DNA of 36,266 nt, from NCBI GenBank assembly GCA_016650125.1, contig JAENWT010000024.1:1-36266 (forward strand), read 5' to 3'. The notes under the pieces are model-generated. The model was not told the origin of the DNA, made no database searches, and worked only from the letters and a program-made list of their open reading frames with translations. A program made the translations under genes and the position numbers. Shown piece by piece: positions 1 through 36,266 of the stretch. The number at the start of each line of letters is the position of its first letter. Positions within the stretch are counted from its first letter, which is position 1. This DNA is from Thermoleophilia bacterium. GTDB lineage: Bacteria; Actinomycetota; Thermoleophilia; Solirubrobacterales; 70-9.

Positions 1-141
1 CAACAAGAACCATCCGCATTCGGCGCTTCAGATGCTCAGCCCGGATGAATTCGCCGCCAATTGGCGGCGAACAGGTACAACTACAGCTACACCAACCCCG
101 TGACTTTCACTCGGGGTGGACTGAGAAACGGGGTCCCCTCA
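1..141 (+). mobile_element. Right end of an IS3-type insertion sequence (cut by window edge)
   Basis: The window starts inside an insertion sequence. Bases 2-103 encode a transposase C-terminus, and the DNA just after the stop reads like an IS terminal repeat: reading inwards from about 141 on the minus strand it begins TGAGGGGACCCCG. The exact end at 141 is inferred from this motif; the left end and any target duplication are outside the window. Bases 142-297 hold no recognisable gene. Confidence 0.6.
2..103 (+). CDS. Transposase C-terminal fragment (IS3-type, integrase core)
   Basis: The frame open from the window edge to TGA at 101-103 encodes 33 residues including HPHSALQMLSPDEFAANWR. 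This matches the usual C-terminal tail of DDE integrase-core transposases of IS3-like elements, which ends in a pattern like RPHSAL-x-x-L-(S/T)P-x-EFA. Those enzymes cut and join element ends. The catalytic part lies outside the window, so whether this copy is intact cannot be told. Confidence 0.7.
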   Translation, partial: NKNHPHSALQMLSPDEFAANWRRTGTTTATPTP

Positions 142-297
142 TGATCGCTTCAAGCGGCCCCACCTCACGTCGGTCTCTTTGACTACCTGATGGTGACGCA
201 TCGGTTTTTTCAGGCCCCGGGAGCCCTGAACTCAGCTCGGAAGGCCAGAAGACGCCTGTACGGATTGGTTGCCGCCTGCGAGTCGAGTGCTGCGGGA

Positions 298-1527
298 TCA
301 AGGGCTTGCGTCGCGACGTCTGACTCGGGCGGCGAACTCATCCAGACGGGCGAGGATGTCGTTGTGCTGCCAGACACGACGCCGGACTTTGTTCGTGTTC
401 TCGGTCAGTGCACCGGCGTCCACGAGTTTGTCGATTGAGGTCTGGGCAGCCACCTTGGAGATGTCGAGCCTTGACGCCACGTAGGCGGTGTTGACCACCG
501 GCTGGCCAACCAGGAGATCGTTTAGCCGCCAAACAGCGGCGTCTGACCGCGCCTTGATCCGGGAAGCGGTTTCGACTCGAATGAAATCAAGATCGGTGAC
601 CAGCTTCCTGCCCTCGACGGCCGCGTATCGGGCCGCTTGACCGAACTCCTTGAGGATCGGCTGGACGTCCCCCTCTCGGTAGGAGGCCAGCGCCGCGAAG
701 TACCGGTCCGTGTCTACAAGCAGTCCCGCTGAAACGGGTACGGTTGTTCTCCTGGTCAGGCCGGAACCTCGCAGCATGGCCTGGACGAGTGCCCGCCCGG
801 TCCGCCCGTTTCCGTCCGTGAACGGGTGGATGGTTTCGAACTGGGCATGGGCGATCGAGATCTGCACAAGCGGTGGTATGTCGACCCGACGGCAGAAATC
901 GATCAGGTCATCGATTAGCGCCGGCAGTCGGTCGTGGTGTGGGGGAACAAATGACGCAAGGTGTGGCCCGATACCCGATCCGCCGATCCATACCTGCTGG
1001 GTACGCAGGCGGCCCGCCTCGGGGTCCTCCCTTTCCAGGAGATGATCGTGCATCTCGAGGATTGCGTCAACTGAGACCTCATCGGCGAACCTGAGCGCGG
1101 CCCGCAAAGCCCGAACGTTCGCAGAGACCAGGCGGGCGTTGGGCGATGTCCTTTCGCCGAGCTCAGCCAGTGCCAGTTGCCTCGCCCCGACCGTGAGGTT
1201 CTCGATCTGAGAGGAGGACGCGCTCTCGGTTCGCAGGAGGGTGGCGCTCATCGGGGCAAGCTCTTCGGGCCCGAGGCCCCACTTCGCTTCGACGTACTCA
1301 TCGAAGCGGATCAACTCATGGGTGGCCTCATCTGCTTCGGCCAAGGTCGAAGTCTCGAACAGAGGGATCGGGTCCAGACCTGCGATCTCGATGGGTATGG
1401 CCGACTTGTAAGGGCCTGAGTGCCGACGGATCACGCCGCGACTGGCGTAAGCCGTCCGAGGATCCCAGGGATGCTTCTCGTAAGAGAGTGGACGCAGTCC
1501 GGTCTGGCTTTGGGATTGTTTGGTCAT
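298..1527 (-). CDS. Fic-domain protein with N-terminal inhibitory motif and C-terminal winged helix (Fic no. 1)
   Basis: Predicted 409-residue Fic enzyme. Fic enzymes typically transfer AMP from ATP to hydroxyl side chains of target proteins. The active-site loop HPFTDGNGRTGR (about residues 234-245) is intact. About 125 residues before it lies SSQIEN, matching the inhibitory motif (S/T)xxxE(G/N) whose Glu blocks productive ATP binding; its N-terminal position makes this a class II, self-inhibited Fic protein. The last 70 residues look like a winged helix (RLDISKVAAQTSIDKLVDAG), so the protein may bind DNA. ATG at 1527 is preferred over TTG at 1563 because the longer form would translate through half of the 1544-1580 palindrome. 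It is divergent from the DUF3800 gene, with the palindrome between them. The cellular target is unknown. Confidence 0.88.
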   Translation of the reverse strand: MTKQSQSQTGLRPLSYEKHPWDPRTAYASRGVIRRHSGPYKSAIPIEIAGLDPIPLFETSTLAEADEATHELIRFDEYVEAKWGLGPEELAPMSATLLRTESASSSQIENLTVGARQLALAELGERTSPNARLVSANVRALRAALRFADEVSVDAILEMHDHLLEREDPEAGRLRTQQVWIGGSGIGPHLASFVPPHHDRLPALIDDLIDFCRRVDIPPLVQISIAHAQFETIHPFTDGNGRTGRALVQAMLRGSGLTRRTTVPVSAGLLVDTDRYFAALASYREGDVQPILKEFGQAARYAAVEGRKLVTDLDFIRVETASRIKARSDAAVWRLNDLLVGQPVVNTAYVASRLDISKVAAQTSIDKLVDAGALTENTNKVRRRVWQHNDILARLDEFAARVRRRDASP

Positions 1528-1543
1528 CCTTGGCTTAGAGCTC

Positions 1544-1580
1544 CAATAAGCAAAGGATAACAAATACCCTTTGCTTATTG
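1544..1580. promoter_or_regulatory. Perfect 13-bp inverted repeat, candidate operator between Fic no. 1 and DUF3800 gene
   Basis: Left arm CAATAAGCAAAGG at 1544-1556 and its exact reverse complement at 1568-1580 are separated by an AT-rich 11-bp spacer. The centre-to-centre distance of 24 bp is close to two helical turns plus. A possible -10 box TATCCT for the Fic gene (minus strand, about 1556-1561) falls inside it. The Fic protein's C-terminal winged helix is the obvious candidate to bind here (inference). Confidence 0.7.
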
Positions 1581-1634
1581 AATCAGGCCCCTCGTCTTTG
1601 GTCGCTGGTTTGCCAGTCGTGAAAAGCTGACTCC

Positions 1635-2372
1635 ATGTACCTGCTCTTTCTCGATGAATCAGGGAATCCCGGCGACGACGTTTTTGCCCTCGGTGGATTC
1701 GCGGTCCGGGCTGAGGACTGGCATGTACTTCGGCAGCGCTGGGACGAGTGCCTGGCTGAGGTCGGCTGGCCGATGGATAAGGAACTCAAATGGTCTGGGA
1801 CGGCTTCCGGTGAGGTGCCTCCGGACGTGGCCGATGCGGCGTACGGCTGCCTGGCTTCGCTGCCGATCGACTGCTTCGTGACCGTGCTCTATCCGACCAT
1901 GAGCGGATACGACGAGTTCTTCTCAACCGACGAGGACACCTACGCCACCGCCCTCACCTTCATCGCCGAGCGTTACCAGAGGTTTCTGTCCAATCACGAT
2001 TCCTACGGCGTGATCGTGCTCGACAGCCGGCGGCGCGAGACCGACGACCGTATGCGGCGGTTCTTTACCCGGATTCAGCAGGAGGGCACTCCGTTCGCCG
2101 AGCTGGAACGCATCGTCGATGGGCTGCTGCTCGGGCCGTCTCATTTTTCATTGGGCCTCCAGCTGGCCGACCTGGTGGTCGGGTGCAGCCGCTCAGCCAC
2201 CTTCAATATGGGTGAGAACCGGCGACGGTTCAGGGAACTCCAGACGGTCTTCGCGCGGCACCCATCAAGTGGCGAGGTGGACGGAGTCGGCATGAAGTTC
2301 TTCCCGGACAGCACCAAGCCGGAGCAGGTTCCGGACGTGAGGTTGTTCGATCCGCGAAAGTCGTCGGGTTAG
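1635..2372 (+). CDS. DUF3800 domain protein
   Basis: 245 residues beginning YLLFLDESGNPGDD, the hallmark start of DUF3800. Further family-like features are VIVLDSRRRETDDRM near residue 135 and LQLADLVVGC near 180. The spaced acidic residues (DES, D, QLAD) fit the proposed RNase H-like fold with metal-binding carboxylates, but activity is not established. DUF3800 proteins are often met in defence and mobile regions, which fits the neighbourhood. It is divergent from Fic no. 1 and shares the 108-bp intergenic region with the 1544-1580 inverted repeat. Its C-terminal 30 codons recur as a detached fragment at 6083-6167. Bases 2373-2469 carry only a doubtful 18-codon frame. Confidence 0.85.
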   Translation: MYLLFLDESGNPGDDVFALGGFAVRAEDWHVLRQRWDECLAEVGWPMDKELKWSGTASGEVPPDVADAAYGCLASLPIDCFVTVLYPTMSGYDEFFSTDEDTYATALTFIAERYQRFLSNHDSYGVIVLDSRRRETDDRMRRFFTRIQQEGTPFAELERIVDGLLLGPSHFSLGLQLADLVVGCSRSATFNMGENRRRFRELQTVFARHPSSGEVDGVGMKFFPDSTKPEQVPDVRLFDPRKSSG

Positions 2373-2469
2373 GGTCGGCGATGAATAGCTCAAAAAATGG
2401 AACAACGAACGAAGAGCCAAGAAGATCCGCCAAGTGAGCGGGAAATACTGGAATTGCGTTCACTCCCGG

Positions 2470-3768
2470 TCAAGGGCCGAAGAGCTCGAGCGGGATAACG
2501 GCGACTCCGTCTTTTCGGCGATAGGCCTCCGGGCCGGTGGTGAGGATCACTCGTTCGACCCGATCACTGCCGAGCCGGTCGGCCAGCCAGTTGAGATGCG
2601 TGACATCATTGTCACCGACTTTGGCCCCAAGCTTGACTTCGAGCGCCAGTGTCCGGCCCGAATCGGATGTGACGATCAGATCGATTTCCCGGGTTCCGTT
2701 TTGGTTTCGAAAGTGGTGGACCTCGGCCTCGGCCTGCTGAGCGTAGACACGGACCGAAAGTGTTGCCAGCGATTCGAACAGACGGCCGAGAGAAGTACGT
2801 TCCGCCGGGTCGCGCGAAGAGTCGAGCTGATCACCGCCGGTGAGAGCCACCTGGTTGATCTTGAGCAGCGACACCACCAAGGCAGGGTCGGCGAGGTGAT
2901 GCTTGGGCGATCGTCCGACCCGACCGAGTTCACTCCCGGTGAAGTCCCAGGCAGGAAGTTCATCCAGGATCCAAAGGCGCTCGAGTACATCACGGTACGG
3001 AAGCACCGTTGATCTCGCCGGAGGATCGTTTTGACCCGGGGTTGCCGCATCGCGGATCTTCTCCCAGCTGGCCGTGGTTGAAACCGCCGCTGCGTAGGCC
3101 CGCATCCACCTCCTGAGCCCCGCGGGATTTCGGGGTTGAGGTCCGAGTTCGGGGAAGTCTTGATCGATAATGCGATCGATGTAGCCGGACATCTGACGTT
3201 TTCTCAGGTTCGCCGGGAGCGCCCGCAATCCGGGAAAGCCGGACTTGAACAGTTCGTCGATGTAGTCGGTCGGCTCAAACCGGGATCGGCCATTGATCAC
3301 CCTGTTCTCCCCGGCCAGGAGGGACGACAGGCTGACCCGGTCGGGATTCCCGACGCGTTCGGCCAGGGAGAGAGGACGCATGCGTATCGGGAGGATCCGA
3401 CCGGCACCGGAATGGGTGCCCGTCTTCACTCCGGACGACGACCCCGTGAGAAGAAACGACCCGGGCCGGGACCCGGAGTCAACCGCGCGGCGAACCAGGT
3501 CCCATGTTTCCGGCAGCCTCTGCCACTCATCGATCAGGACCGGGGTTTCCCCCTGTCTGATCCGACGCACATCTGCGTCGATCAGTTCTCGTTGGATCGG
3601 ATCGTCGAGCTCCCAGACGGTTCCCGCCCGCCGTTTCGCGGTGACGGTCTTGCCAACTCCCTTTGCCCCTTCGATCGCTATCGCGGGCAGGCCACGTATC
3701 AACTCGTCCAGTTCCCGATCGACTACGCGCGGGAGGTAGCTTTCTGCCATGGAGTCTTCTCGAGACAT
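2470..3768 (-). CDS. AAA-family ATPase with DUF4143 C-terminal domain
   Basis: 432 residues. The N-terminal half is an AAA_14-type ATPase: Walker A GAKGVGKT at residues 34-41, Walker B PVLIDEWQ around 76-82, then FLLTGSSS (sensor-like) near 107. The C-terminal part has the DUF4143 pattern, including EVHHFRNQNGTREIDLIV and ALEVKLG near residues 360-390, which resembles the PD-(D/E)XK-like nuclease core (D, ExK), although a cleavage role is not proven for the family. Start ATG 3768 is chosen because a -10 box TAGTCT (3776-3781) lies 7 bases before it; an alternative ATG is at 3750. The promoter is covered by three TACAGATC sites. Substrate and partners are unknown. Confidence 0.85.
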   Translation of the reverse strand: MSREDSMAESYLPRVVDRELDELIRGLPAIAIEGAKGVGKTVTAKRRAGTVWELDDPIQRELIDADVRRIRQGETPVLIDEWQRLPETWDLVRRAVDSGSRPGSFLLTGSSSGVKTGTHSGAGRILPIRMRPLSLAERVGNPDRVSLSSLLAGENRVINGRSRFEPTDYIDELFKSGFPGLRALPANLRKRQMSGYIDRIIDQDFPELGPQPRNPAGLRRWMRAYAAAVSTTASWEKIRDAATPGQNDPPARSTVLPYRDVLERLWILDELPAWDFTGSELGRVGRSPKHHLADPALVVSLLKINQVALTGGDQLDSSRDPAERTSLGRLFESLATLSVRVYAQQAEAEVHHFRNQNGTREIDLIVTSDSGRTLALEVKLGAKVGDNDVTHLNWLADRLGSDRVERVILTTGPEAYRRKDGVAVIPLELFGP

Positions 3769-3775
3769 CGTCTCC

Positions 3776-3781
3776 AGACTA
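3776..3781 (-). promoter_or_regulatory. -10 box of the AAA ATPase gene
   Basis: On the minus strand TAGTCT is followed by 7 bases and ATG (3768), the leaderless layout seen many times in this window. The first TACAGATC repeat overlaps its upstream edge. Confidence 0.5.
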
Positions 3782-3836
3782 CAGATCGCACGCCCTCGAC
3801 GATACAGATCGCACTCGATTTACGCTACAGATCACA
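3780..3836. repeat. Three TACAGATC repeats at exact 23-bp spacing, candidate operators
   Basis: TACAGATC occurs at 3780-3787, 3803-3810 and 3826-3833. Copies 1 and 2 extend to TACAGATCGCAC; copy 3 reads TACAGATCACA. The start-to-start distance is 23 bp both times. The array spans the -10 and expected -35 region of the minus-strand ATPase gene, so cooperative repressor or activator binding is likely (inference). Confidence 0.7.
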
Positions 3837-3925
3837 AGGGGATCGACGGTGGACCGTCGGAACCGACCGGGGCGAATTTTGGCTGCTGGAGGCTTGGTGA
3901 GGCATGAGATGCCGCCTTTCGCGGC

Positions 3926-3954
3926 TTGACATATATATGTCCAACTGCGATCAT
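3926..3954 (+). promoter_or_regulatory. VapBC promoter with palindromic operator
   Basis: TTGACA (3926-3931) is followed after 17 bp by GATCAT (3949-3954), with ATG 7 bases later. The perfect 14-bp palindrome GACATATATATGTC (3928-3941) covers the -35 box, the usual arrangement for RHH-antitoxin autoregulation. Just upstream are two small hairpins (3901-3913 and 3911-3925) that could end readthrough. Confidence 0.65.
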
Positions 3955-3961
3955 CGAGGTT

Positions 3962-4231
3962 ATGAGGACGACTGTGCGACTTGACGAGCAGTTGATGCGT
4001 GACGCAAAGGTCCTGGCTGCCCGGGAGGGCACGACCTTCACCGCCTTGATCGAGGATTCGCTGCGGGAGCGGATCGCCCGGTCCGGGAGGGGTTCGAAGC
4101 AGGCGTACACCAGGCTGCCGGTTTCCCGTCGCACCGGAGGTCTGCGTGACGGTCTTGACCCGGAAATTCTGGTTGATAATTCAAGGCTTGCTGACGTCAT
4201 GGACGGGCTCGATGATCCTGGCGGACGTTAA
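3962..4231 (+). CDS. VapB-type antitoxin, ribbon-helix-helix
   Basis: 89 residues. The N-terminus MRTTVRLDEQLMRDAKVLAA with the following FTALIEDSLRERI is a typical RHH (CopG/Arc-like) DNA-binding domain; the basic and loosely structured C-terminal half would wrap the toxin. ATG 3962 is chosen because it starts the RHH strand directly and lies 7 bases after the -10-like box. It overlaps the toxin gene by 20 bp, so the two are co-translated. Neutralises the PIN toxin next to it and probably represses its own promoter through the palindrome at 3928-3941. Confidence 0.85.
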   Translation: MRTTVRLDEQLMRDAKVLAAREGTTFTALIEDSLRERIARSGRGSKQAYTRLPVSRRTGGLRDGLDPEILVDNSRLADVMDGLDDPGGR

Positions 4232-4661
4232 CGTCCTGATCGCCGCGTTTCGCGAGGATCATTCGATGCACCGAGTCAGCCGCGAATGGCTCGAGCAGCA
4301 GGTCAATTCCCCGGCCGCCTACGGGATGTCCGACCGGGTTATTGGGGGGTTCATTCGCGTAGTCACTCACCCGCGTGCGTTCGCCAACCCGGATTCTCTC
4401 GGTGACGCGATCGCCTTCGCTGAGAGCCTGACCTCACGAGGGAACTGCGTTCGGGTCAATCCTGGCGACCGTCAATGGAAGCTTTTCCTTGAACTCGCGA
4501 CTGTCACCAACGCGGCTGGCAACTCGGTCGCGGACACCTGGCTGGCCGCACTGGCGATCGAGTCCGGGTCGGAATGGATCACCTGGGACCAGGGATTCGC
4601 CAGGTACCCGGGCCTGAAGTGGTCCACCCCGACCCTCCCTGGCCGAGTGACCCGGGAGTGA
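4212..4661 (+). CDS. VapC-type toxin, PIN-domain ribonuclease
   Basis: 149 residues. PIN-domain acidic residues are seen in DVNVLIAAFREDH (start), in ADTWLAALAIE (about residue 115) and in TWDQGFARYPG (about 130). This is the DVNVL-type VapC family common in actinobacteria; such toxins are Mg2+-dependent RNases that cut tRNA or rRNA. ATG 4212 is preferred over an upstream TTG/ATG frame because it begins the first beta strand of the PIN fold and gives the normal VapBC overlap. The stop lies 9 bp from the convergent stop of the pRiA4b-like gene. Confidence 0.87.
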   Translation: MILADVNVLIAAFREDHSMHRVSREWLEQQVNSPAAYGMSDRVIGGFIRVVTHPRAFANPDSLGDAIAFAESLTSRGNCVRVNPGDRQWKLFLELATVTNAAGNSVADTWLAALAIESGSEWITWDQGFARYPGLKWSTPTLPGRVTRE

Positions 4662-4670
4662 CTTGGAGCC

Positions 4671-6053
4671 TCAGGCGAGCCTGAGGGCGAGGCGGGCAAA
4701 GGCGACCCCCGGCCCGGTCGGGCGCAGATCCTCATCCCGGCCGAAATGGCGCGGAGCCCGGAAGACGTCGAGACGGGTGAGATCCCGGTAGATCGGGAGC
4801 AGCTCCCACCGGAGGATCTCGGGGTCCAGGGGCTGCCCGTCCAGATCGAGATACCCGAGCATGTCCAGGGTTCCGGTGACCGGTTCCGCGTACTCAGGAA
4901 GACTTCGTCTGCCGCCGCCGGAGATCGTGATGAGCATCGCCAGGACGGCGTCATTCAAGGCATCGTGGCCGTAGCTTGACGGCAGGCGGGCTGCGATCAC
5001 TTCGAGCAGGGCGGAGGGGTCGGTGACGATCCCCCGTACATCCCGGGCGAGGATCAGGTGACCCTTGTGGCGTCGGATCAGACCAAGGTCCATCGCTTTC
5101 TCCCGGAGGTCCATTGCCGGAGCGGTCTGATCTTCCCGGTTCATCTTGCCGATCCAGTCCTCTTCCCAGCCCAGCTCCCGCATCAGGTCGCTCACAACCC
5201 GCGGCGGCATGTAACCGGCCTGGGTCAGCTTGATGCCGTCGGCGCCGATCCGGTCTAGCAACCAGCTGAAGGGCCGGATCATCTCCGCCGCGTCTTCGGC
5301 GGAGATCGGGAGCGCTTGCTCGACCTCTGAGCGGCCGAGCCAGCTGCGGAACTCCATCCGCAATGGATCGATGATCCTCGCGGCCACATCGTTCAGCGCC
5401 GTGTTCGCGGGCGGCGCATCTCCCGGCCCTGGAAACCGGTGCAGCAACTCCCGGTTGATCGCTTCGGGGTCGAGGAACTCCGGATCGAAATCTCGCCAGG
5501 GGCCGACCTGGCTGTCGGCCCAGGTCGTGAGCTCTTCGACACTCATGCCCCGCAAACTTTCCTCTACGGCGATCCTTTTGTCGATCACGGCCAGCAGGTC
5601 CATGTAGCCGTGCGCCCCGCCCGAATCCTCCGGCGGGCAGGCTCCTTGGCCGCGAACCAGAACGGCGGGCGAGGCCTTCGAGTCGTCTTCGATCAACTCG
5701 ATGAACTCGATCCGGTGGATCCAGTCGTCGCCGTAGTCGTACTCGTAAAAGATCGGACCGGATTTCTCGCCCAGGATCTCGCCGAGTGCCGTCTGGTTTT
5801 CCGGCAGGCCCGGCCTGCCCTCGCTCAGCTCGAAGTCGGTAAGCCACACCCGCGGCGGGCCGTGTCCGTTGTCGCTCACCTTCGTGCGCGGCTCCTGCTC
5901 GGTGAAGGCGTGAAGGTGGGTGTTCTGCCAGCCCATCGCGACCTGGATCACCGCGTGCAGCCGGTCCAGGGTCATCCCGGCATCGACTTCGATCAGCCGC
6001 CAGACCTCGGGCTCCACATCAAGCAGAAGAATTCGCGCTCGGATCAACTTCAT
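4671..6053 (-). CDS. Plasmid pRiA4b ORF-3-like protein
   Basis: 460 residues from ATG 6053. The N-terminal 180 residues match the pRiA4b ORF-3 family: MKLIRARILLLDVEPEVWR, LDRLHAVIQVAMGWQNTHLH, then YEYDYGDDWIHRIEF and CPPEDSGGAHGY near residue 165. The family is widespread on plasmids and beside IS elements; its function is unknown. The remaining C-terminal 280 residues have no family I can name. The frame stays open upstream to 6239, but that extension runs antisense through the DUF3800 remnant and is unlikely to be translated. A -10-like TACACT lies about 12 bases before ATG 6053, inside the junction with the remnant. Confidence 0.82.
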   Translation of the reverse strand: MKLIRARILLLDVEPEVWRLIEVDAGMTLDRLHAVIQVAMGWQNTHLHAFTEQEPRTKVSDNGHGPPRVWLTDFELSEGRPGLPENQTALGEILGEKSGPIFYEYDYGDDWIHRIEFIELIEDDSKASPAVLVRGQGACPPEDSGGAHGYMDLLAVIDKRIAVEESLRGMSVEELTTWADSQVGPWRDFDPEFLDPEAINRELLHRFPGPGDAPPANTALNDVAARIIDPLRMEFRSWLGRSEVEQALPISAEDAAEMIRPFSWLLDRIGADGIKLTQAGYMPPRVVSDLMRELGWEEDWIGKMNREDQTAPAMDLREKAMDLGLIRRHKGHLILARDVRGIVTDPSALLEVIAARLPSSYGHDALNDAVLAMLITISGGGRRSLPEYAEPVTGTLDMLGYLDLDGQPLDPEILRWELLPIYRDLTRLDVFRAPRHFGRDEDLRPTGPGVAFARLALRLA

Positions 6054-6082
6054 CGGGCTTTCGGAAGTGTATGTGCTGTATC

Positions 6083-6167
6083 CGTCAAGTGGTGAGGTGG
6101 AGGGTGTTGGCATGAAGCGATTCCGCGACAGCAACAAGCCGGAAGAAGTTTCGGATGTGAGGTTGTA
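6083..6167 (+). pseudogene. 3'-end remnant of a second DUF3800 gene
   Basis: Read on the plus strand this stretch encodes PSSGEVEGVGMKRFRDSNKP followed by EEVSDVRLYS. It aligns without gaps to the C-terminus of the DUF3800 protein (bases 2263-2347: PSSGEVDGVGMKFFPDSTKP, EQVPDVRLFD), with roughly three quarters identical residues. Nothing of the first 200 codons is present; the similarity stops abruptly 30 bp before the start of the pRiA4b-like gene. Many changes are synonymous or conservative, so this looks like a diverged homologue that lost its 5' part rather than a recent copy. Confidence 0.75.
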
Positions 6168-6279
6168 CTCGATGACCTGCTCGGCCTGGTCCGGCGGGGG
6201 CACCGTTTGCCGGGGTGGCAACGACGCGGCAGTTTTCATCCCCTGACGGCCTGACGCCGGTCTCGGCCGGTTGCGTCGG

Positions 6280-6285
6280 TAGCTT
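6280..6285 (+). promoter_or_regulatory. -10 box of the lipoprotein gene (leaderless layout)
   Basis: TAGCTT, then 6 bases, then ATG 6292. No Shine-Dalgarno sequence fits this start, in line with a leaderless transcript. Confidence 0.5.
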
Positions 6286-6291
6286 CACCCC

Positions 6292-7272
6292 ATGGGAATT
6301 CGCCTCGCAATGCTCGCCCTTGCCGCAGCGCTGATCCTCTCTGGCTGCGGTGGATCCGACTCAAGCACGGACCAGTCGAACGACAAGACGGCCGAGATCA
6401 TTAACGCGCGGAAGTACAAGAAGCGGCTGGAGCGTGAGCAGGCTGCCCGCGAGCGAAAACAGGCCAGGCTCAAGGCGAAGGCCGCGGCCAAGGCCAACGC
6501 GGCTTTGGCGGGAGTCGGCAGCTCTGGCATTGACTCGATGCTCGCCGGCCTGCCGGGCCAGGGCGGACTTGTGATCGGGGCCCCCGGCGGTGATGGCCCC
6601 CGGCTCGGCAGCGGCAGCTACCTCAGTTCGATCTCTGCCTGGTCGACGATCAAGGTGCCGATCTCGGAACGGATCCTCGCCGACGCCGGTGGACCGAACG
6701 GCATCTCCTCGACCCAGCGGAGCAACATCAACGCGGCGATCACGCTCTCCGACAACGATGCGGCCGCGGCGCTCTTCTCCGACCTCGAAGCCTCCCACGG
6801 CGGCCTCGGTGGGGCCTCAACCGCAGTCGACGAGATGCTGCGTCAGGCCGGGGACGATCAGACCGTCGTTTCCACTCAGGGGCGGGATAGCTTCACCAGC
6901 TATGGCCAGACCGACTGGTCGTTGGAGGAGCAGAACAAATACATGGCCGCCCTCGCCGGGGGCTGCATCTCCCATAAGGCCTCGCGCAATTACCTCTTTG
7001 ATGAGATGTCACAGGTCACCTCGGACACCTGGGGCTTCGGCTCAGCCGGCGTACCCGCCAAGTGGAAGGGTGGCTGGGGCCCGGGCACCGACGGCAAATA
7101 CCTCGTCCGACAGATGGGCACGATGGAGATCGGTGGCGAGGGAGCGGTCGTGACGCTCGCCGCGATCCCCGACGACGGCACCTTCGAGTCGGGCCAGGCC
7201 ATGGCGACCTCGATCGCTCAGTTCGTTGCCAATGAGTTGGGTGATGCGGTCCCGGCTTCTGTCCCCTGTTGA
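6292..7272 (+). CDS. Lipoprotein with class A beta-lactamase-like fold
   Basis: 326 residues. The signal peptide ends in the lipobox LSGC (Cys19), so the protein should be lipid-anchored outside the cytoplasmic membrane. Residues 28-70 form a highly charged Lys/Arg/Ala-rich linker. The rest carries the serine beta-lactamase/PBP motifs: SxxK as STIK in SAWSTIKVPI (about 117), SDN in LSDNDAAAALF (about 145) and a KGG in the place of KTG (KWKGGWGPG, about 255). It could be a peptidoglycan-active hydrolase or a lactamase relative; the Glu166 equivalent cannot be assigned by eye, so antibiotic hydrolysis should not be assumed. Confidence 0.75.
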   Translation: MGIRLAMLALAAALILSGCGGSDSSTDQSNDKTAEIINARKYKKRLEREQAARERKQARLKAKAAAKANAALAGVGSSGIDSMLAGLPGQGGLVIGAPGGDGPRLGSGSYLSSISAWSTIKVPISERILADAGGPNGISSTQRSNINAAITLSDNDAAAALFSDLEASHGGLGGASTAVDEMLRQAGDDQTVVSTQGRDSFTSYGQTDWSLEEQNKYMAALAGGCISHKASRNYLFDEMSQVTSDTWGFGSAGVPAKWKGGWGPGTDGKYLVRQMGTMEIGGEGAVVTLAAIPDDGTFESGQAMATSIAQFVANELGDAVPASVPC

Positions 7273-7299
7273 GTCGTAAGTACGATTAGTTCGCACTCT

Positions 7300-7350
7300 G
7301 TGGTGCTTAAGTAACAAATATTCCACCAAATGTGGTTGTTAAGCTAGGAT
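7300..7350 (+). promoter_or_regulatory. Direct repeats and -10 box before the AbiEi-Fic fusion gene
   Basis: GTGGTGCTTAAG (7300-7311) and GTGGTTGTTAAG (7332-7343) match at 10 of 12 positions and are spaced 32 bp, three helical turns. TAGGAT (7345-7350) is a likely -10 box, and GAGGA at about 7360 is the Shine-Dalgarno sequence for GTG 7371. The repeats are good candidates for binding by the protein's own winged helix. Confidence 0.5.
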
Positions 7351-7370
7351 TCTTCGCGTGAGGACGTCCT

Positions 7371-8861
7371 GTGGCTAGCGCTAAAACCCGAGAATTGCCC
7401 GAAGTGTTTCGCCCGGAGAACCCGAAATGGGCCAGCCGGGCTGCCGCCCGAGGCGAGATTCGGAAAATCGCGAACGCAATTTATACGACCAATCTGGACG
7501 ATCCGCTCGAACAATTGGTTCGGCGCCGTTGGTTCGACGTTGCTGCCCTCAAGTTTCCCGGTGCCGTGATCGTCGACCGAAGCGCTCACGACGGCCAGCC
7601 CGCCGAGGACGGCTCCCTCTTTCTGGATGTGGGGCCCGAGCGTTCCAACCGGGCAACGATCGAATTCCCCGGATTGAGGATCAAGCCACGCGAGGGACCG
7701 GGTCGGGTCACCGGAGACACCGAGTTCATCGGGCTCTTCCAGTCTTCTCCTGCCCGGATCGCCCTGGACAACCTGCGGCCATCAAGGGCCCGGTCCGGAG
7801 TCGCGAGAACCCTGAGCGAGGCAGAGCTCGAGGACTGGCTGGAGCGAATGGCTCGCATCAAGGGCGAGCAGGCCTTGAATGAGTTGAGGGACAAGGCCCG
7901 GGCAATCGCCCCGACGCTCGGCGCCAGCTCTGAATTCAAGAGGCTGGATCTCATAGTCGGCGCTCTGTTGGGAACGCAGGATGCCGAACTCGGGACCTCG
8001 GCAGGACGAGCTCGCCAGCGAGGGGCCGGCTACGACCCGAGCCGTCTTGACCTCTTCGAAACCCTCCGCGCCGAGCTTGCTTCCGAGCACTTCGCCGCTC
8101 GTCCGGCTCCTTCGGATCCAAAGAGACTTGGCGCCTTCTTCGAGGCTTACTTTTCAAACTGGATCGAAGGCACTGAATTCGAAGTCGATGAGGCGGAGAG
8201 CATTGTCTTCGAAGGCAAGGTGCCACCACAAAGACCGGCAGACGCACACGACATCAGGGGCACATTCGATGCCGTGATCTCACCGAGGTTCACCTCCCCC
8301 GCGACGAATGCCGACTCTTTCATCGAATACCTATCCAAGGCCCATGAGCAGATCATGGGCGGCCGGCCGGAGGTTGGCCCCGGAGTGTTCAAGGACCGTG
8401 CTAACCGGGTGGGGTCCGCCTCTTTCGTCAGTCCCGAACTTGTGCGCGGAACTCTGGTTGAAGGGTTCCGCCTCCTCGAAACCCTGCCTGCTGGAATGCC
8501 TCGGGCCGTGTTCTCGATGTTTCTGGTGTCGGAGGTTCATCCGTTCTCGGATGGCAACGGGCGGGTCGCCCGGCTTGCCATGAATGCCGAGCTCTCGGCG
8601 CAGGGGCTTTGCCGGATCATGATTCCGCCCGTCTTCCGGGACGAATACATGAGTGGCCTGCGGGCCCTGACGTCCAATCGCAATCCGACCCCGATCTGGC
8701 GCACCCTGGACCGGGCCCAGCGCTGGGCCTCGATCCTCAGGTGGGAGGATCACGACGAGGCGATGTCCCTGCTCGAGAGGTCGAACGCCTTTGTGACTCC
8801 GGAAGAAGCGAACTCAGGCAACGTCCACCTGGTGGATCCTTCTGAGCCGAGCTACGACTGA
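7371..8861 (+). CDS. Fusion of an AbiEi-like regulator domain with a Fic domain (Fic no. 2)
   Basis: 496 residues starting at GTG with GAGGA upstream. Residues 1-140 resemble the AbiEi antitoxin layout: a winged-helix wing RGEIRKIANAIYTT (28-40), a middle beta-rich part, and SSPARIALDNL (125-135), close to the TSPARTLLDL motif of that family. Residues 240-480 are a Fic domain with the intact loop HPFSDGNGRVAR (390-401) and the inhibitory motif SNWIEG (262-267), so it is a self-inhibited class II Fic enzyme. One polypeptide thus carries a putative DNA-binding antitoxin module and a putative AMP-transferase. It ends 10 bp inside the convergent SnoaL-like gene. The AbiEi assignment is from motif shape only. 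Confidence 0.82.
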   Translation: MASAKTRELPEVFRPENPKWASRAAARGEIRKIANAIYTTNLDDPLEQLVRRRWFDVAALKFPGAVIVDRSAHDGQPAEDGSLFLDVGPERSNRATIEFPGLRIKPREGPGRVTGDTEFIGLFQSSPARIALDNLRPSRARSGVARTLSEAELEDWLERMARIKGEQALNELRDKARAIAPTLGASSEFKRLDLIVGALLGTQDAELGTSAGRARQRGAGYDPSRLDLFETLRAELASEHFAARPAPSDPKRLGAFFEAYFSNWIEGTEFEVDEAESIVFEGKVPPQRPADAHDIRGTFDAVISPRFTSPATNADSFIEYLSKAHEQIMGGRPEVGPGVFKDRANRVGSASFVSPELVRGTLVEGFRLLETLPAGMPRAVFSMFLVSEVHPFSDGNGRVARLAMNAELSAQGLCRIMIPPVFRDEYMSGLRALTSNRNPTPIWRTLDRAQRWASILRWEDHDEAMSLLERSNAFVTPEEANSGNVHLVDPSEPSYD

Positions 8862-9247
8862 AGCTGCGCTGACAGCCCGAAGAGATCGAGTTCGTCCCAA
8901 GCCTGGGCGATCATTCCGTCGTGAATCAGCAGGATCGCAGTCGAGGTGAACTCGACCTTCTTGCCTGTGCCGGCGATTCCGATGAACTCGCCTTCGTGGG
9001 TTCCCCTCCACCTCTGATGGGCGGCGACCTTGTCGTCTTCGGCGACGGTCATCATCACCTTCACTTCTAGGTCAGGGAAGGCGGCGAGGAAGGCGTCGAC
9101 CGCGGCTTGCTGGCCCGTCCGACCCCTGAATTCATTGTTATGGACGAAGTCATCGGTCAGCAACCGCTCGCAGGCGGTTGCATCCTTCTGGTTGATCGCT
9201 TCCGCGTAGAAGCGTTCTACAAGTTCAGTATTTTCATTTGAGGCCAT
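8852..9247 (-). CDS. SnoaL-like / ester cyclase family protein
   Basis: 131 residues of the NTF2-like fold: NTELVERFYAEAINQKDATA, LLTDDFVHNN, then FPDLEVKVMMTVAEDDKVA, RWRGTHEGEFIGIAGTGKKV and a final IHDGMIAQAWDELDLFGLSAQL. This is the ordinary SnoaL-like ester cyclase pattern found in many single-domain actinobacterial proteins; substrate unknown. TACCTT (9254-9259) lies 6 bases before ATG 9247. The 3' end overlaps the Fic fusion gene by 10 bp in convergent orientation. Confidence 0.85.
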   Translation of the reverse strand: MASNENTELVERFYAEAINQKDATACERLLTDDFVHNNEFRGRTGQQAAVDAFLAAFPDLEVKVMMTVAEDDKVAAHQRWRGTHEGEFIGIAGTGKKVEFTSTAILLIHDGMIAQAWDELDLFGLSAQLQS

Positions 9248-9253
9248 CAGGCG

Positions 9254-9259
9254 AAGGTA
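9254..9259 (-). promoter_or_regulatory. -10 box of the SnoaL-like gene (leaderless layout)
   Basis: Minus-strand TACCTT followed by 6 bases and ATG 9247. Confidence 0.5.
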
Positions 9260-9297
9260 CTCCTTCGTCTGCGGGCCCCTCTCTATCCGAGGTCAAT

Positions 9298-9337
9298 GAC
9301 CCTCGAAATCCCAGGGTAAAGACCCTCGAAATCCCAG
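9298..9337. repeat. Two exact 17-bp direct repeats, 23 bp apart
   Basis: GACCCTCGAAATCCCAG occurs at 9298-9314 and 9321-9337. The pair fills most of the gap between the start of the SnoaL-like gene and the stop of the GroES gene, both on the minus strand, so it lies 40-90 bp upstream of the SnoaL-like promoter. It may be a regulator site or a small local duplication. Confidence 0.7.
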
Positions 9338-9339
9338 AC

Positions 9340-9693
9340 TCAGAGGTCGGCCACTTCGTCATCGGGACCAACTGCGCTTTCCTGCTCCTTGGCTGTCTCG
9401 AGAACACCGAGTAGCTCGGTCACCCGGCAGACCAGCAGACGCTCGTCGTCGACTTCGACCCAGACTCCCGCTTCGGCCGGGAAGACGACGTGGTCACCGC
9501 GTTTGACCGGCATCTCGACTCCGGCAGCGGTCCACCAGTCGACTCCCTGGCCGACGTCGAGCACGATCCCGTGCTGCGGTGCCGGTTCGGAGGTGCCAGG
9601 CGGGACCACAAGGCCGGACTTCCTCATCTGTCCGGGCTCCAGCTCCTTGATCACGACTTGGTCGAAGAGGGGTTTGAGTTGGTGTTTCGCCAC
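9340..9693 (-). CDS. GroES-family co-chaperonin
   Basis: 117 residues with the Cpn10 pattern: LKPLFDQVVIKELEPGQMRKSG, LVVPPGTSEPAPQHGIVLDVG, KRGDHVVFPAEAGVWVEVDDERLLVCR. It is about 20 residues longer than standard GroES because of an acidic C-terminal tail (SAVGPDDEVADL). No GroEL gene is adjacent. The GTG start at 9693 is supported by TAGGCT six bases upstream. It may be an accessory GroES; the main groES of the genome is probably elsewhere. Divergent from the hemerythrin-like gene. Confidence 0.82.
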   Translation of the reverse strand: MAKHQLKPLFDQVVIKELEPGQMRKSGLVVPPGTSEPAPQHGIVLDVGQGVDWWTAAGVEMPVKRGDHVVFPAEAGVWVEVDDERLLVCRVTELLGVLETAKEQESAVGPDDEVADL

Positions 9694-9699
9694 GCCCTC

Positions 9700-9705
9700 A
9701 GCCTA
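9700..9705 (-). promoter_or_regulatory. -10 box of the GroES gene (leaderless layout)
   Basis: Minus-strand TAGGCT, 6 bases, then GTG 9693. Confidence 0.5.
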
Positions 9706-9722
9706 GGGCAACGCCCATGGCG

Positions 9723-9728
9723 CTAGCC
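9723..9728 (+). promoter_or_regulatory. -10 box of the hemerythrin-like gene (leaderless layout)
   Basis: TAGCCT, 7 bases, then ATG 9736. Only 17 bp separate it from the divergent -10 box of the GroES gene, so the two promoters must overlap. Confidence 0.5.
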
Positions 9729-9735
9729 TCGAAGG

Positions 9736-10167
9736 ATGAAACGTTCGGAGGCACTCACCCCACTCTCCCGCGATCACCACGGGGTGCTCCTCCTAGCCAA
9801 GAACCTTCGGGAGGCCACGGAGGTCGAACCGGCCGCGGCGGCGTTCATCGAGTTCTGGCAGCCCGGCGGCATCAACCACTTCCGGATCGAGGAGGAAGTC
9901 CTCCTGCCCGGATCGAACCTTCCCGGTCCCGGGGAGGATGGCCTCTCCGCTCGCATGCTTCACGACCATCTGGACATCCGCCGCCGCGCCTCGACGGTCC
10001 TCGCCGGCGACGCGACCCTCTCTGACATCCACGTGCTGGGCGCTCTCCTGCACGATCACACGAGGTTCGAGGAGCGGGAGCTGTTCCTGGCGATCGAGAC
10101 CAACCTTTCGCCCGAAGAGCTCGACCGGCTGGGTGAGCAGATTGCTTTCGCCATGACGACCAGCTAG
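9736..10167 (+). CDS. Hemerythrin-like HHE domain protein
   Basis: 143 residues, a four-helix bundle with likely di-iron ligands: SRDHHGVL near the start, INHFRIEEEVLLP (about 50-62), LHDHLDIRR (about 77) and LLHDHTRFEERELF (about 108). Such proteins bind O2 or sense redox state and NO. Cytoplasmic, no signal peptide. A second hemerythrin-like domain occurs in the C-terminus of the oxidoreductase at 11612-13216, only 1.5 kb away, suggesting a shared redox context. Confidence 0.85.
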   Translation: MKRSEALTPLSRDHHGVLLLAKNLREATEVEPAAAAFIEFWQPGGINHFRIEEEVLLPGSNLPGPGEDGLSARMLHDHLDIRRRASTVLAGDATLSDIHVLGALLHDHTRFEERELFLAIETNLSPEELDRLGEQIAFAMTTS

Positions 10168-10173
10168 CCGAAC

Positions 10174-10665
10174 TCAGTCCGTCTTTGTCTTTCGCTCTGG
10201 GCTAGGGATCTCGTCGAGAACCTCAACGTCAGACAAGAGACGTTCACGGAGCGCGGGGTCGGCCCATACCTCTGCAGTGTTCATCCACTGCTTGACCAGA
10301 ACTCCCACCAGATCAGGGCGATCAAGCTCTCCCGCAACCCTCATGGTCTTTACCAATTCGCCTGCGAACTCCTTCTGATCTTCAGGAGGAAGAACGATGA
10401 GCCAGGGAAATGATTCGGTAAATACTCCCTGGACGTCGTCCGGCCGTTCCTCAGCCAGAATCTTCGAGAAGTAGGACACCAAAGTGATAGCCGAGGACAT
10501 GCCTTCACGCTCGGAGGCCTCCTTATCAGCCCACTTGAGGACCAGATCGGGTCCATCGCGGCGCTCCAGAAGAAGGTCCCCTTGCTCAGCTGCTTCAACG
10601 GCCTCACCGCTGTTTCGAAGGAAATTGCTGAAGGTCATGGTCTTGTCCATGGGAAGATCATACAT
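10174..10665 (-). CDS. Putative Phd/YefM-like protein, third gene of an operon
   Basis: 163 residues. The first 45 (TMTFSNFLRNSGEAVEAAEQ followed by GDLLLERRDGPDLVLKWADK) resemble the N-terminal DNA-binding strand-helix part of Phd/YefM antitoxins, in which a short helix precedes the strand LLLERRDGPDLVL. The remaining 110 residues, mostly helical, are not recognised. No PIN, Doc or RelE partner lies next to it. ATG 10665 comes two bases after the stop of the M48 protease gene, so translation is likely coupled. Function uncertain: an orphan regulator is one option. Confidence 0.55.
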   Translation of the reverse strand: MYDLPMDKTMTFSNFLRNSGEAVEAAEQGDLLLERRDGPDLVLKWADKEASEREGMSSAITLVSYFSKILAEERPDDVQGVFTESFPWLIVLPPEDQKEFAGELVKTMRVAGELDRPDLVGVLVKQWMNTAEVWADPALRERLLSDVEVLDEIPSPERKTKTD

Positions 10666-10667
10666 GA

Positions 10668-11615
10668 CTACTTCTGAAGTCGGCTCGCCCCAGCAGCACC
10701 CATCTCGATCTCCACCCGCTGAATCCGATCACCGAGCGGTGGGTGGGTTGACATCAGCCGGTCCATGGAGAAACGCCCCGTCGCCGGATCCGGGTTCATG
10801 GCTTCGAGCTGCCGGAGTGCGTTTGCCATCTCGTGGCCGAGGCCGAGATCCACGGCGAACTGGTCGGCTTCGAACTCGGTCTTCCTTCCGAGCACTCGCA
10901 GCAGGACGGTTGATAGTCCAAGTAGGGCGTAGAGCACCGCCGCGGGGATGACGAGCGCTGCGAGCAGAGTGACCAGGATGATGATTCCGATGCAGCCGGA
11001 GCAGCTTCGTCCAATGGCGAGCACCCCGTTTATTAGAAAGAGCATGACGTTGAGCAGGATCTGCGCCGGCTTTGCGTACCACCAGCCGAGCACGATGCCG
11101 CCGATGTGGCGCTTGGTGTGATGGCCGAGCTCGTGGGCGATCACCGCCGCGATCGCCCCGTCGTCCATCCCCAGCATCCCCTGGTCCATGCTCACCACCG
11201 AATCACCCGAGGCGAAGGCGTTGATCGTCGACTGATCGGTCATTCGCAGCATGTATGCCTGCGGGTGAAGGCTCGCGCGGCTGCAGACGTCATTCCAGAG
11301 CGGCTCGAGCCGTTTCCATTCGGCACCGGTGGGCACCCGGCAATCGTTCTTCTTCTGCCAGAACCAGTCATCGGCCTTGGCCGTAAGCAGGAGGAACCCG
11401 ATCGCCGTCCACGGTATGACGAGCACGACCGCCACGGCATAGAACGTCGAGGTGAGTTCCTCCGAACCGCTTTGCCAGTCGTTCACCAGCCAGGCGATCG
11501 GCAGCCACACGAAAGCAACCGAGATCACCCACAGGCCGACGACCACTGCGAACCCGGCCGCCCCCGCCCGGGAGACGTCCTTGCGCTGATCCTTCGGGTC
11601 AGCGTTTTCCGTCAA
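10668..11615 (-). CDS. M48 family membrane metallopeptidase (HtpX-like)
   Basis: 315 residues. Two hydrophobic helices near residues 20-60 (FAVVVGLWVISVAFVWLPIA and a second), then the zinc site HELGHHTKRH (about 165), two more membrane segments, and the third ligand in EFEADQFAVDLG. This is the HtpX/M48B layout; such proteases degrade damaged membrane proteins. The start is TTG at 11615, which overlaps the stop of the oxidoreductase gene in the sequence TTGA, giving strong translational coupling. The pairing with a hemerythrin fusion protein suggests a stress role. Confidence 0.85.
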   Translation of the reverse strand: MTENADPKDQRKDVSRAGAAGFAVVVGLWVISVAFVWLPIAWLVNDWQSGSEELTSTFYAVAVVLVIPWTAIGFLLLTAKADDWFWQKKNDCRVPTGAEWKRLEPLWNDVCSRASLHPQAYMLRMTDQSTINAFASGDSVVSMDQGMLGMDDGAIAAVIAHELGHHTKRHIGGIVLGWWYAKPAQILLNVMLFLINGVLAIGRSCSGCIGIIILVTLLAALVIPAAVLYALLGLSTVLLRVLGRKTEFEADQFAVDLGLGHEMANALRQLEAMNPDPATGRFSMDRLMSTHPPLGDRIQRVEIEMGAAGASRLQK

Positions 11616-13216
11616 ACCTGCCCGGGCATGAAGCCGACCCGGGCCAGTGGCTCGACCAGCTCGTATTCCTCGTAGGAGAGGTGCGAGAGCAGGGTGTCGG
11701 TGAGGGCGTCGATCGCGGCCTGGAGCCGGTCGAAGTCTCCGGGGTTGTTGATGTGGTGGACCAGGGCTGCGTCCACCTCTTCGATTGCGTCGTGGATTGC
11801 GTGGTGCTCGACCGTGAGTTGGTCGATCACCGGCTCCAGCGCTGGCTCGGCCTTGGCCAGATGTGGAAAGACCGAGGCATCTTCGAGACCGTGATGTTGG
11901 GTGACCGCGCTGCAGTAGCGTGAACAGAAGGCTCCGAGGGTCCAGTCGTTTTGTCTCATTGCCATCTCGTTCAGCGCGCTTCGGGCCTGGCCGGCGGTAA
12001 CGGCTCCGTCTCGGACCTGGGCGACGACTGATCGCAGGTCTGTCAGTTCGGTTCGCAAGTGGTCGTGGACGTCGATCAGGTGCTTGCCGACCAGCCTTCC
12101 CTGCTCTGAGTACTCGATGTCCGCGCTCGACTCAGACCTGTGGGGGCGGGTTGATTCGTCCCATGGCATCGACTCGGAAAGACGCTCGCCGGGATCGGGG
12201 GTGGGGGTGACTCCGAGGCGGGCGTATTCGCCCCCTTCGGCTGGCTGCGCCTCCGCGCTGTCCTGGCTGTCGGGTTCTGTTTCAGGCTCTTCGTCCCGAA
12301 AGTCCGGCACCGCTTCCTTCACCGGAGCGGCTGCCCGCTCCCGCTCGACCAGCTCTCGCACCGCCGGTGCCACTGCCGCGAACGCTTCGATCGTCGCCGC
12401 GTCGTCGGCCGCTGCGATGAAGGTGCCGATGCCGTGTTCGATCGCGTATTCGGTCAACTGGATCGGCCATTCCGACGGGTTGCCGGCGAGTGGCCCAGGT
12501 GTCCCGTCGCTATACGAACCAGAGACGTTCAGCAGGCGCCGGATCTCGACTGGGTCGCGTCCTGCGGTCACCGCCGCATCATCGATCCGCCCGTTTCCTT
12601 CATCGATCTGCTCCGGCTCGAGGTAGGGCACACTCGGGATCCAGCCGTCACCCATAGTGCCGGTCAGTTTCAGCATCCTCGGCTTGTAGGCACCGATCCA
12701 GATCTCCACACCGTGCGCCGGCGCCGGACCACGGGCCGCCCCTTTCAGTTGGTAGTGCTCGCCTTCGAACCTCACCCCGCCGCGCTGGTCGACGTCCCAC
12801 ATCTCGCGGATGATGGTGATCGCCTCAGTCAGGGCATCGACCCCCTGGCCCGGGGTCAGGTGCCTGCCGCCCATTCCTTCGATCGCGTCCCAGAAGGCTC
12901 CGGCTCCGATACCCAGTTCGACTCGGCCGCCGCTCAGCAGGTCCAGGCTGGCCACCGACCTCGCCACCACCGCTGGCTGTCGAAGTGGCAGGCTCAGCAC
13001 GTTCGGGGCGAGTTTGACCCGGCTGGTCGACGCCGCCAGGAAGGAGAGCAGCGTCCATGTGTCGAGGAACTTCGACTGGTACGGGTGGTCCTGGAACGAG
13101 ACCAGATCGAGGCCGAGCTCCTCCGCGAGTTGTGCCAGTTCGATCACGGCCGGGGCCTGCGTGTTGTCCGGGGTGACGAAGACGCCGAACCCCAGATCGT
13201 GACCGTAATCGCTCAT
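11612..13216 (-). CDS. LLM-class flavin/F420-dependent oxidoreductase fused to a hemerythrin-like domain
   Basis: 534 residues with two domains. Residues 1-300 form a luciferase-like (LLM) TIM barrel: GFGVFVTPDN, LVSFQDHPYQ, LAPNVLSLPLRQPAVVAR, LSGGRVELGIGAGAFW and EIWIGAYKPRML are typical of F420-dependent members. Residues 305-375 are an acidic, proline-rich linker. Residues 380-525 form a hemerythrin-like bundle with likely iron ligands in HLIDVHDHLRTEL, TQHHGLEDASVFPHL, LTVEHHAIHDAIEEV and HLSYEEYELVEP. The fusion would place an O2/NO-binding di-iron site next to a deazaflavin enzyme. First gene of a three-gene operon with the M48 protease and the Phd-like protein. Substrate unknown. Confidence 0.87.
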   Translation of the reverse strand: MSDYGHDLGFGVFVTPDNTQAPAVIELAQLAEELGLDLVSFQDHPYQSKFLDTWTLLSFLAASTSRVKLAPNVLSLPLRQPAVVARSVASLDLLSGGRVELGIGAGAFWDAIEGMGGRHLTPGQGVDALTEAITIIREMWDVDQRGGVRFEGEHYQLKGAARGPAPAHGVEIWIGAYKPRMLKLTGTMGDGWIPSVPYLEPEQIDEGNGRIDDAAVTAGRDPVEIRRLLNVSGSYSDGTPGPLAGNPSEWPIQLTEYAIEHGIGTFIAAADDAATIEAFAAVAPAVRELVERERAAAPVKEAVPDFRDEEPETEPDSQDSAEAQPAEGGEYARLGVTPTPDPGERLSESMPWDESTRPHRSESSADIEYSEQGRLVGKHLIDVHDHLRTELTDLRSVVAQVRDGAVTAGQARSALNEMAMRQNDWTLGAFCSRYCSAVTQHHGLEDASVFPHLAKAEPALEPVIDQLTVEHHAIHDAIEEVDAALVHHINNPGDFDRLQAAIDALTDTLLSHLSYEEYELVEPLARVGFMPGQV

Positions 13217-13222
13217 AGCCAG

Positions 13223-13228
13223 ACCCTA
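13223..13228 (-). promoter_or_regulatory. -10 box of the LLM-hemerythrin operon (leaderless layout)
   Basis: Minus-strand TAGGGT, 6 bases, then ATG 13216; no good Shine-Dalgarno sequence is present. Confidence 0.55.
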
Positions 13229-13366
13229 GTCAACCGTCTTGGTCGCAGACCTCGTTTCCCCAGGGACGGGGAGGCGGGCCACCCCGAGAAGGCTTTCAGC
13301 TCCGGGGAGAGGCGGGTGAGGATCTCGGCGCCGTCGCGATCTTTTTTCAAAACGCCGATAGTTCGT

Positions 13367-13372
13367 TATGGT
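13367..13372 (+). promoter_or_regulatory. -10 box of the large secreted protein gene (leaderless layout)
   Basis: TATGGT, 6 bases (GGAGGT), then ATG 13379. The GGAGG lies too close to the ATG to work as a usual ribosome site, which fits a leaderless start. A T-run followed by CAAAA at 13342-13351 may hold the -35 element. Confidence 0.5.
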
Positions 13373-13378
13373 GGAGGT

Positions 13379-16033
13379 ATGTCAGGGGAGAGTCGTCGTA
13401 GTGAACGGGGTGTGAGTCTGGCCGTGGGTTTCACGCTCGTCGTGACCCTTGCCACGCTGCTCATGAGCGCGAACCTCGCCCGGTCGGCCGAGACCAAGTG
13501 CATCCGGGGCGAACGCATGACCGTCGACGCCGGCATCGCCCGGGCCAACGCCTGCTTCACCAAGACTCTGAGCAAGAACGGCTCGCTCTACACGGCGAAG
13601 TTCGCCGACCAGCCGGCGGGCGTGGGGGTCGATCTCAACGGCTTCGTCTTCGGGTCGGGTGGCTCGCCGAAGGGTGAGTCCATAACGATCGACACCGGCT
13701 CCCGGGAGGTGACGAGCGTCGGCCAGACCCAGATGTATTCCCGGAACTGGCCATACGCCGGTCTCAATCCGATCGGAGTGCCGTTCCGGCTCGAATTCAC
13801 GGCACCGAACAAGGGCGAGCTGGTGATCGAGGACATGCGAGTCGGGGTCTATCCGGTTTTCAAGGGAATCCTCGCCGGTTTGATTAGTCCGGTCACCAAC
13901 GTCGAGACACCGATGGCGATCGCTGAGAACGGTAAAGGCTCGATCGGACTCACGGTCCAGCTCTCCGGGATCTTCACGCTCAAGGGCAAACCGCAGTCGG
14001 CGACGATCGCTGTTGCAACCGAGATCGGTCAGGGCAGCACCCTGGACGGCTTCGATCTCGAACTGAACGAGCTCGACTTCTTCAAGGCGGTCATTCTCGA
14101 GAACCTCAAGGCCAACTATTCTGCCTCGGGCAACAAGTTCGGCGGCCGGGTGGCGGTCCGGTTTTCATTCTTCAAGCCGAATGCCCAGGGCGAGGGCAAA
14201 GGCATAATCGCCGGCTTCGGGATCGAGAAGGGCGCCTTCAACGCAGAACTGGGCCTTTCCGGGCTGAGGATCCCGATCGGTCAATCCGGTGGATTCCTCA
14301 CCTCGGTATACGGCGGGATCGACCTCCGCTATCAACCTGAATTCAACCTGCTGCTCAAACTCATGGTTGAAGCCGAGTTCGGACCTAAAATGCCGGTGCC
14401 CTGGGGTCCTCCCGCGGCACCGATCGAGGCAAACGCCGCGCTGAAGTTCGACTACAAGAACAGGGAGGGTGTGTTCCGGATCGATGGAGGCTTGAAACTC
14501 TTCAAGATTCCGGTCGGCAACGCCTACCTCGGCATCTACACCAGCAGCGGGATCGAATTCGGCGCCAACGTCGGAATCGGGGTTCCGAGCCTCCGCGACA
14601 ATCCCCGCGACCCGTTCTACGTCGGTGCCCGGGTCGACGGCTGGATCGGCTGGGACGGGAGATTCCAGTTCGAAGGCGCCGGGCGGTTCTCGCTTTTCGG
14701 GGTCCAGTTGCTGGACGGTCGGGCACTGATCAACAGGAAGGTGATCGGGGGCTGCTGGAAGATCTTCTGGTGGCAGGGTGGCGCGGTCTATCAATTCGAC
14801 AACAGGTCGGTCAACACCTTCGGTACGACCTGCGGACTCGATCGCTACAAGGAACAGTTCCGGGCGGGTGCCTCGATCTCGGCCACCGATTCCCGGTCGC
14901 TGACTCTCGGCAAGCGCCAGGTTGTCCTGCGGGTCAAGGGCGAGGGGGGCGCTCCCCGGTTCTACCTGCGCTCGCCATCCGGCGAGGTCATGAAGGCGCC
15001 GGTCGAAAAGGACGGGGTCAAGCGCTCCGACAACGCCTTCTTCATCGACGAGGTCCATGACGTCACCAACGTCGCCCTCGCCAGGCCCGAGGGCAAGTGG
15101 AAGATCACCGCTTACCGCGGTTCACCGACCATCACCAGCGTCAGGGCCGGCACCTACATGTCCAAGGAGGAGGTCGAGGCGAGGGTGGTCGGCAAGGGCA
15201 AATGGCGGACCCTGGTCTGGGATTCGAAGGGCCAGCCGAACACGACTCTCACCTTCACCGAGCTGATGAAGGGCGGGGTCGAGAATCCGATCCTTGTCAC
15301 CGGTGAGGCGAGCGGGCGCAAGCGGTTCAAGGTCACGACCGGCGCGCTCTACGGAGAACGGCGCCTCCGGGTGGCGGTCATCCACGGCGGCACTCCCCGG
15401 CAGCACGAGGTCCTCGGAACCTATGTCGTCAAGCCGCCGAAGGCGCCCGCTGCACCGAAGACGGTCCGCGCCTGGCGGGACGAGCAGGATGCGACGGTCA
15501 CCTGGAGCCGGGTGGCCGGGGCCTCGAACTACTTCGTTCAGGTGAGGCTGCCACGGACCAAGAAGTGGAAGGGCGCGTATGCCCGGCTACTCGGTCCGAA
15601 GGCCCGGCAGGTGCACTTCCCCGACTTCCCGAGCGGCGGCGTCGCCCGGGCAAGGGTGGTCGCACTCAATAAGGACGGCAGGTTCGGCAAGCCAGGAGCT
15701 TTCTCGTTCCGCACCGAGCCGCGCCAGATAACTCTCCGAACCGCGGTCCGCCGCGGCGCTCATTCCGCGTCGAGGATCGGTGATGGTGTCGGTCTGAAGA
15801 CGATCTGCCCGACAGGCGGCCACTGTAGTGCCCACATCAGGCTGATCCTCGGCAAGCGTGCGATCGGGTCGGCTCGTTACCAGCAGACCCCGGGCACCTT
15901 CCACCACCTGCGGGTACGGCCGAAGTCGAAGCAGCTGCGGGCTCGTCTGGCGGCCGGCCGGTTGAAGAACCTCGAGGTGGAGGTAATTCAGGGGAGGAAT
16001 GGCCGGCACGTCCACGCCTCGTCGGGCCTCTGA
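13379..16033 (+). CDS. Large secreted beta-rich protein with C-terminal FN3-like domain
   Basis: 884 residues. A signal peptide is clear (VSLAVGFTLVVTLATLLMSA, with a probable cut after ARSA). Residues 40-480 are beta-rich with few charged helices and contain alternating phrases such as KANYSASGNKFGGRVAVRFS and GGLKLFKIPVGNAYLGIYTS, which suggests a repetitive beta structure. Four or five cysteines could form disulfides. Residues 690-790 (PKAPAAPKTVRAWRDEQDAT onwards) look like a fibronectin type III module. The frame is open far upstream (to about 12434), but that part is antisense to the oxidoreductase gene. No family is recognised; a cell-surface or extracellular role is likely. Confidence 0.75.
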   Translation: MSGESRRSERGVSLAVGFTLVVTLATLLMSANLARSAETKCIRGERMTVDAGIARANACFTKTLSKNGSLYTAKFADQPAGVGVDLNGFVFGSGGSPKGESITIDTGSREVTSVGQTQMYSRNWPYAGLNPIGVPFRLEFTAPNKGELVIEDMRVGVYPVFKGILAGLISPVTNVETPMAIAENGKGSIGLTVQLSGIFTLKGKPQSATIAVATEIGQGSTLDGFDLELNELDFFKAVILENLKANYSASGNKFGGRVAVRFSFFKPNAQGEGKGIIAGFGIEKGAFNAELGLSGLRIPIGQSGGFLTSVYGGIDLRYQPEFNLLLKLMVEAEFGPKMPVPWGPPAAPIEANAALKFDYKNREGVFRIDGGLKLFKIPVGNAYLGIYTSSGIEFGANVGIGVPSLRDNPRDPFYVGARVDGWIGWDGRFQFEGAGRFSLFGVQLLDGRALINRKVIGGCWKIFWWQGGAVYQFDNRSVNTFGTTCGLDRYKEQFRAGASISATDSRSLTLGKRQVVLRVKGEGGAPRFYLRSPSGEVMKAPVEKDGVKRSDNAFFIDEVHDVTNVALARPEGKWKITAYRGSPTITSVRAGTYMSKEEVEARVVGKGKWRTLVWDSKGQPNTTLTFTELMKGGVENPILVTGEASGRKRFKVTTGALYGERRLRVAVIHGGTPRQHEVLGTYVVKPPKAPAAPKTVRAWRDEQDATVTWSRVAGASNYFVQVRLPRTKKWKGAYARLLGPKARQVHFPDFPSGGVARARVVALNKDGRFGKPGAFSFRTEPRQITLRTAVRRGAHSASRIGDGVGLKTICPTGGHCSAHIRLILGKRAIGSARYQQTPGTFHHLRVRPKSKQLRARLAAGRLKNLEVEVIQGRNGRHVHASSGL

Positions 16034-16075
16034 GTAACGTGTGTGAAACGGATCGGTGGCGGGTAGGTGACGGAT

Positions 16076-16636
16076 ATGCAGAACTTCAGTTCCACATCCG
16101 CACGATTCTTCATCCGGTCCGTCTTTCTGGCGTCTTGCCTGAGCCTCTTCACGTTTACGCTCGCCGCGGACGCCGGTGCGATCTCGCCCAAGACGGTCGT
16201 CGCGACCAAGACGAATGGCATCAAGACGATCGCGGGTATGCGCGTCAACGGTGGCCCTCTCAACCTCGCCGACGTCCGGGGCGAGTTCGGCGCGCCGGAC
16301 CGCACCAAGCGGACCAGCCCCTCGACCTGCGACGCCTTCTACTCCGGCATCCGGTTCATCTTCACTTCTTTCGGCGGCGAGACCACCTGCGGCAGCCTCT
16401 TCCTGCAGAGCGCGGTCATCAGCAAGCACGCCTGGAAGGTGAAGGTCGGCAAGAAGGTTTACCGCGTCGGCCAGTCCGATCGCCGGATCCCGAACGGAGC
16501 GAAGAAGTTCCCGTTCTACGGCTACCGGCTTGCGACCATGCCTTTCATCGGCAGTCGCACCGGAACCGTCTTCGCCCGGGTCAAGAACAATCGGATCTCG
16601 GCCCTGCCGTTGTTCATCGGTGGCGCCGGCGACTGA
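16076..16636 (+). CDS. Secreted protein of unknown function
   Basis: 186 residues. The signal peptide (FFIRSVFLASCLSLFTFTLA, cut near ADAGA) is followed by about 150 residues including VNGGPLNLADVRGEFGAPDR, two cysteines in STCDAFYSGIRF and GETTCGSL that could pair, and a basic C-terminal half. No known family. ATG 16076 is chosen because AGGTGA sits 5 bases before it; GTG at 16067 is the alternative. It lies 42 bp after the large secreted protein gene and may be co-transcribed. Confidence 0.7.
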   Translation: MQNFSSTSARFFIRSVFLASCLSLFTFTLAADAGAISPKTVVATKTNGIKTIAGMRVNGGPLNLADVRGEFGAPDRTKRTSPSTCDAFYSGIRFIFTSFGGETTCGSLFLQSAVISKHAWKVKVGKKVYRVGQSDRRIPNGAKKFPFYGYRLATMPFIGSRTGTVFARVKNNRISALPLFIGGAGD

Positions 16637-16661
16637 GGCCGGGCGAGAGTCCCGCCGACGC

Positions 16662-16667
16662 TAAGGT
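16662..16667 (+). promoter_or_regulatory. -10 box before an ATC start (leaderless layout)
   Basis: TAAGGT, 6 bases, then ATC 16674, exactly where other genes here have ATG or GTG. The same bases (AAGGTG) could act as a weak Shine-Dalgarno sequence. Confidence 0.45.
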
Positions 16668-16673
16668 GCTCAG

Positions 16674-17120
16674 ATCGACGCCAAAGAGATAGTCAAGACG
16701 CTCAACCTGGAGCCGCTGCCCGAAGAAGGCGGCATGTTCCGGAACACCCTCGACGACGGCAACTCCACCGCCATCTACTTCCTGCTCGAAGTCGACAAGC
16801 CGACGATGCTCCACCGGCTCCCCGGTTCCGAAGTCTTCCATTTCTACATGGGCGATCCGGCGGTGCTCCACATCCTCGGCCCCGGCCGCGAGTACGGAGA
16901 CCTCCTCCTCGGCACGGATCTGGAAGAGGGTCATCAGCCCCAGGTGATCGTCCCCGCCAACACCTGGCAGGCAGCCGAGACACTGGGCGAGTGGACGCTC
17001 CTCGGCACCACGATGGCTCCGGGGTTCAGGCAGGAAGATTTCGAACTGGGCATTCGCGAAGAACTCGCCGCCGAGCACCCGGATGCCGCGCAGTTCATCA
17101 CTGACTACACGCCTGACTGA
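16674..17120 (+). CDS. Cupin, DUF985 family, with apparent ATC start codon
   Basis: 148 residues if translation starts at ATC 16674. The protein has the DUF985 cupin pattern: IVKTLNLEPLPEEGGMFRNT, TAIYFLLEVDKPTMLHRLPG, SEVFHFYMGDPAVLHIL, then QPQVIVPANTWQAAETLGEW and LLGTTMAPGFRQEDFELG. Family members begin with a short helix ending LxLxPxPEEGG, and that part is encoded here upstream of the first ATG (16734), so ATG 16734 would cut off a conserved strand. An in-frame TAA at 16662-16664 leaves no ATG, GTG or TTG between it and the conserved region; ATC fits both the family start and the -10 spacing. Sugar or small-molecule role unknown. Confidence 0.75.
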   Translation: MDAKEIVKTLNLEPLPEEGGMFRNTLDDGNSTAIYFLLEVDKPTMLHRLPGSEVFHFYMGDPAVLHILGPGREYGDLLLGTDLEEGHQPQVIVPANTWQAAETLGEWTLLGTTMAPGFRQEDFELGIREELAAEHPDAAQFITDYTPD

Positions 17121-17147
17121 CTTCGGGATTGCCTTCGGCCCCCGGGC

Positions 17148-17609
17148 CTAGATCGACGCGTTCTGTCCGCAGGTTTTGAGCCCCAGATCGCTGGCCAGTT
17201 TGTTTCTTTTGACCTGCTGGGCGATGGCTTCGTTCAGTGCGGTGATGTAGGAAGAGGTCTTTCCACTCGCCATTCCGGGCTTGACCGTTCCGATCAGCGT
17301 CTTGGTGGCTTTCTCCTGGTCATCGAGCGACGCGATCCAAGTGTTCCACCCTTCCTTCTGGTCGGATGGGGGCGTCAGGTCTCTCAGCTGACCGTTCAGG
17401 TCCCGGGTCTCCCCGAGCGACGACTCAAGGTAGGCCTTCATGACCTTGGGGTTCTTCGAGTTCGATGCCGTGCCGTCCAGCAGCTTCAGCTGATTTGCCT
17501 GTGCTGTCTTGCAGAAGCCTTCGGCCTGCGCGATCACGTCGTCACTCGAAGAGCCGCAGCCGATCGCGACCACGCTGAGGAGTCCGAGAACTGGAAGGAG
17601 TCGACGCAT
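17148..17609 (-). CDS. Small lipoprotein of unknown function
   Basis: 153 residues from ATG 17609. Signal peptide MRRLLPVLGLLSVVAIGC with lipobox AIGC. The mature part is helical and charged, with AEGFCKTAQANQLKLLDGTA near the N-terminus and a second cysteine in LKTCGQNASI at the end, which could form a disulfide with the first. Many actinobacterial lipoproteins look like this; no function can be assigned. TAGTGT (17617-17622) lies 7 bases before ATG, which favours it over GTG 17618. Converges on the cupin gene. Confidence 0.75.
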   Translation of the reverse strand: MRRLLPVLGLLSVVAIGCGSSSDDVIAQAEGFCKTAQANQLKLLDGTASNSKNPKVMKAYLESSLGETRDLNGQLRDLTPPSDQKEGWNTWIASLDDQEKATKTLIGTVKPGMASGKTSSYITALNEAIAQQVKRNKLASDLGLKTCGQNASI

Positions 17610-17616
17610 GGTCGGC

Positions 17617-17622
17617 ACACTA
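17617..17622 (-). promoter_or_regulatory. -10 box of the small lipoprotein gene (leaderless layout)
   Basis: Minus-strand TAGTGT, 7 bases, then ATG 17609. Confidence 0.45.
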
Positions 17623-17630
17623 CCCGTGGA

Positions 17631-18707
17631 CTACGCCCCGGGCTCAGCCTCGGGGACCCGCTCCCACCTGGCACCCCGACCTCGCTCGGCGGTCAGGTGA
17701 CCTTCGTCCCGCAGTCCGTCGAGTGCATCTCTAATCGTTGCCTGACTGATGTCGGGCAGGGCATCGTCGATCTGGGCGAGCTGAAAGCGGCGGGGTGCAT
17801 GGGTGAGCACGTAGTTCTTTGCCTGCTCGCGTTTGGTGGTGCCCACCAGCTTCGTATCTGACGCCATCAGCTTCTCGAAGTCGGCATACGCATCCTCGAT
17901 AATTCTGAGCAGATACCTGGCCCAGTAAAGGTAGTCATGAGTGCCCTTGTGCCAGCCGGACTGGCTCTCCCTGAGGGCGAGGTAGTAAGAGTTCTTCGTA
18001 TCGAAGATGCGTTGTTCCAGGGAGACGTACTTGGCCACCCCGTACCCGTTGCGAAGCAGCTCGTTTGTGGTCAGCAGGCGGGCGATACGGCCGTTGCCTT
18101 CCTCAAACGGGTGGATTGCCAGAAAGTCGAGGATCAGTGCGCTGATCAGCAGGAGTGGCGATACCTGACCACTCTCGAGCGCAGATTCATAACGCTCGAC
18201 CAGTTCGGTGAGATTCTGTTCGGTCGGCTTGCCTGCCGGGACCGTCTTGAAGATCACTTTGCTTCTGCCACCAGGCTCATCGGTCCCGATGAAGTTGTCA
18301 CTCGTCTTGAGCTTGCCCGCGGATGGATCACCCGTGTTCCGCATCAGCAGGCGATGGAGATGCAGCATCAGAGGAACGGTGAGTTTTTCCGGGTCCTTCC
18401 CGATCAGGTAATCGACAGCGTCGCGGTAGCCGGCGAACTCTTCTTCGGATCGATCTCGATAGGGCCCGGGGGCACTTCCCCTGAGGACTTCAAGGGCTCG
18501 CTGATCATCGAGTATTACGTTTTCGATCGCGCTTGATGCCGTGATCGAATCGAACCTCGTTCTCGCTGCGAGCCGCTTCAGAATCTGAGGAGCCTGAGCT
18601 TCGTAGAGCTGTTCCCGGCCGCGGCTGTATTCGATCGAACCCACCAATTGGACGAGGTCGAGCGGTACCGGAGCGAACTGGCCTGGAATGTCAGAAAAAG
18701 AGCGCAA
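17631..18707 (-). CDS. Fic-domain protein with C-terminal winged helix (Fic no. 3)
   Basis: 358 residues. Inhibitory motif SSAIEN (58-63), active-site loop HPFEEGNGRIAR (199-210), flap region around residues 150-156, and a C-terminal winged helix (FQLAQIDDALPDISQATIRD followed by ALDGLRDEGHLTAERGRGAR) that should bind DNA. This is the common class II Fic-wHTH architecture. Start TTG 18707 is uncertain; no ATG or GTG lies between it and the upstream in-frame stop. About 25-50 bp upstream are two TTGTCA direct repeats (18730-18735 and 18751-18756, 21 bp apart) and 5-bp arms ACATT/AATGT between them, which may be the operator. It is close in layout to Fic no. 4 at 26846-27835. Confidence 0.88.
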   Translation of the reverse strand: MRSFSDIPGQFAPVPLDLVQLVGSIEYSRGREQLYEAQAPQILKRLAARTRFDSITASSAIENVILDDQRALEVLRGSAPGPYRDRSEEEFAGYRDAVDYLIGKDPEKLTVPLMLHLHRLLMRNTGDPSAGKLKTSDNFIGTDEPGGRSKVIFKTVPAGKPTEQNLTELVERYESALESGQVSPLLLISALILDFLAIHPFEEGNGRIARLLTTNELLRNGYGVAKYVSLEQRIFDTKNSYYLALRESQSGWHKGTHDYLYWARYLLRIIEDAYADFEKLMASDTKLVGTTKREQAKNYVLTHAPRRFQLAQIDDALPDISQATIRDALDGLRDEGHLTAERGRGARWERVPEAEPGA

Positions 18708-18774
18708 ATCTACTAACCTGAGGGTGATCTTGTCACATTAAGCCAAAATGTTGTCAGATTCCTGTGGGACCGGG

Positions 18775-19485
18775 TCAGACTTTGTGAAGCTCCGATTCCT
18801 TCAGCTTCGCCGTCCAGGCCCTGCGCTGGGTCAGGTTGGCGATCGAGGTTCCGATGAACTGGTCTGTTGCCACATCCGGGGCGACCGTTTCGATCACCTT
18901 TTCAAGCACATCCTTCTGGGCCATCTCTTCGACCTTTCGATCCTTCGCTTCCGTTCCCGGCACCGTTCGCAGCGCTCCGTCGATCTCGAGCTGGCCGTGA
19001 AGGCCGACGTAACTTAGCGGCCGTTCCAGCTCGACCCCGTCTTCGAACCGGCCGGTTGCGTCCAGCTCTTCCAGCTCGTAGTTCACGCCGCGGCTTTCGG
19101 AATCGTCCATCGTCTCCAGCTCTTCGTCGGTCAGGTAGGTCATGAAGCCCTGGATCCTCGTGTGGGGTGAGGGGTGGATCGTGGCCGGGATGTAGCCGGC
19201 GGAGATGTGGCTGGAATAGACCGCGTCGTACCCCTCGACCTCGAAGGCGATCACAGGGATGTGGACCTCCGGGATCGCCGCGAATTTGTGGGCCAGGGCC
19301 ACCGGGGACGGGTTCGAGCTGTAGCCGAATACCGGAATCAGGCCATCGAGGTCGATCTCCCAGGTGTCGGGATGGCCCTCGAGCAGGTGCTCGTGATCGT
19401 GGGTGAAGATGTACGAGCACTGCGGACGCCGGAAGGGATAAGCCTTGGCCCGTTCGATCGCTTCGATTGTTCCCATGTTCGGCAT
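18775..19485 (-). CDS. Gamma-glutamylcyclotransferase-like (AIG2-like) protein
   Basis: 236 residues from ATG 19485. VFGYSSNPSPVALAHKF resembles the YGSNL substrate loop of the GGCT fold, and GFMTYLTDEELETMDDSES has a Glu in the place of the usual catalytic Glu. Members cleave gamma-glutamyl amides or similar compounds. The 100 residues after this have no clear assignment, so the protein is longer than a minimal GGCT. TAGGAT 8 bases before ATG 19485 supports this start over GTG/ATG further up. Divergent from the DUF389 gene with about 60 bp between. Confidence 0.55.
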   Translation of the reverse strand: MPNMGTIEAIERAKAYPFRRPQCSYIFTHDHEHLLEGHPDTWEIDLDGLIPVFGYSSNPSPVALAHKFAAIPEVHIPVIAFEVEGYDAVYSSHISAGYIPATIHPSPHTRIQGFMTYLTDEELETMDDSESRGVNYELEELDATGRFEDGVELERPLSYVGLHGQLEIDGALRTVPGTEAKDRKVEEMAQKDVLEKVIETVAPDVATDQFIGTSIANLTQRRAWTAKLKESELHKV

Positions 19486-19545
19486 GCGGGCGGATCCTAT
19501 GTTCTCGGGGTACCCTGCCCTGATCGTGGCGAACGGGGACACAGA

Positions 19546-20439
19546 ATGCTGAGGCTCAGGCTTTCCGCCACCGATGAGGCGAAGGCGGAAGTGATCGACC
19601 GGCTCGGCCGCCTCGAAGGCGTCAAGCGGGTCACCTCGGACCGCAACGACTTTGACCAGGACTGGGTGATCAACGCCGACCTCTCGCCGCGCGCTACCGA
19701 CCTCGTCCTCGATGAGCTGAAGGCTCTTGCTGTTCCTGACGAGGACTACGTGATCGTGCGGCAGGAGGTCGTCGCTCCACGCCGCGAGCCGGGGTCCTCG
19801 CTCAATCCGGACATCGGTTTCGCCTGGGCCGAAGTCCTGGGGGAGGCTCGAGCCAACGCCCGCCCGGCCGGCCGCTACGTCGCCCTGATGCTTGTCGCCG
19901 GCTGCATCGCCGGCATGGGCGTGATCACCGACAACTCGATCCTGATCGTTGGTGCTATGGCAGTCAGCCCGGACCTCCTGCCTATTTGCGCGACAAGCGT
20001 GGCGCTGGTCGGACGCCGTTTCAAACTGGCGAGCCGGTCCTTCGCAACTCTGCTTTTCGGAATGATGCTGGTGATGCTGATCGCCGGAGTGGTCGCATTC
20101 CTGCTCAAGCTGTTCGGCTTCCTCGATGGCAGCGCCCAGAGTTATCTCGGCGGCCTCGGCGGCCTGGTCAAACCCGACTACTCGACCGTGATCATCTCCC
20201 TCGCTGCCGGAATCGCCGCCATCCTCACCTTCGAGACGAGGGCCGCGACCGCGGTCGGCGTGGCGATCTCGATCACCACGGTGCCGGCTTCGGCCTACTT
20301 CGGAGTCTCGGTGGGCCTCGGCGCTGCCGGCACCGGCACCGACGCCTTGGTCACCCTCGGCATGAACGTCTTGCTGATCACCCTCGCTGGAACGATCACG
20401 CTGTGGATCCAGCGGCGAATCGGTTCACCGAACCACTGA
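19546..20439 (+). CDS. DUF389 membrane protein
   Basis: 297 residues. A cytosolic N-terminal domain of about 85 residues (LRLSATDEAKAEVIDRLGRL onwards, ferredoxin-like in appearance) is followed by about six membrane helices with the DUF389 signature: LMLVAGCIAGMGVITDNSIL, IVGAMAVSPDLLPICATSVA and LAAGIAAILTFETRAATAVGVAISITTVPASAYFG in pieces. Function unknown for the family. ATG 19546 has GGGGA about 8 bases upstream and is where the family-like sequence begins; upstream frame is antisense to the GGCT-like gene. Confidence 0.85.
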   Translation: MLRLRLSATDEAKAEVIDRLGRLEGVKRVTSDRNDFDQDWVINADLSPRATDLVLDELKALAVPDEDYVIVRQEVVAPRREPGSSLNPDIGFAWAEVLGEARANARPAGRYVALMLVAGCIAGMGVITDNSILIVGAMAVSPDLLPICATSVALVGRRFKLASRSFATLLFGMMLVMLIAGVVAFLLKLFGFLDGSAQSYLGGLGGLVKPDYSTVIISLAAGIAAILTFETRAATAVGVAISITTVPASAYFGVSVGLGAAGTGTDALVTLGMNVLLITLAGTITLWIQRRIGSPNH

Positions 20440-20472
20440 CCGGGGCGATAAGGGTTCGAGTCGTTGTTGCGG

Positions 20473-20500
20473 TTGACAACCCGGATGTCGTTGTTACTGT
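20473..20500 (+). promoter_or_regulatory. Promoter of the DUF2283 gene
   Basis: TTGACA (20473-20478), 16 bp, TACTGT (20495-20500), then 6 bases and GTG 20507. This is the most complete -35/-10 pair in the window. Confidence 0.6.
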
Positions 20501-20506
20501 CCATAG

Positions 20507-20821
20507 GTGGAACCGAAAATGAAAGCTGACTACGACAGCCAGGCAGACGCGCTCTCGATTGACCTAATAGAAGTCGATCGTTGGCAGGGTTCCGTGATCA
20601 TTGACGACGACTACTGCTTTGTCGCATTGGCGAACGGCTTGCCGGCAAATATCGAGGTGCTCTACCCACGAGAGAACTTAAGTGTTCTGAAGAAGGCGGC
20701 TGATCACTTTGGCCTCGACCACGAGGCAATTGAAGTTGCCGCGAAAGCAGCCCTCGCCGCTCCCGACCGCCTGGTCGTGATCGACCTCTCGGCGAGACGC
20801 CAGCCAGTTCCGCTCGTCTGA
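20507..20821 (+). CDS. DUF2283 domain protein
   Basis: 104 residues. MKADYDSQADALSIDLIEVD matches the short DUF2283 motif (Y-D-x-x-x-D-A-L-x-I-x-L), a small beta domain often found beside mobile elements and toxin-antitoxin genes; function unknown. The C-terminal third (LDHEAIEVAAKAALAAPDRL) looks helical. The start may be leaderless GTG 20507, placed 6 bases after the -10 box, or ATG 20519, which has AGGTGG 8 bases upstream. Its stop directly abuts the convergent membrane protein gene at 20822. Confidence 0.75.
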   Translation: MEPKMKADYDSQADALSIDLIEVDRWQGSVIIDDDYCFVALANGLPANIEVLYPRENLSVLKKAADHFGLDHEAIEVAAKAALAAPDRLVVIDLSARRQPVPLV

Positions 20822-21421
20822 CTAGAGCCGGGCTTCGTACTGCTTGGCCAGCTCGTCGGCCTCCATCGCCGCCTCTTCATGCTCACGGGTTGCCTGTTCC
20901 AGGGCCAGTGTCGCCGCTTCGTACTGCGCGACCTCTTCCGCCGGTGCCAGGGGCACCGGCGGTGCTGCCCGTACCTCTGTGGCCGCCGGGGCGGCCGGAG
21001 CTGCGTAGGCCACCTCCGCCAGCTGGTCAATCCTGGCGACCACGAGGACGATGAAGAGGAGGAGCTCGAAGACCAGCAGGGCCATCAGCAGGATCAGTGC
21101 CTTGACCGAGAAGTAACCGAAGGCGAGGATCACGACCGGAATCGCGATCGCCGCGGCCAGCGACAGGGCCAGCAGCACACCCCAGACCACGGGCCGGAAG
21201 GCCCCGCGGCGTGCCGGCAGGATGTTCGACACTTGGTTGGCGGTGCCGATGAAGATCGCGACCGATGCAGCACTCAGCGCCTTGACCGCGTCCACGACCT
21301 GCAGGTTGGTCGAGAGTTCGGCCGGCCGCACGACGAAGTACAGCGCGGCCGCGGCGGCGGCGCAGAGAACGAAGACCCAGAACAATCCGCCCTGGAAACC
21401 CTTGTCGCGTTTCTCACTCAT
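20822..21421 (-). CDS. Membrane protein with C-terminal coiled coil, unknown function
   Basis: 199 residues. Three to four hydrophobic segments: FWVFVLCAAAAAALYFVV, ALSAASVAIFIGT, VVWGVLLALSLAAAIAIPVV and LILLMALLVFELLLFIVLVV. These are followed by an Ala/Pro linker and a helical, Glu-rich C-terminus (EQATREHEEAAMEADELAKQ) that should form a coiled coil in the cytoplasm. No family recognised. TAAGGT (21428-21433) sits 6 bases before ATG 21421. Confidence 0.75.
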   Translation of the reverse strand: MSEKRDKGFQGGLFWVFVLCAAAAAALYFVVRPAELSTNLQVVDAVKALSAASVAIFIGTANQVSNILPARRGAFRPVVWGVLLALSLAAAIAIPVVILAFGYFSVKALILLMALLVFELLLFIVLVVARIDQLAEVAYAAPAAPAATEVRAAPPVPLAPAEEVAQYEAATLALEQATREHEEAAMEADELAKQYEARL

Positions 21422-21427
21422 TGAGCG

Positions 21428-21433
21428 ACCTTA
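21428..21433 (-). promoter_or_regulatory. -10 box of the membrane/coiled-coil gene (leaderless layout)
   Basis: Minus-strand TAAGGT, 6 bases, then ATG 21421. Confidence 0.5.
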
Positions 21434-21466
21434 CCTTCAACTCGATTGTCGATCCGAAGCGGACCC

Positions 21467-22966
21467 TCAGGCGAAAGCAGAGGTATCGATCCCGCGCTTG
21501 AAGATCTTGCCGGTCGGACCCTTGGGCAGGTCGTCGATGATCTGGACGTGGCGCGGGTACTTGTAGGCCGCGACCTGCCCCTTGACGAAGGCCTTGATCT
21601 CATCCGGGGTGGCTGACGCGCCGTCCTTCAGCGAGACCACCGCGGCGATCTCCTCACCGAGGTCGTCGTGGGGGATGCCGATCACGGCTGCCTCCTTGAC
21701 CGCGGGATGCTCGTAGAGCACCTCCTCGACCTCCCGGGGGTAGACGTTGTAGCCGCCGCGCAGGATCATCTCCTTCTTGCGGTCGACGATCGAGTAGTAG
21801 CCGTCTTCGTCGACCGTGCCGACGTCGCCGGACGAGAACCAGCCGTCCTTGTCGATCGCCTTGGCGGTCGCCTCGGGCATGTTCCAGTAACCCTTCATCA
21901 CGTTCGGGCCCTTGATCTGGATCTCGCCCTTCTCGCCGACCCCGACGACCTTGCCGTCGTCATCGACCAGGCGCACTTCCACGCCCTCGATCGGCACGCC
22001 GATCGTCCCCGGCTTCTGCTCCATGTCGAGGCGGCCGAAGGTGGCCACCGGCGAAGTCTCGGACAGGCCGTAGCCCTCGATGATCGGGGAGCCGAACTGC
22101 TCTTCGAATGCCTTGAGGATCTCTCCGGGCAGGGCCGCTCCCCCGGACACGCAGATGCGCAGCGAGCTGATGTCGGCCTTGTCCTTGTCTTCGGTGTGGA
22201 GCAGCGCCGCGTACATGGTCGGCACTCCCATGAAGATGGTGACTTTGTCGCGCTCGATGATCTCCAGGGTCTTCAGCGGATCGAACCGCGGCAGCAGGGT
22301 CAGCTCGGCGCCGACCTTGACCACCACGTTCATGCTGACCGTCTGGCCGAAGATGTGGAAGAGCGGCAGGCCTCCGAAGATCACGTCTTCTTCGGTCGGG
22401 CCGAACAGGCCGAGGATCGACTCGATGTTGGTGCCGATGTTGTTGTGGGTCAGCTCGGCGCCCTTGGGCTGGCCGGTGGTGCCGGAGGTGTAGAGGACGA
22501 CGGCGGTGTCGTCGGGTTCGACCTCGGCGATCTCCTCGACCGGGTCGAAGCCGCCGACTGTCTCGAGGAAGGGGCCGTTGTCGACGATCTGGACCTCGAC
22601 CCCGGTCTCCTCGCCGGCGGCGACCGCCTCAGCGGCGAAATCGTTCCAGACGAGGATCAGCTTGGCGCCGGAATCGTTCATGTAGTGCTTGATCTCACGC
22701 GAGGTCAGCAGCACGTTCATCGGCACGACGATCGCTCCGAGGCGGAGGACCGCGTAGTAGACCATCAGGAAGTGGGGGACGTTCGGCAGCATCACGCAGA
22801 CGCGGTCGCCCTTTTCGATGCCCTTGTCCTTGAGCAGCCCGGAAACGCGCTGGCTCATCTGGTTCATCGTCGCGTAGTTGAGCGTGACGTCATCCAGCCG
22901 GATGCCGGTCCGCTCGGGGAACTTCTCGGCGGAATCCTGCAAAAGGGTTGCCAGATTTGGGTTCAA
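21467..22966 (-). CDS. Long-chain fatty-acid--CoA ligase (AMP-binding enzyme)
   Basis: 499 residues. The adenylate-forming signature is complete: YTSGTTGQPKGAELTH (about residue 158), EGYGLSETSPVATF (about 298), FSSGDVGTVDEDGYYSIVDRKK (split by motif, about 370-390) and the catalytic Lys in PTGKIFKR near the C-terminus. It activates a carboxylic acid, most likely a fatty acid, to its acyl-CoA. The start is TTG 22966 with a strong AAGGAGAGG 8 bases upstream. It is divergent from an SDR dehydrogenase 78 bp away, a pairing that fits fatty-acid or xenobiotic breakdown. Confidence 0.92.
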   Translation of the reverse strand: MNPNLATLLQDSAEKFPERTGIRLDDVTLNYATMNQMSQRVSGLLKDKGIEKGDRVCVMLPNVPHFLMVYYAVLRLGAIVVPMNVLLTSREIKHYMNDSGAKLILVWNDFAAEAVAAGEETGVEVQIVDNGPFLETVGGFDPVEEIAEVEPDDTAVVLYTSGTTGQPKGAELTHNNIGTNIESILGLFGPTEEDVIFGGLPLFHIFGQTVSMNVVVKVGAELTLLPRFDPLKTLEIIERDKVTIFMGVPTMYAALLHTEDKDKADISSLRICVSGGAALPGEILKAFEEQFGSPIIEGYGLSETSPVATFGRLDMEQKPGTIGVPIEGVEVRLVDDDGKVVGVGEKGEIQIKGPNVMKGYWNMPEATAKAIDKDGWFSSGDVGTVDEDGYYSIVDRKKEMILRGGYNVYPREVEEVLYEHPAVKEAAVIGIPHDDLGEEIAAVVSLKDGASATPDEIKAFVKGQVAAYKYPRHVQIIDDLPKGPTGKIFKRGIDTSAFA

Positions 22967-23044
22967 CGTGTTGCCTCTCCTTCGTGACTAGGTCTACATC
23001 TACCCGCGAACCCCAACTCTATTCAGTCTGGGAAACTGAGCGGC

Positions 23045-23794
23045 ATGAGTTTTCAAGGGAAGGTCGCGCTGGTCACGGGTGGAGCCAACGGTCTGGGGCG
23101 GGCGACCGCCGCGCGCCTGATCGGGCAAGGGGCGAAAGTCGTTCTGGCCGACATCGAATCGGAGACCGGCGAGGCTGCCGCGAGCGATCTCGGCGCCGAG
23201 TTTATCCAAACAGACGTCACCGTCCCGGAGGCGAGCCAGGCGGCCGTCGACTTCACCCTCGAAAAACACGGCAAGCTCGATCTCGCCTTCCTGAATGCCG
23301 GAATCGTGACCGGCTCCGGCCTGATCGAGCACTTCGACCTCGACGGCTACCGCCGGGCGATGGGGGTCAACCTCGACGGCGTCGTCTTCGGCCTGAACGC
23401 AGTCGTGCCGGCGATGCGGCAGAGCGGCTCCGGCTCGATCATCGCCACCTCGTCCCTGGCCGGCCTCGCGCCGACCCCGTACGACCCGATCTACGCCGCG
23501 AACAAACACGCGGTCCAGGCGATCTGCCGCTCGATGGGTCCGCTGCTCATCGAAGAAGACATCAAGCTGAACGCGCTCTGCCCGGGGTTCGCCGAGACCC
23601 GCATCGTCGACGGCATCAAGGAGGGGCTGGGCGAGGCCGGGATCCCGCTGATCAAGGTCGAGAAGGTGGTCGATGGCGTGATGGAACTGTTCGAGGCCGA
23701 CTTCAGCGGCCAGGCCTTCTTCGTCCAGGCCGGCATGGAGCCACAGATCTTCAAGTTCCGCCGTGTGCCCGGCCCTCGGGCCGTAGAAGGCTGA
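23045..23794 (+). CDS. Short-chain dehydrogenase/reductase (SDR)
   Basis: 249 residues of a classical SDR: cofactor loop TGGANGLGRATA (residues 11-22), acidic residue after strand 2 (VVLADIES, suggesting NAD preference), LAFLNAGIV, catalytic Ser in IATSSLAG, and YAANKHA (YxxxK). It reduces or oxidises a hydroxyl/keto group; substrate unknown. The C-terminus is slightly extended with FKFRRVPGPRAVEG. Followed after 13 bp by a perfect 16-bp hairpin that is probably its terminator. Confidence 0.92.
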   Translation: MSFQGKVALVTGGANGLGRATAARLIGQGAKVVLADIESETGEAAASDLGAEFIQTDVTVPEASQAAVDFTLEKHGKLDLAFLNAGIVTGSGLIEHFDLDGYRRAMGVNLDGVVFGLNAVVPAMRQSGSGSIIATSSLAGLAPTPYDPIYAANKHAVQAICRSMGPLLIEEDIKLNALCPGFAETRIVDGIKEGLGEAGIPLIKVEKVVDGVMELFEADFSGQAFFVQAGMEPQIFKFRRVPGPRAVEG

Positions 23795-23807
23795 ATCAGA
23801 CGCAGTA

Positions 23808-23844
23808 AAGCTGAACCACGGAAGCGGGTTCCGTGGTTCAGCTT
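23808..23844 (+). terminator. Perfect 16-bp hairpin after the SDR gene
   Basis: AAGCTGAACCACGGAA (23808-23823) pairs exactly with 23829-23844 around a 5-nt loop GCGGG. It begins 13 bp after the SDR stop. No T-run follows, as is common in GC-rich actinobacteria. Confidence 0.7.
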
Positions 23845-23919
23845 CGAAAAGACGCCTTGTCACAACCTTGCGCGGACGTGACATGGCAGAAATGGCGGTA
23901 TTGGCAGCGAACGGTAGTA

Positions 23920-24132
23920 CTGGCAGTGAAATTGCCCGCTCAGCGGGCAAGTTCACTGCCAGAACGTTTGGCTCGGCTCCGAACCTGCTTCTGGCAACGG
24001 TATTGCGGGTTATGGATAGGAAATCGTTGCCAAAGAGTTTGGTCGGCTCTGAACTCGTTCTCTGGCAACGGTTTCCCGGGATATAGATATGAAGTCGCTG
24101 CCAGAACAGTTGCTCCGCGCTGTCAGCAGGAG
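23920..24132. repeat. Tandem array of three 71-bp hairpin units
   Basis: Units start at 23920, 23991 and 24062, exactly 71 bp apart. Each is a 45-nt segment that begins CTGGCA and ends TGCCA(G/A)A(A/G), able to fold on itself, plus a 26-nt spacer. In unit 1 the arms are 21 nt with one mismatch around a single-base loop (23920-23940 / 23942-23962). In units 2 and 3 the arms are 8-9 bp (CTGGCAACG with CGTTGCCA or CGCTGCCAG) and the interior differs. Spacers 1 and 2 are similar (GTTTGG, CGGCTC, GAAC); spacer 3 has diverged. A further hairpin with arms TGGACCCG/CGGGTCCA starts at 24133, again in register. The 71-bp period is not a multiple of three, so coding is unlikely. Bases 23845-23919 hold a weaker, related sequence. 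Confidence 0.8.
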
Positions 24133-24228
24133 TGGACCCGATCCGGGGACCGGGTCCAGGCTCCTCCTCCCCCTGGTCCCTCCCCAGGAACCCGGACGGC
24201 TTCAAAAGCGCCATCCGACTCATATAAA

Positions 24229-24256
24229 CCGATAATCCGCCGAAAGTTGCTATCGG
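24229..24256 (-). terminator. Probable terminator of the small membrane protein gene
   Basis: CCGATA (24229-24234) and TATCGG (24251-24256) form a stem; on the minus strand it is followed by TTTATAT. It starts 8 bp after the stop of the gene at 24264. Confidence 0.4.
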
Positions 24257-24263
24257 CTCTTGG

Positions 24264-24674
24264 TCAATTCCGGCGGTTCCAGAGGATCGAGATCGGGATC
24301 ATCGCGGCGACCAGCAGGACGACGAATCCGAAGGTCTGGCCGACCGCTTCGGTGGTGGTGAAACCTTCGAGGTGGGAGATGTGGAAAGCGACGTGAAGGA
24401 CCTGTGCGATCAGCCAGGCGATGCAGAGCGGGAGGATCAATTGCCGCGACGGCTTGACCAGTGACCAGCAGAAAAGGAAGCCGAAAGCGAGGTAGAGCCC
24501 GCCGACGTCGGTGATCAGGTGCTCGTTGTACGGCGGCAGCAGGTTGACCCATGACGTGAAGAACGGATAGTCCTCGTAGAAGGTGCCCGGAGCGAACGCG
24601 GCCGGCAGCCCGACCGTCAGCGCGGCCAGGGCGAGCACGGCCAGACTTGCTTTGATCAGGTTCGAACGGTTCAT
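24264..24674 (-). CDS. Small four-helix membrane protein, unknown function
   Basis: 136 residues with about four membrane helices: ASLAVLALAALTVGLPAAFA, DVGGLYLAFGFLFCWSLV, LILPLCIAWLIAQVLHVAFH and TFGFVVLLVAAMIPISILW. His residues in VLHVAFHISHLEGF line one helix end. The size and helix number resemble DoxX/DUF4345-like proteins, but I cannot assign a family. It follows the M23-like gene on the same strand by 15 bp upstream order reversed (the M23 stop is at 24690), so the two may form an operon with a hairpin between. Confidence 0.7.
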   Translation of the reverse strand: MNRSNLIKASLAVLALAALTVGLPAAFAPGTFYEDYPFFTSWVNLLPPYNEHLITDVGGLYLAFGFLFCWSLVKPSRQLILPLCIAWLIAQVLHVAFHISHLEGFTTTEAVGQTFGFVVLLVAAMIPISILWNRRN

Positions 24675-24686
24675 CGATAGAGGTAA

Positions 24687-24703
24687 GCGTTACGGCGTAA
24701 CGC
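24687..24703 (-). other. Intercistronic hairpin over the M23-like stop codon
   Basis: GCGTTAC (24687-24693) pairs with GTAACGC (24697-24703) around a 3-nt loop. It covers the TAA of the M23-like gene and lies just before the next gene, so it may damp readthrough. Confidence 0.45.
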
Positions 24704-25985
24704 CGCCGTTGCCGTTGCGCCTGCCGAAGCTGACGATCTGATTCGCCAGCGGCAGCTGGTTCCTGTGCGGGCCGATCAGCCTGCGTTTGATTCCCGGATC
24801 GCCACCGGCCTGAAGCGCGGCCTCGTCGGTGATGAAACCCTGGCCGCGGAACTTCCTGAAGACGAACGGCAGTCCGTTCGACTGCAGCGGCGAGGCCGAG
24901 TCCATGATGTGGAAGTGGAGATGCGCGCCGTCAGTGTTGCCCGTGTTGCCGAGCTTGCCGATGACCCTGCCCGACTTGATGCGCTGGCCCTTCTTCACCG
25001 TGATGCTGCCCGGCTGGAGGTGGGCGTAGAAGGCGAAGCGCCCGTGACCGATGTTGACCACGACGTGATTGCCACCGGCCATCTGAAGCGTGGCGTTCGT
25101 CGGCAGCGAGCCCGGCGTCTGCTCGGGCAGCCCGTCGCGGACACGGACGACCTTGCCCTTGGCAACCGAGTAGATCGGATCGCCGAAGTAGGGGTAGCTC
25201 GAGTTCTCGTTGAGCGGCCCGCTGAAGAGCCGGTCGTCGTCGTTCAGCTGGACGTAGTCGATCGCGAAGCGCTCCGGCACGCGGATGGTGCCATCGATTG
25301 AAAGGGTGGCGCCGCGGTGGGGGTTGAGGACGCAGCAGCCGTTGGCTCCGACCCACTTGCCGCCGCGAAGGGGCGCGTCGACGCGGACGGCCTTGCGCTG
25401 GCCGACCCGGGACCTGACGCCGGCGAAGCGCAGCTTCTTCAGCTCGCTGGTTGTCGGATCAGTCCAGGAGAGGACGACGCCGTGGCTGATCCGCTTCGGG
25501 GTCTTCCGGCTGCGGCTGTAAGTGGCGTCGACGATGATCATCGAGTTCGAACCGGCGAGGACGGTGGCTCCGGTGCCGCCGCCGAAGTTGTTGATGCGCC
25601 CGGCGATGTCGGTCTCGGTCATCGCCTTGCCGAGCAGGTTCTTGCCGCCGCGGATGCCGATTTTCTTGATCGTCACGTCGAGCGGGGACTGATTCACGAC
25701 CTGGAGCTCATAGGCCAGGTGCATGCGGTTGTCGGCACCGCGGACCGGGCTCGGGCGTTCAAGCACACGAAAGGCGAGAGGGGAGATGACCGCTTTCGAA
25801 TCGGGGCGAGCGTTAGCCGCCATCGGGGTCATCACGAAGGTCACCAGCGCCAGGATCGCCAGCAGGAAGCTCGCCGATGCCGTTCGAATACCCGCCCTGC
25901 GTAGCTGGCCCAATTGATCCCCCGTCCGTTTCTGACTCGATTTGGCTAGTGCCGCTGCGATTGATGCATCGCGGCGCGGGGGCAT
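24690..25985 (-). CDS. Secreted M23 (LytM)-family protein
   Basis: 431 residues. A hydrophobic segment (SFLLAILALVTFVMTP, about 40-56) is a signal peptide or anchor after a basic N-terminus. Residues 60-230 are beta-rich. The M23 domain spans about 235-400: RFAIDYVQL, YFGDPIYSVAKGKVVRVRDG, HGRFAFYAHLQPGS, VKKGQRIKSGRVIGKLGNTG and the zinc motif HLHFH. The first ligand motif HxxxD is present as RFAID, with Arg in place of His, so peptidase activity is doubtful; some M23 relatives show the same change. Start ATG 25985 has GGGGAGA just upstream. A cell-wall role is likely. Confidence 0.85.
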   Translation of the reverse strand: MPPRRDASIAAALAKSSQKRTGDQLGQLRRAGIRTASASFLLAILALVTFVMTPMAANARPDSKAVISPLAFRVLERPSPVRGADNRMHLAYELQVVNQSPLDVTIKKIGIRGGKNLLGKAMTETDIAGRINNFGGGTGATVLAGSNSMIIVDATYSRSRKTPKRISHGVVLSWTDPTTSELKKLRFAGVRSRVGQRKAVRVDAPLRGGKWVGANGCCVLNPHRGATLSIDGTIRVPERFAIDYVQLNDDDRLFSGPLNENSSYPYFGDPIYSVAKGKVVRVRDGLPEQTPGSLPTNATLQMAGGNHVVVNIGHGRFAFYAHLQPGSITVKKGQRIKSGRVIGKLGNTGNTDGAHLHFHIMDSASPLQSNGLPFVFRKFRGQGFITDEAALQAGGDPGIKRRLIGPHRNQLPLANQIVSFGRRNGNGGVTP

Positions 25986-26021
25986 TCTCCCCGAACCCGG
26001 TCAGATGCGCAACTATGCTCG

Positions 26022-26040
26022 TATTGACGTTTTATCAATA
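26022..26040 (+). promoter_or_regulatory. Inverted repeat over a -35-like element
   Basis: TATTGA (26022-26027) and TCAATA (26035-26040) are inverted copies; TTGACG at 26024-26029 could be the -35 box of the gene at 26076. Confidence 0.4.
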
Positions 26041-26075
26041 GTGAGAATTCACCGACGAGGAGAGGCAGCAACCGA

Positions 26076-26810
26076 ATGAAAAGCCTGAAGATTCCCGGCC
26101 GTATCGCAGTCGCCGCCGTGCTGGCGCTGACGACGCTTTTCATCCTTCCTGCCGCCGGCAGTGCCAAGACGCAACCCCCGGGCAAGCAGCTCGGCGGGCT
26201 CTATAACTCCCGCTACTGCGAGATCTTCACCGTCAACGCGAATCCGGAAGGCGGCTTCCTGGTCAACGTCTTCAACACAGTCGGGCTCAACCGTTGTCCG
26301 GCCGAGCAATGGGACGCGGTCGACTTCAAGGAGGTGGCCGAGAGCCAGGGAGCCTTGCTCGCCGTCCCCAACGGCCCGCGCCGCTGGGTGATCGACGCGA
26401 TAACCGGAGCCAAGGCCGGCGAGCCGCTCGTGCTCAGTGGGCTGGAGGTCCGACCGGTCGCGACGCTCGGGACCCCCACGCTTTCCCCGGCTCCGTTCAC
26501 TGAACTCACGGTCAACCGCACGACCACCTGGAACTACAAAAAGGGCCATTACATCCGCCAGGTGATTTCCCCGGAAGGCAAGCGTTACGCGATGCAGGCC
26601 TACACACGGAACGTCGATCCCGAGCTCAGCGAACCCGACCTGAACACGGTCGATCAGAACCCGCTGATGGCGCTGCCCGAGGGCTGGCGCTACAAGACCC
26701 GCAAACTGAAGCGCAAGCTCACACTGAGGTCGGCCGGCTCGACCCGGATCGTCCGCGACGGACTCGGCTGCGTTTACCAGAAGTTCCGCTGGCCGAACGA
26801 GAGACACTGA
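26076..26810 (+). CDS. Secreted protein of unknown function
   Basis: 244 residues. Signal peptide IAVAAVLALTTLFILPAAGS with cleavage near GSAKT. The mature protein has three cysteines (RYCEIF, NRCPAEQW, LGCVYQ) and a segment TTTWNYKKGHYIRQVISPEG with KRYAMQAYTR after it, which reads like a lipocalin-like or sugar-binding beta protein, but I cannot name a family. GAGGAGAGG lies about 10 bases before ATG 26076. Converges with Fic no. 4. Confidence 0.75.
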   Translation: MKSLKIPGRIAVAAVLALTTLFILPAAGSAKTQPPGKQLGGLYNSRYCEIFTVNANPEGGFLVNVFNTVGLNRCPAEQWDAVDFKEVAESQGALLAVPNGPRRWVIDAITGAKAGEPLVLSGLEVRPVATLGTPTLSPAPFTELTVNRTTTWNYKKGHYIRQVISPEGKRYAMQAYTRNVDPELSEPDLNTVDQNPLMALPEGWRYKTRKLKRKLTLRSAGSTRIVRDGLGCVYQKFRWPNERH

Positions 26811-26843
26811 CCCAGGGAAGGTTTTCGATGATGCAGGCGGTTA

Positions 26844-26869
26844 GATCACGATGCCCTGGAATCGTGATC
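26844..26869. terminator. Hairpin between convergent genes
   Basis: GATCACGAT (26844-26852) and ATCGTGATC (26861-26869) are perfect inverted copies with an 8-nt loop. The structure lies over the stop codon of Fic no. 4 and 34 bp after the secreted protein gene; flanking TTTTCGATGAT and ATCATCGAGAAAA nearly pair around it. It could end transcription from both sides. Confidence 0.5.
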
Positions 26870-27835
26870 ATCGAGAAAATCGGATTTCAGGCGCAGCCAG
26901 CTGGTTCCCCGACCCGATCCCTTTCGCTCGATCACGCCATCTTTCCTGAGTTCGCTCAGTACCTTCTCAATCGTTGAGTCGCTGACGCCCGGAGCCGCCT
27001 CTCGAACTTGCGCAACATTGAACTCGTTCGACAAGTTGCTGGCTATGAAACGCTTGACGAGCAGCTGTTTGCTTCCTCGCCCAGCGAGTAGTGAAGTTCG
27101 CGATTCGAACTGGCCGTAGGCCGCGTTGACGATTCCGAGGAAGTATTCCGTCCAGGGACGCAGGTCGTGTTTTCCGTCGTGCCATCCCGCAGTCGATTTT
27201 GCTAGGGCTTCGTAGTAGCTCTCCTTACTTTCTTCGATTAGCTTCTCGAGGCTGACGTAGCGCCCGACCTCGTAGTCGCCGAGGTACAGCAGCCACAGTG
27301 TTATTAGGCGCGACATACGTCCGTTGCCGTCACGAAATGGATGGATGACGAGGAAATCCAAGACGTACGCGGCCGTCAAGAGAAGGTGGTGATACTTCTG
27401 CTGGCGCTCTGCTTCATTGAACGCGTCGTGAAGCTCCGCCATGGCCGCTGGTGTTTCGTTGGCACTGACCGGAACGAATCGCACGACTTTGGTTCCGTCT
27501 GGGTGTTCTTCTTCAACCTCGTTGTCAAGTTTTTTCCAGTGTCCGGTTGTGTTGTCCCCGGTGTAACGACCAAGAGCGCCATGAATCTGCTCAACGTACT
27601 TGGGCTCGAAGTCGATGGTCGTTGCATTGACGTGCAACAAATCCAGGGCGTACCGATATCCAGCAATTTCCTGTTCGGAGCGGTCACGAGGTTCTGTTGT
27701 TTCGTTGACAAGCTCTTCGATACGTTTTCTGGGGGCGTGGATGTTCTCGATCGCGTTCGAAGCCTCCGCGCTTTGTATGAGGGCTACTTGCCGCAATGCC
27801 TCAAGCTGCTCGGGACTCTGTTTTGCGTAGGAAAT
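26846..27835 (-). CDS. Fic-domain protein with C-terminal winged helix and apparent ATT start (Fic no. 4)
   Basis: 329 residues if read from ATT 27835. Inhibitory motif SNAIEN (about 26-31), active-site loop HPFRDGNGRMSR (about 165-176), and a C-terminal winged helix (FNVAQVREAAPGVSDSTIEK and VLSELRKDGVIERKGSGRGT). Class II Fic-wHTH, the same layout as Fic no. 3. The first usual start, TTG 27796, would begin in the middle of the helix before the inhibitory motif; the 12 codons before it (SYAKQSPEQLEA) are in frame and family-like, and the in-frame TAG upstream leaves no ATG, GTG or TTG. ATT 27835 lies exactly 6 bases after TAGAAT. A frame loss at the N-terminus is the alternative. Confidence 0.85.
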   Translation of the reverse strand: MSYAKQSPEQLEALRQVALIQSAEASNAIENIHAPRKRIEELVNETTEPRDRSEQEIAGYRYALDLLHVNATTIDFEPKYVEQIHGALGRYTGDNTTGHWKKLDNEVEEEHPDGTKVVRFVPVSANETPAAMAELHDAFNEAERQQKYHHLLLTAAYVLDFLVIHPFRDGNGRMSRLITLWLLYLGDYEVGRYVSLEKLIEESKESYYEALAKSTAGWHDGKHDLRPWTEYFLGIVNAAYGQFESRTSLLAGRGSKQLLVKRFIASNLSNEFNVAQVREAAPGVSDSTIEKVLSELRKDGVIERKGSGRGTSWLRLKSDFLDDHDSRAS

Positions 27836-27841
27836 TGAGGG

Positions 27842-27894
27842 ATTCTAAGGCAGCGAACTCTGCCTAAGGCCACATTTTGACACCGAAATTGTGG
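27842..27894 (-). promoter_or_regulatory. Promoter and two inverted repeats before Fic no. 4
   Basis: TAGAAT at 27842-27847 (minus strand) is a likely -10 box. CTAAGGCAG (27845-27853) and CTGCCTAAG (27860-27868) are inverted copies at 8 of 9 positions and overlap it. Next to them CCACATTTTG (27870-27879) and GAAATTGTGG (27885-27894) match as inverted copies at 8 of 10. These are good sites for autorepression by the Fic protein's winged helix. Confidence 0.55.
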
Positions 27895-27961
27895 TCTTTA
27901 CAGGGACGATTGTGGGATTCTTGCCCGACGAAAGACACGAAAGTTCAGGGCATATCCCGAA

Positions 27962-28054
27962 TCAGGACTGGCGGCTGAAGACCAGCTTGGTGTAAGGCTC
28001 GAGCAGCGCGGTTTCGGCTGACTCGAAGTCGAGCACACGGCCGGTAAAACGCAA
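27962..28054 (-). other. Short open frame, possible gene remnant
   Basis: On the minus strand a frame ending at TGA 27962-27964 encodes FTGRVLDFESAETALLEPYT and KLVFSRQS. It has a natural-looking amino acid composition but no good start (TTG 28054 at best), and its frame runs on into the next gene. It may be the tail of a lost gene. Otherwise bases 27895-28073 show nothing recognisable. Confidence 0.25.
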
Positions 28055-28073
28055 GGCAGCAGCGGACCCTGGC

Positions 28074-28940
28074 TCAGCAGGAGTGGGGACCCTTAAAGGT
28101 CACGTAGCCCCAGAATCTGACCGCCGCGCCGAGCGGCAGATTTTCGAAATCGAAATTGATCGGTCCGCCCAGTTCACCGGGTTTGGCACCCGGCAGATCC
28201 GGCGTGCACCAGTGGCGTCCCGGAACCGGGTCACCCGCACCGTAGGCATCCCGGATTGAAAAGCGGTTGGAAAACGGACCGGGCATCGATCCCTCGAGGT
28301 AGGAACCGTTGTTCACGTAGTAAGCCACGCCCCGAAACGTCGATCCATCGGCCTGGTTCCAATGAAAGTTCGCTTCCCGGTATTTGCTGAACGCCTCGGC
28401 GCCGTTGTAGCCCCTGCCTTCACAACTCGCGGACTTTCCTTCGAACTTCCGGCAGAGATCGCCGATGCCACTGCCGAAGGAAAGCTGGTTCTCATGGGTG
28501 CCGATCAGGCAGGAGTCGGCGCTGGTGTTGGGGCAATAGTCGTCGTCACCCCGCGGACGAAGGGTCCCCTTGACGCTCCGGCTCGTGCCCATCCTGCAAC
28601 CGGGTTTGGCCGCGGCCCTCGCGTAGAATTTGCCGGGACCACTCTTGCCTCGCAGCGACCACTGCCACGTGCCGCGGAACTTGCGGGTCCGACCGGTGCC
28701 GACCTTCTGGTCCGGAAGGTCGCCCTTCCCAACCTGGATCACGGCGACCCTGCGCTTCCTCGAGCAGCGCGCCGGTTTTGCCGTCTCGAGATAGCCATAG
28801 AGCCGCGGCACCGCATTGTCGATCGTGACTTTCGTCTTGACCGGCGCGGCTGAAGCAGTCCCGGCGAATCCCATGAGCGCGAGGCAGGCAAGAGCGGCGA
28901 CGCTGGAGATCGCGGTGATGGGTAGTCGTTTTCCGGTCAT
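28074..28940 (-). CDS. Secreted protein, downstream member of a tandem paralogue pair
   Basis: 288 residues. Signal peptide LPITAISSVAALACLALMGF, cut near ASA. Two regions follow. The first (40-130) includes PRLYGYLETAKPARCSRKRR and KFRGTWQWSLRGKSGPGKFY, like a small Ig-like or transthyretin-like beta domain. The second (140-288) is Cys-rich with ANFHWNQADGSTFRGVAYYV, RHWCTPDLPGAKPGELGGPI and RFWGYVTFKGPHSC. The same blocks occur in the upstream gene with about half the residues identical. ATG 28940 overlaps the upstream stop as ATGA, so the pair is translationally coupled. No family recognised; extracellular role likely. Confidence 0.8.
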   Translation of the reverse strand: MTGKRLPITAISSVAALACLALMGFAGTASAAPVKTKVTIDNAVPRLYGYLETAKPARCSRKRRVAVIQVGKGDLPDQKVGTGRTRKFRGTWQWSLRGKSGPGKFYARAAAKPGCRMGTSRSVKGTLRPRGDDDYCPNTSADSCLIGTHENQLSFGSGIGDLCRKFEGKSASCEGRGYNGAEAFSKYREANFHWNQADGSTFRGVAYYVNNGSYLEGSMPGPFSNRFSIRDAYGAGDPVPGRHWCTPDLPGAKPGELGGPINFDFENLPLGAAVRFWGYVTFKGPHSC

Positions 28941-29782
28941 TTCCAGCAGCCCGTCGGTCTTTTGCGGGTGAGGTAGCCGTGGAATCGTACCGTGGCCCCG
29001 CGGATCTGGTCGATGAAGTTGATGTAGAGGGGCCCGCCGAGATCTCCCGGCTTCTCGCCCGGCAGGTCCGGCGTGCACCAGTGCCGGTCATCGCCCTTGG
29101 TCACCGCGTCCCGGATCGAGTAGCGGGCCGAATCCGATCGTGGGACCGAACCCTCGAGGTAGGTCTTGTCGCCGACGTAATAGGCGACGCCGCGGAGCGT
29201 CGTATCCGGTTGCTGGCTCCAGTGGAAATTCGCGTCGTTGCCGGACCACGCCCTTGAACCCGGATAACCCCGGCCGTCGCAGTCACCGATCTTGCTGCCG
29301 AAGTTGGGGCAGGTCTCACCGATGCCGCTGCTGAACTGAAGGGGATTGTCGGCAAGTCCGATCCAACAGGCCTCGCCGCTGGTGATCGGGCATTCCTCGG
29401 CGCTGACCGACTTCGGCGTCACCGAGATGATCTTCGACTTGCCGGGACGGCAGCCTGCCTTCGCCTTCGCCTTCGCGTAGAAGCGGCCGTTGCCCGTGCC
29501 GGAAGGGATCGACCACTGCCAGTCGCCACGGAAGCTGCGGGTGCGACTCGTCCCCACCCGCCGATCTTCGCCCGGCTTCACCCTGAAGACCTGAATCACC
29601 CGATTCCTGCCGCAGGCCACCGGCTTCGGGCTCTCGACGTACCCGTAGATCCGGGGAAGTGAAGAGATGTGGACCGTGGTCCTGGCCGGTACGGCCGACG
29701 CCGGGCCGGTGAAACTGCTCAGAGCCAGGCATGCCAGGACGATACCCGCAGTCGATGCGATGAATGTGCGTTTGCCCGTCAC
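28937..29782 (-). CDS. Secreted protein, upstream member of a tandem paralogue pair
   Basis: 281 residues from GTG 29782, chosen because the paralogue begins with the same MTGKR and because GGAG lies 6 bases before GTG; ATG 29794 would add four residues. Signal peptide then PRIYGYVESPKPVACGRNRV, SFRGDWQWSIPSGTGNGRFY, CPITSGEACWIGLADNPLQF, ANFHWSQQPDTTLRGVAYYV and RHWCTPDLPGEKPGDLGGPL, matching the downstream protein block by block, with most cysteines kept. This is a local duplication followed by divergence. Function unknown. Confidence 0.8.
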   Translation of the reverse strand: MTGKRTFIASTAGIVLACLALSSFTGPASAVPARTTVHISSLPRIYGYVESPKPVACGRNRVIQVFRVKPGEDRRVGTSRTRSFRGDWQWSIPSGTGNGRFYAKAKAKAGCRPGKSKIISVTPKSVSAEECPITSGEACWIGLADNPLQFSSGIGETCPNFGSKIGDCDGRGYPGSRAWSGNDANFHWSQQPDTTLRGVAYYVGDKTYLEGSVPRSDSARYSIRDAVTKGDDRHWCTPDLPGEKPGDLGGPLYINFIDQIRGATVRFHGYLTRKRPTGCWK

Positions 29783-29859
29783 CCTGTGCTCCATTGTCCG
29801 TTGCCCGCCGGAGAAATACCAGCCTTCAACTTACCTAACACCGGTCAGTGATAAATGAT

Positions 29860-29879
29860 GCGGCATCTCACCATGCCGC
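29860..29879 (-). terminator. Hairpin after the alpha/beta hydrolase gene
   Basis: GCGGCAT (29860-29866) and ATGCCGC (29873-29879) pair around a 6-nt loop, 6 bp after the hydrolase stop. On the minus strand it is followed by ATCATTTATC. Confidence 0.5.
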
Positions 29880-29885
29880 CAGGCG

Positions 29886-30767
29886 TCAGTGGGTCGGAGA
29901 GCCCTCGGCGTTTTTCACCGCAGAAGCGATCGCCGCGGGGTCCTCGATCTGCGGGTAGTGGCCCAGCTTTGGGAAGCGTTGGACGATCGCCTGGGGCCGC
30001 AGTTCAATCACGGCATCGAGCACCGAGGTCGTCGCGACTGGGTCGAGCTCGCCCCAGGTGAAGCTGAGGTCGCCCTGCCAGTCCCGGATTGCTCCGTGCC
30101 AGCGGTCGGTCAACTTCGCCCTTTCCTCGAGGTAATGGATGAGCTTGTGGCCGAGAGCCCGGCCGCCGTTGTGGCAGATCAATGACCACTGGTCGTTGGC
30201 TTCGTCGTCCGTCAAGGGATGGTCGGGCGAGAAGATCGCCCCGAACTCACGGGTGAAGACACGTCGGCTCGAGAGTCGTGAGGCGAGGGGACCGAGTGGT
30301 CCGCGCAGGATCTTCTGGCCGCGGGTCAGGGTGGCTTTCTCGAGGATCATGCTGCCGTTGAAGAGCATCGCCCCGGTCATCGCGAATCCCAGCTCGCCCC
30401 TGATGTCACGCGCGAAGAGCTCGGTGGAGACCGAAGTGCCCATGTCGTGGCCGACCAGGAAGACGGACTCGTCCGGGAAGTGCCGGCGGACCAGCTCCTC
30501 GGTCAGGTCGGCCTGCCACATGAGCGAGTAGGTGTGGTCCTTCGGTTTGTCCGAGAGGCCGAAGCCGAGGAAGTCGAAGGCCAGCACCCGACGGCCGGGC
30601 AGCAGGTCGAGCATCGGCTGCCAGTCGTATGAGCTTGAAGGGAAGCCGTGAAGCAGCAGGATCGGCGTGCCCTCTCCGTCCCGCTCATAGACGTGGATCT
30701 TCCTGCCCCGGAAGTCCTCGGTCGTGCCCTTCGATCGCCAGTCAATTATGCGGTTGGTGAGTTCCAT
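29886..30767 (-). CDS. Alpha/beta hydrolase with Asp nucleophile (haloalkane dehalogenase/epoxide hydrolase-like)
   Basis: 293 residues from ATG 30767. Oxyanion motif LLLHGFPSSSYDW (about 35-47), nucleophile elbow VGHDMGTSV (about 105) with Asp instead of Ser, acid in WGELDPVAT (about 245) and the base in KLGHYPQIEDP (about 270). An Asp in GHDxG is typical of haloalkane dehalogenases and epoxide hydrolases, which form an ester intermediate with the substrate. A cap domain lies between the elbow and the acid. ATG 30767 is supported by TAAGTT 7 bases upstream; the frame is open to GTG 30812. Substrate not predictable. Confidence 0.88.
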   Translation of the reverse strand: MELTNRIIDWRSKGTTEDFRGRKIHVYERDGEGTPILLLHGFPSSSYDWQPMLDLLPGRRVLAFDFLGFGLSDKPKDHTYSLMWQADLTEELVRRHFPDESVFLVGHDMGTSVSTELFARDIRGELGFAMTGAMLFNGSMILEKATLTRGQKILRGPLGPLASRLSSRRVFTREFGAIFSPDHPLTDDEANDQWSLICHNGGRALGHKLIHYLEERAKLTDRWHGAIRDWQGDLSFTWGELDPVATTSVLDAVIELRPQAIVQRFPKLGHYPQIEDPAAIASAVKNAEGSPTH

Positions 30768-30774
30768 GTATGCA

Positions 30775-30780
30775 AACTTA
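30775..30780 (-). promoter_or_regulatory. -10 box of the alpha/beta hydrolase gene (leaderless layout)
   Basis: Minus-strand TAAGTT, 7 bases, then ATG 30767. Confidence 0.45.
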
Positions 30781-30849
30781 CGGTTTCCAGGGAGCGAGAA
30801 CCGATCGCCCACGACTTACCAATCCATGACCGTACTCGAGCTCGGTTGC

Positions 30850-30855
30850 TACGCT
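30850..30855 (+). promoter_or_regulatory. -10 box of the Phd-VapC operon (leaderless layout)
   Basis: TACGCT, 6 bases, then ATG 30862. The box lies in a short tandem repeat in which TTGCTAC occurs at 30846-30852 and 30855-30861, a possible antitoxin site. Confidence 0.55.
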
Positions 30856-30861
30856 TGCTAC

Positions 30862-31119
30862 ATGGCGCGCACAATCCCCCATAGAGAGCTACGGAACAAC
30901 AGCAGTGCGATCCTCCGCGAGGTTCAGGGTGGAGAGATAATCAACGTCACCAATCATGGTGAGGTTGTCGCAGTTCTGATGCCTCCGCCGGCCGTTAAAG
31001 GCCCTCGTCCACTCAGGGTGCGCAAGGCGGTAAAGCACGGCAGCTTTCACGAGATCAAGAGTCTGGATATAGGTGAGCCCATTCAGCCTGACCTGGACTA
31101 TCTCCGTGGCGATCGTTGA
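30862..31119 (+). CDS. Phd/YefM-family antitoxin
   Basis: 85 residues. The N-terminal domain TIPHRELRNNSSAILREVQG, then EIINVTNHGEVVAVLMPPP, is the standard Phd/YefM DNA-binding fold; the C-terminal 35 residues would bind the toxin. ATG 30862 is chosen because the Phd fold starts there and TACGCT sits 6 bases upstream. The stop overlaps the toxin start in TTGA, giving coupled translation. Pairs with the PIN toxin at 31116-31508. Confidence 0.87.
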   Translation: MARTIPHRELRNNSSAILREVQGGEIINVTNHGEVVAVLMPPPAVKGPRPLRVRKAVKHGSFHEIKSLDIGEPIQPDLDYLRGDR

Positions 31120-31508
31120 TCGCATACATCGAGACTTCGGCTGCGGCCAAGCTCGTCCTTGCGGAGCCTGAGACTGAGGCGTTGAAGGAGTACCTGGATC
31201 AGCTGGACACCGACGATGGAGGTCTCTATTCGGGCCTCTTGCTTGAAACCGAGCTTCGCCGAGCTGCGGTCCGAAGGGGAGCACCGCAAGAGAAGGTCAC
31301 GGATGTACTTGAGTGGTTCGATCTCGTCGACCTGGACCCGACCATCTACCGGGAAGCCGGTTTGATGCCTGGCACCAACCTTCGCTCCCTCGATGCGCTG
31401 CATGTCGTGGTTGCGCTGCGGGTCGGCGCCGACGTCTTCATCTCATACGACACGAGTCAGGCGAAAGCTGCCAGCGCAGCGGGGCTTCGCACCGTCAGCC
31501 CGAACTGA
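31116..31508 (+). CDS. VapC-type toxin, PIN-domain ribonuclease
   Basis: 130 residues from TTG 31116. IAYIETSAAAKLV holds the first acidic residue of the PIN fold, here Glu instead of the usual Asp (YxDTSA). Others are in LETELRRAA (about 45), RSLDALHVVVAL (about 92) and ISYDTSQAKAA (about 112). The Glu variant is seen in some VapC families and may still bind metal. A predicted Mg2+-dependent RNase controlled by the antitoxin encoded just before it. Confidence 0.87.
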   Translation: MIAYIETSAAAKLVLAEPETEALKEYLDQLDTDDGGLYSGLLLETELRRAAVRRGAPQEKVTDVLEWFDLVDLDPTIYREAGLMPGTNLRSLDALHVVVALRVGADVFISYDTSQAKAASAAGLRTVSPN

Positions 31509-31517
31509 CCGCGGCCT

Positions 31518-32558
31518 TCAGCCGCCGGGTCCGCGGCTGATCATGCGGCTTCGCTCGACCTTGCCGCCGCCGACCGGGAGGCTGTAGAGGTCGCCGTCCT
31601 TCGCCAGCCAGAGCGGACCCTTGAAGCGGTCGGTGGCGTCATCGAGAAAGACTCCTTCGAGGCCCTTCAGTGGCAGGGGCGGAACGATGTGGGTGATCGC
31701 GAGGGCACCGACACCGGCTTCGCGGGCCGCGTCGGCGGCCTGGGGCGCGGTCGCGTGGTAGTCCTCGACGTCGGTCAGGATCTGTTTGCGGGCGGCCAGT
31801 CCGACGTTACCGGCAGCGTTCTCGACCAGATTCAAAAGTTCGACCGAGAGGGCATCGTGGAGCAGCAGGTCGGCGTCCTTCGAGGCCTCGATCAGGTTCT
31901 CGCAGTAGTTGGTGTCACCGCTGACCACGGCGCTGCGGCCCTTGTAGTCGAAGCGGTAACCGACCACCGGCTCGACCGGCGGATGTTCGACGGTGAAGGC
32001 GGTGACCTTGAGACCGTCCTCCTCGAGCACGACCATCGAGCCCTGACCATCGGGGATCGAGTACTCCTCGGGAACCATCCGGCCACTTTCGGGATTGATG
32101 ATCCCGGGACCGTGGTGCCCGACCCGGTAGCTGTCGTCCAGCGTGTAGGCCTGATTGAACCCACCGACTACCTGCTCGACTCCGGTGGGGCCGATCACCC
32201 GCATCGACGGGAGCTCGGCGTCGGAAACCCAGCGCATCAGGTTGATACTTCCGAGCCCTCCGATGTGGTCCGAGTGGTAGTGGGTCATCAGCACGGCCGC
32301 GATCCGGTTCGGCGCGATCTTCATCCGGTTCATGGTCTGCGAGGAGCCCTCGCCGGCGTCGACGATGTAGACCTTGCCGCCGGCGATCACCGCGGCGCAG
32401 GGGTTACCGCGCTTCGGGTCGGGCAGCGGCGAGCCGGAGCCGACCACTGCGACGTGGAGGCCGTCGGAAAGGTCGCCGACCGGATCGGCCGACATCAACT
32501 CCGGAAGCTTCCGCTTGATCACTGCCAGGGCGACGCGGGAACGCAACGAGTGAGCCAT
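31518..32558 (-). CDS. Metallo-beta-lactamase-fold hydrolase (RNase Z/arylsulfatase-like)
   Basis: 346 residues. MBL motifs: GSGSPLPDPKRGNPCAAVIA (strand 1), YIVDAGEG, THYHSDHIGG (zinc ligands, about 105-114), EHPPVEPVVGYRF, SGDTNYC (bridging Asp) and ALAITHIVPP (last His). The layout, with SGDT and the GSPxPxP start, resembles tRNase Z-like and related arylsulfatase-like hydrolases; a precise substrate cannot be given. No signal peptide. TAAGGT (32565-32570) is 6 bases before ATG 32558. Confidence 0.87.
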   Translation of the reverse strand: MAHSLRSRVALAVIKRKLPELMSADPVGDLSDGLHVAVVGSGSPLPDPKRGNPCAAVIAGGKVYIVDAGEGSSQTMNRMKIAPNRIAAVLMTHYHSDHIGGLGSINLMRWVSDAELPSMRVIGPTGVEQVVGGFNQAYTLDDSYRVGHHGPGIINPESGRMVPEEYSIPDGQGSMVVLEEDGLKVTAFTVEHPPVEPVVGYRFDYKGRSAVVSGDTNYCENLIEASKDADLLLHDALSVELLNLVENAAGNVGLAARKQILTDVEDYHATAPQAADAAREAGVGALAITHIVPPLPLKGLEGVFLDDATDRFKGPLWLAKDGDLYSLPVGGGKVERSRMISRGPGG

Positions 32559-32564
32559 CGGCCA

Positions 32565-32570
32565 ACCTTA
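32565..32570 (-). promoter_or_regulatory. -10 box of the MBL-fold hydrolase gene (leaderless layout)
   Basis: Minus-strand TAAGGT, 6 bases, then ATG 32558. It lies within the 23-bp gap after the copper protein gene. Confidence 0.5.
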
Positions 32571-32581
32571 CTGTGAAAGCG

Positions 32582-34003
32582 TCAATAAGGCGCGAGGCCA
32601 AGGCCGGCTGGGATTCCGGGGCGCACGACTACGCGCTCGATCATGCCGACCGGGTGTAGCTCGCAGAAGAACGTGTACGTGCCCGGCTTGGTGAACGTCT
32701 TGGAGAAGGTGCCCCCGTTCAACAGGCGATCGGATGAGAAGCCCTCTGGTCCGTTGGCCAGGGTGACGTTGTGAAGGACGTCGCCGGGGAAAGACCAGGT
32801 GATCGTCCCACCGCGCGGCAAGGACACATTGCCGGCCTTGAACTGGAAGTCATCGGCGACGACAGTCGTATCGCCGGTGGCAACCTGCATCGCCCCACGC
32901 GGCCCTGGAACTTCTATCGCCTTGCCCTTCTTGCTCCAGTCGTAGATGTGAATCTGCCGTGGCGGCACCTTTTTTCGGCCCTTTTGTTTCGTCTTGAGCA
33001 CCTTGTAGTCCCTGGGCAAGGGTGCGCAATTGGTTGCCGTCACTTTCGGGTCGGGTGCCAGATACGCGACCATGAGTCCCATCGCCCGGGTGTGCGGATA
33101 CTGGTTGTCGTATCGCGAAGTGAGGGTCAGGGTTTCGCCCGCTGCCACGGGGATGCCGCGCGCCGACGTGAACTGGCTCATGTTGATCGGTCCGGGTTCA
33201 TGAAGCACCGGACGCACCTGGTAGAAGGGGTGCTTCTTGAGCCCCCAGGTGGGGGATGAGCGGTAGAGGGTCCGGTTCCCGCAAGACGGTTGGGTGAGGG
33301 CCAGGCTCTTGGCTCCGCCATGAACGTGCCCGAGTCCGGCTACCAGTCGTCCGGCAACCGGGGCGGGACGACTCATCTTGCGCACGTCCACCGATCCCGG
33401 CTTGCCTCCGCCGGGCACGTCGAAGACAAGCCCCGCGCGGCGGTTGGAAGTATCGAAGTTGAAAGGAATGACCGGCTTGAGGGTCTTGTCGGTCACGACG
33501 GTCATCGTGTAACGGATCTTGACCTGGTCAGTCACTGACTGATGATTCATCAACATCCAGACCCAGTACCACTGCTCGCCCGGATGGATCGGATATCCGT
33601 AGCCCTTGGGCAGCTCCATCTTCGCCCGCTCCTCGCCATCGCCGTAGAACGGGTCGTAACGCCTGGCCTCCGGCGTTCCAAAGTTCATGAAGACAATGTG
33701 GTGGAGCATGATCCGGCGGATCGGAACGGGCTTGCCAGTCTTGACGTCGACCACGTCGACGGACATCTTCGTGATGAAGCCTTCGATGTTCGGGGCGACC
33801 GGCAGGGGACCGTCCGGAAACTGTGGACCGCCCAGCGCCACTTGATAGGGCGCGACCGTGATCGGACCGACCTTCTTGGTGATGACACGAGTCTCCGCGC
33901 CGGCCGGTGCGGCAAGAGCCGAGACGATCAGCAAGAGGGCAGCGACGAACAGCCCAAGCTTCAGAAGCCGGTCACCCTTCGAAACAGATACGTCGGTCCT
34001 CAT
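32582..34003 (-). CDS. Secreted protein with PHM-like domain and C-terminal cupredoxin domain
   Basis: 473 residues from ATG 34003. Signal peptide LLKLGLFVAALLLIVSALAA. Residues 50-310 carry MLHHIVFMN, GYPIHPGEQWYWVWML and GLGHVHGGAKSL, which resemble the copper-ligand HH and HxH motifs of the PHM/DBH-type copper monooxygenase fold. The last 100 residues are a type 1 copper (plastocyanin-like) domain: TITWSFPGDVLHNVTLANGP, then TYTFFCELHPVGMIERVVV, with His, Cys, His and Met ligands. Both assignments are from motifs; the combination would be a two-copper-site secreted redox protein. ATG 34003 has AAGGGAG close upstream; ATG 34024 is the alternative. A -10-like TAAGCT is at 34041-34046. Confidence 0.75.
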   Translation of the reverse strand: MRTDVSVSKGDRLLKLGLFVAALLLIVSALAAPAGAETRVITKKVGPITVAPYQVALGGPQFPDGPLPVAPNIEGFITKMSVDVVDVKTGKPVPIRRIMLHHIVFMNFGTPEARRYDPFYGDGEERAKMELPKGYGYPIHPGEQWYWVWMLMNHQSVTDQVKIRYTMTVVTDKTLKPVIPFNFDTSNRRAGLVFDVPGGGKPGSVDVRKMSRPAPVAGRLVAGLGHVHGGAKSLALTQPSCGNRTLYRSSPTWGLKKHPFYQVRPVLHEPGPINMSQFTSARGIPVAAGETLTLTSRYDNQYPHTRAMGLMVAYLAPDPKVTATNCAPLPRDYKVLKTKQKGRKKVPPRQIHIYDWSKKGKAIEVPGPRGAMQVATGDTTVVADDFQFKAGNVSLPRGGTITWSFPGDVLHNVTLANGPEGFSSDRLLNGGTFSKTFTKPGTYTFFCELHPVGMIERVVVRPGIPAGLGLAPY

Positions 34004-34073
34004 GTCTCCCTTGAGTAACGTCATCCAGACGAGCCCGACCAGCTTATCCGAAGTACCTTCCTGTTTCTGCGGT

Positions 34074-34079
34074 TACACT
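34074..34079 (+). promoter_or_regulatory. -10 box of the histone-like gene
   Basis: TACACT; AAGGAGG follows about 20 bases later, so this transcript has a short leader with a real ribosome site. Confidence 0.45.
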
Positions 34080-34108
34080 CGAACCACCAGCCAACCAAGG
34101 AGGACAAC

Positions 34109-34570
34109 TTGTCAGCCATCGACAAAGCCATTGACCAGCTCGAGAAGTCAGCCGAGAAGATCCGAAAACTTTCGATCAGCGAATCGAAGGCAGTTGAAAA
34201 GGCAGTGCGTGAGTCCTCCGAAAGCGCCAGGGCGAGAGTCGAAAGCGACTACGCGGCGACCAAGAAGCGCTTGCTGAAGGACGCCAAGGACGCCGAGAAG
34301 TCGATCAGGGACGCAATCGCCAGGATCGAGAAGGCGTTCGGACAGGGCAAGCCCGCCAAGAAACGGACCGCCAGGTCAGCCTCGAAATCGGCGAAGAAGC
34401 CGAGCAGGAAGGCCGCGGCAAAGCCGAAGGCAAAGAAGGCAAGAAAGCCGGCGGCAAAGAAACCGGCAACCAGGGCTGCAGCGAAGTCGACCAGGAAGCC
34501 CGCTGCGAAGAAGACGACCAGGAAGCCCGCAGCGAAGAAGAAGCCGGCCGCGAAGAAGTCGACCAGGTAG
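34109..34570 (+). CDS. Histone H1-like lysine/alanine-rich DNA-binding protein
   Basis: 153 residues from TTG 34109 with AAGGAGG 6 bases upstream. Residues 1-75 are a charged helix with heptad-like spacing (KAIDQLEKSAEKIRKLSISE onwards), probably a coiled coil. Residues 80-153 are almost only Lys, Ala, Arg, Pro, Thr and Ser, with repeats such as RKPAAKK and KKPAAKK, as in bacterial histone H1-like and HU tail domains. Such tails bind DNA without sequence specificity. Divergent from the copper protein gene. Confidence 0.82.
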   Translation: MSAIDKAIDQLEKSAEKIRKLSISESKAVEKAVRESSESARARVESDYAATKKRLLKDAKDAEKSIRDAIARIEKAFGQGKPAKKRTARSASKSAKKPSRKAAAKPKAKKARKPAAKKPATRAAAKSTRKPAAKKTTRKPAAKKKPAAKKSTR

Positions 34571-34601
34571 GGCGGAAGGCCCTGACCCGATAGCGGCCTT
34601 G

Positions 34602-34682
34602 ATGCGACGCTATTGGAACCCCGAGATCCGCGCCGCCATCTCGAGCCTGCATGGAACGCTCGGCAAATTCAACGCCCGCTAG
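34602..34682 (+). other. Possible 26-codon small gene or remnant
   Basis: ATG 34602 to TAG 34682 encodes RRYWNPEIRAAISSLHGTLG and KFNAR. The composition is plausible for a real protein end, but there is no ribosome site. It could be a remnant. The rest of 34571-34798 holds one hairpin and no gene. Confidence 0.25.
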
Positions 34683-34741
34683 GTTCTTTCTCGAATAGGT
34701 ACGGTTACGCTTGACGCAGTAGCTGCTCGCTGGGTTCTTCG

Positions 34742-34783
34742 CGTTCTCCTCCTCCCTCGAGCGGCTCCCCGGAGAGGAGAACG
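34742..34783 (+). other. Inverted repeat in the leader of the coiled-coil gene
   Basis: CGTTCTCCTC (34742-34751) and GAGGAGAACG (34774-34783) are exact inverted copies. They lie 15 bp before GTG 34799, and the right arm could hide or mimic the nearby Shine-Dalgarno sequence GAGGAGAGAGG. Confidence 0.5.
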
Positions 34784-34798
34784 AGGAGAGAGGTCAGT

Positions 34799-35158
34799 GT
34801 GTCTGCAATTGTGATCATCGCCATCGTCGTGGCCGCGCTCATCGTTTTGGCGCTTGTGGCGGTCTTCATCGCACGCCGCGTGAAGCAGAGAAGGCTCCTG
34901 CGCGAGCGGCAGGCTTCAGAAGCCGCTGGACATCGTCAAGAGGCAGACGCCCATGCGGCCAAGGCTCAGGAACTGGCCCCGGAAGCCGAGGGTCTGCGCC
35001 AGGAAGCCACGGAGCATGCCGCCTTGGCCAAGGAGGAGGCCGCCCGCGCCGAGGAGCTGGGCACACGCGCGACGCAAGTTGAGCAACAGAAGTCCCGCGA
35101 GGGCCAGAGCGCCGGGAGTCACGACGAGAAGGCGGCCGAGCTGGAGGACGAGCTCTAA
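34799..35158 (+). CDS. Membrane-anchored coiled-coil protein, unknown function
   Basis: 119 residues from GTG 34799 with GAGAGG upstream. One N-terminal membrane helix (IVIIAIVVAALIVLALVAVF) is followed by a basic stop-transfer segment ARRVKQRRLLRER and a long Ala/Glu-rich helix (AEGLRQEATEHAALAKEEAA) with heptad-like repeats. The tail is acidic and polar. Likely a single-pass protein with a cytoplasmic coiled coil. No family assigned. Confidence 0.7.
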   Translation: MSAIVIIAIVVAALIVLALVAVFIARRVKQRRLLRERQASEAAGHRQEADAHAAKAQELAPEAEGLRQEATEHAALAKEEAARAEELGTRATQVEQQKSREGQSAGSHDEKAAELEDEL

Positions 35159-35175
35159 CGGATCCCCGGGCGTAG

Positions 35176-35375
35176 TCAGAACTGCTCAGTGGCACCCGGC
35201 GTCGGTCTGCTGAGCTTTCGCTCGAGCAGAAACGCGGCGCCGCGCAAATGAGGTTCACGACCGCCGTGGCAACGAAGATCGCGAGCAAGTGGTCGCGTAG
35301 GCGGCGGTGGGTGGGCGAGGCAGCTCGGAGAACATCGTGGACCTCGCGCGTCGTCCGGGCGAGCACAGCAAGCAT
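35176..35375 (-). pseudogene. Degraded 5' part of an ion-channel-like gene
   Basis: From ATG 35375 the minus strand encodes VHDVLRAASPTHRRLRDHLL then AIFVATAVVNLICA, which looks like the N-terminal cytosolic helix and first membrane helix of a small potassium-channel-like protein. After about codon 47 the natural frame changes: the next frame continues FLLERKLSRPTPGATEQF and stops at 35176-35178. The pore and second helix are missing. A frameshift plus deletion is the simplest reading; the family call is tentative. It lies 12 bp after the phospholipase-D-like gene on the same strand. Confidence 0.5.
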
Positions 35376-35387
35376 GGGGTCTTACAG

Positions 35388-36266
35388 CTAGCCGTCAACC
35401 AGGAGGGCCTGCAACGGGCCCAGCAGCCGTTCGGAACGGCTTGAGGTCGCCCGCAGCTCCACCAGCCCGTGCGTCAACGGCTCACCGCGCTTCCTGCGCT
35501 CGCGCTGCTCGGCCGCGATCGGGCGCCAGAGTTCGTCGACGACGGTGCTCGGGTCGCCGGCGACCTCGTCGATGTCGCGTTCGAGATGGGCGGCCCACAG
35601 TCGCAGTCGCGTGTCGCGCGCGAGCGCCGCGTCGCAGGTGACGACGTTGACCTCAGTGTCGTTGAAGAAGGAGTGCGCGTTGAGGTTCGCGGAGCCGAGC
35701 GTGAGCCAGCAGTCGTCGACGATCCCGACCTTCGCGTGCACGTACACGCGGTCACTGGTGTTGCCCGAGCGCGCCCGGATCGTCGTGGCGAGGAAGCGCC
35801 CCCGGTCGCCGTCGGCTTCAGCGAGGAGGGCGAGCTGCCCGCGGGTGTTGTCCTGTCCGCTGTTCGCCTTGCCGGGCAGCATGATGACGACGCGAAACTC
35901 GTCGGCCGGCGGCCGGCGGAGCTTGTCGGCAAGGATGTTCACGATCTCCGGCGACCACAGGAACTGGTTCTCCAAGTAGACCAGGTGCTGCGCGGAGCGC
36001 AGCGCGCGCAGGTACGCCTCGATGATCCGGAAGTCGCCTCGCGGCGCGAAGTCGTAGCACTTCTCGGGCAGGGTGCGCACGATCTGCAGCTCCACATCGC
36101 CGGCGCTCACCACGTCGGCTGGCAGCGCTTCCAGGCGCGCGCCGGTGACCGCTTGCCAGCGCTGGGCGACGTGGCGGCCGACGTCGGTCACCGCCGGCCC
36201 GCGCAGCCGCGAAGCGACGTCGTGCCAGCCCATGCGCCCACGCGCCGGATGCTCGGGCGTGTCATA
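35388..36266 (-). CDS. Phospholipase D-like protein, N-terminal part outside the window
   Basis: The frame is open from the window edge, so 292 codons of a longer gene are seen. It begins DTPEHPARGRMGWHDVASRL and GPAVTDVGRHVAQRWQAVTG, a stretch that in PLD-family proteins follows the first HKD motif. The second HKD motif is VHAKVGIVDDCWLTLGSANL with NAHSFFNDTEVNVV (HxK...D). Also seen: LVYLENQFLWSPEIV. Members hydrolyse or transfer phosphodiester bonds, including cardiolipin synthase-like enzymes. The first HKD motif must be sought upstream. ATG 36233 is internal to the family pattern and not the real start. Confidence 0.82.
   Translation of the reverse strand, partial: YDTPEHPARGRMGWHDVASRLRGPAVTDVGRHVAQRWQAVTGARLEALPADVVSAGDVELQIVRTLPEKCYDFAPRGDFRIIEAYLRALRSAQHLVYLENQFLWSPEIVNILADKLRRPPADEFRVVIMLPGKANSGQDNTRGQLALLAEADGDRGRFLATTIRARSGNTSDRVYVHAKVGIVDDCWLTLGSANLNAHSFFNDTEVNVVTCDAALARDTRLRLWAAHLERDIDEVAGDPSTVVDELWRPIAAEQRERRKRGEPLTHGLVELRATSSRSERLLGPLQALLVDG

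What the first reader, a model, noticed from the sequence alone, without database searches (positions are those of the whole stretch)
23920..24158. Tandem 71-bp array of hairpin units after the SDR gene
Three units start exactly 71 bp apart, each a 45-nt self-complementary block plus a 26-nt spacer; a fourth, different hairpin begins at 24133, again in register. The ends of each hairpin (CTGGCA...TGCCA) are kept while interiors change, with unit 1 a near-perfect 43-nt palindrome. Conserved stem ends and drifting loops suggest selection on structure. It could be a structured RNA array, a protein-binding array, or a new REP-like family.
Basis: seen in the sequence. Interest (0 to 1): 0.75.

Follow-up and report, generated by a model that had tools for sequence, protein, structure and literature searches.

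The report
Phased REP-like palindrome array in Solirubrobacterales
The 71-bp array is one copy of a genome-wide repeat system of an uncultured actinobacterium: short palindromes sit between genes, often in head-to-tail pairs 60-62 or 71-72 bp apart, and a sister species uses different sequences at the same spacings, so a protein probably reads the distance along the DNA.

Summary
The array is real, but it is not three copies of one unit. Unit 1 (23920-23962) is a 'type B' palindrome. Units 2 and 3 (23989-24035, 24060-24106) are 'type A'. Their centres lie exactly 71 nt apart. The 'fourth hairpin' is unrelated and in register only by its start.

Both types are dispersed intergenic families in this genome: at least 31 type A copies at 18 loci and 11 type B copies. 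Type A forms direct tandem arrays at 71-72 nt in eight loci and 60-62 nt in two, mostly with unrelated spacers.

Same-genus relative G014 lacks A and B but has two other palindrome families. One has 30 direct doublets at 69-72 nt (25 at exactly 71). The other has 16 doublets at 60-62 nt (14 at exactly 61). The sequence is species-specific; the spacing is not. The two spacings differ by about one helical turn.

No RAYT transposase domain was found in either genome, and no GTAG/CGTC tag or Rfam match. Type A arms do not covary.

Best reading: REP-like palindromes with direct, phased doublets, bound by an unidentified protein that reads both sites on one DNA face (inferred). A bidirectional transcription attenuator is a serious rival. 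New variant of a known kind.

The parts
23920..23962 (.). Type B palindrome (array unit 1), CTGGCAGTGAAATTGCCCGCT/AGCGGGCAAGTTCACTGCCAG; centre 23941
   Evidence: covariance model R2 hit, 11 copies in the genome
23989..24035 (+). Type A palindrome (array unit 2), centre 24012, 71 nt from unit 1
   Evidence: Covariance model R1 hit E 2.5e-14
24060..24106 (+). Type A palindrome (array unit 3), centre 24083, 71 nt from unit 2
   Evidence: Covariance model R1 hit E 1.0e-13
23963..23988 (+). Spacer between unit 1 and unit 2
   Evidence: Homologous to the next spacer: local tandem duplication or in-place hairpin replacement in this array
24036..24059 (+). Spacer between unit 2 and unit 3
   Evidence: unrelated to spacers of the other arrays apart from one weak pair
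23808..23844 (+). Separate 16-bp perfect hairpin just after the SDR gene; candidate end-of-transcript hairpin, not a member of A or B
   Evidence: no terminator-like site with a T run found
24134..24157 (.).
   Evidence: Centre 62.5 nt from unit 3; no second copy in 400 kb
23045..23794 (+). Upstream gene, short-chain dehydrogenase (SDR)
   Evidence: Pfam adh_short 1.1e-44
24264..24674 (-). Convergent neighbouring gene, no Pfam match; the array lies between the two 3' ends

Best explanation
The array consists of REP-like, non-coding palindromic repeats that populate the intergenic regions of this species. Shown: two families (A, B), dispersed, intergenic, mostly absent from relatives. Related species carry their own families. 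In this genome (type A) and in G014 (two families) the repeats form head-to-tail doublets or triplets whose centre-to-centre distance is held at about 71 or about 61 nt whatever the sequence. Inferred: each palindrome is a two-half-site binding site for a host or element-borne protein. Two palindromes a whole number of helical turns apart present the same face of the DNA, so the protein can bridge them. This pairing is needed either for copying the repeat to new sites or for its effect on the chromosome (nucleoid, supercoiling or transcription barrier), which keeps the spacing while the spacer sequence drifts. The repeats spread by copying (near-identical copies at unrelated sites) through an activity that is not a RAYT/Y1 transposase encoded in the genome as held.
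For: Dispersed families: >=31 A copies at 18 loci and 11 B copies; near-identical copies in unrelated flanks. Intergenic in every resolvable case (the two copies upstream of rpsA were called 'inside' by my simple gene predictor, which I judge an error from reading the two gene starts in the sequence). Spacing: own genome 71-72 nt at 8 loci and 60-62 at 2, all direct; spacers unrelated between loci. Same-genus G014, different sequence: family 1 has 30 doublets (25 at 71, 3 at 70, 1 at 72, 1 at 69), all direct; family 2 has 43 exact copies against 0 for the reversed control and 16 doublets (14 at 61, 1 at 60, 1 at 62), with one doublet in inverted orientation still at 61. The two modes differ by 10-10.5 nt in both species. 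In the window itself a type B and a type A palindrome sit at 71.0 nt. Type A half-sites occur only as pairs: 50 hits, none solo. Arms behave as independent half-sites with a free central dinucleotide (AA/CG against TT/CG). Presence/absence at orthologous slots: upstream of rpsA the own genome has two units, G009 has a 30-nt gap, other relatives carry another hairpin, and G004 keeps a decayed type A-like unit; at another slot G004 has an element and the own genome does not.
Against: No protein is identified and no binding, transposition or phenotype was observed. Phasing rests on two spacing modes; a third mode would be stronger. One pair in the own genome (C16) is 90 nt apart in opposite orientation. 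Single copies are common, so pairing is not obligatory. G014 family 1 units in a doublet are more alike than between doublets (p = 0.007), and the window spacers are homologous, so local duplication contributes; the other two families show no such excess (p = 0.12 and 0.25). Precise insertion in an otherwise identical empty site could not be shown, because the relatives are too distant.
Confidence: 0.5

Rival explanations
1. Bidirectional transcription attenuators: RNA polymerase arriving from either side first transcribes a C/A-rich, G-poor (rut-like) stretch, then pauses at one or two hairpins, and Rho or a similar factor stops it. The spacing would match two paused polymerases or a Rho/polymerase assembly.
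For: Inbound C-over-G skew on both flanks: G014 family 1 +0.35/+0.31, family 2 +0.24/+0.29, own type A +0.15/+0.16, against about 0 for background intergenic DNA; strongest within 20 nt and gone by 80-110 nt. Many copies lie 2-40 nt after a stop codon. In G014 family 1, all five doublets between co-directional genes in the sample are in sense orientation.
Against: Four of 18 own type A loci lie between divergent genes (with the rpsA locus read from the sequence). Own-genome copies lie in both orientations relative to co-directional genes. No T runs. Type A pairing is not maintained by covariation. Type B flanks lack the skew. A fixed 61/71 distance is not required by known Rho sites (own knowledge).
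Confidence: 0.2
2. Non-autonomous single-strand transposons of the REP/REPIN or IS200/IS605 type, moved by a RAYT or TnpA acting from elsewhere or now lost. Two hairpins in direct orientation would be the left and right ends.
For: Palindromes with conserved internal mismatches (G014 family 2 columns 9-12), intergenic, species-specific expansions, doublets. Pseudomonas REPIN doublets also show a 71-bp spacing (PMC3116915).
Against: PF01797 has no match in the own genome or G014, both about 95% complete, and only 1 of the 17 other genus members has one. No GTAG/CGTC tag. Doublets are direct, while REPINs and most REP dimers are inverted (PMC3116915, PMC3733652). Spacers are mostly unrelated, which does not fit a doublet moving as one unit.
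Confidence: 0.12
3. Plain tandem duplication: a palindrome plus 24-26 nt of flank was duplicated locally by replication slippage at hairpins, and the spacers then drifted.
For: C21 triplet is a recent duplication (near-identical units and spacers). Window spacers 1 and 2 are homologous. Within-doublet similarity in G014 family 1 is raised (p = 0.007).
Against: It does not explain why the step is always 71-72 or 60-62 in three sequence families of two species, why most spacers resemble neither flank, why a B-A pair has the same 71 nt, or why units in two of the families are no more alike than chance pairs.
Confidence: 0.13
4. CRISPR-like process: a short spacer (24-26 nt or 16-18 nt) is inserted into a single palindrome, which is duplicated, giving repeat-spacer-repeat.
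For: Direct palindromic repeats, constant spacer length, unrelated spacers, within-doublet similarity in one family.
Against: Dozens of scattered loci instead of one array, units differ within doublets in the other families, many slightly different repeats, and single repeats are common. cas genes were not searched.
Confidence: 0.05

Closest known systems
REPINs / BIMEs (inverted REP doublets with RAYT transposases; Pseudomonas, Escherichia)
   Same: Short extragenic palindromes in species-specific families, organised as doublets with length-conserved, sequence-poor spacers; GI REPIN doublets also have 71-bp spacing (PMC3116915)
   Different: Doublets are direct, not inverted; no RAYT domain in the genomes; no GTAG/CGTC tag; the palindrome is 43-47 nt; two spacing modes one helical turn apart
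Untagged or CGTC-tagged REP-like palindromes without a dedicated transposase (PMC3733652)
   Same: No associated transposase; tens of copies; intergenic
   Different: CGTC stems are 8-9 bp and head-tail dimers are negligible there; here stems span about 17-21 positions and doublets are almost all head-tail at fixed spacing
CRISPR arrays
   Same: Direct palindromic repeats with unique spacers of constant length
   Different: Dispersed, mostly one-spacer arrays at many loci, variable repeats, single repeats common
Intrinsic or Rho-dependent terminators
   Same: Often just after stop codons; C-rich, G-poor approach
   Different: No T run, also between divergent genes, species-specific repeated sequence

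Membership tests
REP / REPIN | Short intergenic palindrome in tens of copies or more | tested here: met
   31 A + 11 B copies in own genome; at least 76 + 43 in G014
REP / REPIN | Unpaired GTAG (or CGTC) tag next to the palindrome | tested here: not met
   GTAG 0/30 and CGTC 3/30 near type A ends; 1/11 each near B
REP / REPIN | RAYT (Y1_Tnp, PF01797) encoded in the genome | tested here: not met
   No match in own genome or in G014; controls rang in E. coli and four others
REP / REPIN | Doublets in inverted orientation forming one large hairpin | tested here: not met
   Doublets direct: 30/30 in G014 family 1, 14 of 15 resolvable in family 2, all 71-72 and 60-62 arrays in own genome
MITE / insertion-sequence ends | Same ends also found apart, flanking a longer element with a transposase | tested here: not met
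   All 50 half-site matches lie in complete palindromes
Intrinsic terminator | Hairpin followed by a T run | tested here: not met
   No terminator-like site in 23700-24400
Known structured RNA family | Match to an Rfam model at its gathering score | tested here: not met
   Only chance-level hits
Structured RNA (unknown) | Compensatory changes in the stem | tested here: inconclusive
   None in type A; present in type B and at the tip of G014 family 2
CRISPR | cas genes (Cas1/Cas2) in the genome | not tested
Rho-dependent terminator | Termination at the site in vivo | not testable with these tools
   Only the C-over-G skew of the flanks is shown

The most novel reading that the evidence does not exclude
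A lineage of Solirubrobacterales carries a previously undescribed class of repeat, phased palindromic doublets, in which an unknown protein (not a Y1 transposase) measures a whole-helical-turn distance of about 61 or 71 bp between two palindromes. Each species has its own palindrome sequences but obeys the same rule.
Probability: 0.4. Interest if true: 0.8.

Novelty: new variant of a known kind. Interest (0 to 1): 0.62.

Why it matters
REP-type repeats are usually explained by RAYT transposases and inverted pairing. Here the spacing rule is conserved between species while the sequence is replaced, the pairs are direct, and no RAYT domain is found. That makes an old question testable: what moves or maintains REP-like palindromes when no RAYT is present, and does a protein read the distance between them? 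It also gives uncultured actinobacteria a repeat system with a simple quantitative signature (about 61 or 71 bp) that can be scanned for elsewhere.

Tried and rejected
Rfam: nothing. Plasmid records, distant blastn: none. Viral contigs with both palindrome patterns: none. RAYT in own genome and 60 relatives: absent where it matters. IS or MITE ends: rejected by the half-site search. Common tail or flank as part of the unit: rejected, flanks are not conserved. Position-specific 'first' and 'last' unit types, which would show that doublets move as one unit: not found overall in own genome or G014; two G014 family 2 doublets with homologous spacers may be one such copy. A larger stem formed by locus-specific pairing of the two outer flanks: not significant (p = 0.23 and 0.61); the C/A skew explains the apparent complementarity. 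The fourth hairpin as a unit: rejected. Direct palindromic doublets in another genus of the family (G020, 400 kb): none; G009 (400 kb) and G011 (260 kb) gave only chance or repeat-protein-like hits. Several paper searches for actinobacterial palindromic repeats returned nothing relevant.

Full report
1. The observation. The three blocks exist at the stated place. Measured by their CTGG starts they are 71 nt apart, and the palindrome centres are at 23941.0, 24012.0 and 24083.0. They are not three copies of one unit. The first is a 43-nt near-perfect palindrome (CTGGCAGTGAAATTGCCCGCT...), here called type B. The second and third are type A (TCTGGCAACGGTTTCC...GGAAACCGTTGCCAGA). The hairpin at 24134-24157 is a different sequence whose centre is 62.5 nt away, and it did not recur in 400 kb. 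Only unit 1 folds far better than shuffled DNA.

2. Genome-wide families. A blastn search of the own genome (G000, 2.83 Mb, 95% complete) found many partial matches. Covariance models gave about 31 type A copies at 18 loci (strands merged; one extra copy taken from a locus already fetched) and 11 type B copies. The tool scored only 150 candidates, so these are lower bounds; a direct model search of 400 kb added only weak hits (21 bits or less). Copies lie between genes, in tandem, convergent and divergent settings. The host is an uncultured member of the Solirubrobacterales: the nearest named record is a MAG of that order with 70% identity in the SDR protein.

3. Spacing in the own genome. Type A palindromes form direct arrays at 71-72 nt in eight loci and at 60-62 nt in two; one further pair is 90 nt apart in opposite orientation. 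The spacers of different arrays are unrelated beyond chance (1 of 45 pairs at p = 0.02). The window adds a B-A pair at 71.0.

4. The decisive comparison. Relatives of the same genus almost lack A and B (only G004 has a clear type A relative). An unbiased palindrome scan of 400 kb each of G000, G009 and G014 showed that relatives have their own palindromes. In G014, family 1 (TTCTGGAGCCGAT...ATCGGCTCCAGAA) has 76 listed copies (a lower bound) and 30 doublets: 25 at exactly 71 nt, three at 70, one at 72, one at 69, all direct. Two of these doublets on contig C29 look like duplicates of two on C7 and may be an assembly duplication. Family 2 (GTGGGGCC...GGCCCCAC) has 43 exact copies, against none in the other 17 genomes and none for the reversed control, and 16 doublets: 14 at 61, one at 60, one at 62. 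One of them, with the units in opposite orientation, is still at 61. So sequence is replaced between species while the two spacings, about one helical turn apart, remain. Of 57 doublet spacings tabulated, 39 fall in 69-72 and 18 in 60-62 (the 90-nt inverted pair was left out of that table, and the two-interval arrays were entered as one mean value each).

5. What the sequence of the palindromes says. Type A arms do not covary: the variable central dinucleotide (AA or CG on one side, TT or CG on the other) assorts freely, and swapping arms between copies costs nothing (p = 0.165). All 50 half-site matches in the genome belong to complete palindromes. This fits two recognised half-sites better than a selected RNA stem. 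Type B arms covary (p = 0.001), and so does the tip of G014 family 2, whose columns 9-12 hold a conserved, mostly non-pairing internal loop. So single-strand or cruciform recognition cannot be excluded.

6. How doublets arise. Units within a doublet are more alike than between doublets in G014 family 1 (p = 0.007), but not in G014 family 2 (p = 0.12) or own type A (p = 0.25). First units do not resemble first units, and spacers mostly resemble neither flank. Local duplication therefore happens (the C21 triplet, the window spacers), but it does not set the distance by itself. A distance constraint, by a protein on one face of the helix, is the simplest common cause. This step is inference.

7. 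Turnover. Upstream of rpsA the own genome has two type A units, G009 has a 30-nt gap, G008 has a 45-nt gap, G001, G012 and G015 carry a different hairpin, and G004 keeps a decayed type A-like unit. At another conserved slot G004 has an element and the own genome has none. Gain, loss or replacement has therefore occurred between the species.

8. Flanks. For 45 nt on either side, the strand read towards the element is rich in C and A and poor in G and T in both G014 families and in own type A; background intergenic DNA shows no C/G skew. This resembles Rho-utilisation composition on both sides and is the main support for the attenuator rival. It could also be a target preference.

9. Comparison with known systems. 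By architecture this works like REP doublets. It is not filed as a REPIN, because the tag, the RAYT and the inverted orientation were tested and not met. The 71-bp spacing of Pseudomonas GI REPINs (PMC3116915) is a striking parallel, but those doublets are inverted. Head-tail dimers are described as absent, under-represented or negligible in tagged REP families (PMC3733652), and that paper also mentions untagged REP-like families elsewhere. CRISPR, MITE, intrinsic terminators and known Rfam RNAs do not fit; cas genes were not searched.

10. Verdict. The array is a real member of a repeat system that is ordinary in kind (REP-like) but unusual in its direct, phased doublets and missing RAYT. The descriptive part is strong. 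The protein-phasing mechanism is a reasoned inference without an identified protein.

Noticed in passing
45-nt flanks of type A (own genome) and of both G014 families: Inbound C/A-rich, G/T-poor composition on both sides of the elements, fading by about 80-110 nt; C/G skew absent from background intergenic DNA and from type B flanks.
   Followed up: partly
L129 17836-17882, L139 15237-15285, L128 7531-7577, L140 6534-6584 (own genome): Further palindromes of possibly two more families: GATCGGGATA...TATCCCGATC and CTGGGTCGG...CCGACCCAG. The latter resembles type A with two bases missing and G009's GTGGGTCGGATTTCC.
   Followed up: partly
rpsA upstream gap in L194, L196, L202 (G015, G001, G012): A different hairpin, GAGCCCCTCCCAACCAT...ATGGGAGGGGC, sits in the same intergenic slot where the own genome has two type A units.
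   Followed up: no
L168 12243-12410 (G014); similar palindromes in the G014 rpsA gap of L200: Another G014 palindrome (TTTTTTCTTTTGGTATTCGCTCCCGCTCGGTACCAAAAGCAAAAA) in direct copies 123 nt apart, about twice 61.5.
   Followed up: no
L010 1615-1678 (contig C21, next to the type A triplet): Short tandem repeat GGATCGCCAGCCTTGT, about four copies of 16 nt, just downstream of the recent type A triplication.
   Followed up: no
window 17631-18644 (-) and 26846-27796 (-): Two Fic/DOC domain proteins in one window.
   Followed up: no
G014 contigs C7 (47663-50361) and C29 (5967-8668): Two doublets occur at nearly the same distance on both contigs; either a duplicated segment or an assembly duplication.
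   Followed up: no
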